Below, piece after piece: positions 1 to 64,000 of a stretch of 64,000 nt of DNA. The position numbers and the translations under genes were made by a program. Position 1 is the first letter of the stretch. The number at the start of each line of letters is the position of its first letter. The notes under the pieces were generated by a model. It saw nothing but the letters and a program-made list of their open reading frames with translations, was not told the origin of the DNA and ran no database searches. The stretch is from the NCBI RefSeq assembly GCF_001308875.1, contig NZ_KQ465112.1:1-64000 (forward strand), in the 5' to 3' direction. Source of the stretch: Lysinibacillus sp. ZYM-1 (GTDB lineage: Bacteria; Bacillota; Bacilli; Bacillales_A; Planococcaceae).

Positions 1-2
1 GT

Positions 3-1080
3 TTTCCTTTTTCTATGTCTTCAGTTATTTACACAAAATATTTTATACTCTCTTATGGTGACTTAGATGATGATTTTCTTGAAGCGATATTAATAAAAAA
101 GTTAACCGATAATATACAAAGTTTCTATAGAAAGCGAAGATGTAGAGATAAGATTTGTCCAGTCTTATAAAACAAACCAAGTTTTTCACAGAAATGTATG
201 TTTACATCAGTTGGTCGAGATACAAATAGTTCCTAAGAACCCAAAAGAAAAACAATGGTTTTTAGAAGTGCTTTCTAAACTCAAAGATTTGTTCACCTTA
301 TTAGTTGGAAGAAGAATAGGTACTTTAAGTTTGGAATTTATGCAAGGAAATCAACGAGCAGCATACTATAACTATGCTTATATCGATTTTAAGCACAATA
401 GTACATTAGACTTTAACCAATTGCTTATTCCTTATCAAACAGTGGGTAATTTTTTTGAGACTATTTTAGAAAAGTGGTTTTCATTAGTAGATAATCCAGC
501 TCAATATGGAATTATAAAATTGCTGATATCTAACTTTTATTTGGCGCAATTTTCAGAGACTATTTTTTAAAATTATATGCAAGGTATAGAAGGGTATCAT
601 AGAATGATGTATAGCACAGGGTACATTTCTGAGAAGGAATTTAGACCATACAGGAAGAGTATTTCTAATTTTATAAATAATTTAGATTTAGATAGCTGTT
701 TAAAAAACTCTATAAAAGAGAGATTAACCCATAGTTATGAGTATTCATTACAAAAAAGGTTATCTGATTCCATTTTTAGTATTGATAAATGTATTTGGGA
801 ATTATTCTTTAGTACGGAAGAGGAAGTAGAGCAATTTATACAAGATATTAAAAAGGCGAGGAATAATTTAACACACCCCAATGATCAAAAAACCACTAAT
901 GATAGTTTAAATTGTTTTATAAATTATAACAGGATATTAAAAGTTATATTTATGTGTATCCTATTTAAAGAACTTGGTATTACCGAAGAGATTATAAGGG
1001 ATTGTTTATTAAATGATGGAGAATACAGTTGGTTTATGCCAAATAAACCTGAAAGGAATTTTGAACTTCCTAACATATAA
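3..1080 (+). pseudogene. Broken HEPN-domain (ApeA-like) gene, 5' end outside window
   Basis: The gene is read in pieces. Frame 3 is open from the left edge to a stop at 168-170. Frame 1 is open from about 106 to a TAA at 568-570 and continues in the same frame to 1080. The last part (167 codons from 577) contains KKARNNLTHP, so Arg and His are four residues apart (nt 859-876), the Rx4-6H signature of HEPN RNases. It also has the MQGIEGYHR helix typical of the C-terminal HEPN of ApeA-type abortive-infection proteins. Changing the TAA at 568 to TTA (Leu) would restore one continuous reading through that helix, so I infer a nonsense mutation plus a frameshift near 110-165. The HEPN signature is seen; the ApeA family assignment is from memory and moderate. 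A two-gene reading is possible but less likely. Confidence 0.55.
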
Positions 1081-1117
1081 ATAACGAGGTCGAATAATAA
1101 GAGCGCCAAGCATTATG

Positions 1118-1354
1118 CTAGAGCGCTTTTTCTTCGTCTACTTCTACAAAATCAATTATCTCAGTTATATCCTCAATCCCCAAAGTCTCAGCGATCCTCT
1201 CGATATGTCCAAAGTTGATATTTCTTCTCTTACCGTTATTCAATTCGCTTAGTGCTGCGTGTCTTATATCGCATTTCTCCGCTAACTTTCTCAATGAGCC
1301 GACCTTGTACTTTTCAATAATGTAATCAATCTTAACAACTACTTGCTTAGCCAT
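1118..1354 (-). CDS. Small Xre-family transcriptional repressor
   Basis: This 78-residue protein is a single helix-turn-helix domain. Residues 5-65 show the Xre/Cro pattern (SLRKLAEKCDIRHAALSELNNGKR as recognition region, then IERIAETLGIEDITEII), similar to YozG-type HTH_26 proteins. A short acidic tail follows. An AGGAGG site lies about 8 bases before the ATG, which supports the start. It is divergent from the small gene at 1467, and the shared spacer holds two copies of a palindromic motif overlapping the forward promoter. I infer that it represses that promoter and perhaps its own. Its size and setting are typical of phage or integrative-element regulators. Confidence 0.85.
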   Translation of the reverse strand: MAKQVVVKIDYIIEKYKVGSLRKLAEKCDIRHAALSELNNGKRRNINFGHIERIAETLGIEDITEIIDFVEVDEEKAL

Positions 1355-1377
1355 TTAAAATTCCTCCTAAAACACAC

Positions 1378-1437
1378 TTGACGTTACGCAATAGCGTACC
1401 ATATAATGATAACAGAAGTGGTACTTGTAAGCGTACC
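1378..1437 (+). promoter_or_regulatory. SigA-type promoter with two Xre-like operators
   Basis: TTGACG (1378-1383) and TATAAT (1402-1407) are 18 bases apart and point at the gene at 1467. The spacer holds TACGCAATAGCGTA (1385-1398), a perfect TACGC/GCGTA inverted repeat. A second half-matching copy, TACTTGTAAGCGTA, lies at 1422-1435, 37 bp further on. Binding at the first would block RNA polymerase. Binding by the divergent Xre protein is inferred from position only. Confidence 0.65.
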
Positions 1438-1466
1438 GAAAGTAAAAATTAATGGGAGGTTGTTAT

Positions 1467-1724
1467 ATGATTACTCAAATGCAAATTTTCGAAATTGAGC
1501 CAGGTTATTCGTATGTTGTAGAAAGAACTCAGATTATTGAAGGTGTATATCTAGAAGTCTTTAAGCAACCAGGATACGAAGATGATGCGATTTTGTATAT
1601 CGGTGATAATGAGATTTTATTTAAGTGGGATGATGAAGCACGCTCTATCTTCTCCGAATTGGATGCAGCAGAACCTATCGAATTGCTAGCGATCCTTGCG
1701 CAATCACCGAAAGTATCAGCTTAA
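1467..1724 (+). CDS. Small acidic protein of unknown function
   Basis: This 85-residue protein is rich in Glu and Asp, with alternating hydrophobic positions suggestive of beta strands (residues 3-60) and an amphipathic C-terminal helix. I recognise no family. The frame also has an ATG at 1452, but that codon overlaps the GGGAGG ribosome site (1453-1458), so the ATG at 1467 is the better start. It is transcribed from the promoter at 1378 and is probably the target of the divergent Xre repressor. Its transcript would run on into the row of hairpins beginning 4 bases after the stop codon, so the protein and the structured RNA may form one unit. Confidence 0.6.
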   Translation: MITQMQIFEIEPGYSYVVERTQIIEGVYLEVFKQPGYEDDAILYIGDNEILFKWDDEARSIFSELDAAEPIELLAILAQSPKVSA

Positions 1725-1727
1725 ACT

Positions 1728-1890
1728 GAATCATACTCGCGCCAACGAGTTGATGCGTCCGTTTTGCGCCAACATTACGGGCAATATACATGCTATTGTC
1801 AGCACCAACTGGCTTTAGCAAACATATACGAATGATCATTGCGCCAACAATGGTCGTTGAAAGCTAGGTGCGCCAACGCCTAGCTTTTCT
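1728..1890 (+). ncRNA. Array of five hairpins sharing the loop GCRCCAAC
   Basis: Five consecutive stem-loops each present an 8-base loop: GCGCCAAC at 1739-1746, 1766-1773, 1841-1848 and 1870-1877, and GCACCAAC at 1802-1809. The stems differ in sequence but pair. They are ATCA-t-ACTC/GAGTTGAT; GTCCGT/ACGGGC with an open region next to the loop; TGCTA-tt-GTCA/TGGC-tt-TAGCA; a 10-bp stem at 1831-1840/1849-1858 with two G-U pairs; and a 9-10-bp stem at 1860-1869/1878-1887. The last is followed by TTCT and could end transcription. A constant loop on varying stems implies selection on an RNA (or cruciform DNA) structure. The strand is inferred from the upstream gene. I know no family that matches. 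Confidence 0.6.
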
Positions 1891-1933
1891 AATCTTATTA
1901 CCAGAGTATCCGTTAATGGAATAGAAAAATCCA

Positions 1934-2266
1934 TCATAAATATTGAAGAATTAAATTATATAATGCTATGGAAAGCCCTAAAATACTAGCTTTCATTTTA
2001 GCTGGATGATTTCTTTCACTTCGAAACAAGTAAAAGAATACTACTATAAATCCTAAAGGAATCCAAAGCTGAAAGATACCATCTTTTGTGCTGCGAGAAA
2101 AGATTGGAGCAATGTAAGTACTAATTAGAAAGTATAAGTAAATAGTAAAACGTCTTGTTTCTAATTGCTTGCTCCACTTTACTAAAAGAAAAATAATGAT
2201 TATCGCAATAATCGTAATATGTAAGGGTGGTAGAAAAATAGAACCGCCACCAAATTTAAATTCCAC
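1934..2266 (-). CDS. Small integral membrane protein, unknown
   Basis: This 110-residue protein has four predicted membrane segments (about residues 14-30, 42-56, 66-83 and 91-107) separated by short basic loops such as KWSKQLETRR and FRSERNHPAK. The start is GTG at 2264-2266, supported by an AAAGGAGGG site 8 bases upstream. No family is recognised. It lies on the strand opposite to its neighbours within the accessory strip, and nothing around it indicates a function. Confidence 0.6.
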   Translation of the reverse strand: MEFKFGGGSIFLPPLHITIIAIIIIFLLVKWSKQLETRRFTIYLYFLISTYIAPIFSRSTKDGIFQLWIPLGFIVVFFYLFRSERNHPAKMKASILGLSIALYNLILQYL

Positions 2267-2319
2267 TATGTATTCCCTCCTTTATTATAGTATATCACCA
2301 TTTATAGTAAAAATTGTGT

Positions 2320-3135
2320 TTTTTAAGGGAATCCCGTCCAGAAAGGCGTTTGAGTTCGGGTATATATAGTAGGGAGTTTATCGCCTTCATTTCGCCTTAA
2401 TAAACGTGGCTAAAAACAGTTTTAAATCGTAAGTCGACGTATTTATCAACCGAAGACTATAACGCCTAAAACAAAGGTGAATTTACGAACTTACTTCTTA
2501 CTATATGACGGTTTTCATGTTGCAGCGTGAGGACCGTTATTTTTTAAAATTACGATATAGTTAGTGGGTATTTAGACTTGTTTTATGAGTAAAGTGTGCG
2601 GAATTCAAAATTTATCTATATTAGTCAAGTAAGGAGGTTTTAAACAATGGTTGATTTATTTTTCTTGAAAGTGTGCGAAACGGAAATTTTATGTATATAA
2701 GTCAGTAGGTAGCGATTTAAAAGTGTTAACAGAATTTGATTTTACAGACCAATGTAAGTAGGTGAAATTATTTTGTAGAAGTTGTCCCAAAAACAGAGGC
2801 TTTAGTGTGCAGTATATAGTAGAACGAAAATTTTATAAAAAGTGATATCGATTTTTGATTTTAATTCCCTATGTAAAGTGAAGGAAGAAAATTATCAAAA
2901 ACATGTCCGAAACCGAATTTTCATTCGGGTATACAAAGTAGGAGGCAAATTTTTATCGGAAGTGTTAATGAAATTAATTTTTATTCGCAAATATGATAGT
3001 AGGAGATTCAATTTCAACTTTTTTTCAAAAAGTGATATCAAATCGGATGTTTTAGTGTGCTATATAGAGTAGCTAAGTTTTTATGAGGAGTGATATCAAA
3101 AATATCTTTTTACCGAGGAGTATGTAGTAGGAGGC
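2320..3135 (+). repeat. Degenerate ~60-bp tandem array (about 10 units)
   Basis: Units run from AAGTGTKATCNAAA through an A/T stretch containing ATTTT and (C/G)GGTATATA to AGTAGGAGG. The AGTAGG-like ends fall near 2369, 2630, 2703, 2756, 2817, 2875, 2938, 2998, 3068 and 3127. After the gap between the first two, spacings are 53-73 bp with a mean of about 62. The next step of that size reaches the real ribosome site (AAAGGAGAG, about 3186-3194) of the gene at 3203. The copies share short blocks but are strongly diverged. No significant ORF is present. The role is unknown. It may be decayed minigenes, since a GTG often follows each AGGAGG by about 15-20 bases, or a protein-binding array. Confidence 0.5.
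2508..2545 (+). terminator. Intrinsic terminator
   Basis: A 10-bp stem with two G-U pairs (2508-2517/2528-2537, ACGGTTTTCA with TGAGGACCGT) and a 10-base loop is followed by ATTTTTT. No intact gene precedes it on this strand, so it may be left over from a deleted unit. The 240 bases before it (2267-2507) show no gene. Confidence 0.6.
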
Positions 3136-3202
3136 AATTCCGTCGATCAATCGGCAATTCATATACCAAATAAAAACTAATTTACTAAAGGAGAGATTTT
3201 TT

Positions 3203-4000
3203 ATGACACAAACATTAAACCGCATATTCAATGAGGAGAAAGAAAGCTATTTATATTACAACGAGGCTTTATTGAGTAACAACGTAATTATCAAACAATC
3301 AACATTTGAAACTGACGAAGGTTTTCAAACGATAATCGACGTGCTTCATTATAACGATATGGATGCTGTTCAATACACGATATATTGGAGCAATCCATTA
3401 GCAGCGATTCAAGTTTATCAAATTGTTAAGGATATTCATGCGTTATACATCGAAAATACGTTAGGTGATTTCCTGCAATTGATGTACGACTTTGTTTGGG
3501 ATACGATCGTCGGTCCGTTTGTAGCATTCCTAGCCGGAGGATTTACGCAAGCATTCGGAGCAGCTACGGAAATTGTTAACGCATTGTCACCAGTGTTCGA
3601 AAAGGTTGGCGGATGGATTAGCAAGGCGGCGGGCTACCTACGAGAGTTCACTAGTATTCTCGGCAAGGTAAAGGTTCCTGATTGGATCGGTAATATCGGT
3701 TCCGGTGCCGTTAGTTGGGCGAAGAAATTGCTGCCTGGCAAGAGTGACGGAGCCGCTAAATCGCACTATAGCGGAATCAGTGAAGTTCCTTACAATTCGT
3801 ATTATGCGAGATTGCATAAGGGGGAACGCGTTCTTACTGCGCAAGAGAATAAATCATACGATCAAGGCAACGGCAGCAGTTCGGGAGGCGGTGTCGTTAT
3901 CACTGGCAACAACTTCACAGTACGTGAAGAAGCTGACATCGAAAAGATTGCGTATGGGCTAGCGAAATTAATCGAAAGGGAGAGGATGCAACGTGGCTAA
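3203..4000 (+). CDS. Phage tape-measure protein C-terminus on an unrelated N-terminal domain
   Basis: The 265 residues split in two. About 90-265 match the C-terminal end of Bacillus phage tail tape-measure proteins: a hydrophobic region (WDTIVGPFVAFLAGGFTQAF), then ISEVPYNSYYARLHKGERVLT, a Gly/Ser linker, and NNFTVREEADIEKIAYGLAKLIERE. Residues 1-88 are a polar domain that I do not recognise and that is not tape-measure-like. Full tape-measure proteins are several times longer, so this is an internal-deletion or recombination product. AAAGGAGAG sits 8 bases before the ATG. It marks the strip as a decayed prophage. Whether it is expressed is unknown. Confidence 0.65.
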   Translation: MTQTLNRIFNEEKESYLYYNEALLSNNVIIKQSTFETDEGFQTIIDVLHYNDMDAVQYTIYWSNPLAAIQVYQIVKDIHALYIENTLGDFLQLMYDFVWDTIVGPFVAFLAGGFTQAFGAATEIVNALSPVFEKVGGWISKAAGYLREFTSILGKVKVPDWIGNIGSGAVSWAKKLLPGKSDGAAKSHYSGISEVPYNSYYARLHKGERVLTAQENKSYDQGNGSSSGGGVVITGNNFTVREEADIEKIAYGLAKLIERERMQRG

Positions 4001-4113
4001 GAGTACTATAGGATTATAAAAACAAACGGGTAGGCATCGGCTTTTATAGTGGTGCTTGTCGTCTTTTTTTGTGCCCAATTGCGTAAGAACTAAATATATA
4101 AAGGAGAGACGTT

Positions 4114-4500
4114 ATGTACGATCGATTAATCGTAGGGCAGCGCAATGTTAAGCCGTATCTTGTAAGTGATAAAAACATCCCCAGGTTACGAGAAAAATTT
4201 AACGGAAAAGAAAAGAAGGTACGGGCGGTTGTCCTTCTAGCGCAGAATAGCGGTTATATAAAGATGGAAGAAGTGGCGTTCCTATGTAAAATTACGCGCA
4301 TGACATTATATCGCTGGCGTACGCAGGATAAGACGTTTCAAAAGGAGTGCGATAGGTTGCTCGATAAGGCGTTTAAACATACGAGAAATGAGTACAATAG
4401 AATAACGCGACGTCGAGTGTTTTCATTAGCGGAATTATGCGGAGGATGGTACGGGTATCGTAACTTGGAGGATATAATCTACGATTTACCGCTATTATAA
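4114..4500 (+). CDS. Phage-type helix-turn-helix protein (phBC6A51-like)
   Basis: This is a 128-residue basic protein. Residues 43-75 form an HTH (VAFLCKITRMTLYRWRTQDKTF) of the kind found in small-terminase-like or phBC6A51-family phage proteins. A Lys/Arg-rich helix follows (residues 85-107, with NRITRRR). AAAGGAGAG precedes the ATG by about 7 bases. It follows the tape-measure remnant after 113 bp and precedes the recombinase, so it probably belongs to the same former phage. Its role (packaging initiation or regulation) is inferred from family resemblance only. Confidence 0.6.
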   Translation: MYDRLIVGQRNVKPYLVSDKNIPRLREKFNGKEKKVRAVVLLAQNSGYIKMEEVAFLCKITRMTLYRWRTQDKTFQKECDRLLDKAFKHTRNEYNRITRRRVFSLAELCGGWYGYRNLEDIIYDLPLL

Positions 4501-4763
4501 AATGTTACATTTTTACTCTTTTGAGAACTTTTTAGGGCGCAAAATATCGGGTAGACACCTTTTATGGACGTGCCCTTAAAACACTTTGGGATCACATTAC
4601 TTTGCAAAATACGTTAGTTTTGCGTTACATATAATAGAAGAAACTCGGATTTGATACGATTTACATAAGTAAGATGACGTAATGTTAACGCAGATTACAG
4701 GGGCAGAGAGTCAGATTGGACGGGGCGGTCTGAAACTTGAGGGGTTTAGGTATGACGCTATTT
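4501..4763 (+). other. Gene-free spacer before the recombinase
   Basis: I find no ORF or phage-gene fragment here. There is an isolated TATAAT at 4631-4636 without a convincing -35 box, and a G-rich stretch at about 4698-4746 with no recognised structure. Confidence 0.3.
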
Positions 4764-4852
4764 CGTTATCAAAACTTAACAGTATTGACAAAGTTTTGCC
4801 GATGCGATAGTATAGCCTTATAAACGTTATCAAAACTTATTATCAAAAGTTA
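4764..4852 (+). promoter_or_regulatory. res-like site overlapping recombinase promoter
   Basis: CGTTATCAAAACTTA occurs twice, at 4764-4778 and 4825-4839, with a near copy TTATCAAAAGTTA at 4840-4852. CAAAACTT (4770-4777) and AAGTTTTG (4791-4798) form an inverted repeat of about 29 bp, the size of a resolvase subsite. TTGACA (4785-4790) and TAGTAT (4808-4813), 17 bases apart, lie inside it, so recombinase bound here would repress its own gene. This layout is the one known for Tn3-type resolvase res sites. Confidence 0.6.
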
Positions 4853-4863
4853 GGGGCGATATA

Positions 4864-5439
4864 ATGGCTAAATACGGGTATGCTCGAGTGTCAACAGTAG
4901 CGCAAGATTTAGAGTCGCAAATCCAGTTGTTAGAATCGGAAGGCTGTACGCAAATCTATAAAGAGAAGTTTACGGGGACTAAGACGGATCGACCTGTATT
5001 TAATGAAGTTATGGCGTTGTTAACGGAAGGTGATACGTTAGTAGTAACGAAACTAGACCGATTAGCACGTAACACTAGAGAAGGTATCGATGTTGTCGAG
5101 GCGTTATTCGAGCGTGGTGTACGCGTGCATGTACTTAACGTAGGACTATTAGAGAATACGACTATGGGACGCTTCTTCCTTACTACGCTATTGGCAGTAG
5201 CTGAGATGGAGCGTAATCTAATTATAGAGCGAACGCAAGAAGGCAAAGCAATTGCAAAGCAGTGCGAAGACTTTCGAGAAGGTAGACCGAAGAAATTCGA
5301 TAAGAAACATTTAGACAACGCGATGCAGCTATTGAAATCTAATAGTTATAAAGAAGTCGAAGCAAAGACGGGAATTTCAGTCGCAACTTTGGCGAGAGAA
5401 AGAAGAAAACGAAAAGCAAACGAATTAATTAACGATTGA
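4864..5439 (+). CDS. Serine recombinase (resolvase/invertase family)
   Basis: This 191-residue small serine recombinase resembles Tn3-type resolvases and DNA invertases. YARVST holds the catalytic Ser10. [11 protein letters not shown] supplies the arginines Arg66 and Arg69, and residues 111-127 ([17 protein letters not shown]) form the dimer/E helix. Residues about 150-185 are a C-terminal HTH ([22 protein letters not shown]). All key residues are present, so it looks active. GGGGCG precedes the ATG. The res-like repeats directly upstream suggest autoregulated site-specific recombination, either resolution of an element or phage-borne. No transposase was found nearby. Confidence 0.92.
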
Positions 5440-5468
5440 GCAAACGTTGCTTGATCGTTCTTTTTTTG
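5431..5468 (+). terminator. Terminator of the recombinase gene
   Basis: AACGAT-tg-AGCAA pairs with TTGCT-tg-ATCGTT around a 3-base loop, followed by CTTTTTTT. It overlaps the end of the coding region. The following 240 bases hold a GC-richer stretch (about 5470-5545) of unknown nature and no gene. Confidence 0.8.
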
Positions 5469-5710
5469 CGTTGAAATTGCGTGACCCCAGAGCCCTTTGT
5501 TCTAACAGGCGCTTTCTGCTGTTCGGACCTTGCGCACAACTTTTTTTCGTTTTGAAAAAATAATGGATAATTTTACAAAATATTGTTACTATCAACTAAC
5601 GGGGCAGGTTAGTATATTATTAACCTATAATGTAATCTTTTTCCAGTATTAGTGAAATATACGTTACTATTATTTAAAGTATAACTTTTAATGGGAAAGG
5701 AGTTTTAAAG

Positions 5711-6871
5711 GTGAAAAAAGAGAGTGATCATTTATATTTCATCGATAATATAAAAATAGCTTTAATTATGCTTGTAGTAGCTCACCATGCTGGACAAGCC
5801 TATGGACCAGGTGGTTGGTGGTATTTTTTGGATGATAAATCTATCAACTGGTTGGGCAAATTTTTCTCTGTAAATGCAGCATTCTTTATGAGTATGTTTT
5901 TCTTTTTATCAGCCTATTTTCTCCCTCAATCAATCGCGAGAAAAGGGCCGAAACGGTTTTTAAAAGAACGTCTAATTAGAATTGGTATTCCATTACTACT
6001 GGGATTTCTCGTGATAATTCCTATTCTGATGTATTTATATTACATTAATTTTAGAGATTATGAACCCATCTCATTTTTTTCTTACTATGTTAATATATTT
6101 TTTGGACTTGGTAATAAACCCCTGAATTGGTCTGGGCCCTCATGGCCAGATATGCAATTTGGCCATTTATGGTTTTTAGAGCATTTACTTGTGTATGCGG
6201 TTGTGTTTTCAGTCTGGACCTTCTTTACATCTAAGAAATCCACAAAAGAATACGATGGAAACATTAAGGTTTATCAGATTCTCTCCCTCTGGTTGGTCGT
6301 TAGTTTAGTGACTTTCACTACAAGGATATGGTTTCCTATTGATTATTGGACAGGTTTCTTAGGATTTATTCAAACAGAATTTGCACATGTACCACAGTAT
6401 GTGAGTTTCTTCTGCTTAGGCATTATAGCCTATCATCGCAAATGGTTTATAACTATGAGTACGAGAGCAGGATACAACTGGCTTATTATTGGGGTATCAA
6501 TAGTAATTATTTTGTATTTTGGAGGAAATACGATAGATCTTTTTCTTTTAAAGGGTGGACAAAACTTCGGTTCGTTGGCTCGATCATTAATTGAGACGTT
6601 ACTGTGTATTTCGCTTGTCATCGGTCTTCTAATTTTATTTAGAGAAAAAATAAACGGCACTAATCGTTGGTCTAAGATGTTATCAAACAATGTATTTGTT
6701 GTTTATTTCATCCATGTCCCAGTAGTTGTCTTCCTTCAATATACATTGAATGACCTACCAATATCAGTCTGGACTAAATTTCTTATGACAGCATTTTTAG
6801 GAATCATTCTAAGTTTTTTGCTAAGTCATTTTGTATGGCGAAAGATTCCATACCTCAAAAAAATGATGTGA
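5711..6871 (+). CDS. Membrane acyltransferase, acyltransferase-3 (MdoC/OpgC-like) family
   Basis: The 386 residues include about ten membrane segments. Motifs fit the acyltransferase-3 family: FIDNIKIALIMLVVAHHAGQAYG near the N-terminus (catalytic-type His at about residue 25), FFFLSAYFLPQS at about 65-76, RLIRIGIPLLLGF at about 92, and GHLWFLEHLLVYA at about 152-164, as in MdoC-like glucan or surface-polymer modifying enzymes. These enzymes move acyl groups across or at the cytoplasmic membrane; the substrate cannot be told. GTG at 5711 follows AAAGGAG. A terminator follows directly. It stands alone among phage remnants, so it could be a cargo gene. Confidence 0.85.
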   Translation: MKKESDHLYFIDNIKIALIMLVVAHHAGQAYGPGGWWYFLDDKSINWLGKFFSVNAAFFMSMFFFLSAYFLPQSIARKGPKRFLKERLIRIGIPLLLGFLVIIPILMYLYYINFRDYEPISFFSYYVNIFFGLGNKPLNWSGPSWPDMQFGHLWFLEHLLVYAVVFSVWTFFTSKKSTKEYDGNIKVYQILSLWLVVSLVTFTTRIWFPIDYWTGFLGFIQTEFAHVPQYVSFFCLGIIAYHRKWFITMSTRAGYNWLIIGVSIVIILYFGGNTIDLFLLKGGQNFGSLARSLIETLLCISLVIGLLILFREKINGTNRWSKMLSNNVFVVYFIHVPVVVFLQYTLNDLPISVWTKFLMTAFLGIILSFLLSHFVWRKIPYLKKMM

Positions 6872-6878
6872 AAAATGA

Positions 6879-6907
6879 AAAAGCCAGCAATAATGCTGGC
6901 TTTTGTC
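6879..6907 (+). terminator. Terminator after the acyltransferase
   Basis: AAAAGCCAGC (6879-6888) pairs perfectly with GCTGGCTTTT (6895-6904) around a 6-base loop. Because both flanks are A- and T-rich it could work in both directions. Confidence 0.85.
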
Positions 6908-7003
6908 TTAGTAGGATAATGATGTGTCATAAAAATAATGATTCTTGTTCAGCTAACGGGGTGCTTTAGTTTAATATTAGAGCTGTTTTTTGACCTCGGG
7001 CGG

Positions 7004-7183
7004 TTAATATTCAGCGCTGTCAGAAGCATCGAGAATCGCTGAATCGGATAGTTGGCCGTCTTGAGTCGTCTGAATGAAGTTTTTAACGTAGAACTGACGC
7101 AAAGTTAAATTGTACTCTCCGCGAATATAACGGTTGTTATAGAAGAATAGATCATATCGTCGACGGAAAATTGACGCTGAGTC
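7004..7183 (-). pseudogene. C-terminal remnant of an unknown (phage?) protein
   Basis: An open minus-strand frame of 59 codons ends at 7004-7006. It has no start codon; an in-frame stop lies just upstream at 7184-7186. Its composition looks like real protein (IFRRRYDLFFYNNRYIRGEY, then LTLRQFYVKNFIQTTQDGQL), with good codon usage. I read it as the surviving tail of a deleted gene. I cannot name the family. The rest of the 6908-7263 spacer shows nothing else. Confidence 0.4.
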
Positions 7184-7263
7184 TTAGAGCCGCAAGGGTT
7201 TGACTGATTTTACCACTAGAATTATATTTACTGGTGATGTAGGCTAATTGTAGCGCTAATAAA

Positions 7264-7281
7264 TTTAACATCGATGTTAAA
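7264..7281. promoter_or_regulatory. 18-bp perfect palindrome, likely operator
   Basis: TTTAACATCGATGTTAAA is a perfect palindrome immediately before the CGGAGAG ribosome site and ATG (7294) of a small HTH gene. It fits an autoregulatory operator. As RNA it could also hide the ribosome site. Confidence 0.5.
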
Positions 7282-7293
7282 ATCGGAGAGAAA

Positions 7294-7569
7294 ATGAATA
7301 CTAAAGCTATGTATGAAAAGACTGGGGTAAGTGAGCGTACAATTCAAAACCATATGAAAGAAGTACGTTACTTTATTCCGGGTTTTGCAATGAATCGCCG
7401 TGGGAACAATTATTTTACGCCGTTAGAGGCAGAAGCGTATTATGTTATGATTAGAATTATCGAGGAAACTAATAACGTTAAATTTGGGATTCGGGCATTA
7501 ATAGAGTATATGGAGAGACAGCGAGTTTTGGCCCGTATTAATACAATTGTTAATAATGATCCATTTTAA
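7294..7569 (+). CDS. Small HTH protein, MerR-like fold, phage-associated
   Basis: This is a 91-residue protein. Residues 4-25 (MYEKTGVSERTIQNHMKEVRYF) form a helix-turn-helix and residues 30-70 look like the MerR-type wing and helix (FTPLEAEAYYVMIRIIEE). It has no effector domain, as in excisionase or phage regulator proteins. CGGAGAG precedes the ATG by 3-4 bases. The perfect palindrome just upstream is a plausible binding site. Function is inferred from the fold only. Confidence 0.6.
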   Translation: MNTKAMYEKTGVSERTIQNHMKEVRYFIPGFAMNRRGNNYFTPLEAEAYYVMIRIIEETNNVKFGIRALIEYMERQRVLARINTIVNNDPF

Positions 7570-7645
7570 GTTTACTTACTAAATAATGTGGTGTAATATT
7601 ATCGGTAAATATAAGTCTTGAAAAACTGCGAAGGCTTCCGGTAGA

Positions 7646-7840
7646 ATGGCCGGTAAACTTTCGCTATATAAATGTTATCTAATTCGTCATGCTATCGAAG
7701 TGGCGTGGAATCGTGGCAATTATGAATCCATTTCGTCGATGTTTGGCTATACAGTCCATCATTTGAAGTCCAAGCCAACAAATAGCGAATTCATTGCTAT
7801 GATCGCAGACAAAATCCGCATCGATATGATGGCTAGCTAA
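7646..7840 (+). CDS. Hypothetical small protein
   Basis: This is a 64-residue basic protein, predicted helical, with no family recognised. The start (ATG 7646) has only a weak GAAGG-type site (about 7631), and CCGG repeats flank it. It follows the small HTH gene by 76 bp on the same strand, as in phage early regions. It may not be a real gene. Confidence 0.4.
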
Positions 7841-8101
7841 TGACAACTTTAACCGTCTGATAAATTAAACATATACAACACTCACATATACAGCTATTAT
7901 ACTTTGCATATTATGAGCGCCTTTTTAGACATTCCTGTTTAAGAGGGCGTATTTTTTGCCTTCATTGAGAAAAATGCTGCGGAAATATCTGTAACTATAT
8001 TCAGCGAAAGTCATGAAACGAAGTCTGAATCCGATAAAAAATAGCAAGATGGTCAATAATCGAATGATAAATGGAAACTACTGTAGAAGCGGGTGATAAA
8101 G

Positions 8102-8287
8102 ATGAAAAGTGTCAATTTTCAATTAGATGGAATGGATTCGATAGAGATTACACAAATAGAGGAACATTTATTTGAAGTGCGATTAGTATTAGATGGTGAA
8201 ATAAGTGTACAATATTTGACAAAGGAGCAGGTGGGACAACTTGGTTCTACTTTCCAAATTGGAAATATTAAGAGTTATCTTGAATAA
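8102..8287 (+). CDS. Hypothetical small acidic protein
   Basis: This 61-residue acidic protein reads as beta strands (VNFQLDGMDSIEITQIEEHLFEV) followed by a short helix. I prefer ATG 8102, preceded by GGTGAT, to the in-frame GTG at 8093 which overlaps that site. No family is recognised. It is the last gene of the accessory strip before conserved chromosome begins at 8621. Confidence 0.45.
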   Translation: MKSVNFQLDGMDSIEITQIEEHLFEVRLVLDGEISVQYLTKEQVGQLGSTFQIGNIKSYLE

Positions 8288-8620
8288 AGAGCCTTAATTC
8301 CTGAATGTTTTATAGTTCTAAAGACCTGTTATTATTCATTTTTTATGACGATCATACACTATGATATATATCTATGGAATACTATTTGTTCAAATTATCC
8401 TAATAGAATAACCTTGATTTTAAGGAAAGTTTTATTAAAAAACCAAAATAATAAACAAATTGTTGGTTCTAAATACCTTATTGTGTTTATGGAAAATAAA
8501 ATATAGTTGGATGTTTTAATGATTAAGTAGTACTATTTTCTTTCTCGTTAGTGACAATGGTCTCTAAACAAATGTAAGTGGATTGTATATACTTACATAT
8601 AGAGGGAAGGAGGAGGTAGC
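8288..8620 (+). other. Gene-free AT-rich spacer
   Basis: I see no coding region, RNA family or clear terminator in these 333 bases. A promoter for the FapA gene must lie here but no convincing box pair was found. Confidence 0.3.
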
Positions 8621-10192
8621 TTGATTCTAGTTCGAAATGAAAACTTCGAAATTTCTGAAGAGAATGGCAAGGTATTTATGCTTACTTTTAGTGCCGGATT
8701 CCCATTAAAAGAATTTGATAGCATCCTACGAAGTCATCCACGACTTAAATTGTCTAATTTTTCAATTTTAAAAAACGTGTTGTCAACCCAAAACACTAGT
8801 CCAGTAGAAATTGGCCGCTGGCTTCCAAATATTGAAGCTGAAATTGCCCGTGATAAAATGTCAGCCTCTATTTTTATCTATGAAACAAACGAATATATTG
8901 CAAATCATAAAGAAAAGCTGACACAGCAAATACGAGAAACACTTGCTGAAAATGAAATTGTGCATGGTATATTAGATTTTGATATTTCGAAGGCTGAACC
9001 AGGAAAAGCATTTTTAATTGCACAGGGGCAACCACCTATAGCAGGCATGGATGCACAAATTACATACTTACCTAAACCGGAGAGAAAACCGGTCATTCGT
9101 GATGATGGAAAAGCGGATTACTTTGATATGAATTTTATTTCAGAAATTTCGGAAGGCTCATGGCTAGGTGAAAAGATTCCTGCTACATTAGGTAAACCAG
9201 GGAAAAATGTGCTAGGTGAAGTAGTGGCTGCGGCACCAGGGCGCGATTTTCCGATCCGATACGATACAAAATCAGCATATGAAGTGGAAGAGGACGGGAA
9301 AGTTGTGATCCGCTCGAAAATTGCTGGTGTTCTAGATGATGTGAAAGGTATGATCGGTGTAAACAGACACCTACCTATTAACGGTGATGTTGGCGTTGAA
9401 ACAGGTAATCTAGAATTTAATGGTTCTCTTAGTATTAAAGGAACAGTAACAAATGGCTATACGGTTATTGCAACTGGCGATATATCCATTGATGGTGCTG
9501 AGGGTGTAAGCGGTGCCAAACTTATTAAATCCATTGAAGGCGATGTTTATATTCGGGGAGGCATTTTTGGTCTTGGTTCAACTGTCGTAGAAGCAGGTGG
9601 CAATATTTTTGTCAAACATGTCAATGAAGCAAATTTGGTTGCAGCGGATAGTATTCATATTGGTTTCTATGCATTAGGATCGCAACTTACTGCTCACTCT
9701 ATTTTTGTGGACGAACGAAAAGGTAAAATTATTGGAGGACGTGCGGTAGCTAAAAATACGATTGTCACTGCCATATCAGGTAACCGATTGGAGCGTCGAA
9801 CAGATTTGATTATTGAAAGTGTCAATAAGCAAGAAAATAATTCGGTTATGCAGGAGAAAGCAGTACAGCTTAAAGAGTTACAAACAGAAATTTCAACACA
9901 TGAGTCCAAAATGAAAAGCTTATTACCATACCTCAACCAAATGTCTAAAGAACAAACGGCATCCTTTGAAGAGACAAAGCAAGCTTTATCAAAATTAAAG
10001 GCTGAAGCTGTAACATTAGATCGTGAAATAAAACTGTTAATGGATGAAATGCGTCATGTTGGAAAAGAAGAGATTGTTGTGACAAAGGAAGCACATCCAG
10101 GTACTTATATTCAAATTGGAAAAAAATCATCTTTATTAAGCAAAATGACCAATGGTAAATTTCTGCTAGAGTTTGGTGAATTAAATGTCTAA
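8621..10192 (+). CDS. FapA-family protein (DUF342)
   Basis: This 523-residue protein carries the FapA/DUF342 beta-helical core (about residues 130-390), with repeated Gly-rich turns such as GDVGVETGNLEFNGSLSIKG and GGNIFVKHVNEANLVAADSI. A coiled coil follows (about 410-485, KELQTEISTHESKMKSLLPY). Family members are tied to flagellar or motility functions and to polymer-forming surfaces, but the biochemical role is not established. TTG at 8621 is the start, with a very strong GGAGGAGG site 5 bases upstream. The stop overlaps the next start by 8 bases, so translation is coupled. Confidence 0.88.
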   Translation: MILVRNENFEISEENGKVFMLTFSAGFPLKEFDSILRSHPRLKLSNFSILKNVLSTQNTSPVEIGRWLPNIEAEIARDKMSASIFIYETNEYIANHKEKLTQQIRETLAENEIVHGILDFDISKAEPGKAFLIAQGQPPIAGMDAQITYLPKPERKPVIRDDGKADYFDMNFISEISEGSWLGEKIPATLGKPGKNVLGEVVAAAPGRDFPIRYDTKSAYEVEEDGKVVIRSKIAGVLDDVKGMIGVNRHLPINGDVGVETGNLEFNGSLSIKGTVTNGYTVIATGDISIDGAEGVSGAKLIKSIEGDVYIRGGIFGLGSTVVEAGGNIFVKHVNEANLVAADSIHIGFYALGSQLTAHSIFVDERKGKIIGGRAVAKNTIVTAISGNRLERRTDLIIESVNKQENNSVMQEKAVQLKELQTEISTHESKMKSLLPYLNQMSKEQTASFEETKQALSKLKAEAVTLDREIKLLMDEMRHVGKEEIVVTKEAHPGTYIQIGKKSSLLSKMTNGKFLLEFGELNV

Positions 10193-10913
10193 TTCGTCCT
10201 ATATTCCAGTGTTTGCACATCGAGGAGCTTCAGCCTATGCGCTAGAAAATACCTTTAAAGCTTTCGAAAAGGCATTGGAGCTTGGGGCTGATGGCATTGA
10301 GTTAGACATCCAATTTTCTAAAGAGGGTTATCCTATAGTATACCATGATCCACAACTGTCAAGATTGGTAGGTATCAATAAACTGGTGAGTGATTGTACG
10401 ATGGAAGAGTTATTGAGTTTTAAACTCGGCAAGCCTTGGAGGCGTTTCTTCTCATCATTTAAAATGCCAGCATTTGATGCAGTTTTAGCATGGGCTAAAA
10501 CGCACAAGCTCCCTTTAAATATTGAATTAAAATCCACCATTCTAGACAATCAAATTGGGCTGGGTGAATTTCTTCAAGGCCTAACATTGCCAGTAGGGAG
10601 CCACTTCTCATCGTTTCACTACGAACTTCTGGAGATTGTGAAAAAACATAGACCTGAATACGAAACGGCTCTGATTGCCACGAAAAAAGTAAAATGGGAT
10701 TTGTTAGCTGATTACAAAGCGGCTGATACTGTTCATATGCATAAAAGGTACTACAAACCAAGATACTTGGAGGCATGTGTAGTCAGTGGCAAAGCTTGTC
10801 GTTTTTATGCAATTGATGGTACTGAACCATTCTTAACGAATCCTCATCATGCTGTTATTGGTTGGATTACGGATTATCCTGATAAAGTCAAGACCACACA
10901 GCAGCGTGTATAA
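10185..10913 (+). CDS. Glycerophosphodiester phosphodiesterase
   Basis: This is a 242-residue GDPD TIM barrel. It would hydrolyse glycerophosphodiesters to glycerol-3-phosphate and an alcohol. Visible residues are HRGASAYALENT (His12, Arg13, Glu21), GIELDIQFSKEGYPIVYHDP (Glu39, Asp41, His54) and NIELKS (Glu114, Lys116), the full general-acid/base and metal set. There is no signal peptide, so it is cytoplasmic. Its ATG lies inside the end of the FapA-family gene (8-nt overlap), and a strong terminator follows. In Bacillus such proteins are related to YqiK. Confidence 0.92.
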   Translation: MSNSSYIPVFAHRGASAYALENTFKAFEKALELGADGIELDIQFSKEGYPIVYHDPQLSRLVGINKLVSDCTMEELLSFKLGKPWRRFFSSFKMPAFDAVLAWAKTHKLPLNIELKSTILDNQIGLGEFLQGLTLPVGSHFSSFHYELLEIVKKHRPEYETALIATKKVKWDLLADYKAADTVHMHKRYYKPRYLEACVVSGKACRFYAIDGTEPFLTNPHHAVIGWITDYPDKVKTTQQRV

Positions 10914-10970
10914 AAATAGCTATCCAGTAAGTCAAAATGGACTTATTTGGATAGCTATTTTTATTTTTTT
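10912..10970. terminator. Bidirectional terminator
   Basis: AAAAATAGCTATCCA (10912-10926) pairs with TGGATAGCTATTTTT (10948-10962), with an inner GTAAGTC/GACTTAT stem, followed by a long T run. The T run codes for the final Lys-Lys-stop of the convergent DUF2627 gene. Confidence 0.85.
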
Positions 10971-11197
10971 TGGAAGCGCGGTGCTACTTTTCCATTTTTG
11001 CGGTCGCGATGTAGTAAAAATCCTGCGAAAAAACCAAAGCCTATAACAAAGAATATTACACCAACTACAAATTGTAGCCATAAAAATGGGAAAGGCGAAA
11101 TAAGCTTACCAAACAATGTATCACGCATAAATTTAATGCCACCTGCAGCCATAAGACCTGGAATAAGCATTACAATAAATGCAGCTAAACGGGCCAT
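10961..11197 (-). CDS. yqzF: DUF2627 membrane protein (YqzF-like)
   Basis: This is a 78-residue protein with two membrane segments (about 5-20 and 41-62), the FLLHRDRKNGKV loop and a PRFQKK end, which match Bacillus YqzF. Its function is unknown. AAGGAGGG precedes the ATG. In B. subtilis this gene also lies next to the bkd cluster, so the position is conserved even though the usual bkdR between them is absent here. Confidence 0.88.
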   Translation of the reverse strand: MARLAAFIVMLIPGLMAAGGIKFMRDTLFGKLISPFPFLWLQFVVGVIFFVIGFGFFAGFLLHRDRKNGKVAPRFQKK

Positions 11198-11322
11198 ATA
11201 TATCCCTCCTTATTCCTATGATTAATTGTACCTGTGGATGGGGGAATGTCAAGAAAGGGTAGACATCAATATAATAATGGTTCCTCAAAACTAGGGAGGA
11301 CATAAAATAGGTTTTGTAACTG

Positions 11323-11395
11323 AATGTTTAGAAAATTCTTACTTAAATAAGAATATGTAATAATAGTTGCGAAATTGTGAATTTGTCAGTATTGT
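11323..11395 (+). promoter_or_regulatory. CodY-like box and promoter of leucine dehydrogenase
   Basis: AATGTTTAGAAAATT (11323-11337) matches the CodY consensus AATTTTCWGAAAATT at 13 of 15 positions. About 30 bases further on, TTGCGA (11367-11372) and TATTGT (11390-11395) are 17 apart. CodY control of branched-chain amino acid genes is well known; binding here is inferred. The 190-base leader contains a small CTCAG/CTGAG hairpin (about 11480-11496) and no T-box motif. Confidence 0.5.
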
Positions 11396-11585
11396 AAAAA
11401 TAAGTGGAGCAATATTATCCATTACTAAACAATTTTCTTCTTCCTGTATTAGGGGTCTAAAAACCTACTGAAAAGAGGGGCTCAGTACTTGCTGAGAAGA
11501 GGACAACAAAGAAAAGATTGTTAGAAAAAACTTGATTGGGACGGGCATTTGGGGATGCACTTTCCAAAGCAAAGGGGCGAGTTTC

Positions 11586-12680
11586 ATGGAAATCTTCAAG
11601 TATATGGAAAAGTATGATTATGAACAATTGGTATTTTGCCAAGATGAAGCATCAGGGTTAAAAGCGGTTATCGCTATCCATGATACAACACTTGGACCAG
11701 CATTAGGAGGGGCACGTATGTGGACATATGCATCAGAGGAAAATGCAATTGAGGATGCGTTGCGTTTAGCACGAGGTATGACCTACAAAAATGCTGCAGC
11801 TGGTTTAAACCTTGGCGGTGGGAAAACGGTCATTATCGGTGACCCATTTAAAGATAAAAACGAAGAAATGTTCCGTGCACTAGGTCGTTTCATCCAAGGC
11901 TTGAATGGCCGTTATATTACTGCAGAAGACGTAGGTACAACGGTGACAGATATGGATTTAATCCATGAGGAAACAGATTATGTAACAGGAATTTCACCTG
12001 CATTTGGTTCATCAGGGAACCCATCTCCAGTAACGGCATATGGTGTTTACCGTGGTATGAAAGCAGCTGCAAAAGAAGCTTTTGGTTCAGAATCATTAGA
12101 AGGATTAAAAGTTTCTGTACAGGGTCTAGGAAATGTAGCCTACAAGCTTTGCGAGTATTTACATAATGAAGGGGCAAAACTTGTTGTAACAGATATCAAT
12201 CAAGCAGCAATTGATCGAGTTGTGAATGACTTTGACGCAATTGCAGTGGCACCAGATGAAATCTATGCGCAGGACGTTGATATTTTCTCACCTTGTGCTT
12301 TAGGTGCTATTTTAAATGATGAAACAATTCCACAACTAAAAGCAAAAGTAATTGCTGGATCAGCTAATAACCAGTTAAAAGATTCACGTCATGGTGATTA
12401 TCTACATGAATTAGGTATTGTTTATGCACCAGACTATGTAATCAATGCTGGTGGCGTTATTAACGTTGCGGATGAATTATATGGTTATAATCGTGAACGT
12501 GCTCTGAAACGCGTTGATGGTATTTATGATAGTATTGAAAAGATCTTTGCTATTTCAAAACGAGATGGCATTCCAACATATGTGGCAGCGAATCGTTTAG
12601 CAGAAGAACGCATTGCGCGTGTAGCAAAATCTCGCAGCCAATTCTTAAAAAATGAAAAAAATATTTTACACGGTCGCTAA
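11586..12680 (+). CDS. bcd: Leucine dehydrogenase
   Basis: This 364-residue NAD-dependent enzyme deaminates Leu, Val and Ile to 2-oxoacids. The sequence follows the Lysinibacillus sphaericus enzyme almost residue for residue from [14 protein letters not shown] onward. Catalytic lysines are Lys68 ([10 protein letters not shown]) and Lys80 (GGGKTVIIG), and the NAD fold includes [10 protein letters not shown]. The frame is open upstream to 11532, but ATG 11586, preceded by AAGGGGCG, gives the family's N-terminus. It has its own promoter and a hairpin after it, so it is partly separate from the following bkd genes. It supplies their substrate. Confidence 0.97.
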
Positions 12681-12701
12681 TATACACGGTTTAAAAATTT
12701 G

Positions 12702-12733
12702 GAGAAGTCGCATTGTCGACTTCTTCTAATTTT
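12702..12733 (+). terminator. Hairpin after leucine dehydrogenase
   Basis: AGAAGTCG pairs with CGACTTCT around CATTGT, followed by TCTAATTTT. The T run is interrupted, so it may be a partial terminator. Confidence 0.55.
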
Positions 12734-12744
12734 AAACAACAAAT

Positions 12745-12820
12745 AAGAGCGTCGTGAAGTAAAGCTAAAGCTCTTCTTAAGCAAGAACTGACCGTTATAA
12801 AATTGGCAAGGTGATTGTTT
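12745..12820 (+). promoter_or_regulatory. Candidate sigma-54 (SigL) promoter of the bkd genes
   Basis: TGGCAAG-GTGA-TTGTT (12804-12819) fits TGGCACG-N4-TTGCW with one mismatch in each half, including GT instead of GC at -12. An AAGAGC...GCTCTT inverted repeat (12745-12775) upstream could bind an enhancer protein. In B. subtilis the bkd operon needs SigL and BkdR; here no bkdR is seen nearby. Weak by itself. Confidence 0.35.
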
Positions 12821-12865
12821 AATAGATAGAATACTTTAGCACTTTTCTCAAAAGGGGGAATAAAC

Positions 12866-14293
12866 ATGGCTCAAAATTATGATGTTGTCATTTTAGGTGG
12901 AGGTACAGGCGGTTATGTTGCGGCCATCCGAGCTGCGCAACTAGGCTTGAAAACAGCTATTGTAGAGCGGGAGCGTTTAGGCGGAACATGCTTGCATAAA
13001 GGTTGTATTCCAAGTAAAGCCTTACTTCGAAGTGCAGAAGTATATCGTATGGCTAATAAAACGGCTAGTGAATATGGTGTCGAAATTGAAGGTGTGACAT
13101 TGCAATTTGACAAAGTTCAAGCTAGGAAACAAGCAATCGTTGAGCAATTAAGCCAAGGTGTGAATACACTGATGAAAAAAGGCAAAATAGATGTTTATCA
13201 TGGTACAGGACGAATTTTAGGCCCATCTATTTTCTCTCCTATGCCGGGAACGATTTCTGTAGAAATGTCCAATGGTCAAGAGAATGAAATGCTTGTGCCA
13301 ACCAATGTTGTGGTTGCAACTGGTTCGAAGCCGCGAGGTATGGCAGGATTAACAGTTGATGGTCAATATGTGATGAATTCAGATCATGCTTTGGAACTTG
13401 AAAATTTACCAAAATCATTGTTAATCGTTGGCGGTGGTGTCATTGGAATTGAGTGGGCATCTATGCTTTGTGATTTTGGTGTATATGTAACAGTGGTAGA
13501 ATATGGTCCAACAATCTTACCAGCGGAAGATGCAGACATCGTAAAAGAAGTAACAAAACAGCTTGAAAAGCGAGGAGTCCGCATCGTTACGAATGCTCGT
13601 TTAGATACAGATACATTCAAAATTGAAAATGATAACGTTTTCATTTCCGCAAAAGTAAATGATCAGGAAGAAATCTTTGAGGCAGATAAACTATTACTTT
13701 GTGTAGGCCGTGAAGCCAACACGCAAGACATCGGTTTGGAAAATACAGAAATCGAAGTGGAAAAAGGCTTTATTAAAGTGAATGCTTCTTATCAAACGAA
13801 GGAATCACATATGTATGCCATTGGGGATGTGATAGGTGGCTTACAGTTAGCACATGTTGCTTCGCATGAAGGACTGTCAGCGATTGAGCATATAGCGACA
13901 GGTAAAACAGAGCATATAGATGATCTGAAGGTACCGAAATGTGTTTATTCATATCCAGAGGTTGCCAGCATCGGATTAACAGAAGTTTCTGCTAAAGAGC
14001 AAGGTTATGCATTGAAAATTGGTAAATTCCCGTTTAAGGCAATTGGTAAAGCATTAGTAAATGGAGAAACAGAAGGCTTTGTAAAAATTATTGCTGATGA
14101 AGAAACAAATGATATTTTGGGTATTCATATGGTAGGGCCACACGTGACAGATTTGATTGGAGAAGCATCACTAGCTAAATTGTTGGATGCTACACCATGG
14201 GAAATTAGTCAGGCGATCCATCCACACCCATCATTAAATGAGGTTTTAGTGGAATCTGCTTTAGCAGTTGATGATCGTGCTATCCATTTTTAA
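12866..14293 (+). CDS. lpdV: Dihydrolipoyl dehydrogenase (E3) of the branched-chain complex
   Basis: This 475-residue flavoprotein reoxidises the lipoyl groups of the branched-chain 2-oxoacid dehydrogenase. It has the FAD fold VVILGGGTGGYVAA (7-20), redox disulfide Cys42/Cys47 (GGTCLHKGCIPSK), NAD fold GGGVIGIEWAS (about 190) and the C-terminal HPHPSLNE with the catalytic His-Glu pair. AAAGGGGG precedes the ATG. It opens the bkd gene row, ahead of bkdAA by 85 bp. In B. subtilis buk precedes it; here leucine dehydrogenase does. Confidence 0.95.
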   Translation: MAQNYDVVILGGGTGGYVAAIRAAQLGLKTAIVERERLGGTCLHKGCIPSKALLRSAEVYRMANKTASEYGVEIEGVTLQFDKVQARKQAIVEQLSQGVNTLMKKGKIDVYHGTGRILGPSIFSPMPGTISVEMSNGQENEMLVPTNVVVATGSKPRGMAGLTVDGQYVMNSDHALELENLPKSLLIVGGGVIGIEWASMLCDFGVYVTVVEYGPTILPAEDADIVKEVTKQLEKRGVRIVTNARLDTDTFKIENDNVFISAKVNDQEEIFEADKLLLCVGREANTQDIGLENTEIEVEKGFIKVNASYQTKESHMYAIGDVIGGLQLAHVASHEGLSAIEHIATGKTEHIDDLKVPKCVYSYPEVASIGLTEVSAKEQGYALKIGKFPFKAIGKALVNGETEGFVKIIADEETNDILGIHMVGPHVTDLIGEASLAKLLDATPWEISQAIHPHPSLNEVLVESALAVDDRAIHF

Positions 14294-14378
14294 TTTTCTG
14301 AATTTCATAACTAACGTATCCAAATATGGGGTTATAGGATAAGATAGTTATTCTCTATAATACGAAAGGGGTGTTCGT

Positions 14379-15395
14379 ATGCAAGATGTTCAAATCAAAC
14401 ATGAAGATTTAGGTTTGTCAAATGAAGATGTACTTGCTATGTTCGAAACAATGTTAATGGCCAGAAGATTAGATGAGCGTATGTGGTTACTAAACCGTTC
14501 TGGTAAAATTCCGTTTGTTATTTCTTGTCAAGGGCAGGAGGCAGCACAAGTTGGGGCAGCCTTTGCACTCAATAAAGATAAGGATTATATTGCGCCATAT
14601 TATCGTGATATGGGCGTTGTTTTACATTTTGGTATGACACCAAGAGAATTGATGTTATCTGCATTTGCCAAAGCAGAAGATCCAAACTCTGGTGGGCGTC
14701 AAATGCCAGGCCATTTTGGTCAAAAGAAAAATCGCATTTTAACAGGATCTTCGCCTGTTACAACGCAAGTTCCGCACGCAGTTGGGGTTGCACTTGCAGG
14801 ACGTCTACAAAAAGAAGATTTTGTATCTTTCGTGACACTTGGTGAAGGTTCTTCTAACCAAGGGGATTTCCATGAAGGGGCAAACTTTGCTGGTGTTCAT
14901 AAGTTACCAGTTATTATCATGGTAGAAAACAATCAATATGCCATCTCTGTACCTGTTGAACGCCAATTAGGCTGTGCGAAAGTTTCTGATCGTGGAATTG
15001 GCTATGGTATGCCAGGCGTGACCGTTGATGGAAAATGTCCATTACAAGTCTACAAAGTGGTAAAAGAGGCAGCCGATCGTGCACGAAATGGAGAGGGCCC
15101 AAGCTTAATCGAAACGGTAACATATCGTTTGACGGCCCATTCTTCGGATGATGATGACCGTCAATATCGTACGGCAGAAGACATTGCAGAAGGCAAGGCC
15201 AAAGATCCGATTGTGTTATTTGAAAAGTATCTAATGGATGCTGGCGTATTGACTGAAAACGTACGTACTGAAATCGAAGAGCGTGTCATGGCGGAAGTAA
15301 ATGAAGCTACCGATTATGCAGAAGCGGCTCCATATGCACAACCAGAAGATGCCATGAAATATGTTTATGCACCAGTGGACGGAGGTGACGTGTAA
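14379..15395 (+). CDS. bkdAA: Branched-chain 2-oxoacid dehydrogenase E1 alpha
   Basis: This 338-residue thiamine-diphosphate subunit decarboxylates the 2-oxoacids of Val, Ile and Leu. The cofactor motif appears as LGEGSSNQGDFHEG through VENNQYAIS (GEG rather than GDG, as in this family). The substrate-loop region RMPGHFGQKK and the phosphorylation-loop-like YRLTAHSSDDDD are present. AAAGGGG lies before the ATG. It is joined to bkdAB by a one-base stop/start overlap (TAATG), as expected for partners of an alpha2beta2 enzyme. Confidence 0.95.
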   Translation: MQDVQIKHEDLGLSNEDVLAMFETMLMARRLDERMWLLNRSGKIPFVISCQGQEAAQVGAAFALNKDKDYIAPYYRDMGVVLHFGMTPRELMLSAFAKAEDPNSGGRQMPGHFGQKKNRILTGSSPVTTQVPHAVGVALAGRLQKEDFVSFVTLGEGSSNQGDFHEGANFAGVHKLPVIIMVENNQYAISVPVERQLGCAKVSDRGIGYGMPGVTVDGKCPLQVYKVVKEAADRARNGEGPSLIETVTYRLTAHSSDDDDRQYRTAEDIAEGKAKDPIVLFEKYLMDAGVLTENVRTEIEERVMAEVNEATDYAEAAPYAQPEDAMKYVYAPVDGGDV

Positions 15396-16378
15396 TGGCA
15401 GTAATGTCTTATATTGATGCGATTACATTAGCAATGAAAGAAGAAATGGAACGTGATGAACGAGTTTTCATTTTAGGGGAGGACGTTGGTCGTAAGGGCG
15501 GTGTATTCAAAGCAACGACTGGTTTGTACGATCAATTCGGTGAATACCGTGTACTTGATACGCCACTTGCAGAAAGTGCTATTGCAGGGGTTGGTATTGG
15601 GGCAGCGATGTATGGTATGCGTCCAATCGCTGAAATGCAATTTGCTGATTTCATTATGCCAGCTGTCAACCAAATCGTCTCTGAGGCAGCCAAAATTCGT
15701 TACCGTTCTAATAACGATTGGACTTGTCCTATGGTAATTCGTGCACCTTTTGGTGGAGGAATTCACGGGGCGCTTTATCATTCTCAATCTGTTGAAGCCC
15801 TTTTTGCAGGGACACCTGGATTGAAAATAGTTATTCCTTCAACACCATATGATGCTAAAGGATTGCTGAAAGCAGCTATTCGTGATGAAGATCCAGTATT
15901 ATTCTTTGAACATAAACGTGCTTATCGTTTAATTAAAGGCGAAGTACCGCTAGAGGATTACACTTTACCTATCGGGAAGGCAGACGTGAAGCGTGAAGGG
16001 GATGATGTGACGGTCATTACTTATGGTTTAGCTGTACACTTTGCCCTACAAGCTGCAGAGCGTCTTGCTGCAGATGGAATTTCTGCTCATATACTTGACC
16101 TTCGTACGGTTTATCCACTTGATAAGGAAGCAATTATTGAGGCGGCAAGTAAGACAGGAAAAGTATTACTTGTCACAGAGGATAATAAAGAAGGCAGCAT
16201 CATGAGTGAAGTTGCCGCAATTATAGCGGAACATTGTTTATTTGAGCTTGATGCACCAATTCAACGTCTAGCAGGACCTGATGTGCCAGCAATGCCATAT
16301 GCACCAACAATGGAGAAATATTTTATGATTAATCCTGATAAAGTTGAACGTGCGATGCGAGAACTTGCGGCATTTTAA
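15395..16378 (+). CDS. bkdAB: Branched-chain 2-oxoacid dehydrogenase E1 beta
   Basis: This 327-residue transketolase-like subunit pairs with BkdAA. Typical stretches are RVFILGEDVGRKGGVFKAT (near the N-terminus), DTPLAESAIAGVGIGAA, and FGGGIHGALYHSQSVEA; the C-terminal transketolase domain includes VLLVTEDNKEGSIMSEVA. It starts within the stop of bkdAA. A spacer of 165 bases with a large hairpin separates it from bkdB. Confidence 0.95.
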   Translation: MAVMSYIDAITLAMKEEMERDERVFILGEDVGRKGGVFKATTGLYDQFGEYRVLDTPLAESAIAGVGIGAAMYGMRPIAEMQFADFIMPAVNQIVSEAAKIRYRSNNDWTCPMVIRAPFGGGIHGALYHSQSVEALFAGTPGLKIVIPSTPYDAKGLLKAAIRDEDPVLFFEHKRAYRLIKGEVPLEDYTLPIGKADVKREGDDVTVITYGLAVHFALQAAERLAADGISAHILDLRTVYPLDKEAIIEAASKTGKVLLVTEDNKEGSIMSEVAAIIAEHCLFELDAPIQRLAGPDVPAMPYAPTMEKYFMINPDKVERAMRELAAF

Positions 16379-16426
16379 CAAACCAAGCAAGGCTGATTGA
16401 AAAAAGTGAAAGCCTCAGACGGAAGA

Positions 16427-16464
16427 ACAGATTTTGACTTAGCCGTTTGAAAGTCAAAATCTGT
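16427..16464 (+). repeat. Perfect 14-bp hairpin between bkdAB and bkdB
   Basis: ACAGATTTTGACTT (16427-16440) pairs perfectly with AAGTCAAAATCTGT (16451-16464) around a 10-base loop. No T run follows, so it is not a standard terminator. It could stabilise or cleave the operon mRNA or be a DNA-binding site. Confidence 0.65.
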
Positions 16465-16543
16465 CTATTTGCCTATCTACGTCTAATGATTTAGCGCTGC
16501 ATCAGGTACAATGACGCCTAGGCTTAATTGATGGGAGGAATAA

Positions 16544-17878
16544 ATGATGGCGGTTCAAAATATTACTATGCCACAGCTCGGCGAAAGTGTAACAGAAGGT
16601 ACAATTGAAAAATGGCTTGTGAAGCCTGGGGATACAGTGAAAAAATATGATCCTTTAGCAGAAGTTGTGACAGATAAAGTAAATGCAGAAATTCCATCGT
16701 CATTTGAAGGGGTTATTACAGAGTTAATTGCAGAAGAAGGTCAAACATTACCGGTAGGGGCAGTCGTATGCTCGATTGAAATTGCAGGGGATAGTGAATT
16801 ACCGCCACCGCCACCTGAAAAAAAATCTGCAGTCAGTACAGCGATTTTAAATGCAGGTGTTCAAAAGAAACAAGAGGCACCACAACCGGTTTCTACTCCT
16901 CCTTCAGCTGCTCCAAAAGAAGCGCGTAAGGACAAAGTACGCTATTCACCTGCAGTTCTAAGACTTGCACAGGAGCATGATATTGCACTCGATCAAGTAA
17001 CAGGAACTGGCGAAGGTGGTCGCATTACAAGAAAAGACTTGTTAAAGCTCATTGAAACAGGGAATATTCCAACAGCAATTGCTGCGGCACCGGCACCATC
17101 AACGATGCAAACGACAGCACCTGTTCAACCACAACAGGGAGAAAAGCCAGCAGCACCTGTACAACCTATCCAGCCTGGAGATATTGAAATTCCAGTGACG
17201 AAGGTCCGTCGTGCGATTGCTAATAATATGGTAAGAAGTGTTCACGAAGCTCCACATGCTTGGATGATGATGGAAGTGGATGTGACAGATTTAGTTGCTT
17301 ATCGAGATAGCTTAAAAAGTGAATTTAAGCAAAAAGAAGGCTTTAATCTTACATATTTCGCCTTCTTTGTAAAAGCAGTGGCTCAGGCCTTGAAAGAATT
17401 CCCAATGATGAACTCTATGTGGGCTGAGGATAAAATTATTCAAAAGCATGATATCAATATTTCGATTGCCGTGGCGACTGATGATGCACTATTTGTGCCT
17501 GTTATAAAACACGCAGATGAAAAATCCATTAAAGGAATTGCTAAAGAAATTCATGAGCTTGCTATAAAAGTTCGAACTGGAAAATTAGCAATGGATGATA
17601 TCAAGGGCGGTACATTTACCGTTAATAATACGGGAGCATTTGGCTCTATTCAATCGATGGGGATCATTAATTACCCACAAGCGGCAATCCTCCAAGTGGA
17701 GAGTATTGTAAAAAAACCTGTCATTTTGCCAGGTGGAATGTTTGCCGCACGTGATATTGTGAATTTATGTTTATCTTTAGATCATCGTGTGTTGGATGGA
17801 CTAGTATGTGGTAAATTCCTAAATAGAGTAAAAGAAATACTCGAAAATACAAGTAAATCTTCAACGTCAGTCTACTGA
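16544..17878 (+). CDS. bkdB: Branched-chain dihydrolipoyl acyltransferase (E2)
   Basis: This is the 444-residue core of the complex. It has an N-terminal lipoyl domain (residues 3-78) with lipoyl Lys45 in TDKVNAEI, then a Pro/Ala/Gln linker (about 85-130). The E1/E3-binding domain (about 138-172) contains YSPAVLRLAQEHDI and GTGEGGRITRKDL. A second Pro/Ala/Gln linker (about 178-220) is followed by the catalytic domain ending in DHRVLDG with the active-site His and Asp. GGGAGG precedes two ATG codons; the second (16547) is equally possible. It ends the bkd row with a terminator. Confidence 0.95.
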   Translation: MMAVQNITMPQLGESVTEGTIEKWLVKPGDTVKKYDPLAEVVTDKVNAEIPSSFEGVITELIAEEGQTLPVGAVVCSIEIAGDSELPPPPPEKKSAVSTAILNAGVQKKQEAPQPVSTPPSAAPKEARKDKVRYSPAVLRLAQEHDIALDQVTGTGEGGRITRKDLLKLIETGNIPTAIAAAPAPSTMQTTAPVQPQQGEKPAAPVQPIQPGDIEIPVTKVRRAIANNMVRSVHEAPHAWMMMEVDVTDLVAYRDSLKSEFKQKEGFNLTYFAFFVKAVAQALKEFPMMNSMWAEDKIIQKHDINISIAVATDDALFVPVIKHADEKSIKGIAKEIHELAIKVRTGKLAMDDIKGGTFTVNNTGAFGSIQSMGIINYPQAAILQVESIVKKPVILPGGMFAARDIVNLCLSLDHRVLDGLVCGKFLNRVKEILENTSKSSTSVY

Positions 17879-17886
17879 TGACTCGT

Positions 17887-17922
17887 CGGAAACCTGTTGT
17901 ATAAGGGTTTCCGATTTTTTTT
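17887..17922 (+). terminator. Terminator of the bkd genes
   Basis: CGGAAACC pairs with GGTTTCCG around an 11-base loop, followed by ATTTTTTTT. Confidence 0.88.
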
Positions 17923-17999
17923 ATGCTTTTCGAGTCGCAAATTGTCATGTAGAATAACAAATAGAAACTACTAAGGGGGGAAGCTGATTAAGCGTCCGC

Positions 18000-19700
18000 A
18001 TGTCAAACAACATGAAAAATATTGAATTTGAAAAGCCAGCCTATTCTGACTGGCAAGATGCAGCAATCAAAGCTTTAAAAGGGAAACCATTTGAGTCTCT
18101 ATTCACAAAAACAAATGAGGGTGTTACACTACAGCCAATTTACACACAGGAAAGTTTAGTAACAAAGCTTGGCGATGAACTTGACCGACAAGTTGCCACA
18201 ATCCGTTCCCTACAAGATAATCAAGCATTTCAAGTGGCTCAGCAAGTTCATGCTGATACAAGTGAAGCATTTTTTGCACAGCTTGAGGACAGTTTAGCTC
18301 GAGGTAATGAAGTTATTACAATTGATAGCCGTGTTAATTTTGACTGGACAGAAGATGTATTGGTCAAATTAGCATCATATTTCTCAGAATATTCATTTAA
18401 AATTACTATTGAAGATACAAAAGACCCACTATTAACAGTATTTGATAAAATTGAAGTGGACCAGCGGGGAGCTGTGAAAGGTTTCATCGTTTCGAACCAC
18501 CCAATCTCTTTAAACGCATTTCCGAGCGTGCGCTCAGTCGGCGCAAACACAGTCATTTATCATAATGAAGGTGCCAATGCAGTTCAAGAATTAGCCTATG
18601 CACTTGCATTAGCAGCAAAATTTGTGGATCAGGAAGAAAGCTTTGAAGCATTCTCGAAGAAGTTTTTTGTATCCTTTGCTGTCGATACACAATTCTTTAC
18701 AGAAATTGCAAAACTCCGTGCTTTTAAAGTACTTTGGAAAGCGTTCTCATCCGCATATGGTGTTACAGACAATGTAAAAATACCGACAGTTGCTGAAACA
18801 TCATTGAGAAGCTTCTCTAAATTGGATGTATATGTGAATCTTTTACGTTCTTCCAATGAAGCGCTTTCTGGTTTAATCGGTGGTGCTGATCTCTTTACGG
18901 TTCATCCACATGATGTGTTAACAAAGCCTACAGAACAATCAGTACGTATTGCTCGTAATGTGTCATTAATTTTAAAAGAAGAAACAAATGTCTTAAAGGT
19001 AATAGATCCTGCAGGTGGTTCTTACTTTATCGAGTCATTAACGGCAGACTTTGTCAAAGAAGCATGGGCGTTATTCTTAGAAATAGAGGCAGCTGGCGGT
19101 ATTGATGAATACACAGCATCTGGCAAACTTGCAGAAGAAGTGGAAAAATCCTATCAATCTCGTATTCAAGCCACACAAATTCGAAAGCAATCATTGATTG
19201 GAACAAATATTTATGCCAATCCAGCAGATGCACTGGAAGGTGAAACAAATCCGGTGTTTGCTAGCATCAAACGAAGTGCTATCCCATTTGAAAAGCTACG
19301 TGCAGAAATGACAGCAGCTGGTGTGAAAACGGGTATTTTAGCATTAGGTACGTTAAAAAGCTCTAAACCAAGAGCAGATTTTGTTGCTGGTTTCTTAAAT
19401 ACAGTTGGTCTTGTTCCAGAAAAAAGCGAACCAGTGGCAACTGTTGAAGAGGCAGTAGCATGGCTAAAGGCAACAGAGGCAAAATATGTTGTAATTGCAG
19501 GTAATGATGATGATTCAAAGGAACTTGTACATGCCATCTTAGCTAATAAACCAGCGGATGTGTTTGTGGATGTTGCTGGTAAATTTAAAGACGAAGAAGA
19601 AGCTTGGTTAGCAAATGGTTTGAACGGCTTTATTTTCGCGGGACAGAACATCATTGAAAAATTACAGTCAGTGTTTGCGAGCATGAAGGAGGTCCAATGA
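18000..19700 (+). CDS. mutA: Methylmalonyl-CoA mutase, small subunit
   Basis: This 566-residue subunit is the non-catalytic partner of MutB. The N-terminal TIM-barrel part keeps a degenerate active site, and the C-terminal flavodoxin-like domain lacks the DxHxxG cobalamin ligand (NDDDSKEL at the equivalent place), as in other small subunits. It is somewhat shorter than the actinobacterial subunit. ATG 18000 is used; the GGGGGG site lies 19 bases upstream, and a stop at 17985 excludes anything longer, so ATG 18012 is an alternative. Its stop overlaps the mutB start. The pair converts (R)-methylmalonyl-CoA to succinyl-CoA. Confidence 0.92.
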
Positions 19701-21853
19701 TGAGCAAGCCAAATTTTAATGCAGTAGAAATAGAAAAAGTTTTAACAGCTAATACACCTCAAGCGTCTGACGACAAGTTTATGACAAATGAAGGCATTGA
19801 AATAAAAGATATTTATACAAAAGATGATATCAAAGATGCTAAACATTTAAATGATGTAGCAGGTATTGCGCCAAATACACGTGGACCATACCCTACCATG
19901 TATGTAGCTCGCCCTTGGACTGTTCGTCAATATGCTGGTTTCTCAACAGCTGAAGAATCCAATGCCTTTTACAAACGAAATCTTGCTATGGGACAAAAGG
20001 GTTTATCTGTAGCGTTTGACCTAGCCACTCACCGAGGCTATGACTCCGATCATCCACGTGTAACAGGGGATGTAGGGAAAGCTGGTGTTGCCATCGACTC
20101 TGTCGAGGATATGAAAATTCTGTTTGATCAAATCCCGTTAGATCAAATGTCCGTTTCTATGACGATGAATGGTGCGGTACTACCTGTTCTCGCTTTCTAT
20201 ATTGTGGCAGCAGAGGAGCAAGGGGTAACACCAGAAAAATTAGCAGGAACGATTCAAAATGATATTTTAAAAGAATATATGGTGCGTAATACATATATTT
20301 ACCCACCTACTATGTCGATGAAAATCATTGCAGATATTTTTGAATATACAGCGAAGTTTATGCCGAAATTTAACTCTATTTCGATTTCTGGCTACCATAT
20401 TCAAGAAGCGGGCGCAACAAATGACATTGAGCTTGCCTATACGTTAGCGGATGGTTTGGAATATGTCCGTACAGGATTGAAAGCAGGGATTGATATCGAT
20501 GCCTTTGCGCCACGTTTATCGTTCTTCTGGGCAATTGGCATGAATTATTACATGGAAGTTGCTAAAATGCGCGCAGCACGTCGTATTTGGGCTCAGATGA
20601 TGTCAACGTTTAATCCGAAAAATCCGAAAACATTAGCATTACGTACCCATTCACAAACATCCGGCTGGTCATTAACGGAGCAAGATCCATTTAATAATGT
20701 AGCCCGTACTTTAATCGAAGCGAATGCGTCTTCGATGGGACATACGCAATCACTTCATACGAATGCGCTGGATGAAGCTATTGCACTACCAACTGATTTC
20801 TCTGCACGTATCGCACGTAATACACAGTTATTTTTACAAGAGGAAACGGCAATGACGAAAGTGATTGATCCATGGGGTGGTTCGTACTACGTGGAGAAGT
20901 TAACAGAAGAAATCACAAAATCTGCTTGGGCATTAATCGAAGAGATTGAAGAACTTGGAGGTATGGCGAAAGCAATTGAAACGGGACTTCCAAAAATGAA
21001 GGTTGAAGAAGCAGCAGCTAAACGCCAAGCGAAAATTGACTCCAAAACAGAAACTATTGTTGGTGTGAATAAATATCGCCTAGCAAAAGAAGAGCCAATT
21101 GACATTCTAGATATTGACAATACAATTGTGCGACAAAAACAAATTGAGCGTTTAGAAGCGATGAAAGCTGCACGTGATGAAGCTGAGGTTCAAAAACATT
21201 TAGCCCGTTTAACGAAAGCTGCACAAGATGGCGAAGAAAACTTGCTAGCTATAGCAGTTGATGCAGCTCGTGCTCGTGCCTCTTTAGGTGAAATTTCAGA
21301 TGCAATCGAAGCGGTTTCGGGAAGACACAAGGCCGTGATTCGTTCTATTTCTGGTGTTTACTCTGCCAACTTCTCTGATGAGGAACAAATTACGGAAGTG
21401 AAACAGATGACTGAAGAATTCCTTGAAAACGAAGGCCGTCGCCCACGTATTTTAGTAGCCAAAATGGGACAAGATGGACATGACCGCGGTGCCAAGGTTG
21501 TCGCAACAGGCTATGCTGATTTAGGTTTTGACGTAGATATTTCACCATTATTTATGACGCCAGCTGAGGCAGCACAAATGGCTGTTGAAAACGATGTTCA
21601 TGTAATCGGTGTCTCATCTTTAGCAGCTGGTCATAAAACATTAGTGCCAGAATTAATCGCAGAGTTAGAAAAATTAGGTCGTGAAGATATTATCATAATT
21701 GTGGGTGGCGTAATACCAGCACAAGATTATGATTTCCTTTACAATGCTGGCGCAGTAGCTATTTTTGGACCAGGTACTGTGATTCCAGTATCCGCACAGA
21801 AAATTATTGAAGAAATCTACAAACGTTTAGGCTATGAGGAAGTGTCTGAATAA
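19697..21853 (+). CDS. mutB: Methylmalonyl-CoA mutase, large catalytic subunit
   Basis: This is the 718-residue adenosylcobalamin enzyme. The TIM-barrel region includes [18 protein letters not shown] and [13 protein letters not shown] (substrate contacts). The cobalamin domain (about 580-718) has [18 protein letters not shown] with the base-off His ligand near residue 595, then [11 protein letters not shown] and [15 protein letters not shown] lies 5 bases before the first of two adjacent ATGs. It overlaps mutA by 4 bases and meaB by 1, a tightly coupled operon for propionyl-CoA use. Confidence 0.96.
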
Positions 21854-22950
21854 TGGACAACAACAAAGGAATGGAAAAAAGTGCGCTATTTGTGATGGAC
21901 GGAGTTGAGGCAACTCACGACGGTATGCAATATGGTACACCTAAAAAATTCCGGAAGAAAAAAGCTGACAATGTTAATATTCGAGAGCTTGCGCAACAAG
22001 TACGTGCGGGCTCTCGCACACATTTGTCAAAAGCGATTACCCTCATTGAAAGCTCAAATGCTACTCATAAAGTGCAAGCACAAGAGCTTTTACAAGAGCT
22101 TCTACCGCATACAGGAAATAGTATTCGAATCGGTATTACAGGTGTTCCCGGAGCAGGGAAGAGCTCATTCATTGAGGCTTTCGGAACAATGCTTTGCGAT
22201 ATGGGAAAACGCGTAGCAGTCCTTGCGATTGACCCAAGCTCTTCTTTATCAGGGGGGAGCATATTAGGTGATAAAACACGCATGGAGGAGCTCGTCAAGA
22301 AGCCCACTGCCTTTGTACGACCTTCACCATCAGCCGGTACCCTAGGGGGTGTTCACAAAAAGACACGTGAAACGATGTTAGTTTGTGAAGCAGCAGATTA
22401 TGATGTCATTTTAATTGAAACAGTTGGTGTCGGACAAAGTGAAACCTATGTCCGTGGCATGGTTGATTTCTTCTTGTTACTTGTTTTAACGGGTGCAGGA
22501 GATGAATTGCAGGGCATGAAAAAGGGCATTATGGAGTTAGCCGATGCAATTGTTGTGCATAAAGCGGATGGTGATAATGTGCGACTTGCCAAAAAAACCG
22601 TTGCAGAGTATAAACAGATTTTGCATTTTTTACAGCCTGCCACACCCGGCTGGATGTCAACTGCAATGCCTGTTAGCTCATTGGAAAAAAGAGGACTCGA
22701 TAAGGTTTGGGGAACCATAGAAGAATTTAAACAAATTGTTGAAACAAATAGTTATTGGGCTACTCGACGTCAAAATCAAACAAAAGAGTGGTTCCAATCC
22801 ATGATTACCGATCATTTAATAGACATGTTTTATGGAAATTCACAACGTAAAGCACATGTACAGCTGTTGGAACGTCAAATTTTAAGTGGACAGTTGACTG
22901 TTACGCAAGGTGTAGATCGTTTATTTAGTGAAGCACAGGTAGACAAGTAA
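21853..22950 (+). CDS. meaB: Methylmalonyl-CoA mutase GTPase chaperone MeaB/ArgK
   Basis: This 365-residue G3E-family GTPase loads and protects cobalamin in methylmalonyl-CoA mutase. Walker A is GVPGAGKSS (97-105). Switch segments AIDPSSSLSGGSILGDKTRM and LIETVGVGQSE are intact, and HKADGDN serves as the NKxD equivalent. There is a roughly 40-residue basic N-terminal extension before the conserved part. Its ATG overlaps the mutB stop by one base. The location matches the known genetic link between meaB and mut genes. Confidence 0.93.
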   Translation: MDNNKGMEKSALFVMDGVEATHDGMQYGTPKKFRKKKADNVNIRELAQQVRAGSRTHLSKAITLIESSNATHKVQAQELLQELLPHTGNSIRIGITGVPGAGKSSFIEAFGTMLCDMGKRVAVLAIDPSSSLSGGSILGDKTRMEELVKKPTAFVRPSPSAGTLGGVHKKTRETMLVCEAADYDVILIETVGVGQSETYVRGMVDFFLLLVLTGAGDELQGMKKGIMELADAIVVHKADGDNVRLAKKTVAEYKQILHFLQPATPGWMSTAMPVSSLEKRGLDKVWGTIEEFKQIVETNSYWATRRQNQTKEWFQSMITDHLIDMFYGNSQRKAHVQLLERQILSGQLTVTQGVDRLFSEAQVDK

Positions 22951-23105
22951 GCTTGTCTGATGAAAAGCTTCATCAATTCAAATGACATACTATGAGCAAG
23001 TGGGTGCACAAATTCGTTGCAAACTGCTATGATAAGAGATGTATGAGCGTCATATACCTACTATATTAAGCTGAATTGACGCGATTTGAAAGGAGCTATC
23101 GCTAT

Positions 23106-23546
23106 ATGAATATGGATTACGATTTATTTATGCAGGAAATTTTAAAAACAGCACGTGCTGAAATTGAGACAGCTGGTTACGAACAGCTAAAAACACCAGA
23201 GGCCGTTGAGGAGGCATTTGCTCGTCCAGGTATAACATTAGTTATGGTGAACTCAGTATGTGGTTGTGCGGGTGGTATTGCTCGTCCAGCAGCAGCACAA
23301 TGTGTACATTATGATAAACGTCCTGATCATTTGGTAACAGTATTTGCAGGGCAAGATAAAGAAGCTACTGCAGCAGCACGTTATCATTTTGGGGAAGATC
23401 ACCTACCTTCTTCACCATCATTCGTACTATTAAAAGATGGACAAGTAGTTGCTGAAGTGGGTCGTTATGAAATTGAAGGACATGACCCAATGTCAGTCGT
23501 GACAAACTTACAAGCAAACTTTGAAGAATATTGTGACGAACTTTAA
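23106..23546 (+). CDS. Bacilliredoxin, BrxA/BrxB (YphP/YqiW) family
   Basis: This 146-residue thioredoxin-like protein removes bacillithiol from protein mixed disulfides. The active site CGC (Cys52 and Cys54 in MVNSVCGCAGGIARP) is the family signature. The frame is open upstream to 23076, but ATG 23106, with AGGAG 12 bases before it, gives the family's N-terminus (MDYDLFMQE). It is monocistronic between meaB and an exporter-like gene. In Bacillus the YqiW paralogue lies near the bkd genes, so BrxB (YqiW) is somewhat more likely. Confidence 0.9.
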   Translation: MNMDYDLFMQEILKTARAEIETAGYEQLKTPEAVEEAFARPGITLVMVNSVCGCAGGIARPAAAQCVHYDKRPDHLVTVFAGQDKEATAAARYHFGEDHLPSSPSFVLLKDGQVVAEVGRYEIEGHDPMSVVTNLQANFEEYCDEL

Positions 23547-23580
23547 TTCAATTCTTGCATAAGAACAATCCTTTATAACT

Positions 23581-23630
23581 AAGTAGAAAAGCCTCATAGA
23601 AGATCAATCTATGTAGGCTTCCTACTTATT
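23581..23630. terminator. Hairpin after the bacilliredoxin gene
   Basis: AAGTAG, AGCCT and ATAGA pair in turn with TCTAT, AGGCT and CTACTT, with small internal loops. The T run is short, so termination is likely but not certain. Confidence 0.5.
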
Positions 23631-23694
23631 ATCATGTATAGATAGTTCAACATTAAAATTTTTGCAATATTGGCTAAATAATTAGCGATATTGG

Positions 23695-24705
23695 GTGAAG
23701 AGTACTAAAAGATGGGAGGCAGTCGGCCTGAAGAAATTTTCAATCGGCTATCGAACTTTAAAAACAGCAATTGGTGCAGCCATCGCGATTGCCATTGCTC
23801 AATATTTTGATTTAGCCTCGTATGCATCTGCTGGTATTTTAACGATATTATGTGTACAGCCAACGAAGAAGAAATCTATTCATGCAGCATATACACGATT
23901 GGTTGCAAGTATAGTGGCTATGATTTTTGCTTTTATGAGCTTTGAGCTTTTTTCCTACCAGCCACTTACATTAGCAGGTATGCTAATACTCTTTATCCCA
24001 ACGATTGTGTCTTTAAAGGTTGCAGACGGATTTATTTCTAGTGTCGTGATTATTATGCATATTTACGCCGCTAAAAGTTTTTCGATGGAACTTGTTTATA
24101 ATGAATTAGCGTTAATGGTTATCGGATACGGAACAGGTATAGCCATTAATATGTATATGCCAGACATTCAAAAGGAATTAAATTACTATAGAGTTAAAAT
24201 AGAGGAGCTATATAGCAAGATATTTTTAGAAATTGCAAGCTATTTAAGGCAAGGAGATACATTATGGGATGGGTATGAAATCATTGAAGCAATAAGAACA
24301 TTAGATGATGCAAAGTCCTTGGCATTTAAAGATGTTGAAAACCATTTTACGAGACGTAAAAATGATTACTATATGTATTTCGATATGCGAGAAAAGCAGC
24401 TAGAAATTATCGAAAGAGTATTACCGAAAATTACAACTTTACCTGTTATAGTACAAGAGGCTGAAATTGTGGCAGATTTTTTACAAGACCTTGGTGGACA
24501 TGTTCATTCTGGAAATACAGCACGACATTATCGGGAAAAGCTAGAACAAGTGAAACATGACTTCTCTCAGCTACCATTACCGCAAAACCATGAGCAATTT
24601 ATCGCTCAAGCCGCACTCTATCAGTTTATCGAGGAAATGGACAGGTATTTAGAAATAAAGCAATCATTTAAGGGTTTAAAGGTTAAAAAAGAGCGCCCAC
24701 AGTAG
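23695..24705 (+). CDS. Aromatic acid exporter family protein (YqjA-like)
   Basis: This is a 325-336-residue membrane protein. Four to five hydrophobic segments (about residues 20-160) precede a cytoplasmic helical domain (about 170-330), as in YqjA and other FUSC/ArAE relatives. The frame opens with GTG 23695, which has no ribosome site. A good GGGAGG (23714-23719) lies 8 bases before CTG 23728, and translation from there (KKFSIGYRTLKTAIG) gives the family's usual N-terminus, so a rare CTG start is possible. It is convergent with the tiny prli42 gene, as I recall in other Bacillales. The substrate is unknown. Confidence 0.82.
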   Translation: MKSTKRWEAVGLKKFSIGYRTLKTAIGAAIAIAIAQYFDLASYASAGILTILCVQPTKKKSIHAAYTRLVASIVAMIFAFMSFELFSYQPLTLAGMLILFIPTIVSLKVADGFISSVVIIMHIYAAKSFSMELVYNELALMVIGYGTGIAINMYMPDIQKELNYYRVKIEELYSKIFLEIASYLRQGDTLWDGYEIIEAIRTLDDAKSLAFKDVENHFTRRKNDYYMYFDMREKQLEIIERVLPKITTLPVIVQEAEIVADFLQDLGGHVHSGNTARHYREKLEQVKHDFSQLPLPQNHEQFIAQAALYQFIEEMDRYLEIKQSFKGLKVKKERPQ

Positions 24706-24726
24706 TGTGGACGCTACGATCTTCCC

Positions 24727-24822
24727 TTAAACTAGCATTGATAATCCGAATGCTAGAGATGAGATTAGCATGATTGCTACCATAGTATAAACAACGATCT
24801 TTTGAAACTTTTTATTACTCAT
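24727..24822 (-). CDS. prli42: Stressosome-associated membrane peptide Prli42
   Basis: This is a 31-residue peptide beginning MSNKKFQKIVVYTMVAIML, followed by one membrane helix (about residues 10-30). It matches the conserved Prli42 miniprotein, which in Listeria anchors the stressosome to the membrane through the RsbR N-terminus. AAGGAGCG lies about 10 bases before the ATG. It is convergent with the YqjA-like gene; an AGCGCCCACA/TGTGGACGCT hairpin (about 24692-24715) lies between them. The basic N-terminus should face the cytoplasm. Identification rests on length, motif and gene neighbourhood. Confidence 0.85.
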   Translation of the reverse strand: MSNKKFQKIVVYTMVAIMLISSLAFGLSMLV

Positions 24823-24947
24823 ATGCTCGTTCGCTCCTTCTTTTCTTATAAATAGTTTATCAAATCTGAAAAATTTCTCAAGTAGTAGAGTTTTGACAAA
24901 AAAGTCTGTAAAATAGAGTATGTACCATAACAGAAGGAGATGTCACC

Positions 24948-25361
24948 ATGGAGAAGATAGATCATATTGGGATTGCGGTGCGCGATCTTGATGAACGCAT
25001 TACATATTATACAGAAACTTTAGGTTTAAAGTTGTTGAAAGTGGAAGAAGTAGAATCTCAACAAGTTCGTGTTGCATTTATTGACGCAGGCAACGTGAAA
25101 TTGGAGCTATTAGAACCAATGAGTGAAAAAAGTGCCATTCATGGATTTATTGAAAAACGTGGAGAAGGTATTCACCATGTTGCTTTCGGTGTGACAGGTA
25201 TTCGCGATCGTATGGCAGAGCTTCGAGAAAAAGGTGTACGTCTTTTATCGGAAGAGCCAGGACCTGGTGCTGGAGGTGCAGAGGTTGCGTTCATGCATCC
25301 TAAATCTTCGTTCGGGGTGTTATATGAATTATGTGATAAAAGTGGAAAAGGGGATAAGTGA
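24948..25361 (+). CDS. mce: Methylmalonyl-CoA epimerase
   Basis: This 137-residue VOC-fold enzyme interconverts (S)- and (R)-methylmalonyl-CoA. Metal ligands appear as His6 (KIDHIGIAV), a His in GIHHVAFGV (76-77) and a Glu in GVLYELC. GAAGGAG precedes the ATG, and TTGACA (24893-24898) may be part of its promoter. It overlaps the carboxyltransferase start by 4 bases. With mutA/mutB 3 kb upstream it completes the route from propionyl-CoA carboxylation to succinyl-CoA. Equivalent to B. subtilis yqjC. Confidence 0.93.
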   Translation: MEKIDHIGIAVRDLDERITYYTETLGLKLLKVEEVESQQVRVAFIDAGNVKLELLEPMSEKSAIHGFIEKRGEGIHHVAFGVTGIRDRMAELREKGVRLLSEEPGPGAGGAEVAFMHPKSSFGVLYELCDKSGKGDK

Positions 25362-26914
25362 TTAATATGGATATGTTCGACAAAATCAATGACTTGTATG
25401 ATCGTAAGACGGTAATTGAACTTGGTGGTGGCTATGAGCGCATCGAAAAACAACATGAAAAAGGGAAATTAACAGCTCGCGAGCGTATTGACTTGTTACT
25501 AGATGAAGGTACATTTTTCGAAATCAACCCATTTATTACACATCGTACTGTTGACTTCGGGATGGATAAAATGGAAGGCCCTGGTGATGGTGTTGTAACT
25601 GGTTTCGGTAAAATTAACGGACGTCCAGTATACTTATTCTCTCAAGATTTCACAGTGTTTGGCGGAGCACTTGGTGAAATGCATGCGAAAAAAATGGCGA
25701 CAGTCATGGACCTTGCAGCAAAAAATGGCACACCATTTATTGGTATCAACGATTCTGGTGGCGCACGTATCCAAGAAGGTGTTCTTTCACTAGATGGCTA
25801 TGGTCATATTTTCTACCGTAATGCGATTTACTCGGGTGTTATTCCGCAAATCTCCGTGATTATGGGTCCATGTGCTGGAGGAGCTGTATATTCTCCTGCA
25901 ATTACAGACTTTATCTTAATGGTGGATAAAACATCTCAAATGTTTATAACAGGACCTAAAGTTATAGAAACAGTAACAGGTGAAAAAATCTCTGCTGAAG
26001 ATTTAGGTGGTTCAAAAGTAAACAATGCTGTAAGTGGAAATGCCCATTTCCGTGCACCATCTGAAGAAGAAGCGATTAATGAAATTAAAAAACTATTAAG
26101 CTATTTACCACAAAACAATAAAGAAAAAGCACCTCGCCAAGCTCGACCAGAGGGGGATGACTACCGTCCTGAAATCGTGGATACGGTGCCAATTGAAACA
26201 ACGCGTCCTTATGATGTGCGTAAAGTCGTAGAGCAAGTAGTGGATGAAGGTTCTTTCATGGAAGTCCATGCAGAATTTGCGAAAAACGTTGTAGTTGGTT
26301 TTGCACGTATTGCTGGTGAATCAGTTGGTCTTGTTTGTAACCAACCAAAAGTACTTGCTGGAGGATTAGACATTGATTCTTCCGATAAAGCAGCTCGTTT
26401 TATTCGTACTTGCGATGCGTACAATATCCCCATCATTACATTTGAAGACGTTTCTGGTTTCTTCCCAGGAGTTAAACAAGAACATGGTGGAATCATTCGT
26501 CATGGCGCGAAAATCCTTTATGCTTATTCAGAAGCCACTGTACCAAAAATTACAGTGATTTTACGTAAAGCTTATGGAGGCGCTTACGTTGCACTAAACT
26601 CTAAATCGATCGGTGCGGACCTTGTATTTGCTTGGCCAAATGCTGAAATTGCAGTTATGGGGGCTGCTGGAGCTGCAAACATCATTTTTGCCCGTGAAAT
26701 TGCGAAATCAGATGATCCAGAAGCAACACGTGCCGCAAAAATTGAGGAATATAAAGAAAAATTTGCGAACCCATATGTTGCAGCATCTCGCGGTATGGTA
26801 GACGATGTTATCGATCCACGGGATACACGTATCAAACTGATTCAAGGTCTTGATATGTTATCAAATAAACAAGAAACACGTCCTGAGAAAAAACACGGTA
26901 ATATTCCATTGTAA
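25358..26914 (+). CDS. yqjD: Acyl-CoA carboxyltransferase subunit (YqjD/PccB-like)
   Basis: This 518-residue carboxyltransferase of the propionyl/methylmalonyl-CoA family transfers CO2 between biotin and acyl-CoA. Two crotonase-like halves are visible. The first has GDGVVTGFGKINGRPVYLFS and the oxyanion stretches GGARIQEG and MGPCAGGAVYSP; the second has GFFPGVKQEHGGIIRHGAK and KAYGGAYVAL. GTG 25358 overlaps the epimerase stop; ATG 25367 or 25373 may be the true start, as spacing to GGGGAT is poor for all three. No biotin carboxylase or biotin carrier gene lies in the window, so the partner must be elsewhere. Confidence 0.92.
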   Translation: MINMDMFDKINDLYDRKTVIELGGGYERIEKQHEKGKLTARERIDLLLDEGTFFEINPFITHRTVDFGMDKMEGPGDGVVTGFGKINGRPVYLFSQDFTVFGGALGEMHAKKMATVMDLAAKNGTPFIGINDSGGARIQEGVLSLDGYGHIFYRNAIYSGVIPQISVIMGPCAGGAVYSPAITDFILMVDKTSQMFITGPKVIETVTGEKISAEDLGGSKVNNAVSGNAHFRAPSEEEAINEIKKLLSYLPQNNKEKAPRQARPEGDDYRPEIVDTVPIETTRPYDVRKVVEQVVDEGSFMEVHAEFAKNVVVGFARIAGESVGLVCNQPKVLAGGLDIDSSDKAARFIRTCDAYNIPIITFEDVSGFFPGVKQEHGGIIRHGAKILYAYSEATVPKITVILRKAYGGAYVALNSKSIGADLVFAWPNAEIAVMGAAGAANIIFAREIAKSDDPEATRAAKIEEYKEKFANPYVAASRGMVDDVIDPRDTRIKLIQGLDMLSNKQETRPEKKHGNIPL

Positions 26915-26925
26915 AAAAAGTACGA

Positions 26926-26958
26926 GCCTAGTAACCTTTTGTTGCTAGGCTTTTTATT
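26926..26958 (+). terminator. Terminator of the mce-yqjD operon
   Basis: AGCCTAGTAAC pairs with GTTGCTAGGCT (one G-U) around CTTTT, followed by TTTTATTT. Confidence 0.88.
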
Positions 26959-27045
26959 TCCAAAAAATAGTATGCAATATAATCGATGATAATTGAAACG
27001 TTTTTCCTTTTCATCCGTACTGATATATAAGAGGAGTTGATATGA

Positions 27046-27999
27046 ATGGAATGGAAGCAATTACAACAAGAGCAAGAAGAGATTCATACACAACTAAGAA
27101 AATCAGCAAGGCTAAACGAGCAAGGTCTGTTAATTGACAAGCAGATTGACCATACACAACAGGAAATCGACAAACATTCTATGACACTCAATCAAATTAG
27201 GTCAAAACTGGATAAATTAGACGGTTTCTCATTTATGAATATGATTCGTACTTGGACGGGGCAACAAGATGAATTACGGGCTGAAAAAATTGATAAAGCG
27301 GCCATTCTTGAATTAAAGATTAAAGAAGCAAAGCAAATGCAAACGGATTTAACCGAAGATAGGGTGCAAGTAACTAATAAATTAGCTCTTATTGATGACA
27401 TGGCGTTACAAGGCGCACTTCAACAGATCAAGGCAAAAAAGAAAGGCTATTTACAAATTCATAATCCTGCACAGGCAGAGAAACTTGAGCATTTAGCTCA
27501 GGAGAAAATGCTAACAAAGCAACTGATGGCTGAAATCCAAGAAGCGGAGGAGGCAGGAGAGGTAGCTCTAACAAAGTTGGGGCAAGCAGCTGCTTCACTT
27601 CATTCGGCCAGCGGATACTCGACTTGGGATACATTCTTTGGTGGGGGGCTTATCGCTACACACTTAAAGCATGATGCACTTGATCAGTCCGAAAATTATT
27701 TACATAGTGCCCAAATTGCGTTGCAACGTTTTCATAATGAATTATTAGATGTTCATGAAATGTCAACAAAGTCACTACAAGTCGAAACAGATGGTTTTGT
27801 TAAATTTGCGGACTACTTCTTTGATGATATCTTTTCGGCTTGGTCGGTCCATTCTAAAATTTCAACCGCAAGAGAACAGGTTTCACGTGTCCAAGATGAT
27901 GTACATAATACAATTTGGCGCTTACAAGATAAACATAATAAAGCAAATAACTATCTACAAACAATTGAACAAGAACAAGGGGCAATTTTCAATGCCTAA
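27046..27999 (+). CDS. Coiled-coil protein of unknown function
   Basis: This 317-residue hydrophilic protein is dominated by heptad-like Gln/Glu/Lys-rich helices (about 1-60, 70-170 and 275-312). A Gly-rich turn in the middle (about 190-206, SGYSTWDTFFGGGLIATHLKH) is probably the conserved core. No signal peptide or membrane segment is present. ATG 27046 lies 9 bases after AGGAG; ATG 27042 is out of frame. It is a single gene between terminators. I do not know its function; the Gly-rich centre with flanking coils suggests a folded hairpin. Confidence 0.75.
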   Translation: MEWKQLQQEQEEIHTQLRKSARLNEQGLLIDKQIDHTQQEIDKHSMTLNQIRSKLDKLDGFSFMNMIRTWTGQQDELRAEKIDKAAILELKIKEAKQMQTDLTEDRVQVTNKLALIDDMALQGALQQIKAKKKGYLQIHNPAQAEKLEHLAQEKMLTKQLMAEIQEAEEAGEVALTKLGQAAASLHSASGYSTWDTFFGGGLIATHLKHDALDQSENYLHSAQIALQRFHNELLDVHEMSTKSLQVETDGFVKFADYFFDDIFSAWSVHSKISTAREQVSRVQDDVHNTIWRLQDKHNKANNYLQTIEQEQGAIFNA

Positions 28000-28004
28000 G
28001 TAGA

Positions 28005-28034
28005 GTCTGAGATTAATTTCTCAGACTTTTTATG
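28005..28034 (+). terminator. Terminator
   Basis: GTCTGAG pairs with CTCAGAC around ATTAATTT, followed by TTTTTA. Confidence 0.85.
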
Positions 28035-28135
28035 TAGGTAGCATTGTTGAACGATTTCAACTCTTCTGAGGTTGTGCTAAAATAATACCTATACTATAAC
28101 GTGGAAAAACACGTAAACTAAGGGAGTTTTACAAC

Positions 28136-29251
28136 ATGACAAGTCGTTTAGTAGAAGAATTTTTTGAGCTCGTTCAAATTGATTCAGAAACAAAATATGA
28201 ACAAGAAATAGCGCCAATTTTAGTCAATAAGTTAACAGCACTCGGCTTTACAGTGAGCCAAGATGACGCACATACACGCAATGGGCATGGAGCAGGCAAT
28301 ATTATTGCCACATTAAAAGGGACATTGGATGTAGAACCAATCTATTTTACTTCTCATATGGATACGGTTGTTCCAGGTAAAGGCATAAAGCCATCATTAC
28401 GTGAAGATGGTTATATTGTATCAGATGGAACAACGATTTTAGGTGCAGATGATAAGGCGGGCTTAGCAGCACTATTAGAAATGGTAAAACGCTTAAAAGA
28501 GCAAAATATCGCGCATGGAGATATTGAGTTTATTATTACTGCTGGTGAGGAGAGTGGTCTTGTTGGTGCCAAAGAATTGGATCCATCTATCATCAAAGCA
28601 AAATATGGCTTTGCTGTGGATAGTGATGGCAAAGTAGGAGGCATCGTGACAGCAGCACCATTCCAAGCGAAAATTTTTGCGAAGGTTATCGGTAAAACTG
28701 CCCATGCAGGGGTTGCTCCAGAAAAAGGAATCTCAGCGATTACAGTTGCTTCAAAATGTATTGCACAAATGAAGCTAGGTCGATTAGATGAAGAAACGAC
28801 AGCCAATATTGGCCGTTTTGAAGGTGGACAGGCGACAAATATTGTTTGTGACGAAGTGACTATTCTAGCTGAAGCACGTTCTATTGACCAAACTAAACTA
28901 GATGCACAAACAAAGCATATGAAGGAAACATTTGAACAAGTATCTGCTTCATTAGGGGCACGAGCTGAAGTTGAAGTGAAGCTCATGTATCCAGGATTCC
29001 GTGTAACAGAATCAGACAAAGTCGTTCAAGTGGCAATGGCAGCAGCGCGTCAAATTGATCGTACACCTACACTAGGAATTTCGGGTGGAGGATCTGATGC
29101 AAATGTTATTGCAGGCTTTGGTATTCCAACCGTAAATTTATCTGTAGGCTACGAAGATATTCATACGACAAATGAAAAAATACCAGTTGAAGAATTAGAG
29201 AAATTAGCAGATTTGCTAGTTGAAATCGTTAAAGAATCAGCGAAAAAATAA
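28136..29251 (+). CDS. Peptidase T-like M20 metallopeptidase (YqjE-like)
   Basis: This 371-residue M20 family aminopeptidase resembles PepT and is likely a cytoplasmic tripeptidase. Zinc-site motifs are TSHMDTVVPG (His and Asp), GADDKAGLAALLEM (bridging Asp), ITAGEESGLVGAKEL (catalytic Glu and ligand) and VDSDGK; the lid domain runs from about 180 to 290. GGGAG precedes the ATG. In B. subtilis yqjE follows yqjD, and here only the coiled-coil gene intervenes, so the gene order is partly conserved. Confidence 0.92.
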   Translation: MTSRLVEEFFELVQIDSETKYEQEIAPILVNKLTALGFTVSQDDAHTRNGHGAGNIIATLKGTLDVEPIYFTSHMDTVVPGKGIKPSLREDGYIVSDGTTILGADDKAGLAALLEMVKRLKEQNIAHGDIEFIITAGEESGLVGAKELDPSIIKAKYGFAVDSDGKVGGIVTAAPFQAKIFAKVIGKTAHAGVAPEKGISAITVASKCIAQMKLGRLDEETTANIGRFEGGQATNIVCDEVTILAEARSIDQTKLDAQTKHMKETFEQVSASLGARAEVEVKLMYPGFRVTESDKVVQVAMAAARQIDRTPTLGISGGGSDANVIAGFGIPTVNLSVGYEDIHTTNEKIPVEELEKLADLLVEIVKESAKK

Positions 29252-29277
29252 TAGTCTAATTTGAAGGATGTGACCGC

Positions 29278-29766
29278 ATGGAAAGTGTAAAAGCAGTAGT
29301 TTTTGCTTGTGGTACAGAGGAATATGCAGTGCCTGTAGAGCAAGCGATTTCAATTGAAAAATTAGAGCAAGTAACACCTATTCCTCATTTACCTAACTAT
29401 CTTTTAGGTTTTACAAGAATTCGTGGGGAGCTAGTGCCTGTTCTAGATTTTGAACGGATATTGTACAATCGTTCATCTAATACAGCAACTTCTCGTGTCA
29501 TTGTATTGAATACAGATGTTGTTAATTATGGATTACTTGTAACTGAAGCTCGTGAAATTCTTGATTTTGATGAGTCGATACTTCAACAATTAGGTCTTGT
29601 TAATTATAGTAAAACGCGTTATTTTACAGCTGTGGCAAACCTTGAAAACAGAATGATTACGTATGTTGACCCAAAAATTCTCGTCAATTCCTTAGAGGGT
29701 ATTCGTGAAATTATCAATTATTTACACAAAATGCTCGAAAATGAAAAAGAAAACGTAGAGGCTTAA
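29278..29766 (+). CDS. CheW-like chemotaxis coupling protein
   Basis: This 162-residue protein consists of one CheW domain (residues 4-145), with EYAVPVEQAISIEKLEQVTPIPHLP and GFTRIRGELVPVLDFERIL as the typical receptor/kinase-coupling stretches. There is no receiver domain, so it is not CheV. The C-terminal 20 residues form an acidic helix. AAGGATGTG precedes the ATG. It stands apart from any che operon. It may couple receptors such as the one at 33982 to CheA. Confidence 0.88.
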   Translation: MESVKAVVFACGTEEYAVPVEQAISIEKLEQVTPIPHLPNYLLGFTRIRGELVPVLDFERILYNRSSNTATSRVIVLNTDVVNYGLLVTEAREILDFDESILQQLGLVNYSKTRYFTAVANLENRMITYVDPKILVNSLEGIREIINYLHKMLENEKENVEA

Positions 29767-29782
29767 GCTTCTACGTTTTTCT
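29755..29782 (+). terminator. Terminator of the CheW-like gene
   Basis: ACGTAGA-g-GC pairs with GC-t-TCTACGT around TTAA, followed by TTTTCTT. It overlaps the stop codon. Confidence 0.82.
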
Positions 29783-29910
29783 TATGTTCGAGTAGTAAAA
29801 ATAACCTGTTTACGATTATTTGTAAAGGAGGAATCATTCAATAATTATGCATTATACCTAGAGACATACAATTGCTAACAGCGTATCATAAAGGATAAGA
29901 AAACAACTGT

Positions 29911-30022
29911 AAAAGGCAAACTTTACCGAAAGGGAAGGACGCAAAGCCGTGAGTCTAAACACTATTTCCAGTGTATGATCGTCAGGTTGCCAGGTTCTGT
30001 TCTAGGAGCCTAGGCGAATAGA
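29911..30022 (+). promoter_or_regulatory. c-di-GMP-I (GEMM-I) riboswitch
   Basis: The conserved aptamer core is plain: GGCAAAC at 29915, a CCGAAAGG loop, GGACGCAAAGCC at about 29938, and CAGGTTGCC at 29983-29991 closing the P1 helix (GGCAA/TTGCC). The GAAA tetraloop, its receptor-like segment and a CACT/AGTG helix are present. Downstream, a TTCT...AGAA hairpin containing CTAGG-ag-CCTAG ends at the GGAG ribosome site of the next gene, so control is probably translational. It sits 45 bases before the secreted-protein start. Confidence 0.9.
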
Positions 30023-30037
30023 ATGGAGTTACTAAGT

Positions 30038-30925
30038 ATGAAAAAATACGTTTCCCTGAAAGTATGGATAGCAATAGTAGTAATTATTGGAAGTGCATTA
30101 AGCGTAACCAGTGAAGAGGTAGATGCTATGGTAATAGGGGACAAGGCAACTTGGCTATGGGATACATCCATTATCATTGAGGATCAGGAAAATATCCTCT
30201 TATTTTTAGAAAACCAACATGTCAATAAAGTTTATTTGCAAATCAATCCAGACATATCCAGTGATATATATAAGCATTTTATTAGCCATGCAGCTGCTAG
30301 TGGTATACGCATTTATGCCTTAGACGGTGCTGCAAGTTGGGTTTCAGCAGAGGGCAATCAAAATCTGAACGACCTTTTTAATTGGGTATCAACATATAAT
30401 AATGATTCAGCTGAATCGGAACAATTTTCTGGCGTTCACCTGGATGTAGAACCGTATTTAAATAGCGGTTGGAGCTTTGATCAAATGCAAACAATTGAAT
30501 CTTATCAAGCACTTTTAATGCAAGCCAGGGAGAAAGCCAATCAAATACAACTACCTTTAGAAGTAGATATGCCATTTTGGTTTGATGACATTCATTTCAA
30601 CAACTCTTTTGGAAAAGGTTTGCTAGCTGAGTGGGTAATCGATCAAGTGGATAGTGTTACAATCATGGCGTATCGAGACAAAGCAAAAGATATAATTGCC
30701 ATTGTAAAACATGAACTTGCTTATGCCAAAAAGGTCAATAAATCTATAGTGGTAGGTGTGGAAACTGGAGCTTCGGAGGAAGGGGAAAATATTACCTTTT
30801 ATGAGAACGGAGAAGTCTATATGAATGAACAACTTTCATTGGTTCAACAGCATTATAGAAATAATACAGCCTTTCATGGAATGGCTATTCACTATGTTGA
30901 AAATTGGATGAACATGCAACCATAA
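30038..30925 (+). CDS. Secreted TIM-barrel-like protein under c-di-GMP control
   Basis: This 295-residue protein has a signal peptide (MKKYVSLKVWIAIVVIIGSA, cleavage near residue 25-30). The mature part alternates strands and helices like a TIM barrel: NKVYLQINPD, IRIYALDG, FSGVHLDVEPY (an acidic catalytic-type strand end), LEVDMPFWFD, VTIMAYRDKAKD and VVGVETG. These resemble glycosidase-like domains, but no family is certain. ATG 30038 is preferred because ATG 30023 overlaps GGAG. The riboswitch implies a role in the switch between motility and surface attachment, possibly on an exopolysaccharide. Confidence 0.75.
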   Translation: MKKYVSLKVWIAIVVIIGSALSVTSEEVDAMVIGDKATWLWDTSIIIEDQENILLFLENQHVNKVYLQINPDISSDIYKHFISHAAASGIRIYALDGAASWVSAEGNQNLNDLFNWVSTYNNDSAESEQFSGVHLDVEPYLNSGWSFDQMQTIESYQALLMQAREKANQIQLPLEVDMPFWFDDIHFNNSFGKGLLAEWVIDQVDSVTIMAYRDKAKDIIAIVKHELAYAKKVNKSIVVGVETGASEEGENITFYENGEVYMNEQLSLVQQHYRNNTAFHGMAIHYVENWMNMQP

Positions 30926-30961
30926 AAAAAGCCCTTCCGGTAAAAATGGAAGGGCTTTTTC
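30925..30961. terminator. Bidirectional terminator
   Basis: AAAAAAAGCCCTTCC pairs with GGAAGGGCTTTTT around GGTAAAAAT. It serves convergent genes on both sides. Confidence 0.9.
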
Positions 30962-30967
30962 GTGTCA

Positions 30968-32107
30968 TTAAGACAGACGACCACTATAGTCTTCAAATTT
31001 AAATTCACGAATAACTTTAATGCCTTCTTCATCATTGTAAGCAACGATTGAAGGTAAGTTGACACCGTTAAACATATGATTTTTCACCATTGAATAATGG
31101 GCCATATCCGTAAATACAAGACGATCACCTGGTTTTAATGGCTGCTCAAATGAATAATCGCCAATTACATCACCAGCAAGACATGTAAGTCCACCTAGGC
31201 GATATGTGTGGGCTAATTCATTGGCTTGACCAGAACCGATAATCATTGGACGGTATGGCATTTCAAGTACGTCAGGCATATGACATGTTGCTGACGTATC
31301 TAAAATAGCAAGATCCATCCCATTTTCTTGGATATCAAGCACGGTAGCTACTAAATAACCAGTATTAAGGGCTACTGCTTCACCTGGCTCTAAATATACA
31401 AGCAGGTTATATTTTTCTTGCACATAATTAATGATGTTCACAAGCTTCTCTACATCATAATCTTCACGCGTAATATGGTGGCCACCACCAAAGTTCAACC
31501 ATTTCATTTGGTGTAAAACATCACCAAATTTTTCTTCTACTACTTCAATAATACGCTCTAACGTATCTGAATTTTGTTCACACATCGCATGGAAGTGTAA
31601 GCCATCAATACCGTCAAGCTGGGATTTATCAAAGTTAGCTAAAGTTGTTCCAAGACGGGAATTCGTATAGCAAGGATCGTAAAGTGCTGTTTCAATTTCC
31701 GAGTACTCAGGATTCACACGAATACCACATTCAATTGTTTTACCAGCAGTTTTCACTTTATCCTTGAACTGAGCCCATTGGTTAAATGAGTTAAACACGA
31801 CGTGATCCACATAGCCAAGAAGCTCGTCCATTTCATGTTCAATATAAGCAGGAGCATAAACGTGAACTTCTTTGCCCATTTTTTCATAGCCAAGACGTGC
31901 TTCATGCAGTGAGCTGGCTGTTATGCCTGCTAAATATTCCCCTACTAAAGGGAATGTTGAATGCATAGAGAAACCTTTAAGGGCTAATAAAATGCGGCAG
32001 CCTGTGCGATCTTGAATTGATTTTAAAAGCTCAAGATTTTTTGTTAATAATCGTTCATCCACTACATAAGAAGGGGATGGAACTTTTGAAAAATCAATTG
32101 GTTTCAT
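30968..32107 (-). CDS. nspC: Carboxy(nor)spermidine decarboxylase
   Basis: This 379-residue PLP enzyme of the alanine-racemase fold group decarboxylates carboxyspermidine or carboxynorspermidine. The PLP lysine is Lys44 in LLALKGFSMHS. The substrate-side segments NFGGGHHITREDYD and LEPGEAVALNTG and the partner-site DTSATCHMPD are present. It overlaps the upstream dehydrogenase gene by 4 bases, so the two form a two-step polyamine pathway. Which polyamine is made cannot be told from sequence alone. Confidence 0.92.
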   Translation of the reverse strand: MKPIDFSKVPSPSYVVDERLLTKNLELLKSIQDRTGCRILLALKGFSMHSTFPLVGEYLAGITASSLHEARLGYEKMGKEVHVYAPAYIEHEMDELLGYVDHVVFNSFNQWAQFKDKVKTAGKTIECGIRVNPEYSEIETALYDPCYTNSRLGTTLANFDKSQLDGIDGLHFHAMCEQNSDTLERIIEVVEEKFGDVLHQMKWLNFGGGHHITREDYDVEKLVNIINYVQEKYNLLVYLEPGEAVALNTGYLVATVLDIQENGMDLAILDTSATCHMPDVLEMPYRPMIIGSGQANELAHTYRLGGLTCLAGDVIGDYSFEQPLKPGDRLVFTDMAHYSMVKNHMFNGVNLPSIVAYNDEEGIKVIREFKFEDYSGRLS

Positions 32108-33333
32108 CGGCTTAATTCCTTTGCATCTAAATCAAGGTCAAGTAACTCTGGGTTATGGCTTTCTTGCCATGGTAGACCCCATTTATTTAATGCATCCATA
32201 AATGGATCTGGATTGAAATCTTCTACATTCCAAACACCTGGTTTGCGCCATTCACCGTTCATGACAAGCATTGCACCAATCATAGCAGGTACGCCAGTTG
32301 TGTAAGAAATCGCTTGTGAACCAACTTCGTTATAACATTCTTCGTGGTCACATATGTTGTACACATAATACGTTTTTTCTTTGCCATCTTTTAGACCGCG
32401 AATGATACAACCGATATTTGTTTTACCTTTTGTACGTGGTCCAAGAGAAGCTGGATCTGGTAATACCGCTTTAAGGAAGTGGATTGGTTGAATCATTTGA
32501 CCTTCAAATTCGATAGGTTCGATTGATGTCATGCCAACGTTTTCTAATACTTTTAAGTGTGTTAAGTATTTTTCAGAGAACGTCATCCAGAAGCGGATTT
32601 GTTTTAAACCTTTGATATTTTTCGCAAGTGATTCAAGCTCTTCATGGTATAGAAGGTAAATATCTTTTGGACCGATTTCCGGTAAGTTATAAACTTCTTT
32701 TTTCTCAAGTGGTGCAGTTTCAACCCACTTGCCTTCTTTCCAGTAACGACCATTCGCTGTAATTTCGCGAATGTTAATTTCTGGGTTGAAGTTTGTTGCG
32801 AAATGATAACCATGATCTCCCGCATTTGCATCCACGATATCGATATAGTGGATTTCATCAAATTCATGTTTTTGCGCATGAGCTGTGAAAACGCCTGTTA
32901 CACCTGGATCAAAACCGCTACCAAGTAATGCAGTTAAGCCAGCTTTTTCAAACTTTTCTTTATAAGCCCATTGCCATTTATATTCAAATTTTGCCGTTTC
33001 AGGTGGCTCGTAGTTTGCAGTATCCACATAGTGCACACCTGTCGCTAAGCAAGCATCCATAATCGTTAAGTCCTGATAAGGTAGGGCAACGTTAATCACT
33101 ACATCAGGTCCGAAAGCTTTTATAAGCTCAATAACCTCTTCTGTATTATCTGCGTCTACCTGTGCAGTATGAATTTTTGTTTTTCCGCCGTCTAGTTTTT
33201 CTTTTAGAGCGTCACATTTTGAAACAGTTCTACTTGCGATACAAATTTCCTCAAATACGTCCGAATTTTGAACACACTTGTGTACCACAACACTGGCAAC
33301 TCCGCCAGCTCCGATAATCAATGCTTTACCCAA
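32104..33333 (-). CDS. Carboxy(nor)spermidine dehydrogenase (saccharopine dehydrogenase family)
   Basis: This 409-residue NADPH-dependent enzyme of the LYS9/saccharopine dehydrogenase family reduces the Schiff base of aspartate semialdehyde with putrescine or diaminopropane. The N-terminal Rossmann motif is ALIIGAGGVASVVVHKC (4-20). LLGSGFDPGVTGVF and YNICDHEECYNEVGSQAISYTTGVPA are characteristic of this subgroup. It is the first gene of the pair with nspC. The other route in Bacillus uses speE with decarboxylated SAM; this pair is the alternative route to spermidine. Confidence 0.9.
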   Translation of the reverse strand: MGKALIIGAGGVASVVVHKCVQNSDVFEEICIASRTVSKCDALKEKLDGGKTKIHTAQVDADNTEEVIELIKAFGPDVVINVALPYQDLTIMDACLATGVHYVDTANYEPPETAKFEYKWQWAYKEKFEKAGLTALLGSGFDPGVTGVFTAHAQKHEFDEIHYIDIVDANAGDHGYHFATNFNPEINIREITANGRYWKEGKWVETAPLEKKEVYNLPEIGPKDIYLLYHEELESLAKNIKGLKQIRFWMTFSEKYLTHLKVLENVGMTSIEPIEFEGQMIQPIHFLKAVLPDPASLGPRTKGKTNIGCIIRGLKDGKEKTYYVYNICDHEECYNEVGSQAISYTTGVPAMIGAMLVMNGEWRKPGVWNVEDFNPDPFMDALNKWGLPWQESHNPELLDLDLDAKELSR

Positions 33334-33560
33334 TTGTCTACCCCCAAGTTCATAAAAGTATTGTCAAACAAGCTGATTATACAGAAATTTGATATAGTAC
33401 TCAATCATTGTTTTAAAATTTTCTACAAAAACTTTTATTTTTCTACATCAATTAGACGTAATCATAAGGAATTACCTTGGGTAAAAGTAAAGAAATCCCT
33501 TTTCTACGAGGTAGCAAGGGATATCACAGCATGAAACACAAGAACTTCACTTCGATCTTT

Positions 33561-33767
33561 TTATTTTAAAAATCGACTTGATATTTGTTGCTTTTCATCT
33601 CCCCATACATAAAAGAAGATTACAAGTAATGTACTTAAAAATCCCATTACAAGTGCATACGTACTGAGGGCTACATGCACTTTACTTTGCATGGCATAAA
33701 TGAATATAGCTCCTATTGTTAGCAAATTTCCAGTAATAAGCGATACAAAATGAAAACGTTTATTCAT
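33561..33767 (-). CDS. Small membrane protein, unknown
   Basis: This 68-residue protein has two membrane segments (about 7-25 and 36-54) and a basic end. AGGAGGG lies about 6 bases before the ATG. The sequence is unlike any family I can name. It is monocistronic between the polyamine genes and the chemoreceptor. The 227-base spacer to the polyamine operon (33334-33560) holds no other gene. Confidence 0.6.
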   Translation of the reverse strand: MNKRFHFVSLITGNLLTIGAIFIYAMQSKVHVALSTYALVMGFLSTLLVIFFYVWGDEKQQISSRFLK

Positions 33768-33981
33768 AGCAAGCCCTCCTAGTAGATGAATTATTTAATG
33801 AATAAATGCCTAAAAATGAAGATAGTCCACTTCAATTATCGCATAATTCAGAACTTTTATCCAACACTTTAATTTTACTAGAAAAATTAAAGATGCTTTT
33901 TTCATACATCTTTTTATAGTATGATGAGAAAATAAAAGGTAATATTCATAGATTATTACAAGAAAGGGGAGAAGATGAATC

Positions 33982-35697
33982 GTGAAATTACGAAATTCAT
34001 TAACTTTTCAACTTGGGACAATTATCGCTGGTATTTTAGTAGTCATGCTAGGGATTACTTCGTTCGCTACATACATAACTGCCTACAATAAACTTTATGA
34101 TGCTGCGGGTGTAGAGGCATATGGATGTGCCAATATTACAACCGGTTTAATTGCCCCCGAACAAATGGACAAGGCCATGCTTGGGGACCAGGCAGCTCAG
34201 GAACGTATTGGGAATGACTTAAACTGGACAACTGGACACAAAGATATTTTTCAAACACAATATATTCTATCGCTTGATGGTACATTGTTAGCGCTGGATG
34301 ACCATTTAGCTGAGAAAGGTTTTGCACCTGGGGATTCTTTCTACATGGATAAAGAAGCAATTGATAGGCTATTAAAGGATAAGCATCCGACTTACTCTCA
34401 GCCTTATACATTTGCTGGCATGGATCGTTTATCAGGCTATGCCCCTATTTTCAAAGATCATGATTCGAGTAAAGAGATCATTGCCATCAGTGTTATCGAT
34501 TTTGACGCCAATATTGTCAAGGAGCGTACATGGGATGTTGTGCGAAACGGCATATTAATTAGTATTTTCCCTATGCTGATCGCTTCTATCATTACTGGAT
34601 TTTTAATCCGTCGAAAAGTTAAACCAATTAGTGTCCTTATTCAACAAGCAAAAGAAATTGCGAATGGCAATTTAGCAGTAACTGAAACAACGATAAACAG
34701 CAAGGATGAAGTTGAGGATTTAGCAAAAACATTAAATCGTATGGCGGCTAACTTGCAAAATATGATTATGACCATGCGTTCTACTGCTAATACACTTGCT
34801 AAAAATGCAGATGAAACCGCTTGCACCTTAAACGATATGACGAATACGATTCAAGGGGTTGCTCATAATATCGAAGAGGTAACAAGCACTGTGACGGCAG
34901 GCATGCACCATGCTGAAAATGCTACAGAGGTGCTAACTTCCTTAGCAGAAGACTTGCAAACAATCCAGCACAATGCTACTGATAGTGCAAATAATGCAAG
35001 AGAAACAATGAAACTAGCAACAGAGGGAGAAAGACTAGCAAAAGACATAAGCAATGATATGGCATCGATTCATAGTGGATCAGATGAAGTGAAACATACT
35101 GTTGAAAACTTAGTCACTTCTGCTACTAAAATACAGGCGATTACAACGTCTATTGCTGGTATTGCTTCGCAAACGAATTTACTGGCCCTGAATGCTACCA
35201 TCGAGGCAGCTAGAGCAGGGGAACATGGCAAAGGCTTTGCTATTGTAGCCGAGGAAGTACGTAAACTAGCGGAGCAATCCAATGAAGAAGTTTTACAGGT
35301 TGAACAGCTTATTCAAGATATGATGAAACATGTCCAGCAAGTCATGTCTTCAACGAATGATAATACGCAATATATTGAAAAAGGCACAGAGACTGTCGGT
35401 CTGACTGCACAATCCTTAGGTAATATTTCTAACGCTGTGGCAATGACGGTTGAGGAGATTATTAACATTTCACATGCAGTGACTACTGAAAATGAAAAAT
35501 CTGCTCGCATTGTTCAGATGATACAACAATTAACAGAGTCCATTAGAGACATCGAAGAAGCGACGAATCGGATTACCATAGCCGCACAGCAAACAACAGC
35601 AAGTATCGATGAGGTTGCACAAGGTTCGAATGAAACGAATCATATGGCTCATACACTAGAGCAACACGTTAAAGCGTTTAAATTAAAAGAATTATAG
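33982..35697 (+). CDS. Methyl-accepting chemotaxis protein
   Basis: This 571-residue chemoreceptor has membrane segments at about 10-32 and 190-210. These enclose an extracellular single-Cache-type sensor (about 35-187, with [20 protein letters not shown] and [10 protein letters not shown]). A HAMP domain (about 210-262) and the long cytoplasmic signalling coil follow. The hairpin tip [20 protein letters not shown] followed by [20 protein letters not shown] is fully conserved. GTG 33982 follows AAAGGGGAG. The ligand is unknown. The sCache type commonly senses small organic acids or amino acids. Confidence 0.94.
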
Positions 35698-35784
35698 AAA
35701 AATTAGGACAAGTTATCTTTTGCTTGCACGGCTAAGATGGTACACTATCAATAAGATTTTTCTTTTGGCGAAGGTGAGGATTTA

Positions 35785-36528
35785 ATGGTGGTAAAACAAA
35801 TGGATGAGCAAGTTCAGCAAATTAATGACTTATTTTTAAGTGGTCAAGTAAAAGAGAGTTATCAGCTAGCAAAGGAGATACTTGCCAACCAGACAAATTT
35901 AGAAGGTGAGACCCATCAGCTTATTCAGCAACATGTTGCATTACTCGAGGCAAATGGCTATGCAAATATGCCCAAAACAACTGACGAAAAAGTGAAGCAA
36001 AGTCTGGAGCGTACAGATGGCTCGTACCCCGAACGAGACGTTCTCACAGCCTATCTCGGTACGCAAGATGATGAACAGTTTGGTAAAGTAATAGACGAAC
36101 TATTAGCAGGATCCATTGAAGCTCAGGCAAATGCCTATTATACAATGGCTGAATACTACGTCCTTGCAAAAGAACATGACAAAGCAACGGTACAATATGC
36201 GGAGGCCATCAAGTTACAGCCAAACAAAGCGCTCTACTGGGGAGCTTTTGCTCAATTTCTAAATCATCATGAGGGTAGCCCTTATTTAGCACTGCGACTA
36301 ATTGAGGAGGCGATACAGCTAGATGGTATGAATTCACGCTGGCACTATATTCAAGGTAATGTATTTTTACAGCTTGTGGCTGCTACGAAAAATTTAAGCT
36401 ATCTACCTGCTTTAGAAGAGGCATGGGAAAGAGCTAAAAAACGCTGTACTGCAAAGCAAATAGCCTTAAAGCTGGACCTTGTGAAATCAAATGATGTGTT
36501 GATACAATGGAAAAAACAAATGCTATAA
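35785..36528 (+). CDS. Tetratricopeptide-repeat protein
   Basis: This 247-residue helical protein has TPR-like repeats at about 110-215, with AYYTMAEYYVLAKEHDKATVQYAEAIKLQP the clearest unit, and a helical N-terminal segment (about 10-50) that may be another. There is no signal peptide or membrane segment, so it is cytoplasmic. GGTGAGGA precedes the ATG. It follows the chemoreceptor by 87 bp with no terminator, so the two could be co-transcribed. The partner is unknown. Confidence 0.72.
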   Translation: MVVKQMDEQVQQINDLFLSGQVKESYQLAKEILANQTNLEGETHQLIQQHVALLEANGYANMPKTTDEKVKQSLERTDGSYPERDVLTAYLGTQDDEQFGKVIDELLAGSIEAQANAYYTMAEYYVLAKEHDKATVQYAEAIKLQPNKALYWGAFAQFLNHHEGSPYLALRLIEEAIQLDGMNSRWHYIQGNVFLQLVAATKNLSYLPALEEAWERAKKRCTAKQIALKLDLVKSNDVLIQWKKQML

Positions 36529-36645
36529 ATCTAGAATCAAGACTATTAAAATATTAATAATTATTTCCTTTTTAGTATATTTATGCTATAGTAAAACTAT
36601 AAACGGACGTATGAAGCTTATCGATAACATGAAAGAAGTGTTTTT

Positions 36646-37278
36646 TTGAGTTTATATGTAGCGTATGTATTGGTGGGACTTGCAATTGCCATGCCTGTAG
36701 GAGCTATTACAGTAGAAATGACAAAGCAAGGACTCAAAAATGGTTTTATGCACGGCTGGGCTGTAGGGCTTGGTGGCATGACCATTGACGTGGTATTAGT
36801 TTTTGCCTTGTATATGGGACTGGCCTCTATATTGGCTATGCCTATGGTACAGCTACCGATGTGGATCATTGGAGCGGGCTTTTTATTCTTTTTAGGGTAT
36901 GATTCTATCAAGAATGCAGATCATGATATTACATTGGCAGGAGAAAAGGTAACTAAGTCTTTTTTTACCTCTTATTTTAATGGCTTATTGGTAGCTATTT
37001 CACCTGGTAACCTTGTTTTTTGGGTCAATGTATTCGGCGTGGTTTTAGCTAAATCTTATGGACAAGGGGAGCAAACAAACTTTTTAATTATTGCTGCTGG
37101 CGTTCTTAGTGGGATTTTACTCCACGATATCGGTTTACTAACCATTGTCTCAGTTACACGTAAAGCCATGAATCGTAAGATGATTAAAACATTTACAATT
37201 GTTGCAGGATTCTTGTTGATTGGCTTTGCTGGTTATTTTATATTTGAATTTATACAAGCAGTTAAGATTTATATATGA
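36646..37278 (+). CDS. LysE-family transporter
   Basis: This 210-residue membrane protein has six predicted segments. The N-terminal YVLVGLAIAMPVGAITVEMTK carries the Pro-Gly signature of LysE/RhtB-type amino-acid exporters, and SPGNLVFWVNVFGVV is the second conserved stretch. TTG 36646 is the probable start, after a weak AAGAAGTG site. It is a single gene; a TATAGT-aaa-ACTATA inverted repeat (36587-36601) in its promoter region may bind a regulator. Confidence 0.85.
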   Translation: MSLYVAYVLVGLAIAMPVGAITVEMTKQGLKNGFMHGWAVGLGGMTIDVVLVFALYMGLASILAMPMVQLPMWIIGAGFLFFLGYDSIKNADHDITLAGEKVTKSFFTSYFNGLLVAISPGNLVFWVNVFGVVLAKSYGQGEQTNFLIIAAGVLSGILLHDIGLLTIVSVTRKAMNRKMIKTFTIVAGFLLIGFAGYFIFEFIQAVKIYI

Positions 37279-37311
37279 AAAGTGCGATCCTATAGATCGC
37301 ACTTTTTTTAT
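37279..37311. terminator. Bidirectional terminator
   Basis: AAAGTGCGATC pairs with GATCGCACTTT around CTATA, followed by TTTTT. It is shared by convergent genes. Confidence 0.9.
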
Positions 37312-38358
37312 TTATGGCGTAACAATCGCCTGTTCTTGGATACAAGCTATAATTTCTTCTGCTACTTGATGTGCTAAAGTAAGCTCTGAAGTAAATCCTA
37401 CACAGGAACAATTCATTTCACCTAAAATATAGCAATCTTCACCAATTTCATTTGTATCTAACATAAAATCGGCTGTCCAGATTAGAGGTAAATCATAGCC
37501 TCCTAATAGGTTCGTCACTTGAGGGAGTTGCGATAAAAAGTTTTCGACAAGCTCTTGCCAATCTTCTGGTTGGTCATAGCGATATTGTGCGCCGGAGAAT
37601 AATGTTGCACTAAAGGCATCCTCTGTATCGGCGGGTTTTTTATGTACCACATGGACGGGATGATTGCGCAACATCAATAAGCGAATTTCACCTTCTGTAA
37701 TACGGGGAAGAAATCGCATATCAATTAACATACCATTCGTTCCGGTGATATATTGCTCACAAAATGTCATAAAGTCGCCAAGTGACCAGTATTCAACATG
37801 ATTATCTTTCGCTTCTGTACATTTAATTTGTGCTTCCAGAGGAACTTCAGCGAGGCCTTCGGCTAGAGGTTCTACTAATTTTACACGCCAAATACCTTCA
37901 CCCGTTGAACCACGGTTTTGCTTAAGGACACGTTCTGTCAATGCCAGTGAAGTAGGAAATTGGCTTTTAAACGCTTCTATTGTGTAGTAGGCGAACGTAT
38001 CATCAGGTACTAAATTTGTAGTAGTAAGCTTTGATAATACATCTTTAGAGCCGTAGCTAATCATCGCATCTGGATGTGGCATGCCAATTACGCCGACATG
38101 GCATAGTTCTCGGAGCATCGTAAAATATTCTTCCTCATGCTGTAAGTTACCAGGGTTTATACGTGATACATAGGCAGCACCATGTTCCTTTACATAGTCA
38201 AAAATCTGCTGTTTTTTTGTGACATCAAAGAAAATTACCTCTGCATCTTGCCCGCGTTGTTTTAGAGCGTCCACCATTGGCATTGTATCAGGACGATAGC
38301 CATCTGGTCCTTTATCAGTGCCACCCTCAACCTCGAAAAAAATAACTTTTTTATCCAC
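37312..38358 (-). CDS. Cj0069-family ATP-grasp-like protein
   Basis: This 348-residue protein matches the Cj0069 family as I remember it. The N-terminal domain (FFEVEGGTDKGPDGYRPDT, then SRINPGN and GMPHPDAMISYGSKDVL) leads into an ATP-grasp-like core with LKQNRGSTGEGIWRVKL (about 165-182) and an end resembling a metal site (DCYILGEMNCSCVGFTSEL). ATP-grasp enzymes join a carboxylate to an amine or thiol; the substrate here is unknown. No biosynthetic partner genes lie nearby. An AGGGAGG site precedes the ATG. Confidence 0.78.
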   Translation of the reverse strand: MDKKVIFFEVEGGTDKGPDGYRPDTMPMVDALKQRGQDAEVIFFDVTKKQQIFDYVKEHGAAYVSRINPGNLQHEEEYFTMLRELCHVGVIGMPHPDAMISYGSKDVLSKLTTTNLVPDDTFAYYTIEAFKSQFPTSLALTERVLKQNRGSTGEGIWRVKLVEPLAEGLAEVPLEAQIKCTEAKDNHVEYWSLGDFMTFCEQYITGTNGMLIDMRFLPRITEGEIRLLMLRNHPVHVVHKKPADTEDAFSATLFSGAQYRYDQPEDWQELVENFLSQLPQVTNLLGGYDLPLIWTADFMLDTNEIGEDCYILGEMNCSCVGFTSELTLAHQVAEEIIACIQEQAIVTP

Positions 38359-38513
38359 AAAAAATACCTCCCTTTTGTCTGTCGTTTATTTTCAGTATAG
38401 TAGACAAACAAGGAGAAAAGATATATGAAATATGTAAATTTTATGTATAAATTCATATATTACAATATCGGTTATAGGAGGTATCGACTATTAAAAGTCT
38501 GAAAAATCGGAAA

Positions 38514-39440
38514 TTAAGGTATTTCAGACTGGTTCTTCTGAAACACTGTGAGATATAGAATCATCAAAAGAATAAGCAAAGTACCTATAAACTGATAGCC
38601 ACCAAAACTAATTTTTAACCACCATACACTTGTGATTACGGCCATTAATGGTTCTAGGCTTCCTAGTAAGCTTGACTCCTTAGGAGATAAATAGTGCAAA
38701 CTAGCTATGTAAAACCAAAAGGCCAACATTGTGCCGAATATGACAATAAAGAGAAAATAGGCAACCGTGGAAAATGTCCAAGTAGATACATCAATAGCCC
38801 ATGGTTGATGGAAAAAACTCATAAAGGTACCACCAATGATCATGGACCAGCCAACAACGAGTAATGAATGAAATTGCTGTAAAAGGGGAACGGCATATAA
38901 TGTGTAAAAGGCAACAGCAAGCCCAGATAATATTCCCCAGCAGATAGCCATAAAAGGGACCGACAATGTCGAAATGGAGCCATTTGTTAATAACAAAAAA
39001 GTCCCAACAAGTGTAAGGGTAACGGCAATACCATCTTGTTTTGTCAGTGGGCTTTGCTTAGATAAAAAGTAATAGGCCATAATGAACATAGGTGCTAAAT
39101 ACTGTAGAAGTGTGGCTACTGCTGAATTTCCAATGGCTATAGACATCATATACGTATATTGGACAGCTAGCATACCGAGTAAACTAAACAATAGTTGTCT
39201 AAAGGCATTTTGTTTTGTCCGCCACATCACAAATATCGACCCATGACGATGAGTAATTTTATAGATCCCTATGAGTAATAGGCCAGACAAAAGCAGGCGA
39301 CTAGAAACAAGCCATCCCACAACTATCTGCTCCTGCTGAAACAATCTTTGGGCAACGGTGCCGCCGATTCCCCAAAAACTTGCTCCAAGAATGACAAGTA
39401 AAAAACCGAGGGTACGATTTTTTTGGATGATTTGATTCAT
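38514..39440 (-). CDS. EamA/DMT-family transporter
   Basis: This 308-residue protein has ten membrane segments in two EamA halves. The second half (about 160-300) contains the AFWFYIASLHYLSPKESSLLGSLEPL signature. Such permeases export metabolites, including amino acids and their analogues. It is divergent from the AraC regulator at 39548, and the 107-base spacer has an AACGA...TCGTT inverted repeat (39490-39508), so that regulator probably controls it. Confidence 0.9.
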   Translation of the reverse strand: MNQIIQKNRTLGFLLVILGASFWGIGGTVAQRLFQQEQIVVGWLVSSRLLLSGLLLIGIYKITHRHGSIFVMWRTKQNAFRQLLFSLLGMLAVQYTYMMSIAIGNSAVATLLQYLAPMFIMAYYFLSKQSPLTKQDGIAVTLTLVGTFLLLTNGSISTLSVPFMAICWGILSGLAVAFYTLYAVPLLQQFHSLLVVGWSMIIGGTFMSFFHQPWAIDVSTWTFSTVAYFLFIVIFGTMLAFWFYIASLHYLSPKESSLLGSLEPLMAVITSVWWLKISFGGYQFIGTLLILLMILYLTVFQKNQSEIP

Positions 39441-39547
39441 CGGTTAACATCTCCTAAACTATCAATATAAGGTGATTATAAAATGTTTTAACGACAATAA
39501 ATATCGTTTTACCATCTTAAAAATATCAATATATTGAGGTGATGAGG

Positions 39548-40426
39548 GTGCCTTTAACACATATAAAAATTGCAAAAGATTTACAAGAGCTAACATTACA
39601 TGGATCAAAAGAATTTCCGGTTGCCTTGTATGAAACGGTAATGAGGTTAGATAGTATGGATTTTATTCCGCTACATTGGCACACAGAAATTCAATTTGTT
39701 TATCTCAAAAGCGGACGTGCCAAGTATCGAATGGGAGCAGATGTTTTAGTCTTGGAAGAAGGGGAGGGATTATTCATCAATGCCTCAGAACTACATGAGG
39801 CTAAGCCTTTTCAAATTGAGCAGGCCATTATTTACTGTGTAAACGTGAACCCTATGATGATTGGAGGATATGAAGGCAGTATTTTTATGACCAAATATGT
39901 TCAACCGTATTTAACTAGTCATCGACTGCCATACGTCAAACTTACTAAGGAATTATCACAAAAAGTAGCATGTATGGCTAATTTAATGCGAGAGCAAGAT
40001 GCATTTTATGAGATGAAAGTTTGGAGAGAGCTATTATCCATTTGGCAATCGATGTTAGCACAATCCTTACTGCCTGAAGAGATGACGGACCCCTCTAACA
40101 TTGTGCAACACGAACGGGCAAAAGCTATGCTGGATTTTTTACATGCACACTATCAGCAGAAAATAGCATTAGAAGATTTATCAAAGCATGTGTATTTAAG
40201 CCGTACTGAATGCAGTAGTTATTTTAAGAAAATTGTTGGGATGACGCCATTTAGCTATTTATTACAATACCGACTTCGCAAAAGTATAGAACTACTGAGG
40301 GATGACGAGCAAACCGTCACGATTATTGCTGCCAATACAGGATTTAGTACAGTCAGTTACTATATAGAAAAATTCAAAGAATATACAGGCTACTCCCCAC
40401 ATGTTTATCGCAAGAAATTTTTATAA
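39548..40426 (+). CDS. AraC-family regulator with cupin domain
   Basis: This is a 292-residue protein. The N-terminal cupin (about 20-110, HWHTEIQFVYLKSGRAKYRM) is followed by two C-terminal HTH units (about 190-290), with LSRTECSSYFKKIVGMTPFS and the AraC signature VTIIAANTGFSTVSYYIEKF. The frame is open to 39539, but GTG 39548, 6 bases after GAGGTG, fits the ribosome site best. Its likely target is the divergent transporter gene. The effector is unknown. Confidence 0.88.
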   Translation: MPLTHIKIAKDLQELTLHGSKEFPVALYETVMRLDSMDFIPLHWHTEIQFVYLKSGRAKYRMGADVLVLEEGEGLFINASELHEAKPFQIEQAIIYCVNVNPMMIGGYEGSIFMTKYVQPYLTSHRLPYVKLTKELSQKVACMANLMREQDAFYEMKVWRELLSIWQSMLAQSLLPEEMTDPSNIVQHERAKAMLDFLHAHYQQKIALEDLSKHVYLSRTECSSYFKKIVGMTPFSYLLQYRLRKSIELLRDDEQTVTIIAANTGFSTVSYYIEKFKEYTGYSPHVYRKKFL

Positions 40427-40549
40427 AGATGAAACTGTGAAGAATCATTGAACATAAATGGAAAAAATATAATCTTTTATGCCTGTAATATATACATGAT
40501 TCACCATTTACAATAAAGTGAAGTTAATAGCATGTAGGGGGCGAAAAGA

Positions 40550-41590
40550 ATGATGATTTTAGGGAAAAAGCAAAATATATGGCTAGCTTTTTTATTCATG
40601 GTGTTGGTCAGCAATTATACGCTTTATAATACGGGGCTTGGTTCGTCCATCTTGCCAATAGAAACAAATGGAGTTGTCTTAGGTTCCCTTATTGATTTAG
40701 TAGTCATCGTACCTGTATTATGGATGCTTTATAAAGGGAAGTTTTCATTAAAGCAGGCAATATTTTTAGCTGCATTTGGCTGTATTGCCGCACGTTTTAT
40801 CATTCCTTTAGAGCATTTACAGCCATTTGTAGCAGTAACGTGGGCAGGCTTTGCAATTGAAGCCATTCTTATTTTATTAGAAATTTTCCTAGTTGCCACA
40901 CTTGTACGTTACCTGCCAAGAATTCTAGACGATGTTCGTGCAAGCTCATTACCCGATTTATTTTCATTTTCACAAGCAGTGGAAAAACAAATACCGAAGC
41001 ATCCTGTCATTCAAATGATTTGTTCGGATTTACTTGTCCTGTATTATGGGTTTGCTAGCTGGAAAAGACAAGAACGCCCCGGACTCACTTTGCATAAAAA
41101 TTCAAGCTATATCGCTTTTCAACTCATGATTATCCACGGTATTGCTATTGAAACGATTGGCATTCACTGGTGGCTACATGAAAAATCCATGATCCTTTCC
41201 ATTGTCTTGCTTATTTTTAATATTTATTCCGTAATCTTCTTTATTGCAGATATGCAAGCTATTCGATTAAATCCTGTATACGTAACAGACGATACAATAT
41301 ATGTTTCGCTAGGTTTAATGAAACGCACAGAAATCCATTTTGATAAAATTGAAGAGATAATAGATGACAAGGAACAGTTAGAACGGAAATTATCAAAAGA
41401 TACGATAGATTTCGTGGCACGTGATTTTGGTGAAGCTTATCCTCAAGTCATTTTAAAAATGAAAGAGCCAGTGGAAGTGACCTTTATGTTAGGTATTAAA
41501 AAGCGCTATAACCAAGTAGCTATTAAAGTTGACCAGTCACAAGAATTTAAACAAATGCTTCAACTAAGAATGTCAAAGCAACTTGCATAA
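40550..41590 (+). CDS. Multi-pass membrane protein, unknown
   Basis: This 346-residue protein has about seven membrane segments in residues 10-260 and a soluble C-terminal domain (about 265-340, LGLMKRTEIHFDKIEEIIDD, VILKMKEPVEVTFMLGIKKR) that looks like a PH-like beta domain. GGGGGCG precedes ATG 40550, with a second ATG immediately after. I do not recognise a named family. It stands alone, ending in a strong bidirectional terminator. Confidence 0.72.
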   Translation: MMILGKKQNIWLAFLFMVLVSNYTLYNTGLGSSILPIETNGVVLGSLIDLVVIVPVLWMLYKGKFSLKQAIFLAAFGCIAARFIIPLEHLQPFVAVTWAGFAIEAILILLEIFLVATLVRYLPRILDDVRASSLPDLFSFSQAVEKQIPKHPVIQMICSDLLVLYYGFASWKRQERPGLTLHKNSSYIAFQLMIIHGIAIETIGIHWWLHEKSMILSIVLLIFNIYSVIFFIADMQAIRLNPVYVTDDTIYVSLGLMKRTEIHFDKIEEIIDDKEQLERKLSKDTIDFVARDFGEAYPQVILKMKEPVEVTFMLGIKKRYNQVAIKVDQSQEFKQMLQLRMSKQLA

Positions 41591-41591
41591 T

Positions 41592-41638
41592 AATAAAAAT
41601 AGCCAACGTTTTGAATAAAAACGTTGGCTATTTTTATT
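41592..41638. terminator. Bidirectional terminator
   Basis: AAAAATAGCCAACGTTTT pairs with AAAACGTTGGCTATTTTT around a short loop, with T and A runs on both sides. Confidence 0.92.
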
Positions 41639-42102
41639 TAATTAAGGTCTGCGACTGCATTTAAAATATCATCGCGGATTGCTTCCCAAAATTGCAGTTG
41701 AACCGAATCACAATACGTATAAAGCTCTTTATGCTGAATGTGATCGTATAGAGCGGCAATTTCTTCTTGATGAAAGTACAATCGATGGTTTAAGGTCGCT
41801 CGTTCTTCCTCCAGACAAAATAATTTATAAATATCAGCTAGGCGCTCCAGCTTCGTTAATTTTTGTGTCATAGCTTCATATTGCTTTTGATGAAAGCGCC
41901 CTACTGCAGTAGTCATCGAAATTCTCGCACGATGTTCCGCTTGTAAAGTACGACATTCCTCCTGACGGATAGCTACACGATACCAAAATTCATAGCGAAT
42001 TGGTAATTCTTTTAGTTCATAGGTAAGTAATGATTTTAAAATTAAATGCACTTGTTCATATGTATCGATGTTTTTTTCTGCGTCTTTAAAAATCCCAAAC
42101 AT
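41638..42102 (-). CDS. Hypothetical helical protein
   Basis: This is a 154-residue, mostly helical cytoplasmic protein starting MFGIFKDAEKNIDTYEQV. The frame extends to 42159, but GGGGGTGG lies 5-6 bases before ATG 42102, so that start is chosen. It is rich in Gln, Glu, Tyr and Leu with no recognisable motif. It is single, convergent with the membrane protein gene and divergent from the biotin operon. Nothing indicates a function. Confidence 0.62.
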   Translation of the reverse strand: MFGIFKDAEKNIDTYEQVHLILKSLLTYELKELPIRYEFWYRVAIRQEECRTLQAEHRARISMTTAVGRFHQKQYEAMTQKLTKLERLADIYKLFCLEEERATLNHRLYFHQEEIAALYDHIQHKELYTYCDSVQLQFWEAIRDDILNAVADLN

Positions 42103-42312
42103 ACGACCACCCCCATATAGTGTAATACTACAAAACTGGATGAAACTCCTTTCATTCATGGAGTAACCCTACATTTATTTTATGAAAAAGCAGTTTCAAT
42201 TAGTGCATTCCTTGAATGATCTAGTTTTTTATGAAGTTATCACAAGATTTGCTATTTTTGTCCGAATTTCTGAGAAATTAAAGAATAGGCATTTACAAAA
42301 TGAAAATAAATG

Positions 42313-42343
42313 TGTTAACTTTTTAATTGTTATAGGTTAACTT
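42313..42343 (+). promoter_or_regulatory. BirA-type biotin operator
   Basis: TGTTAAC...GTTAACTT: two GTTAAC half-sites (42314-42319 and 42336-42341) are separated by 16 bases, just before the GGAGGGGGAGG site of bioD. This is the layout of Bacillus BirA operators. When biotin is plentiful, biotinyl-AMP-bound BirA should block transcription. Confidence 0.8.
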
Positions 42344-42363
42344 AAAGGAGGGGGAGGTTAACG

Positions 42364-43080
42364 ATGCAACATTTTTGGGTTGTCGGTACTGATACAGATG
42401 TTGGCAAAACGATTGTCACTACATTGTTGATGTATCAATTACAAAGACAGGGGTTGGAAATTACACCTTTCAAGCCTGTGCAAACAGGTGAGGTATACGA
42501 CAACGGGCATAGTTATTATGCCGATACAGCTATGTATGAAAAATTTTCCTTACAAGCATTAAATGAAAATCATATTAATGGTTATTCATTTAGGGAGGCC
42601 GCATCACCTCATTTTGCTGCTCAGCTGGAGGGACAGCAAATTGATGTAGAAGATATTTTACGGCGTATTCAGTTTTTACAAGAATCTTACGATGCCGTGA
42701 TATGTGAGGGGGCAGGGGGATTATTTGTACCTTTAGATATCAAACATGGCACAACACTGCTCGATGTCATTGTTAGCAGCAAGCTACCAGTAGTGCTCGT
42801 TACAAGGACATCCCTAGGAACAATCAATCACACATTGTTAACGATGGAGGCATTGAATTCTCGTCAAATCGACGTTTTGGGCATTGTTTTTAATGGTGAC
42901 ACAGGCAGCATGATGGAACAAGACAATATAAACACCATTTTACAATATCATCCTTTACCCTATGCGATTATTCCGCAGCTCCAGAACATTTCACAGCTAA
43001 TGAATATCGACATCACACACACAACATTATTTGAAAGGCTTCATGGATATGAAACAAGAAGTAACGGATTTACAGGCTAG
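42364..43080 (+). CDS. bioD: Dethiobiotin synthase
   Basis: This 238-residue ATP-dependent enzyme closes the ureido ring of dethiobiotin from diaminopelargonate. The P-loop is GTDTDVGKT (8-16). KPVQTGEV supplies the catalytic Lys, and [11 protein letters not shown] is conserved. GGAGGGGGAGG precedes the ATG. It is the first gene of the biotin operon, and its end overlaps bioA by 38 bases in another frame. Confidence 0.95.
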
Positions 43081-44425
43081 AGATTTACGGCATATTTGGC
43101 ATCCTTGCTCGCAGATGAAAGATTACGAAGCATTTCCGCCAATCGTCATAAAAAAGGGACAAGGTGTATGGCTTTATGATGAGCATGATAAACGTTATTT
43201 GGACGCTGTCTCCTCGTGGTGGGTAAATTTATTTGGACACGCTAATCCGCGCATCAGTCAAGTTTTAAGTAATCAAGCGTTCACATTGGAACATACGATA
43301 TTTGCCAACTTTACACATGAACCTGCTATTCAATTAGCTGAAAAATTAGTCGCTTTATCACCACCGGGGTTACATAAAGTATTCTTTGCTGATAACGGTT
43401 CGTCTGCCATCGAAGTGGCATTGAAAATGAGCTTTCAATACCATATGCAGACTGGAAAATCGGCAAAGAAGCGCTTTCTCGCATTAACGGATGCTTATCA
43501 TGGTGAAACTATAGGGGCCTTATCTGTGGGAGGAGTAGGACTTTACAATGAAGTGTTTCAGCCACTTTTATTAGATACAGTACGCGCACAGGGACCAGAT
43601 TGTTTCCGGTGTCCATTCCAGGAACAACCTGCAAGTTGCAATGCACCATGCAGTCAATTTGTAGAAGAGCAGCTCAAGGAACATCATGAGGAAATCACGG
43701 CTGTTATTATAGAACCACTTATTCAGGCTGCAGCAGGGATGAAAATGTATCCACCCATTTATTTAAAACGTCTACGAGCATTATGCTCACAATATGATGT
43801 TCATTTGATTGCTGATGAAGTTGCTGTAGGGTTTGGTCGTACAGGGACATTGTTTGCCTGTGAGCAGGCAGGTGTCACACCTGATTTTATGTGTTTATCA
43901 AAAGGCATAACCGGCGGATATTTACCATTATCCGCTGTCCTAACAAGTGATCAAGTTTATAACGCATTTTATGATGAATATGGAACGATGAAAGCATTTT
44001 TACATTCTCATAGCTATTCTGGCAATACATTGGCATGTCGTGTCGCGCTTGAAGTAGTAACGATGTTTGAAGAAGAGCAAGTGATTGACATGATTCAGCG
44101 CAAGGGGCAACAAATGAAAAACCTAGCAATGACAGCGTTTCGTGATGTGCCTTATGTAGGTGAATACCGACAAGTTGGTTTAGTGGGGGCTATTGAACTT
44201 GTTGCAGACTGTGAGACGAAGGAACCTTTCGCGAGTGAGGAACGAATTGGCTACCAAATTTATCGACTTGCATTAACAAAAGGCTTACTCATTCGACCTC
44301 TTGGAAATGTTTTGTATTTTATGCCACCTTATATTATTTCAAATGAGGAAATGTCTTTCATGATTGACACGACGAAAGAAACGATAGACCAATTTTTCCA
44401 AGACAGGAGGGATGAAGTTGGGTAA
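43043..44425 (+). CDS. bioA: Adenosylmethionine-8-amino-7-oxononanoate aminotransferase
   Basis: This 460-residue PLP aminotransferase makes 7,8-diaminopelargonate. It has [16 protein letters not shown] (substrate Trp/Tyr region), [29 protein letters not shown] (PLP Asp) and [15 protein letters not shown] with the Schiff-base Lys. The frame opens at TTG 43031, but ATG 43043 is 5 bases after AAAGG and is preferred. It overlaps bioD upstream and bioY downstream. The family can use SAM or lysine as amino donor, which is not decidable here. Confidence 0.95.
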
Positions 44426-45011
44426 ACGACACTCTACTTTAGCTCTAGTCATGATTGCAATGTTTGCCGCCTTAACAGCTATAGGGGCGTTTATTAAAAT
44501 TCCATTACCAATCGTCCCGTTTACCTTACAAATTGTTTTCGTCTTTTTAGCAGGATGTTTACTGGGTAGTCGCAATGGATTTTATAGTCAGCTTGTTTAT
44601 ATAGGTGTTGGATTGGTAGGGTTACCTGTTTTTACTCAGGGAGGGGGCATCACATACGTGTTACAGCCGACATTTGGCTATCTTATTGGCTTTGCCCTCG
44701 CGGCTTATGTGATTGGGATTATCCTTGAAAGGGTAGAGACGCCAACGAAAAAGCATTTTATTGGTGCTACAATCACAGGGCTTTTCATTATTTACGGTAT
44801 AGCAGTTCCCTATTTATATGTAGCCCTAAATTTCTGGTTAGATATGTCAACAAGCTGGTCCCATGTTTTCGTTATTGGCTTTTTAAGTAGTATAGTTGCA
44901 GATTTTTGCTTAGCTATTTCAGCCGCCTTATTAGCTGAGAAATTGTATAAAGTATTTCAGTCGGCAAGAGGGGTAACTATTTCTCAAGTAGAAAGGGAGA
45001 ATATGATATGA
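44418..45011 (+). CDS. bioY: Biotin transporter BioY
   Basis: This 197-residue membrane protein has six hydrophobic segments and is the substrate-binding S component of the biotin ECF transporter. Family stretches are [22 protein letters not shown] near the N-terminus and [33 protein letters not shown] ends 7 bases before TTG 44418, which overlaps the bioA stop; ATG 44412 in the same frame is too close to it. It overlaps bioB by 4 bases. No ECF ATPase is nearby. Confidence 0.93.
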
Positions 45012-46003
45012 ATTATTTACAGTTAGCACAGGAAGTAATTGCTGGCAAAATCATTTGCAATGAAGAGGCACTTGCTCTTCTAAATAGTGAGGATGATGAG
45101 CTATTACAACTAATGGATGGTGCTTTTGCGATTCGTCGGCATTATTTCGGTAGAAAAGTAAAGCTGAATATGATTATGAATGCCAAAAGCGGCTATTGCC
45201 CGGAGGATTGTGGCTATTGCTCCCAATCATCAAAATCAACGGCACCTATAGAAAAATACCCTTTTATTACAAAAAAAGAAATCTTAGCTGGGGCAAAAAG
45301 AGCGTTTGACAATAAGATTGGAACGTATTGTATTGTGGCAAGTGGGCGTGGGCCGACAAGGAAGGATGTCAATGTGGTGAGCGAGGCGGTTGCTGAAATT
45401 AAGGAAAAGTACGGCTTGAAAGTTTGTGCCTGTCTTGGCTTGCTAAAAGAAGAACAGGCACAGCAATTAAAGAAGGCAGGGGTGGATCGTTACAATCATA
45501 ATTTGAATACTTCTGAACGTCATCATTCTTTCATCACGACTTCACATACGTATGAGGATCGTATCAATACGGTAGAGATCGTCAAAAAGCATGGGATCTC
45601 ACCTTGCTCAGGTGCCATTATTGGTATGAAGGAAACAAGGGAAGATGTTGTCAATATTGCGCGTGCTCTTCATCAATTAGATGCAGATTCCATTCCTGTT
45701 AACTTTTTAAATGCGATTGATGGGACAAAGCTGGAAGGGACAAAGGACTTAAATCCGCGCTATTGTTTAAAGGTCTTAGCGTTGTTCCGTTACATTAATC
45801 CAACAAAGGAAATCCGAATTTCGGGTGGGCGTGAAATCAATCTCGGCTCACTACAGCCGCTGGGTCTCTATGCAGCGAATAGTATATTTGTAGGGGATTA
45901 TTTAACAACGGCTGGCCAAGAAGCAAATAGTGATTATCGTATGTTGGAGGATTTAGGCTTTGAGATTGAATTAACGCAAAAGCAAGAAGCAGTATTTTGT
46001 TAA
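45008..46003 (+). CDS. bioB: Biotin synthase
   Basis: This 331-residue radical-SAM enzyme inserts sulfur into dethiobiotin. The radical cluster ligands are Cys64, Cys68 and Cys71 (GYCPEDCGYCSQSS). YNHNLNTSERHH and ISGGREINLG match the second Fe-S cluster and substrate sites. It is the last gene of the operon, translationally coupled to bioY, with a terminator following. The operon has bioD, bioA, bioY and bioB but no bioF, bioW or bioI. Confidence 0.97.
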   Translation: MNYLQLAQEVIAGKIICNEEALALLNSEDDELLQLMDGAFAIRRHYFGRKVKLNMIMNAKSGYCPEDCGYCSQSSKSTAPIEKYPFITKKEILAGAKRAFDNKIGTYCIVASGRGPTRKDVNVVSEAVAEIKEKYGLKVCACLGLLKEEQAQQLKKAGVDRYNHNLNTSERHHSFITTSHTYEDRINTVEIVKKHGISPCSGAIIGMKETREDVVNIARALHQLDADSIPVNFLNAIDGTKLEGTKDLNPRYCLKVLALFRYINPTKEIRISGGREINLGSLQPLGLYAANSIFVGDYLTTAGQEANSDYRMLEDLGFEIELTQKQEAVFC

Positions 46004-46029
46004 GCTTATGAAATGAACATCTACTACAG

Positions 46030-46060
46030 AGAAACCGTACAAGTGTACGGTTTCTTGCTT
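46030..46060 (+). terminator. Terminator of the biotin operon
   Basis: AGAAACCGTACA pairs with TGTACGGTTTCT around a 2-base centre (likely a 4-base loop), followed by TGCTT; the T run is weak. Confidence 0.7.
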
Positions 46061-46067
46061 GTTATGG

Positions 46068-46153
46068 ATAGAACGAGAAAAGTGGTGTATAAAAATCGAA
46101 AAGCAGTGGATAGAAAGCAAAAAGTGACGGATAAACCTGACAAGTCAAACCGG
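46068..46153. repeat. 21-bp imperfect tandem repeats (about 4 units)
   Basis: Units starting ATA(G/A)AA run at 46068-46088, 46089-46109, 46110-46130 and 46131-46153. Each has a (C/G)NAAAAG(T/C) core and ends GTGG or GACGG. The fourth is more diverged and 2 bases longer. It lies just after the biotin operon terminator. The role is unknown. Confidence 0.6.
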
Positions 46154-46173
46154 TTATATACCTAAAAAATAAA

Positions 46174-46229
46174 GGTTTTCACAAATTGTTCAATGAAAGC
46201 GTTTTGAAATTGAACAGTTTGTGAAGACC
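46174..46229. repeat. 21-bp inverted repeat with 14-base loop
   Basis: 46174-46194 pairs with 46209-46229 over 21 bp with only two G-U pairs (as RNA) or two mismatches (as DNA). The arms contain TTCACAAATTGTTCAAT and ATTGAACAGTTTGTGAA. It is too long for a usual operator and has no T run. It may be a mobile-element remnant or a structured RNA. Confidence 0.65.
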
Positions 46230-46368
46230 TTCACATATAGCTTTCTTTTTTAAAAAATCAGCGTAAAATAAGAATCAAGTAAGGAATTGTTGTAAAACAG
46301 TTGACGAGAAGTCTCACAAATTTTGATGGTTGTTATATTATTTATAATAAGAGAAGGGAGCTTTTCAC

Positions 46369-46491
46369 ATGTGGGTTATTACAGTATTTGATAAGAAGGA
46401 TGTTCGAATTTTTGAGTATGCAAACAAAAATGAGGCGACGGAAGCTTTGGCGAAATTCAAGAAAAATGCCGTATTAACATATACAAAATAA
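46369..46491 (+). CDS. 40-residue conserved-looking small protein
   Basis: ATG 46369 follows GAAGGGAG by about 8 bases. The 40-codon frame reads MWVITVFDKKDVRIFEYANK, then NEATEALAKFKKNAVLTYTK. It is a beta-beta-alpha-beta pattern with typical codon use, and a strong terminator lies right after it. I recall similar short proteins in other Bacillales but know no function. It is too short for most gene callers. Confidence 0.7.
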   Translation: MWVITVFDKKDVRIFEYANKNEATEALAKFKKNAVLTYTK

Positions 46492-46504
46492 AAGTTCTTT
46501 TTTA

Positions 46505-46541
46505 ACAGCAGCCCTCGCTAGTAGAGGGCTGTTTTTTTAAT
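46505..46541. terminator. Terminator of the small gene
   Basis: CAGCCCTC pairs with GAGGGCTG around GCTAGTA, followed by TTTTTTT. It also fits the end of the convergent LysE gene. Confidence 0.9.
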
Positions 46542-47124
46542 GAACAACAATTGAATAGGCGCTATACACTAGTAAAAGAGCCATGATGATGTTAAATGAT
46601 TGTCGATATTGCAGTAAAATTTTTTGAAAAACGGACCCACATAATGCCCAACTAAATGTACTTAGTATTCCTACTAGACCTAATAATAGCGAGAATAGTA
46701 GATAGCTTATGTAGGAAGAATAGTAAGGAAGGATGTAGGTTGCTACAACGGTTATCCCAAATAGTATTCCTTTTGGATTAATGAATTGCAAGAAGGCTCC
46801 TACAAAGAATAGGTTTCGCTTTTCTTCCATTTGGTTGCTCTCTTCCTGCGCTTTGCTTGTCAAAATTTTAAAGGCTAAGTATAACATATAGCCGACACCA
46901 AAAATGGTTAAGGGTAATTTAATGACGGGCAGGATGTTTAGCATGACCATGTTAAAATAGCTGCTCAGAGCAATAATCATGAAAAAACCAATACCTACTC
47001 CTAAACAGAAAGGCATAGTTTTTGGTAAGCCATGTTGTTTGGCAAAAACCATAGCCATAAAGTTGTTAGGACCAGGCGTAAAGCTTGTGATGATAATGAA
47101 AACTAAAAAGGAAAATACAGGCAT
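46537..47124 (-). CDS. LysE-family amino-acid exporter
   Basis: This 195-residue protein has six membrane segments. FTPGPNNFMAMVFAKQHG near the N-terminus is the LysE/RhtB signature, and FINPKGILFGITVV is the second conserved stretch. It is divergent from an Xre-cupin regulator gene; the two share a spacer with the palindrome ATAACGTACGTTAT. I infer that the regulator controls this exporter. Confidence 0.9.
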   Translation of the reverse strand: MPVFSFLVFIIITSFTPGPNNFMAMVFAKQHGLPKTMPFCLGVGIGFFMIIALSSYFNMVMLNILPVIKLPLTIFGVGYMLYLAFKILTSKAQEESNQMEEKRNLFFVGAFLQFINPKGILFGITVVATYILPYYSSYISYLLFSLLLGLVGILSTFSWALCGSVFQKILLQYRQSFNIIMALLLVYSAYSIVVH

Positions 47125-47198
47125 GGACCATCACCTCTTTCAAGTTGTATGTTATAATGTCCGAAACAGTCACTATAACGTTGTTTGTTTTATTATAC

Positions 47199-47212
47199 AT
47201 AACGTACGTTAT
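47199..47212. promoter_or_regulatory. Palindromic operator between exporter and regulator
   Basis: ATAACGTACGTTAT is a perfect 14-bp palindrome; a half copy, TATAACG, lies at about 47174. It is placed between the divergent LysE and Xre-cupin genes, about 28 bases before the regulator's start, a usual spot for autoregulation. Confidence 0.55.
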
Positions 47213-47239
47213 ATTGTATATATAAAAAGGAGATTGGAC

Positions 47240-47794
47240 ATGGATGACATTCAACTGATTTTTGCTCGAAATTTAAAGGCTATTCGGGAGAGAGAGAAAT
47301 TAAGCTTAGAGAAGGTATCGCAACTGAGCGGTGTGAGTAAAGCAATGGTCGGACAAATTGAAAGAGGGGAATCGAGCCCGACATTAACAACAATTTGGAA
47401 AATAGCTAATGGGCTAAAGGTTTCATTTACAGAGCTTATTCATCAACCACAGGCAGAGACAGAGCTCATCTTAGGCAAGGACATTCATTCATTAGAGGAA
47501 GATAACGGGAAATATATCGTCTACCCTCATTTTCCTTTTCAAAAGGATAGTCGCTTTGAAATTTATAGTATCGAGATTAAGGAGAATGGAACATTACACG
47601 CTGAGGCACATAAGGAAGGCACAGAGGAATATCTAACCGTTTTTGATGGTACATTAATCATTCGTATACAAGGTGAGGACTATCGATTAACAAGTGGGGA
47701 TGCAATCCGTTTTAAAGCTGACCGGCCACACACATATACCAACCCTGGGGAGACATTAACACGGCTCAGCATGACTATATATTATCCACGTTAA
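47240..47794 (+). CDS. Xre-family regulator with cupin domain
   Basis: This is a 184-residue protein. Residues 5-62 are an Xre helix-turn-helix (LEKVSQLSGVSKAMVGQIER, then GESSPTLTTIWKIANGL), and about 105-183 a small-molecule-binding cupin (EYLTVFDGTLIIRIQGEDYR, then SGDAIRFKADRPHTYTN). The frame is open far upstream, but ATG 47240 after AAAAGGAG gives the normal N-terminus. It is divergent from the LysE exporter. Regulators of this build often control amino-acid or polyamine transport. Confidence 0.92.
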   Translation: MDDIQLIFARNLKAIREREKLSLEKVSQLSGVSKAMVGQIERGESSPTLTTIWKIANGLKVSFTELIHQPQAETELILGKDIHSLEEDNGKYIVYPHFPFQKDSRFEIYSIEIKENGTLHAEAHKEGTEEYLTVFDGTLIIRIQGEDYRLTSGDAIRFKADRPHTYTNPGETLTRLSMTIYYPR

Positions 47795-47796
47795 TA

Positions 47797-47840
47797 GACC
47801 GTATAAACGCTTTTCAGAGCGTTTATACGGTCTTAATTTT
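47797..47840. terminator. Bidirectional terminator
   Basis: GACCGTATAAACGC pairs perfectly with GCGTTTATACGGTC around TTTTCAGA, then TTAATTTTT. It lies between convergent genes. Confidence 0.88.
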
Positions 47841-49003
47841 TACAGTATACTTGCTAAACGTTTGATACCCTCGCGGATTACTTCAGGTGTTGCATTTGTA
47901 TAGTTTAATCGCATTGTATTCACGTTCGTTTTGGATGTATAGAATGGATCACCGGGTACGAAGGCAACCTTTTGTTCCATCGCCTTATGGAATACATCAA
48001 GTGCTGGTGTACCATCCTTCATCGTCGCCCAAATGAACATGCCTCCTTCAGGTCGTGTATACTCAACATGTGCAGGGAAAAACTCTTGCATCGCATCAAG
48101 CATCGCTTCTGATTGATTTTTATATAAAGTGATTATTTTCTTAACATGCTCCATGTAATCATTACTTGCTAAATAATCATAGATGACATATTGCGAGAAA
48201 ATATTGGTATGAAGATCAGAGGCTTGTTTAGCCGTTTCGATATGCTCTAAGAGCTCTTTGTTTTTTGTAATGATAAAACCAAGGCGCATGCCAGGTGTGA
48301 CCGTTTTAGAGAAAGAACCTAGTAAAATACTATTTTCTAATTTACCAGCGCCGATATATGGAAGCGGCTCACCTTGGAAACGTAGCTCCCCATATGGATC
48401 ATCCTCAATTAAAGCAACATCATATTTGGCAACCATTTCGTATATTTGCTCACGCTTTTCTTTCGAATATGTGAGCCCAGTTGGATTTTGGAAGTTTGGT
48501 ACCGTGTAAATAAATTTTACATTTGGTTGTTGTAGAGCTTGCTCTAATTCTTCTAGATTAAGACCATCGTTTTCAAGTGTCACCCCATGGAAGGTTGGCT
48601 CAGCTAATGTAAAGGCTTGAATAGCCCCTAAGTAACCAGGCTCTTCGATTATAATGCCATCACCTTTATTAATAAGCACTTTACCAATTAATTCAAGTGC
48701 CTGCTGTGAACCTGTTGTAATGAAGACATCGTCAGCATGGACATCAAGTCCATGTACTCGTTGATACTTCGCGGCAATGTACTCACGTAATGGTGCATAA
48801 CCCTGTGTTGAAGAATACTGAAATAGACGGCTGCCGTTTTTGGTAATAGCATGATCTACTGATGCTCTTAACGCATCAATTGGGAAAGAGATTGGGTTTG
48901 GAAGCCCACCTGCAAAGGAAATAACATCCTCTGCATCTGTTACTTTCAAAATATTTCGAATAAATGAGGATGGCGTATTTAAGATTCTTTCAGAATATTG
49001 CAT
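47840..49003 (-). CDS. PLP-dependent aminotransferase, class I (LysN/2-aminoadipate type)
   Basis: This 387-residue fold-type I aminotransferase has ISFAGGLPNPISFPIDALR near the N-terminus, FITTGSQQALELIGKVL, YTVPNFQNPTGLTYS (PLP Asn), LIEDDPYGELRF and the Schiff-base Lys in LLGSFSKTVTPGMRLGF. The type acts on branched-chain, aromatic or 2-aminoadipate substrates. It is divergent from the MocR regulator, whose operators sit between the two starts, so it is the probable target gene. Confidence 0.92.
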   Translation of the reverse strand: MQYSERILNTPSSFIRNILKVTDAEDVISFAGGLPNPISFPIDALRASVDHAITKNGSRLFQYSSTQGYAPLREYIAAKYQRVHGLDVHADDVFITTGSQQALELIGKVLINKGDGIIIEEPGYLGAIQAFTLAEPTFHGVTLENDGLNLEELEQALQQPNVKFIYTVPNFQNPTGLTYSKEKREQIYEMVAKYDVALIEDDPYGELRFQGEPLPYIGAGKLENSILLGSFSKTVTPGMRLGFIITKNKELLEHIETAKQASDLHTNIFSQYVIYDYLASNDYMEHVKKIITLYKNQSEAMLDAMQEFFPAHVEYTRPEGGMFIWATMKDGTPALDVFHKAMEQKVAFVPGDPFYTSKTNVNTMRLNYTNATPEVIREGIKRLASIL

Positions 49004-49055
49004 AATGATCGGTCCTTTTTTTCTGATTTTTTAAAAATTATATCATTGTCATCGG

Positions 49056-49106
49056 TTGCATACAATATTATCATTGTATGCAAGACAATTAAACTATTGT
49101 ATGCAA
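49056..49106. promoter_or_regulatory. Three-site MocR operator
   Basis: TTGCATACAAT (49056-49066) is followed by two direct copies of its inverse, ATTGTATGCAA (49073-49083 and 49096-49106). All are perfect 11-mers. The inverted pair has a 6-base gap and the direct copies are 23 bp apart. Mixed direct and inverted sites are typical of MocR/GabR/PdxR dimers. Confidence 0.82.
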
Positions 49107-49132
49107 ATTAATAGAAAGAAGGCGCTTTGCGA

Positions 49133-50530
49133 ATGCCTATTAATTCATTTGATGCCTATCCAATGAGTTGGAAGCCGGATATTAGCAATATTTCGGCCCC
49201 TTTATATATAGCCATAGCACAACAGCTTGAACAAGATATAAAAGAAGGAAAGCTAACGCCAGGGACAAAACTGCCACCCCAACGCGAATTAGCTGATTTT
49301 TTAGATGTGAATTTAAGCACCATCACGCGGGCCTTTAAGCTCTGTGGACAAAAAGGGTTAATATATGCCTCGATTGGTAGTGGCACATTTGTTTCATCGG
49401 ATGCAGCTAGCAATAAAATTTTATTACCAACTAACCGTACGACATTCATGATTGAAATGGGCTCTGTATTACCAGACAACTTTGTCAATGAGGACATTAC
49501 ACGCTATATGAAAAAAATGCTGAACGAACCTAGTGTTAGTAAGCTATTTCAATATGGAAGGCCTGAGGGCAATGCATGGCAAAACGAGGCAGTGTTGAAA
49601 TTATTTGAATTGGTGAACTTTCAAACAGATCAACCCATTTTGCTTGGAGCAGGAGGACAAAATGCCATTGTTGGAACGCTTGCGGCATTATTCCAGCCAG
49701 GGGATCGAATTGGAACAGATCCGATTACTTATGCCGGTATTAAAACTGCGGCCAACATGCTAGGTATACAACTTGTGGCTATTCAACAATGTCAGGGCGA
49801 AATGACAAAAGAAGGGCTTTTGTATGCCTATAAAAATGAACATATCAAAGGCATCTATGTCATTCCTGATTTTCATAATCCAACGACACATACGATGTCA
49901 ATAGAAACAAGGAAAATGATTGCAGAAGTGGCAAGGCAGAAGAATTTGATTGTCATTGAGGATGCTATTTATAGTTTCCTCAAAGAACAGGCGCCTGCTC
50001 CCATAGCTTCTTACGCCCCGGATAAGGTGATCTATATTGCTAGTTTGTCGAAAACGATCTCACCGGGATTACGGCTATCCTTTATTGTCACTCCTCCAAC
50101 ACTTCGTAAAAAAATAATGGAGACGCTCTATAATATCAATATTTCAGTCTCTCCAATTATGCTGGAGCTTGCAGCAAGGTTGATACATGAAGGGGTAGCA
50201 CAAACAATATTGGAGAAGCATCGGGCATATGCTAAGCAGCAAAATGCACTTGTTAATCAATATTTGGCAGATTATCACATTTTGGGTGATGAGGAATGCA
50301 TTTTCAGGTGGCTACTTTTGCCGGACAAATTTACAGGCGTACAATTTGAATTGCTTGCCTCGAAAGCAGGTGTACAGGTCTATGCAGCAGATCGCTTCGC
50401 AGTAGGTAATGCAAAGCCAGTGAATGCAGTACGTATTGCTATAGCGGCTCCAGAATATCAGCTGGAGCAAGCATTGATAATCCTAAAAGATATTCTCGAA
50501 AGTAATGGTGATTATGCATTTGTTGATTAA
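49133..50530 (+). CDS. MocR-type regulator (GntR HTH plus aminotransferase domain)
   Basis: This is a 465-residue protein. A winged HTH (about 20-90, LPPQRELADFLDVNLSTITR) is followed by a fold-type I aminotransferase-like domain with VIPDFHNPTTHTMS and the PLP-Lys segment ASLSKTISPGLRLSF. Such proteins sense PLP or a PLP-amino-acid adduct and regulate a neighbouring gene. TTG 49127 also opens the frame, but ATG 49133 gives better spacing to AAGG. It is divergent from the aminotransferase. Confidence 0.9.
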   Translation: MPINSFDAYPMSWKPDISNISAPLYIAIAQQLEQDIKEGKLTPGTKLPPQRELADFLDVNLSTITRAFKLCGQKGLIYASIGSGTFVSSDAASNKILLPTNRTTFMIEMGSVLPDNFVNEDITRYMKKMLNEPSVSKLFQYGRPEGNAWQNEAVLKLFELVNFQTDQPILLGAGGQNAIVGTLAALFQPGDRIGTDPITYAGIKTAANMLGIQLVAIQQCQGEMTKEGLLYAYKNEHIKGIYVIPDFHNPTTHTMSIETRKMIAEVARQKNLIVIEDAIYSFLKEQAPAPIASYAPDKVIYIASLSKTISPGLRLSFIVTPPTLRKKIMETLYNINISVSPIMLELAARLIHEGVAQTILEKHRAYAKQQNALVNQYLADYHILGDEECIFRWLLLPDKFTGVQFELLASKAGVQVYAADRFAVGNAKPVNAVRIAIAAPEYQLEQALIILKDILESNGDYAFVD

Positions 50531-50539
50531 TGGTATCAA

Positions 50540-50899
50540 GCGAATGAAGTTAAGTGAGAATAGAGGTGATAAAAATGGCTCATTAGGCTCGGCCGGTAAA
50601 CTAGGACTTAGTATTGGTATCTTAAGTTCAAAGTTGGGTTTTAATGTGAGTGTTCAGATGACCCTTTGGATTTGGGGTAAAACAATGAAATCTTTTTTTA
50701 GTGGTAATTATACAGTAAACCTGTAAACGATGAACAATTGTATAAATTACTTAAGGAACTAATAAATTCAGAAGGGATTCACTTAGAACTATCTACACTA
50801 GGAGGTATGTTAGGACCAATTTTTTTAATGCATTTTATTAAACTTATTCCTAGCAACATAGAAAAAAATTGTACTGAGTTTTTTCTATCTTACTTTTAA
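50540..50899 (+). pseudogene. Decayed nucleotide-binding-domain gene
   Basis: Two short frames read as protein. The first (about 50540-50670) gives NGSLGSAGKLGLSIGILSSK, like a G-x-G-x-x-G Rossmann start with an altered first Gly. The second (about 50729-50899) gives EQLYKLLKELINSEGIHLEL and ends GGMLGPIFLMHFIKLIP... They are in different frames and without a start in order. A dehydrogenase-type gene that has suffered frameshifts and deletions is the best reading. The frame at 50505 overlaps the MocR gene and is not itself a gene. Confidence 0.4.
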
Positions 50900-50956
50900 T
50901 GTGTAAATGCTCGTAGTTATAATGGCAAAAGTAATACATTAAAACTTGTAACATTT

Positions 50957-51003
50957 TTTTAGCAACTGGACATGGCTATTGCCATGTCCAGTTGCTTTTT
51001 TTA
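50957..51003 (+). terminator. Strong terminator
   Basis: AGCAACTGGACATGGC pairs perfectly with GCCATGTCCAGTTGCT around TATT, followed by TTTTTTT, with an A/T-rich upstream flank. Confidence 0.92.
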
Positions 51004-51140
51004 CGGGAACGAGAGTAAGTCATTACTTTGGTTAGGCCACTACTGGCTTTTAACAAGTTATCACTAAAAAATATTCTTAAATAGCAGTAGTTGAAACATT
51101 AATAAGATTAATTATTTAAGGGGGATGTGAATAATTCTGA

Positions 51141-51195
51141 AATTTTTAAAAATTCGAATATTATTATTGACAACTTTGCCCAAAATCAATATGAT
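51141..51195 (+). promoter_or_regulatory. Promoter of the peptide-use cluster with upstream palindrome
   Basis: TTGACA (51167-51172) and TATGAT (51190-51195) are 17 apart, an excellent SigA match. AATTTTTAAAAATT (51141-51154), a perfect 14-bp palindrome, lies just upstream and could be an operator. It resembles a CodY box only loosely (11 of 15). The remaining 51004-51140 spacer has nothing I recognise. Confidence 0.7.
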
Positions 51196-51267
51196 TAAAA
51201 AAATAAAACATTTACTTTATTTTGATTTCATTTTAAAGTGAATGCTTCAGAAAAGGTGGGTAAAATA

Positions 51268-52758
51268 ATGAAAATCTTGATAGGCGAAATTGCACATGAG
51301 ACAAACACGTTTTCTAATGAAAAAACAACTGTGGAATCGTTTAAGGAATGGGAATGGATTCATGGCGATGAAATCATACACAAACATCGTAAAGTAAGAG
51401 ATTACTTAGGTGGAATGATTGAACGTGCTGAAGAAACAGGTGTGGAAATAATTCCTCTATTTTCAGCATTTGCGATGCCTTCCGGGGTTATAACTAAAGA
51501 AACCTACAATAGGCTTATTCGTGAATTAACGGATTCGATTAAAGCTGTAGTAGAGTATGATGCCATTTGTCTTGCACTTCATGGTGCAGGTGTTGCTGAA
51601 GACGTTGATGATCTTGAAGGTGGTATATTATCTGCTATTAGAGAAGTTGTAGGGTATAAAATTCCTGTTGTAGTCACGCTAGATCTGCACGGAAATATAA
51701 CTGATCAAATGGTTAAAGAAGCAGATGTCCTATTGGGAGTTAATTTTTACCCACATGTTGATTGCTTTGAAAGAGGTATTGAGGCGATAGATATTACCCG
51801 AAAAATTCTATTAGGTGAGATTCGACCAAAGATGAGTCTAAAAAAACTCCCGCTTATGATTCCTACATCTACTACAAATTTACAACCAGCAAAAAATATC
51901 AATGAATTATGCTGGGCACGCGAAGTAAATGAAAACATTATTGATTGCACATTCTTTCATGGCTTTCCTTACACGAATATACCTGAAGTCGGCGTTTCGG
52001 TGGTAACCGTCACAAATAATGACCAGGAGCTTGCAGATCAAACCGCTGAAGAAATTGCTATAGAGATATGGAATACAAAAGAGATGTTTTTTCCAGACAT
52101 TATTAATCCAGAAGAAGGCATTAATACCGCATTAAAATTAGAAGGAAAACCAATTGTAATTAACGAAACTTCAGATAATCCTGGAGGCGGTACACCAGGT
52201 GATGGGACTCATTTGCTTTCAGCCATGATAAAGGCAAATCTTGAAAATGCTTGTTTCGGTTTTATTTATGACCCAGAAGTCGTGAATATTGCTCATGACA
52301 GTGGGATTGGAACTTCAATTGATGTATTACTAGGTGGCAAAACAGATGACTTACATGGAAAACCAGTTAAGGTAACAGCATATGTTAAAACTCTAGCAGA
52401 TGGCCGATTTATCCAGTCTACCCCAATGGGGGAAGGTGCGAAAGTAGATTATGGCAAGTCTGCGAGGATAGTAGTTGGCGATATTGATATTGTTGTTTGT
52501 TCCAAAAGGTCACAAACACTTGATGAACAAATCTTTTTATTACATGGGATTGATATTAGGTCATATAAAATTGTCGCTTTAAAATCAAGTCAGCATTTCC
52601 GTGCTGGATTTGAACCATTAGCCCATAAAATAATAACAGTTGACTCTCCTGGGTTATCAAGTTTTAATCTGCATTCTTTTAAACACACAAGACTTGCAAA
52701 ACCAGTTTATCCTTTAAATGAAGAGGTTAAATTTTCGCAAGAGTATAAGATTAAGTAA
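51268..52758 (+). CDS. M81-family metallopeptidase (MlrC-like)
   Basis: This 496-residue protein matches the microcystin-LR-degradation protein MlrC family: MKILIGEIAHETNTFSNEKT at the start, ALHGAGVAEDVDDLEG, VVTLDLHGNIT and NFYPHVDCFERG (metal-site His/Asp residues), and NETSDNPGGGTPGDGTHLL. MlrC in sphingomonads hydrolyses short peptides with unusual residues; the substrate here is unknown. The frame opens at GTG 51238, but ATG 51268, 8 bases after AAGGTGGG, gives the family's N-terminus. It is the first gene after a strong promoter and leads the transporter genes. Confidence 0.9.
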   Translation: MKILIGEIAHETNTFSNEKTTVESFKEWEWIHGDEIIHKHRKVRDYLGGMIERAEETGVEIIPLFSAFAMPSGVITKETYNRLIRELTDSIKAVVEYDAICLALHGAGVAEDVDDLEGGILSAIREVVGYKIPVVVTLDLHGNITDQMVKEADVLLGVNFYPHVDCFERGIEAIDITRKILLGEIRPKMSLKKLPLMIPTSTTNLQPAKNINELCWAREVNENIIDCTFFHGFPYTNIPEVGVSVVTVTNNDQELADQTAEEIAIEIWNTKEMFFPDIINPEEGINTALKLEGKPIVINETSDNPGGGTPGDGTHLLSAMIKANLENACFGFIYDPEVVNIAHDSGIGTSIDVLLGGKTDDLHGKPVKVTAYVKTLADGRFIQSTPMGEGAKVDYGKSARIVVGDIDIVVCSKRSQTLDEQIFLLHGIDIRSYKIVALKSSQHFRAGFEPLAHKIITVDSPGLSSFNLHSFKHTRLAKPVYPLNEEVKFSQEYKIK

Positions 52759-52773
52759 AAGAGGGGGATGAAT

Positions 52774-54357
52774 GTGAAAACCAGGGGAAAATTAATCGTT
52801 ATGTTAATTATGATGGTGATTTTAGCAGGCTGTAGTACAAATACGAATGAGCAAAGTTCTGGAAATGGCGTTAGTAAATCACGGAACACATTAGTAATCT
52901 CTTCTGTTCGAGAGCCAGATACCATTGACGTCCATAAGACAACATGGGTTGATAATTCAACTGCCAATATTTATGACACATTGTTAAAAAGGGATCTTGA
53001 AGGAAATATAATACCTGGTCTTGCTGAAAAATATGACATTTCAGATGATGGTAAAATATGGACTCTTTATTTAGATGGAAATGTCAAGTTCCATTCTGGG
53101 GAACCGCTCACTGCTGAAGCGGTTAAAAAGACGTTTGAAAGGTTCCTTCAAAATTCGGCTGTCAAGTTTATAGCTGGACCAGTAGACAAAATGGAAGCTG
53201 ATGGACAGAAATTAATGGTTTATTTCACAGAGCCCTTTGCACCTTTTGCTAGTGGATTAACTACTGCGTATTTAGCACCGATGGATCCTAAATCACTTGA
53301 AGAGTACGGAGACGATTTTGGGAAACATCCTGCGGCTTCAGGAATATTTAAATTTGGGGAAAGAACACGAGGATCTTCTATTACTTACATGAAAAATGAT
53401 GATTATAATTGGGGTCCTCCTTTTGTAGATAATAAGAGTGCACCAGGTTTTGATAAATATGAATTCCGTTTTATCACGGATGACGATACTAGAGTACTAG
53501 AATTTAAGAAAGGTACCACACAGATTATGACCAGTGTGCCACCGAATTATATTAAAGAGCTTGAAGCAACAGAAGGTGTGAAAATTGATAGTATGTTGGA
53601 ACAAGGCATAACATACTTAGGCTTCAATAATAAAAAGCCAATGTTCCAAGACAAACGTGTTAGACAAGCGATCGCACTAGGTATCAATCGTGATCCACTC
53701 GTAGAATTTGCCTTGGAAGGCTATGCAAAACCACTCTTTGGACCGCTTCCTGAAAGCATACCAGGGTATAGTGGTAAGGTGGAAGAAGAGGCAAAACAAA
53801 AATATACTCGAAATGTGGAAAAAGCTAAATCGTTGCTAGAAGAAGCTGGGTGGAAAGACACAAATGGAGATGGAATAGTTGAGAAGGACGGAAAGCCTTT
53901 CTCATTTGAATTATGGTTATCTGATGAGCCAGTCATGCAAAGAATTGCCCAAATTCTGCAAGGCCAATTAAAAGAGATTGGGATTTTAGTTAATATTTCG
54001 GTTCAAGAGCCAGCGGCAATTACTGCAAACACACCAAAGGGGTTACATGATGCAATTCTAAATATGTATGGATGGTCAGATCCAGATATCTTATACATGC
54101 TTTTTGGAAAAGGAAGCTCATTAAGAATGCATTACGAACCTGAGGAATTAAACAATTTACTCACGAAAGCACGTCAAACGATGGATACGGGTGAGCGGAT
54201 GGAAATTTATGAACAAGCGCAGCAATTCCTTGTGGAAGAATCTCCTTGGGTTCCGTTATTTGTACGCGAAAATGTAACCGCTTACCGTGACATTAATGGA
54301 TTTAAACAAAATCCTTACTCTCAAGCTATTATATTCAATGATATCACTTCGAAATAA
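52774..54357 (+). CDS. Peptide ABC transporter, substrate-binding lipoprotein
   Basis: This 527-residue SBP_bac_5 family lipoprotein binds dipeptides or oligopeptides outside the membrane. The signal ends in lipobox LAGC with Cys20. NTLVISSVREPDTIDVHKTT, AEAVKKTFERFLQNSA and DKRVRQAIALGINRDPLVEF are family stretches. GTG 52774 is chosen because ATG 52768 directly abuts GAGGGGG. It comes before the permease genes; a hairpin after its stop may keep its mRNA in excess. Confidence 0.93.
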   Translation: MKTRGKLIVMLIMMVILAGCSTNTNEQSSGNGVSKSRNTLVISSVREPDTIDVHKTTWVDNSTANIYDTLLKRDLEGNIIPGLAEKYDISDDGKIWTLYLDGNVKFHSGEPLTAEAVKKTFERFLQNSAVKFIAGPVDKMEADGQKLMVYFTEPFAPFASGLTTAYLAPMDPKSLEEYGDDFGKHPAASGIFKFGERTRGSSITYMKNDDYNWGPPFVDNKSAPGFDKYEFRFITDDDTRVLEFKKGTTQIMTSVPPNYIKELEATEGVKIDSMLEQGITYLGFNNKKPMFQDKRVRQAIALGINRDPLVEFALEGYAKPLFGPLPESIPGYSGKVEEEAKQKYTRNVEKAKSLLEEAGWKDTNGDGIVEKDGKPFSFELWLSDEPVMQRIAQILQGQLKEIGILVNISVQEPAAITANTPKGLHDAILNMYGWSDPDILYMLFGKGSSLRMHYEPEELNNLLTKARQTMDTGERMEIYEQAQQFLVEESPWVPLFVRENVTAYRDINGFKQNPYSQAIIFNDITSK

Positions 54358-54372
54358 AAATGAACCTGAAAA

Positions 54373-54394
54373 GTTAGGGATGTACATCCCTAAC
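54373..54394 (+). repeat. Hairpin between binding protein and permease genes
   Basis: GTTAGGGAT-GTAC-ATCCCTAAC is a perfect 9-bp stem with no T run. Such hairpins commonly protect the mRNA of the abundant binding protein from 3' decay. Confidence 0.6.
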
Positions 54395-54422
54395 TACCTT
54401 ATTAAAAAGGGGGGATGAAAAC

Positions 54423-55340
54423 TTGTCTAAATATATTTTGAATCGTACTTTTTCAATGGTTGTTACGCTAATTGGTGTATCAATTTTAGTCTTTCTGATG
54501 ATGCACCTTATACCTGGAGATCCAGTAACTTATATTCTAGGAGACTTTGCTTCTGAAGAGGCCATAGCTGAAATGAAAAACACTTTAGGTTTAAACCAAC
54601 CGCTATTTATTCAATACATTGATTATATTAAAAATGTGTTGCAAGGGGACTTAGGAACATCCTATATTACAGGTTTGACAGTGATTGAAGAAATTAAGGC
54701 TCGCTTTCCTATTACAGTACAACTAGCGGTTTATAGTTTAATCATTGGATCAGTAGTCGGGATTTTATTGGGTATTTTAGCAGCAGTGAAACAAAATACA
54801 ATCTTCGACCAACTAGCTATGGTGGTTTCCTTAATAGGAATATCTGCACCAGGGTTTTGGATTGCTCTATTCCTAATTTGGATTTTTTCATACCAATTCA
54901 GCATTTTCCCTATTTCTGGATATCAAGGGTTTTATTCATTAATTCTACCATCTATTACACTTGGTTTAGGATCGGCTGGTAATATAGCAAGAATGACAAG
55001 GTCAAGTATGCTTGAAGTAATTAAACAAGATTTCATGAGAACGGCTCAAGCTAAAGGGCTTGCCATGATTCCAATGATTTTTAAGCATGCTCTCCAAAAT
55101 GCCATGATACCTGTTATTACTTTAATTGGTCTACAGTTTGGTTTTCTATTAGCAGGGGCTGTAGTCATTGAAACTGTATTTGCACTACCAGGATTAGGAA
55201 GTTTTTCTATTGAAGCAATTACTAAAAGGGATTTGCCAACAGTACAAGGGTTAGTACTATTTATGGCATTTCTTTTTATTATAACTAACATGCTAGTGGA
55301 TCTTGTATACAGTTTAGTCGATCCTCGTATTAAGTATTAG
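54423..55340 (+). CDS. Peptide ABC transporter permease, DppB-like
   Basis: This 305-residue membrane protein has six segments. VFLMMHLIPGDPVTYILGD near the N-terminus and the permease loop MTRSSMLEVIKQDFMRTAQAKGL (EAA motif) are typical of DppB/OppB. TTG 54423 is the start, 8 bases after GGGGGG. It pairs with the next gene to form the membrane channel. Confidence 0.93.
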   Translation: MSKYILNRTFSMVVTLIGVSILVFLMMHLIPGDPVTYILGDFASEEAIAEMKNTLGLNQPLFIQYIDYIKNVLQGDLGTSYITGLTVIEEIKARFPITVQLAVYSLIIGSVVGILLGILAAVKQNTIFDQLAMVVSLIGISAPGFWIALFLIWIFSYQFSIFPISGYQGFYSLILPSITLGLGSAGNIARMTRSSMLEVIKQDFMRTAQAKGLAMIPMIFKHALQNAMIPVITLIGLQFGFLLAGAVVIETVFALPGLGSFSIEAITKRDLPTVQGLVLFMAFLFIITNMLVDLVYSLVDPRIKY

Positions 55341-55357
55341 AAAGGGAGGCAAGTATT

Positions 55358-56275
55358 TTGAGTAGTTCAGCTCCTAAGCTTACAGATTCAGAAACTAAGT
55401 TCAATCCTCCTCAAAATAATAGAGATTCTGAGACAAAGTCTAAAACATACTGGTCGTTAGTGGGGAAAAGAATAATAACAAACAAAAGTGCTGTTAGTGG
55501 GGCCTGTATTTTATTGTTCTTCGTGTCAATTTCCTTACTTGCTCCTTGGATTGCCCCACATCCAGTTGACGTAATGAATTTCGAACAAAGGTTTTTACCT
55601 CCAGGAGGACAACATTTTTTAGGGACAGATGATTTTGGGCGAGATATATTTTCTAGAATATTATACGGAGGTCGGGTTTCCTTAATGATGGGGCTTGTTG
55701 CAGTGCTAATCGCAGGCGTTATCGGGGTCACTTTAGGAGTAATATCAGGCTATTACCGTAGATTTGATATTTATATTATGCAGGTTATGGATATTTTACT
55801 GGCTTTTCCCTCCCTCCTTCTTGCCATTGCTATTATTGCTGTGCTTGGGGTCGGATTAACTAACGCGATGATTGCGGTTGCAATCTCTGCTATACCTTCT
55901 TATGTAAGAGTGGTTCGAGGATCAGTCTTATCAATAAGGGAAAAAGAATATATAGAGGCAGTAAAGGCACTTGGTGTTTCGGATTTTAAAATAATTTTAA
56001 AGCACGTATTTCCTAACGTATTATCACCAATAATTGTTTTATCCAGTTTACAATTTGGAACTAGTATTCTAGTAGCCGCAGCGTTAAGTTTCTTAGGGCT
56101 CGGTGCTCAGCCGCCTACTCCTGAATGGGGATCTATGGCTTACGTTGGGAAAGCTTTTTTAGGGCAGGCTTGGTGGATGTCCCTTTTCCCAGGTTTGGCA
56201 ATTATGTTAGTCGTACTTGGTTTTAACCTGCTAGGTGACGGATTGCGTGATGCGCTAGATCCAAGGCAAAAATAA
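55358..56275 (+). CDS. Peptide ABC transporter permease, DppC-like
   Basis: This is a 305-residue protein. A polar N-terminal tail (1-40) precedes six membrane segments, with HFLGTDDFGRDIFSRILYGGR and the EAA loop VRGSVLSIREKEYIEAVKAL as in DppC/OppC. TTG 55358 is the start, after GGGAGG. It is 17 bases after dppB and closely followed by the ATPase genes. Confidence 0.93.
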   Translation: MSSSAPKLTDSETKFNPPQNNRDSETKSKTYWSLVGKRIITNKSAVSGACILLFFVSISLLAPWIAPHPVDVMNFEQRFLPPGGQHFLGTDDFGRDIFSRILYGGRVSLMMGLVAVLIAGVIGVTLGVISGYYRRFDIYIMQVMDILLAFPSLLLAIAIIAVLGVGLTNAMIAVAISAIPSYVRVVRGSVLSIREKEYIEAVKALGVSDFKIILKHVFPNVLSPIIVLSSLQFGTSILVAAALSFLGLGAQPPTPEWGSMAYVGKAFLGQAWWMSLFPGLAIMLVVLGFNLLGDGLRDALDPRQK

Positions 56276-56294
56276 CTGCTTGGGAGTGAAAAAG

Positions 56295-57299
56295 ATGGGA
56301 ACTGACCTTGTAAAAAAAGAAGCGCTTCTAAAAGTGGAAGACCTTTCTATTAAATTTAAAACGGGGAAGAAAGATTTTGTGAGTGCAGTGAGTCAGGTGA
56401 ACTTTACAATTAATAAAGGTGAAACACTCGCTTTAGTAGGAGAATCTGGGTGTGGTAAAAGCGTTACCTCCCTTTCCATAATGAGATTAATATCAAATAG
56501 TGTAGGGAAAATTGATGGGAAAATTATTTTTAAAGATAAGGATTTTATTCAATTAACTGAAAAGGAAATGCGTTCAATTCGTGGGAAAGATGTTTCAATG
56601 ATTTTCCAAGAGCCTATGACCTCCTTAAATCCTGTTCATAGAATTGGAAAACAGATTAGTGAGGTTCTTAAGCTTCATACGGATGCCTCAGGAGATGAGT
56701 TAAAAAAGCAAACGGTTGATATCTTAAAAAAGGTTGGAATTCCACGCCCAGAAAAGATTGTAAGCGAATATCCACATCAACTTTCTGGAGGAATGAGACA
56801 AAGGATAATGATTGCGATGGCAATGGCTTGTAATCCTAGTCTATTAATTGCTGATGAGCCGACAACAGCATTAGATGTAACGATACAAGCGCAAATTTTA
56901 GACTTAATGAATGATCTCAAAACTAACTACGATACAGCAATACTATTAATAACTCATGATTTAGGTGTTGTAGCAGAAATGGCTGATCGGGTTATGGTCA
57001 TGTATTATGGACAAATTGTTGAAGAAGCACATGTAAAAACGATCTTTAAAAATCCACAACATCCTTATACCATCGGTCTATTAAATTCTATTCCTAGTCT
57101 TGAAGATGAGCAAGATAAACTACAACCAATTGAAGGCAATGTACCTAATATCGGAGAGGTAACGAAAGGATGTCCTTTCTTTTTTCGATGCACCCAAGCT
57201 CATTCAAAATGTTTTGAAAGAAACCCACCTCTAATAAAAACGAATAACGAACACGCAGTAAGATGTTGGCTATATATTCATGAGGAGGTATTAGCATGA
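56295..57299 (+). CDS. Peptide ABC transporter ATPase, DppD-like
   Basis: This is a 334-residue ATPase. Walker A is GESGCGKS, Q-loop FQEPMTSLNP, signature LSGGMRQR and Walker B LLIADEPTT. The C-terminal oligopeptide-transporter extension has the Cys-rich segment GCPFFFRCTQAHSKC, a likely Fe-S site. TTG 56280 opens the frame, but ATG 56295 after GGGAG is preferred. It overlaps the next gene by 4 bases. Confidence 0.94.
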   Translation: MGTDLVKKEALLKVEDLSIKFKTGKKDFVSAVSQVNFTINKGETLALVGESGCGKSVTSLSIMRLISNSVGKIDGKIIFKDKDFIQLTEKEMRSIRGKDVSMIFQEPMTSLNPVHRIGKQISEVLKLHTDASGDELKKQTVDILKKVGIPRPEKIVSEYPHQLSGGMRQRIMIAMAMACNPSLLIADEPTTALDVTIQAQILDLMNDLKTNYDTAILLITHDLGVVAEMADRVMVMYYGQIVEEAHVKTIFKNPQHPYTIGLLNSIPSLEDEQDKLQPIEGNVPNIGEVTKGCPFFFRCTQAHSKCFERNPPLIKTNNEHAVRCWLYIHEEVLA

Positions 57300-58294
57300 G
57301 CGAAATACTGCTAGAGGTTCATAACCTAAAAACATATTTTCCGATAAATAATGGCTTTATTTCTAAAAAGAAAGACTTTGTTAAAGCTGTTGATGGCGTT
57401 ACTTTCAAGCTATTTAAAGGAGAAACATTGGGGATTGTTGGAGAAAGCGGCTGTGGCAAGTCTACAACTGGAAGAAGTATCTTGAAATTAATTGAACCAA
57501 CAAGTGGCGAAATTATATTTGAAGGCAGAGATGTTCTAAGCTTGAGTAAGCAAGAATTGAGAAGGCTCAGAAAACAAATGCAGATTGTTTTCCAGGATCC
57601 GTTTGCTTCTTTAAATCCTCGTTTACGAATCTCTTCTATTTTAGAAGAAGCACTATTAACACATGGAATAGGAAAGAGTAAGAAAGAAAGAAGGCAGAAA
57701 GTATTAGAAATACTGCAAATGGTAGGATTAAATGCTTTTCATGCAGATCGCTATCCTCATGAATTTAGTGGGGGTCAAAGACAAAGAATAGGAATCGCCC
57801 GAGCAATTGCGGTAGGTCCATCGCTCATAATAGCTGATGAGCCAGTTTCTGCTTTGGATGTATCTGTTCAAGCACAAATACTTAATCTGTTTCAGAGTCT
57901 TCAGAAAGAATTAGGGCTAACATACATTTTTATTGCTCATGATTTAAGTGTTGTTAAACACATTAGTGACAGAGTTGGCGTAATGTATCTAGGAAGAATG
58001 GTAGAGTTTGCAGATAAAAACCAAATGTTTTCAGAACCGCTTCATCCTTATACAAAATCCCTTATGTCTTCTGTTCCAGTCCCTAATCCTGAAAATAAAA
58101 AAAAAGACCGGATAATTTTAACTGGTGATGTTCCGAATCCAGCAAATCCCCCTCTTGGTTGTACTTTCCATCCTCGGTGTTTCGCATGTATGGAAGTATG
58201 TAAGACAAAAAATCCTCGAAACATAGAGGTTAAACCAGGACATTTTGTAGCTTGTCACTTGTTTGAACCTGAAATAATGGGCGTAAGAGACTAA
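57296..58294 (+). CDS. Peptide ABC transporter ATPase, DppF/OppF-like
   Basis: This is a 332-residue ATPase partner of DppD. Walker A is GESGCGKST, Q-loop FQDPFASLNP, signature FSGGQRQR and Walker B LIIADEPVS. The C-terminal extension has GCTFHPRCFACMEVC. It starts within the stop of the DppD gene. It completes a five-component importer with all parts intact. Confidence 0.94.
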   Translation: MSEILLEVHNLKTYFPINNGFISKKKDFVKAVDGVTFKLFKGETLGIVGESGCGKSTTGRSILKLIEPTSGEIIFEGRDVLSLSKQELRRLRKQMQIVFQDPFASLNPRLRISSILEEALLTHGIGKSKKERRQKVLEILQMVGLNAFHADRYPHEFSGGQRQRIGIARAIAVGPSLIIADEPVSALDVSVQAQILNLFQSLQKELGLTYIFIAHDLSVVKHISDRVGVMYLGRMVEFADKNQMFSEPLHPYTKSLMSSVPVPNPENKKKDRIILTGDVPNPANPPLGCTFHPRCFACMEVCKTKNPRNIEVKPGHFVACHLFEPEIMGVRD

Positions 58295-58328
58295 AAGTAA
58301 TTTTATATAAAAAGGAAGGTATTACTCT

Positions 58329-59459
58329 ATGGATATAAATAAAATTTCATTGCAAAGAATTAAATTACCCTTAAAAGCTTCATTTGAAACTAGCTTCGGT
58401 AAAGTGATTGAAAAGGATATTATCATCGTTAAGGTGCATAGCGGAGATAAAGTTGGCTTTGCTGAAAGTGTCGCGATGCCTTTTCCTATCTACAACGAAG
58501 AGACTACAGGTACAGTATGGCACATGCTCGAAACTTACTTGATCCCACAGCTATTAGATAAAGAAATTAAAGAGCCCAAGGATTTCTCAGAATTGTTTTC
58601 ATATATACGTAGAAATAACATGGCAAAAGCAGCTCTTGAAATGGCAATTTGGGATTTATATAGCAAGCAAAAAGGGCAAACGCTTTCTACTATACTGGGC
58701 GGAAAGCGATCAGAGATTGAAGTGGGCGTGAGCATCGGAATTGAAAATAACATAGAAACTCTATTAAACAAGGTGGAAGGTTTTTTAGAGGATGGATACA
58801 AAAAGATTAAAGTGAAAATTAAACCTGGATGGGACATTAAACCCCTAGAGGCTATTCGGAAAAAGTTCGGAGAACAAATTCCACTAATGGCAGATGCAAA
58901 TTCGTGTTACAACCTGAATGATTTACAGCTATTAAAAGAATTAGATCAGTTTAATTTAATGATGATTGAACAGCCGTTAGCTCATGACGACATAATAGAT
59001 CACGCAAAATTACAAGAAACATTAACAACGCCAATCTGTTTAGATGAAAGTATTCATTCAGTGGAAGACGCAAGAAAGGCAATCGAAATTAATGCTTGCA
59101 AAATTATTAATATTAAGGTTGGTCGGGTTGGCGGGCTATTTGAAGCAATTAAAATGCACAATCTTTGTGAGGAAAATAACATTCCTGTGTGGTGTGGTGG
59201 AATGCTTGAAGCTGGAATAGGTAGGGCTCATAACATCGCTGTGGCTTCATTAAGTAACTTTAGTATTCCAGGTGATACTTCTGCTTCCAGCCGTTATTTT
59301 GATGAAGATATCATTTTACCAGAAGTGACGCTTTCGAAACCTGGCATTATCACGGTTCCAGAACAACCCGGCATTGGTTTTGAGGTTAACCAGGAAGCTA
59401 TTAATCAGTTCACAGTTAATCAAAAGGAGTTTATAAGAGATAAAATAAAGTACTACTAA
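58329..59459 (+). CDS. N-succinylamino acid racemase / o-succinylbenzoate synthase-type enolase
   Basis: This is a 376-residue enolase-superfamily enzyme. The catalytic KxK is Lys161/Lys163 (KKIKVKIKPG), metal ligands are Asp189, Glu214 and Asp239, and the opposite base is Lys263 (NIKVGRVGG). The C-terminal WCGGMLEAGIGRAHNIAVAS with PGDTSASSRYF matches the NSAR/OSBS type better than Ala-Glu dipeptide epimerases. Followed by a GNAT and an M20 hydrolase, it repeats the Geobacillus arrangement in which N-succinyl-D-amino acids are racemised. A menaquinone role is unlikely, as no men genes are near. AAAGGAAGG precedes the ATG. Confidence 0.85.
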   Translation: MDINKISLQRIKLPLKASFETSFGKVIEKDIIIVKVHSGDKVGFAESVAMPFPIYNEETTGTVWHMLETYLIPQLLDKEIKEPKDFSELFSYIRRNNMAKAALEMAIWDLYSKQKGQTLSTILGGKRSEIEVGVSIGIENNIETLLNKVEGFLEDGYKKIKVKIKPGWDIKPLEAIRKKFGEQIPLMADANSCYNLNDLQLLKELDQFNLMMIEQPLAHDDIIDHAKLQETLTTPICLDESIHSVEDARKAIEINACKIINIKVGRVGGLFEAIKMHNLCEENNIPVWCGGMLEAGIGRAHNIAVASLSNFSIPGDTSASSRYFDEDIILPEVTLSKPGIITVPEQPGIGFEVNQEAINQFTVNQKEFIRDKIKYY

Positions 59460-59500
59460 AGGATTTCAAGTTGAATTTATGATGGGTGGGGGATATACAA

Positions 59501-60343
59501 ATGGTTTTAACACAACCAATCGTCTATAAAAATGTCATAGGTTTAAAGGAAATACAAGATGTAGTTTGTTTTCAAGAAGAAATCTGGAACAAAGATGCTG
59601 TAACACCTCTTCCGCAGCTTATTGCTGCTACTCAAAATGGTGGAACCATAGTTGGAGCGTTTATTGAAGGTGAATTAATTGGGTTTTCATATGGTTTTTC
59701 AGGCTTTAAGAATGGGAAGAAGTATTTAATTTCTCATATGACTGGCGTCCATAGTAAGTATCATAATTATGGGATTGGCTTACAGCTAAAACTTAAGCAA
59801 AGAGAGTGGGCAGTTGATTACGGCTATCAAAAAATTGTATGGACATTTGATCCTTTAGAAGCCAAAAATGCATATTTTAATCTTAATAAGCTAGGGGCAT
59901 ACTCGAAAACGTACTTTCCTTCTTACTATGGTGAAATGAGCGATAAACTTAATAAAGGTCTACCTTCTGATCGTTTGTTAGTAGAATGGGATATTTGTTC
60001 GAACCGGGTAACGAAGGCACTTACAGGAGTACTCAAAAATGATGCTTTAGTTAATCAATATAAGCCTCTTCTGTCTTATAGCGATAGTAGAAATATTCCA
60101 TATCCCCAAGAGGTAGAATCGATAAAGGCAGAAGAAGGATATTTAATTCCTGTCCCAGCAAACTTTCAAATTTTGAAACAAGAGGATTTTGAAGCTGCGA
60201 AGGCATGGAGGTATAAGTTGAGAGACGCAGTAAGCGATGCTTTCTCAAGAGGCTTTGTAGTAACTGGAATGTTAAAAAAGAATTTAGCCAACATCCATTT
60301 TTATGTAATTGAAAATAAAACGATGGAGTCTTTATATGATTGA
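59501..60343 (+). CDS. GNAT acyltransferase (COG3375-like), probable D-amino acid N-succinyltransferase
   Basis: This 280-residue protein has an N-terminal GNAT fold (about 10-150) with GTIVGAFIEGELIGFSYGFS and the acyl-CoA loop GVHSKYHNYGIGLQLKLKQR, plus a C-terminal extension seen in COG3375 proteins. In Geobacillus the homologous gene beside NSAR encodes a succinyl-CoA:D-amino acid succinyltransferase, so that activity is inferred. GTG 59486 opens the frame, but ATG 59501 lies 8 bases after GGTGGGGG. It overlaps the M20 gene by 8 bases. Confidence 0.82.
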   Translation: MVLTQPIVYKNVIGLKEIQDVVCFQEEIWNKDAVTPLPQLIAATQNGGTIVGAFIEGELIGFSYGFSGFKNGKKYLISHMTGVHSKYHNYGIGLQLKLKQREWAVDYGYQKIVWTFDPLEAKNAYFNLNKLGAYSKTYFPSYYGEMSDKLNKGLPSDRLLVEWDICSNRVTKALTGVLKNDALVNQYKPLLSYSDSRNIPYPQEVESIKAEEGYLIPVPANFQILKQEDFEAAKAWRYKLRDAVSDAFSRGFVVTGMLKKNLANIHFYVIENKTMESLYD

Positions 60344-61499
60344 AAAAATCAAAAATTGGGTTGATGAGAATAAAGCGTTAATAAAATCTACGTACCATCA
60401 TTTTCATTCCAATGCTGAAATTAGCTGGAAGGAAAAAGAGACAACAGAGTATTTATGTAAGAAATTAGAAAATTTAGGGATTTCTTTTGAGAGGTTTGAG
60501 GATCATACCGGTGTTGTTGGATATTGGGGAAATAAAGAACTTGGTCCTACCATTGGGATTAGAGCAGATATTGATGCGTTATGGCAATTGGTCGACGGGG
60601 AATGGAAAGCCAATCATTCCTGTGGTCATGATGCTCATATGACTATAGTTCTTCATACTATTACTTGTCTAAAAGAATTAGGTTTTCAACCACAGGGTCT
60701 TATTAAAATTATTTTTCAGCCAGCCGAGGAATCCGGTTTAGGTGCGAAAGCTCTAATAGATAAAGGTATAATCGACGATGTCGATTATATGCTAGGGATA
60801 CATGTGCGTCCAATTCAGGAATTAAAATTTGGGCAAGCATCTCCTGCAATTTATCATGGTGCGACAACCCTACTTAAAGGAAAGATTCAAGGAATGCAGG
60901 CTCATGGTTCACGACCTAATCTAGGAATAAATGTTGTTGATTCACTTGGAGCCATCATTCAAGCTGTTAACTCAGTCAAAACGGATCCGACATTATCTGC
61001 ATCTGCTAAAATAACTATGGTTCAGGCAGGTGGAAACAATATTAATATCATTCCCGACTATGCTGAATTTGGCATTGATGTCCGTGCACAACAGAACTAC
61101 GTGATGGACGATTTACTTAAGAAGGTAGAATATGCCATTCTCTCTTCGGGCTCAGCAAACGGAGCAAAGGTCGAAATGGAAAAGCTAGCCTCAATGATTG
61201 CTGCGGAACCTAGTCCACAAATTGAAGAACTAGTGGGAGAAGCCATTATTGAAGCTCTTGGGAATGATGCACTCACTGCTCCAGTCATTACACCTGGTGG
61301 AGAAGATTTCCATTATTATAAAAAGTATTTTCCTAATATTAAAGCAACAATGATTGGACTTGGTACGGATTTACAACCAGGACTCCACCATCCTAATATG
61401 AATTTTAACTTAGATGCTTTACAAAATGGTGTGATAATACTTTCTATTACTGCCCTTAAGTTATTAAAAGCAAAGGTGAAGATTAATGAGACTATTTAA
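60336..61499 (+). CDS. M20 amidohydrolase, probable N-acyl (succinyl)-L-amino acid hydrolase
   Basis: This is a 387-residue M20D metallohydrolase. Metal and catalytic motifs are GIRADIDAL, HSCGHDAHMTI, FQPAEESGLGAKAL and GIHVRP; GGEDFHYY near the end is the last ligand. A lid domain occupies about 185-300. ATG 60336 overlaps the GNAT stop and follows GGAG, whereas an earlier in-frame start (60309) lies deep in that gene. By context it would remove succinate from N-succinyl-L-amino acids. Confidence 0.88.
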   Translation: MIEKIKNWVDENKALIKSTYHHFHSNAEISWKEKETTEYLCKKLENLGISFERFEDHTGVVGYWGNKELGPTIGIRADIDALWQLVDGEWKANHSCGHDAHMTIVLHTITCLKELGFQPQGLIKIIFQPAEESGLGAKALIDKGIIDDVDYMLGIHVRPIQELKFGQASPAIYHGATTLLKGKIQGMQAHGSRPNLGINVVDSLGAIIQAVNSVKTDPTLSASAKITMVQAGGNNINIIPDYAEFGIDVRAQQNYVMDDLLKKVEYAILSSGSANGAKVEMEKLASMIAAEPSPQIEELVGEAIIEALGNDALTAPVITPGGEDFHYYKKYFPNIKATMIGLGTDLQPGLHHPNMNFNLDALQNGVIILSITALKLLKAKVKINETI

Positions 61500-61596
61500 A
61501 ATTATACCCACTATTTGGAGGTATACAAATAATTTTCTGAATAATAAAAATAGTTTATTATATATTTCCGGATAAATGAAAAAGGAGTGATAAAAA

Positions 61597-63702
61597 ATGT
61601 TAAGAACTACAGAGCCAGAAGATATTTATAAGTTTGAGTGGCCAAGTAATCCTGTCATTTCTCCTGATGGACAACAGGTAGTATATGAAAGAACGATAGC
61701 TGTTAAAGAAAATAGTTACGAAACACATTTATATTTAAGCGATGTAGAGGGAAAAACGAGAAGAGTCTTGACATCCTCCGGCACCAAGAACTTCAATCCT
61801 GTCTGGTCACCCGATGGAAAAACCATAGCATTTATCTCAAACCGTGCTTACGGAATGCAGGCATGGCTGTTATCTCTCGAAGGTGGAGAGGCTCAGTGTC
61901 TGACAAAGTTCCGACAAGGAATTAGCTCGATTGTATGGTCTCCTAACGGTAAGACGATTTATGGGCTGGTGCCTGTAGTTGGAAATTCAAAACTAGAAAC
62001 TTTTCATGAAAATGGAACAATTAATGAAGCAAATAGTGAGCAGGAACAAGAAGAGAAGTTATGGAGAGAAGGAACTAAACGCTTTCATCATCTATATTAC
62101 AAAAACGATGGAATTGGTTTTCATAAACCGTACAAACGCCAAATTGTTGCTATTAATATAGATACTAGATCCTTCGTTTTAATAACAAAAGGACCATTTG
62201 AAGTCAATCAGCCTGATGTTTCTCCAGATGGTAAATATATCGTGTTCAGTTCAAGCACAGAAAATCAAAATTCTCTTTTTGGAGGACAGATCTATCGCGT
62301 GCCAGCTTCCGGAGGAGAAGTGGAGTTGCTATACAGTGATTCGGAAGCAAGCTCACCTTCTTATTCACCTGATGGAAAGTGGATAGCATTTTTTGGAAAC
62401 CATGCAGATCAGAGGGAATTGCTTGTCATACCTTCAGATAATGGAAATGTAAGGTGTTTAAGTGAAAAATATCAAGATACACTCATGGATATGACTTTTA
62501 CAGATATGCGTAACCTCAGATATGCACTTCGCCCTCAATGGTCTAATAATAGTAGATATATTTATGCTCTTAGTACTCGTGAAGGACGAAATGAAATTGT
62601 TAGATTCTCAAATGATAAAAATGACGATCGTCCAGTAATAATTGTTGGTGGAGACCGAGCTATTTTTCAATTTTCATTTGATAGAGAAGAGATGATTAGT
62701 ATTGCCTATTCGACAGTTAATCACCCAGGTAAGGTATCTGCAATTAGAATTGATGAAACGAAAACAGTTGATTGTAAGTATCGGTATCCAACAGAAGCTT
62801 TTTCTCAATTAAATGTGCCGATCTTTCCTGAGAATGAGGTTCGGCTGGATGACTGCAACGATAAGTTATTATCCGAACTAATCGTAGTTGAACCTGAGGT
62901 TTTTTCGTATAGATCTGTTGATAACTGGTATATGCAGGGTTTTATTTTAAAACCAGCAAACTTTGATCCTGAGAAAAAATATCCCGTTTTGTTAGATATA
63001 CATGGAGGACCGCATTCTGCATATGGTTTCACCTATTTCCATCAATTACAATTATTTGCTGCCCGAGGTTACGCAGTTATCTATACTAATCCACGAGGCA
63101 GCTCAGGATTTGGTGTTGAATTTACTAATGCAGTACATGGTGATTATGGTGGAAAGGATATGAATGATATTTTGAATGGGCTAGAGTATGCCTTACAAAA
63201 AAATCAATATCTTGATGAAAATAGGTTGGCTGTTAATGGAATTAGTTACGGTGGATTTATGGTAAATTGGCTCATATCTCACACCGATAGATTTTTTGCA
63301 GCTGTTTCAGAAGGTTGTATTTCGAACTGGATTTCAATGTATGGTACAAGCGATATAGCACCATATTTTATTGAACAGGAGTTTCTTGGAAAAACAGAAG
63401 TGGAGAATCTTTGGAAATTTTCACCTCTTGCTTATGTAGATAATGTAAAAACACCACTTTTACTTCTACATTGTGAAGATGATTTGAGATGTCCAATGGA
63501 GCAGGCTGAGCAATTTTATTCTCATATTAAGCGTCGAGGTGGAGAAGTAGAACTAATTCGTATCCCGCAATCAAGTCATGGGCTCCTCCAATACGGTAAA
63601 CCTAAATTAAGAATAGCTAGATTGAATTCGATGCTTGATTATATAAACGCACATTTGCCTGTAGAAGATTTCTCGAACCTAGTAATTACTAAGAAACAAT
63701 AA
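61597..63702 (+). CDS. S9-family prolyl-oligopeptidase-like serine peptidase
   Basis: This is a 701-residue protein. A seven-bladed propeller-type N-terminal part has WD40-like PDGK units (for example NPVISPDGQQVVYERT, PVWSPDGKTIAFIS, PSYSPDGKWIAFFG). The C-terminal alpha/beta hydrolase (about 450-690) has nucleophile GISYGGF (Ser near 550), Asp in CEDDLRCP and His in SSHGLLQ. It has no signal peptide, so it should cut imported oligopeptides in the cytoplasm, as acylaminoacyl peptidases do. AAAGGAGTGAT precedes the ATG. Confidence 0.93.
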   Translation: MLRTTEPEDIYKFEWPSNPVISPDGQQVVYERTIAVKENSYETHLYLSDVEGKTRRVLTSSGTKNFNPVWSPDGKTIAFISNRAYGMQAWLLSLEGGEAQCLTKFRQGISSIVWSPNGKTIYGLVPVVGNSKLETFHENGTINEANSEQEQEEKLWREGTKRFHHLYYKNDGIGFHKPYKRQIVAINIDTRSFVLITKGPFEVNQPDVSPDGKYIVFSSSTENQNSLFGGQIYRVPASGGEVELLYSDSEASSPSYSPDGKWIAFFGNHADQRELLVIPSDNGNVRCLSEKYQDTLMDMTFTDMRNLRYALRPQWSNNSRYIYALSTREGRNEIVRFSNDKNDDRPVIIVGGDRAIFQFSFDREEMISIAYSTVNHPGKVSAIRIDETKTVDCKYRYPTEAFSQLNVPIFPENEVRLDDCNDKLLSELIVVEPEVFSYRSVDNWYMQGFILKPANFDPEKKYPVLLDIHGGPHSAYGFTYFHQLQLFAARGYAVIYTNPRGSSGFGVEFTNAVHGDYGGKDMNDILNGLEYALQKNQYLDENRLAVNGISYGGFMVNWLISHTDRFFAAVSEGCISNWISMYGTSDIAPYFIEQEFLGKTEVENLWKFSPLAYVDNVKTPLLLLHCEDDLRCPMEQAEQFYSHIKRRGGEVELIRIPQSSHGLLQYGKPKLRIARLNSMLDYINAHLPVEDFSNLVITKKQ

Positions 63703-63771
63703 TGAGAGGGTAATAGTTAGATCTATCCGATCTAAATTATTTTATACAACAACGCTGAAGGAGGAAAAGAT

Positions 63772-64000
63772 ATGAAAGTAGATGTAAATTTTCAAGCATT
63801 TGAAGAGGCTGGCCAAAAGATAGTGGAAAAACATAAGATTCCTGGTGCCTCTGTTGCAATTGCCAAAGAAGGGGAGATCCTTTATCATAAAGGTTTTGGA
63901 TTCCGCAATGTGGAGGACTCACTTCCTATAACTGAAGATACTGTTTTCGGTATTGGATCGATTACAAAATCATTTTCCTGTGTGGCTATTATGCAACTGC
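63772..64000 (+). CDS. Serine hydrolase, beta-lactamase/S12 family (cut by window edge)
   Basis: The first 76 residues are visible. The active-site SxxK is Ser63-Ile-Thr-Lys66 in FGIGSITKSF, after IPGASVAIAKEGEILYHKGF, a pattern of class C beta-lactamase-like esterases, D-aminopeptidases and MlrB-type peptidases. There is no signal peptide at the start. AGGAGG lies 7-8 bases before the ATG. Its place at the end of a peptide-use cluster suggests a peptidase rather than antibiotic resistance. Confidence 0.85.
   Translation, partial: MKVDVNFQAFEEAGQKIVEKHKIPGASVAIAKEGEILYHKGFGFRNVEDSLPITEDTVFGIGSITKSFSCVAIMQL

Follow-up and report, generated by a model that had tools for sequence, protein, structure and literature searches.

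Near the start of a contig of Lysinibacillus sp. ZYM-1, five consecutive stem-loops carry one loop on stems that differ in sequence, directly behind a small gene. The locus raises the question of whether this constant loop belongs to a functional structure, whether such a structure would act as DNA or as RNA, and what might read it. A preliminary description of the locus had offered two kinds of answer: an RNA presenting several copies of a binding loop (a sponge or an antitoxin-like RNA), or a replication or recombination site that extrudes cruciforms. Coordinates below are those of the window, the whole 64,000-nt stretch that was analyzed (contig NZ_KQ465112.1, positions 1 to 64,000).

The hairpin array and its operon

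Folded as RNA, positions 1730-1888 of the + strand form five hairpins in tandem, with a predicted energy of -60.4 kcal/mol versus -40 +/- 4 for shuffled sequences (z -5.13, a stability matched by 0 of 200 shuffles). Folded as DNA, the - strand does not stand out (z -1.41). The octamer GCGCCAAC occurs at 1739, 1766, 1841, and 1870 (+), and its variant GCACCAAC once, at 1802. Both strands of the 64 kb together hold four copies of GCGCCAAC, a count reached in 2 of 100 shuffles (mean 0.97). The octamer's terminal G and C are predicted to pair with each other, leaving the hexaloop CGCCAA as the constant single-stranded part. The five consecutive hairpins with a constant loop and differing stems are therefore far beyond chance, while the 8-base loop originally described is better regarded as a hexaloop plus a closing G-C pair.

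The individual units are unequal. Hairpin 1 (1730-1754, +; loop GCGCCAAC at 1739-1746) has a bulged stem and scores 24.2 bits with model R1, whereas hairpin 2 (1757-1782, +; loop GCGCCAAC at 1766-1773), with a weak inner stem of only two pairs adjoining the loop, was not recovered by R1 at E<=1. Hairpin 3 (1784-1827, +; 19.2 bits) carries GCACCAAC at 1802-1809 and a 2x2 internal loop. The stems of hairpin 4 (1831-1858, +; loop GCGCCAAC at 1841-1848; 30.1 bits) and hairpin 5 (1859-1888, +; loop GCGCCAAC at 1870-1877; 25.7 bits) are uninterrupted and comprise 11 and 12 pairs, respectively, including the closing G-C. The 3′ arm of hairpin 5 terminates in TTTT (1885-1888) followed by CTAATCTT, making it a weak terminator at best; it is absent from the terminator-scan output. 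Loop-to-loop spacing is 27, 36, 39, and 29. A repeat finder at default settings returned 0 inverted pairs within 1400-2300, and a de novo scan for hairpins with any common loop hexamer found the CGCCAA array alone in the window. Rfam gave no match at the array when applied to the whole window, its sole match being a c-di-GMP-I riboswitch elsewhere (29905-29994, +; 72.7 bits), and four matches, all far under the gathering score, when applied to 1000-3300 at E<=10.

The array begins 5 nt past the stop codon of a gene for an 85-aa protein (1467-1724, +) for which the cut-offs applied gave no family in Pfam, PHROG, or PADLOC. Upstream lies a divergent gene (1118-1354, -) for a 78-aa repressor of the XRE/Cro-C1 type (Pfam HTH_26, E 2.5e-9), in agreement with the earlier placement of the array directly 3′ of a repressor-controlled small gene. 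A likely operon promoter, TTGACG-18-TATAAT (1378-1407, +), is located between the two genes, together with a palindrome, TACGC-AATA-GCGTA (1385-1398), and GCGTACC half-sites (1394-1400 and 1431-1437) that may serve as operators. Since the region 1000-2400 holds 6 promoter-like sites versus 5.3 in shuffles, the promoter call rests on position and quality. Past the array, a convergent gene (1934-2266, -) encodes a 110-aa protein that is hydrophobic by eye; its relatives also lie 3′ of the arrays on contig C8 of the same genome and in G010, and different genes follow other arrays. Two further features of the surrounding DNA were observed: pieces of a broken defence gene at 211-570 and 577-1080 (+), matching PDC-S58 and ApeA-type HEPN models, and degenerate direct repeats at 2591-3130, with AAGTGATATCAAA, TTTTA, and GTAGTAGGAGG motifs, before the next gene. 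Repeats resembling the latter come after small genes in L314, L317, and L319, in several elements.

Distribution in prophages

A combination of pattern, DNA, and protein searches with sequence reading identified 14 arrays in 13 of 261 family genomes, distributed over four genera. Two are in the ZYM-1 genome itself (G000), where the second copy is on contig C8, and one is in each of G001, G002, G003, G006, G010, G014, G025, G029, G076, G086, G183, and G187; decayed remnants were recognized in three more genomes (G009, G017, and G022). Each array has 2 to 5 units chosen by their loop. The loop-pair pattern matched 9 of 32 genus genomes, with 0 of 32 for the backward control, and 33 of 261 family genomes, with 14 of 261 for the control, indicating that many matches beyond the genus are coding repeats or chance. 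Model R1 had matches in 48 of 299 class genomes (family members included; strict filters), and only G000 and G107 had matches <=1 kb apart. The pair in G107, 266 bp apart, was rejected as an array because the two copies of a repeat involved are nearly identical and do not differ in their stem; the locus (L462, ~2333 and 2599) is a duplicated repeat carrying two hairpins, one of them with loop GCGCCAAC.

The phage and plasmid collections gave no DNA match to the array. Searching the phages with single representatives of the small proteins C65, C3, and C1 (the last taken from G014 rather than from the window) gave no match, and neither did searching viral_contigs with C65; two exact unit patterns hit 3 and 5 stretches of viral_contigs, with an array in none. 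Other candidates were discarded: among the matches listed, six loci outside the family with at least two loop hairpins (L017, L021, L078, L146, L147, and L180) are short tandem repeats in long open frames, several other stretches proved on reading to be coding-type repeats, and apparent mirror arrays with TTGGCG loops (L311 and L355) have their hairpins within what reads as small coding sequence. These searches found arrays via their loop, so that arrays with other loops could escape. A de novo constant-loop scan of 93 loci, which misses arrays with fewer than three strong hairpins, recovered the CGCCAA arrays with their antisense; apart from these, family loci yielded a single triplet in each of L300, L310 (the same triplet being in the overlapping locus L006), and L355, and viral contigs yielded many repeats. 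As judged by titles and abstracts, none of the publications among the matches listed describes such an element, in a literature search that covers subscription journals thinly.

Annotation of the array loci places them in prophages, and the mobile-element remnant first suspected at this locus can accordingly be named a prophage remnant. An integrase-cluster member is present in 12 of 14 loci, and 12 also have an HTH gene of repressor type (clusters of 7 and 5) that lies upstream in the opposite orientation. Relatives of the 85-aa protein are encoded upstream of 10 of the 14 arrays, nine loci have an apparent tape-measure relative, and a capsid fragment matches SU10_MCP; no gene is common to all 14. 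Because only 1.7 kb separate the window copy from the contig start, an integrase gene spaced as in the other loci would fall outside. Among seven array-free relatives examined, the integrase cluster is present in all seven and one HTH cluster in five, so that these genes are markers of the prophage type and not of the array. Likewise, elements in G004, G011, G016, and G018 have the same small genes without an array. The gene just before the array varies (85-aa family, 73-aa gene, or 120-aa gene), and a variable convergent gene lies 3′ of it in the window, C8, G001, G002, G006, G010, and G014. In L298, a gene for a Spo0A-family response regulator (12970-13761, -; Spo0A_C, E 1.4e-45) lies just before the integrase, consistent with prophages inserted beside such a gene; L302 and L361 have the same gene cluster, which occurs in 5 of 14 array loci, with adjacency not constant.

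Covarying stems, one strand, and a constant loop

To compare the stems, every GCGCCAAC or GCACCAAC in the 14 arrays was taken as a unit, giving 49 units (44 distinct) in a gap-free alignment with remnants left out. Standard pairs fill 272 of 308 stem cells (88.3%), compared with 56.5 +/- 2.2% when the 3′ arms are redealt, and the covariation score is 0.866 versus 0.230 after shuffling; 0 of 500 trials reached either value. Sliding the partner by 1-3 columns lowers pairing to <=53.2%. Because choosing units by their loop fixes the loop and the closing G-C (44 closing-pair cells), the count was repeated with the closing pair excluded: 228 of 264 cells pair, versus ~130 for shuffled arms (0 of 10000 reach). 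The excess persists for one representative per similarity group (20 units; 100 of 120 cells versus 59.6 +/- 5.1; 0 of 10000) and for a looser set of 45 units that allows one mismatch and includes remnants (253 of 315 cells over seven positions versus 146 +/- 10). Counted outward from the closing pair, pairs 1 to 5 are formed in 44, 44, 39, 41, and 43 of the 44 units, the sixth in 27, and the seventh in 34; an internal loop thus recurs at a fixed distance from the hexaloop, behind five pairs.

The imperfect pairs are informative about the strand. Of the cells in the six pairs that adjoin the closing pair, 185 are Watson-Crick, 43 G.U, 3 A.C, and 33 other, and the share of G.U among G.U plus A.C is 0.935, as against 0.70 in shuffled arms (0 of 10000 reach). 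The contrast fades outward, with 55 G.U and 29 A.C over ten positions, and the looser 45-unit set has 45 and 17 (shuffles, 51 and 30). Since the wobbles fit the + strand only, they point to a sense RNA and not to a cruciform; a palindrome kept by DNA repair would favour neither strand. The element acts as a single strand in the operon sense and hence, most simply, as RNA. Neither of the two observations that, according to the preliminary description, would refute a functional structure was made: where homologues retain the loop, the pairing is retained as well, and the spacing of the units shifts by 1-2 nt between homologues, which speaks against a conserved protein frame and rejects a coding repeat. 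The constant loop on covarying stems, proposed from the window as evidence for a functional structure, is in this way upheld for an RNA.

Comparison of the arrays indicates how they have changed. Those of type I (window, C8, G001, G006, G010, G014, and G076) align along their full length; those of type II (G002, G003, G025, and G029) and the arrays of G086, G183, and G187 differ from them in their stems and have the same loop. The orthologous arrays in G010 and G076 lack unit 2, and G003 has lost unit 1. Single loops are damaged in C8, G006, and G076, loop 2 has an extra base in G006 and G014, and the loop of the G006 terminal hairpin (L301, 9578-9605) is reverse-complemented to GTTGGCGC with its arms intact; L287/L307 (G009) show a decayed version of this change. 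When only close orthologues are compared, little covariation is seen (term -0.02; double changes at two pairs), and the strong signal comes from comparing unit with unit. In G187 and G086, a GACGT-N8-ACGTC hairpin with a different loop stands between two units, so the motif is not on every hairpin. The two-unit array of G183 continues into the next gene without an evident terminator; the last unit of type I arrays is weakly terminator-like, and by reading, a terminator-like hairpin follows in others. Taken as a whole, the comparison shows, at the level of sequence, a structured sense RNA under selection in four genera, located behind early small genes and built of redundant units.

Known systems and candidate roles

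Several known systems share features with these arrays. Sponge RNAs such as CsrB and RsmZ, an established kind of repeated-loop decoy, present GGA on many hairpins; the redundant units, the single short motif, and the decoy logic are alike, but no GGA is found in the loops of the 44 array units. Type III antitoxin RNAs (ToxI-like) consist of regular direct repeats, whereas region 1400-2300 has none and the loops are unevenly spaced, so that a type III antitoxin, as a form of the antitoxin-like RNA raised initially, is not supported. Neither Pfam nor PADLOC matched a ToxN-like endoribonuclease among the seven and five window proteins scanned, respectively. The IncI- and IncFII-type antisense RNAs (Inc RNA and CopA), the former serving plasmid copy control, act on their own rep leaders; CGCCAA complements the UUGGCG target loop, but those RNAs sit opposite the leader that they target, and the array is sense and in the 3′ part of an operon. 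For ANTAR regulators, PMC3369931 describes targets made of tandem hexaloop stem-loops in which A1 and G4 of the loop are required. These dual-hairpin targets (eut, nasF, and amiE leaders) resemble the arrays in their small tandem stem-loops, conserved hexanucleotide loops, and nearby terminator, and differ in having A1, G4, and two hairpins instead of CGCCAA or CACCAA (44 of 44 loop-chosen units) on two to five units; the arrays, moreover, lie at the 3′ end of prophage operons. The TwoAYGGAY candidate RNA, named in a table of PMC2864571, is perhaps also among the closest systems, its link to ANTAR being our own reading.

Two further kinds of RNA are relevant here. TIGR arrays (tigRNA), as outlined in PMC12045711, alternate edge and loop repeats with ~9 nt spacers that pair with target strands. 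In both cases phages carry an RNA array in which a short invariant sequence is flanked by variable ones and a terminator lies close to the end; the arrays described here, by contrast, have no edge repeats and no uniform period, only one constant 8-mer at variable spacing, flanks that pair with each other, and orthologous units common to different genomes. Solitary-repeat RNA anti-CRISPRs are, according to PMC10651486, mimics of a CRISPR repeat. The arrays are rated here as a new structured RNA family of a loop-presenting kind already known from ANTAR targets and CsrB, with the loop signatures of those systems absent.

Hairpins with the same loop also occur in other settings. A second prophage RNA family (L392-L419) has one locus in each of 28 family genomes; its three members that were read are ~60-nt antisense RNAs opposite the leader of an early phage gene, with one terminator hairpin and a covarying inverted repeat that encloses a promoter-like TTGT-N17-TAAAAT. 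Counting these three themselves, a model built from them had 38 matches at E <= 2.7e-4, spread over 28 of 261 genomes, and the loops differ widely among the members displayed. A universal loop across unrelated prophage RNAs was therefore rejected: the three antisense RNAs had been picked by their loop, and as such lend no support to the array hypothesis. At the centre of L374, L375, and L376 (genus g39), a conserved hairpin, GAAATAAGTTT[GCGCCAAC]AAGCTTATTTC, lies ~320 nt before an ORF that is replication-protein-like by eye, and its wobble pair fits the ORF strand.

The array is read here as the 3′ part of an early prophage transcript. The role tentatively favoured for it, with limited confidence, is to capture a loop-binding factor in trans, as a multivalent decoy or scaffold whose effect would depend on dosage. 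Each unit would consist of the hexaloop CGCCAA, a closing G-C, and about four further pairs, often followed by an internal loop. When the XRE repressor lets go, the operon and array would be transcribed, the array would bind several molecules of the factor, and sequestering the factor would change the expression of host or phage genes at an early stage of induction or infection. That something reads the loop is strongly suggested by its fixity while the stems are rewritten. Since the loop stays constant among varying neighbouring genes, the factor would be of host origin or, at the least, shared by all of these phages, and an operon product is an unlikely reader. This common-factor argument is inferred from absence, in loci of <=~20 kb of which some are truncated or decayed. 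Variable unit number and spacing, together with the loss or decay of single units, fit dosage better than a switch of fixed geometry. A sponge RNA, as proposed in the preliminary description, is accordingly the preferred but unproven role.

In all loci read, the array lies in cis behind the genes, and the read-on in G183 and the tight operon link recall a cis role. A cis-acting element is a rather unlikely alternative; in this reading, a factor governing termination or stability of the operon would bind the hairpins while the early transcript is being made. In its favour are the location of the array where an early operon of small genes ends, the terminator-like last unit or following hairpin, a resemblance to antitermination sites downstream of a Cro-like gene, and the analogy with ANTAR targets, which adjoin terminators according to PMC3369931. 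Yet at least seven loci have a convergent gene, itself variable, just past the array, the next gene in G187 and G086 reads as having its own promoter-like sequence, the ANTAR residues A1 and G4 are absent from 44 of 44 units, and unit number and spacing vary. The same operon-end position and weak terminator, along with the other-loop hairpins interspersed in two arrays, could suit a mere stack of terminator or processing hairpins that share a loop by accident; this is very unlikely, because such hairpins need no fixed loop, yet this one is kept in four genera while stems diverge, and the prophage terminators of the second family have diverse loops. Least probable of all is a DNA-level element, i.e., a cruciform or a replication or recombination site, as had been suggested from the window. 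Inverted repeats within a mobile element speak for it, the reversed terminal loop of G006 demonstrates that such palindromes can be rearranged, and G.T pairs are tolerated in single-stranded DNA hairpins; against it, 43 G.U versus 3 A.C demand one single strand, the - strand is unexceptional as DNA, and the annotated loci have the array in operon sense.

A different kind of partner would be another RNA. CGCCAA is the exact complement of UUGGCG, which the title of Asano et al. 1998, as cited in PMC10724649 and PMC7646527, gives as the target loop motif of ColIb-P9 inc RNA, and which is a YUNR U-turn loop of the sort described in PMC6562991. This complementarity makes a kissing-loop antisense array attractive, one that would repress either a host RNA or one made by a competing element, and the internal loop behind five pairs (sixth pair in 27 of 44 units) would suit it. 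An RNA with an exposed GUUGGCGC was accordingly sought, and no convincing candidate emerged. Of 79 non-array GTTGGCGC copies in the ZYM-1 genome, 26 were examined, and all 26 lie within frames open for >=100 codons; Rfam, applied to 20 of the 26 loci, gave only T-box, SAM, and L10 leader matches. One copy, at the centre of L431 (G000 contig C3, 142314-142321, -), is the loop of an 8-pair hairpin opposite a 265-codon open frame and is a candidate partner. No recurring UUGGCG hairpin was found in the 13 of 14 array loci scanned (L300 left out), TTGGCG is absent from E. coli rRNA, taken as a stand-in, and the antisense RNAs that share the loop belong to a family of diverse loops. The kissing-loop reading is therefore considered improbable, and still more speculative is its extension to a weapon, in which the CGCCAA loops of the early RNA would dock UUGGCG U-turns, through a loop pair that also serves plasmids in copy control, and silence leaders for replication or recombination in mobile elements that compete within one cell.

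Whichever molecule reads the loop, the array constitutes a defined six-base ligand, for which prophages supply natural multivalent arrays as well as natural loop mutants. It may thereby help to fish out what these prophages would exploit, be it an RNA-binding factor or an RNA partner.
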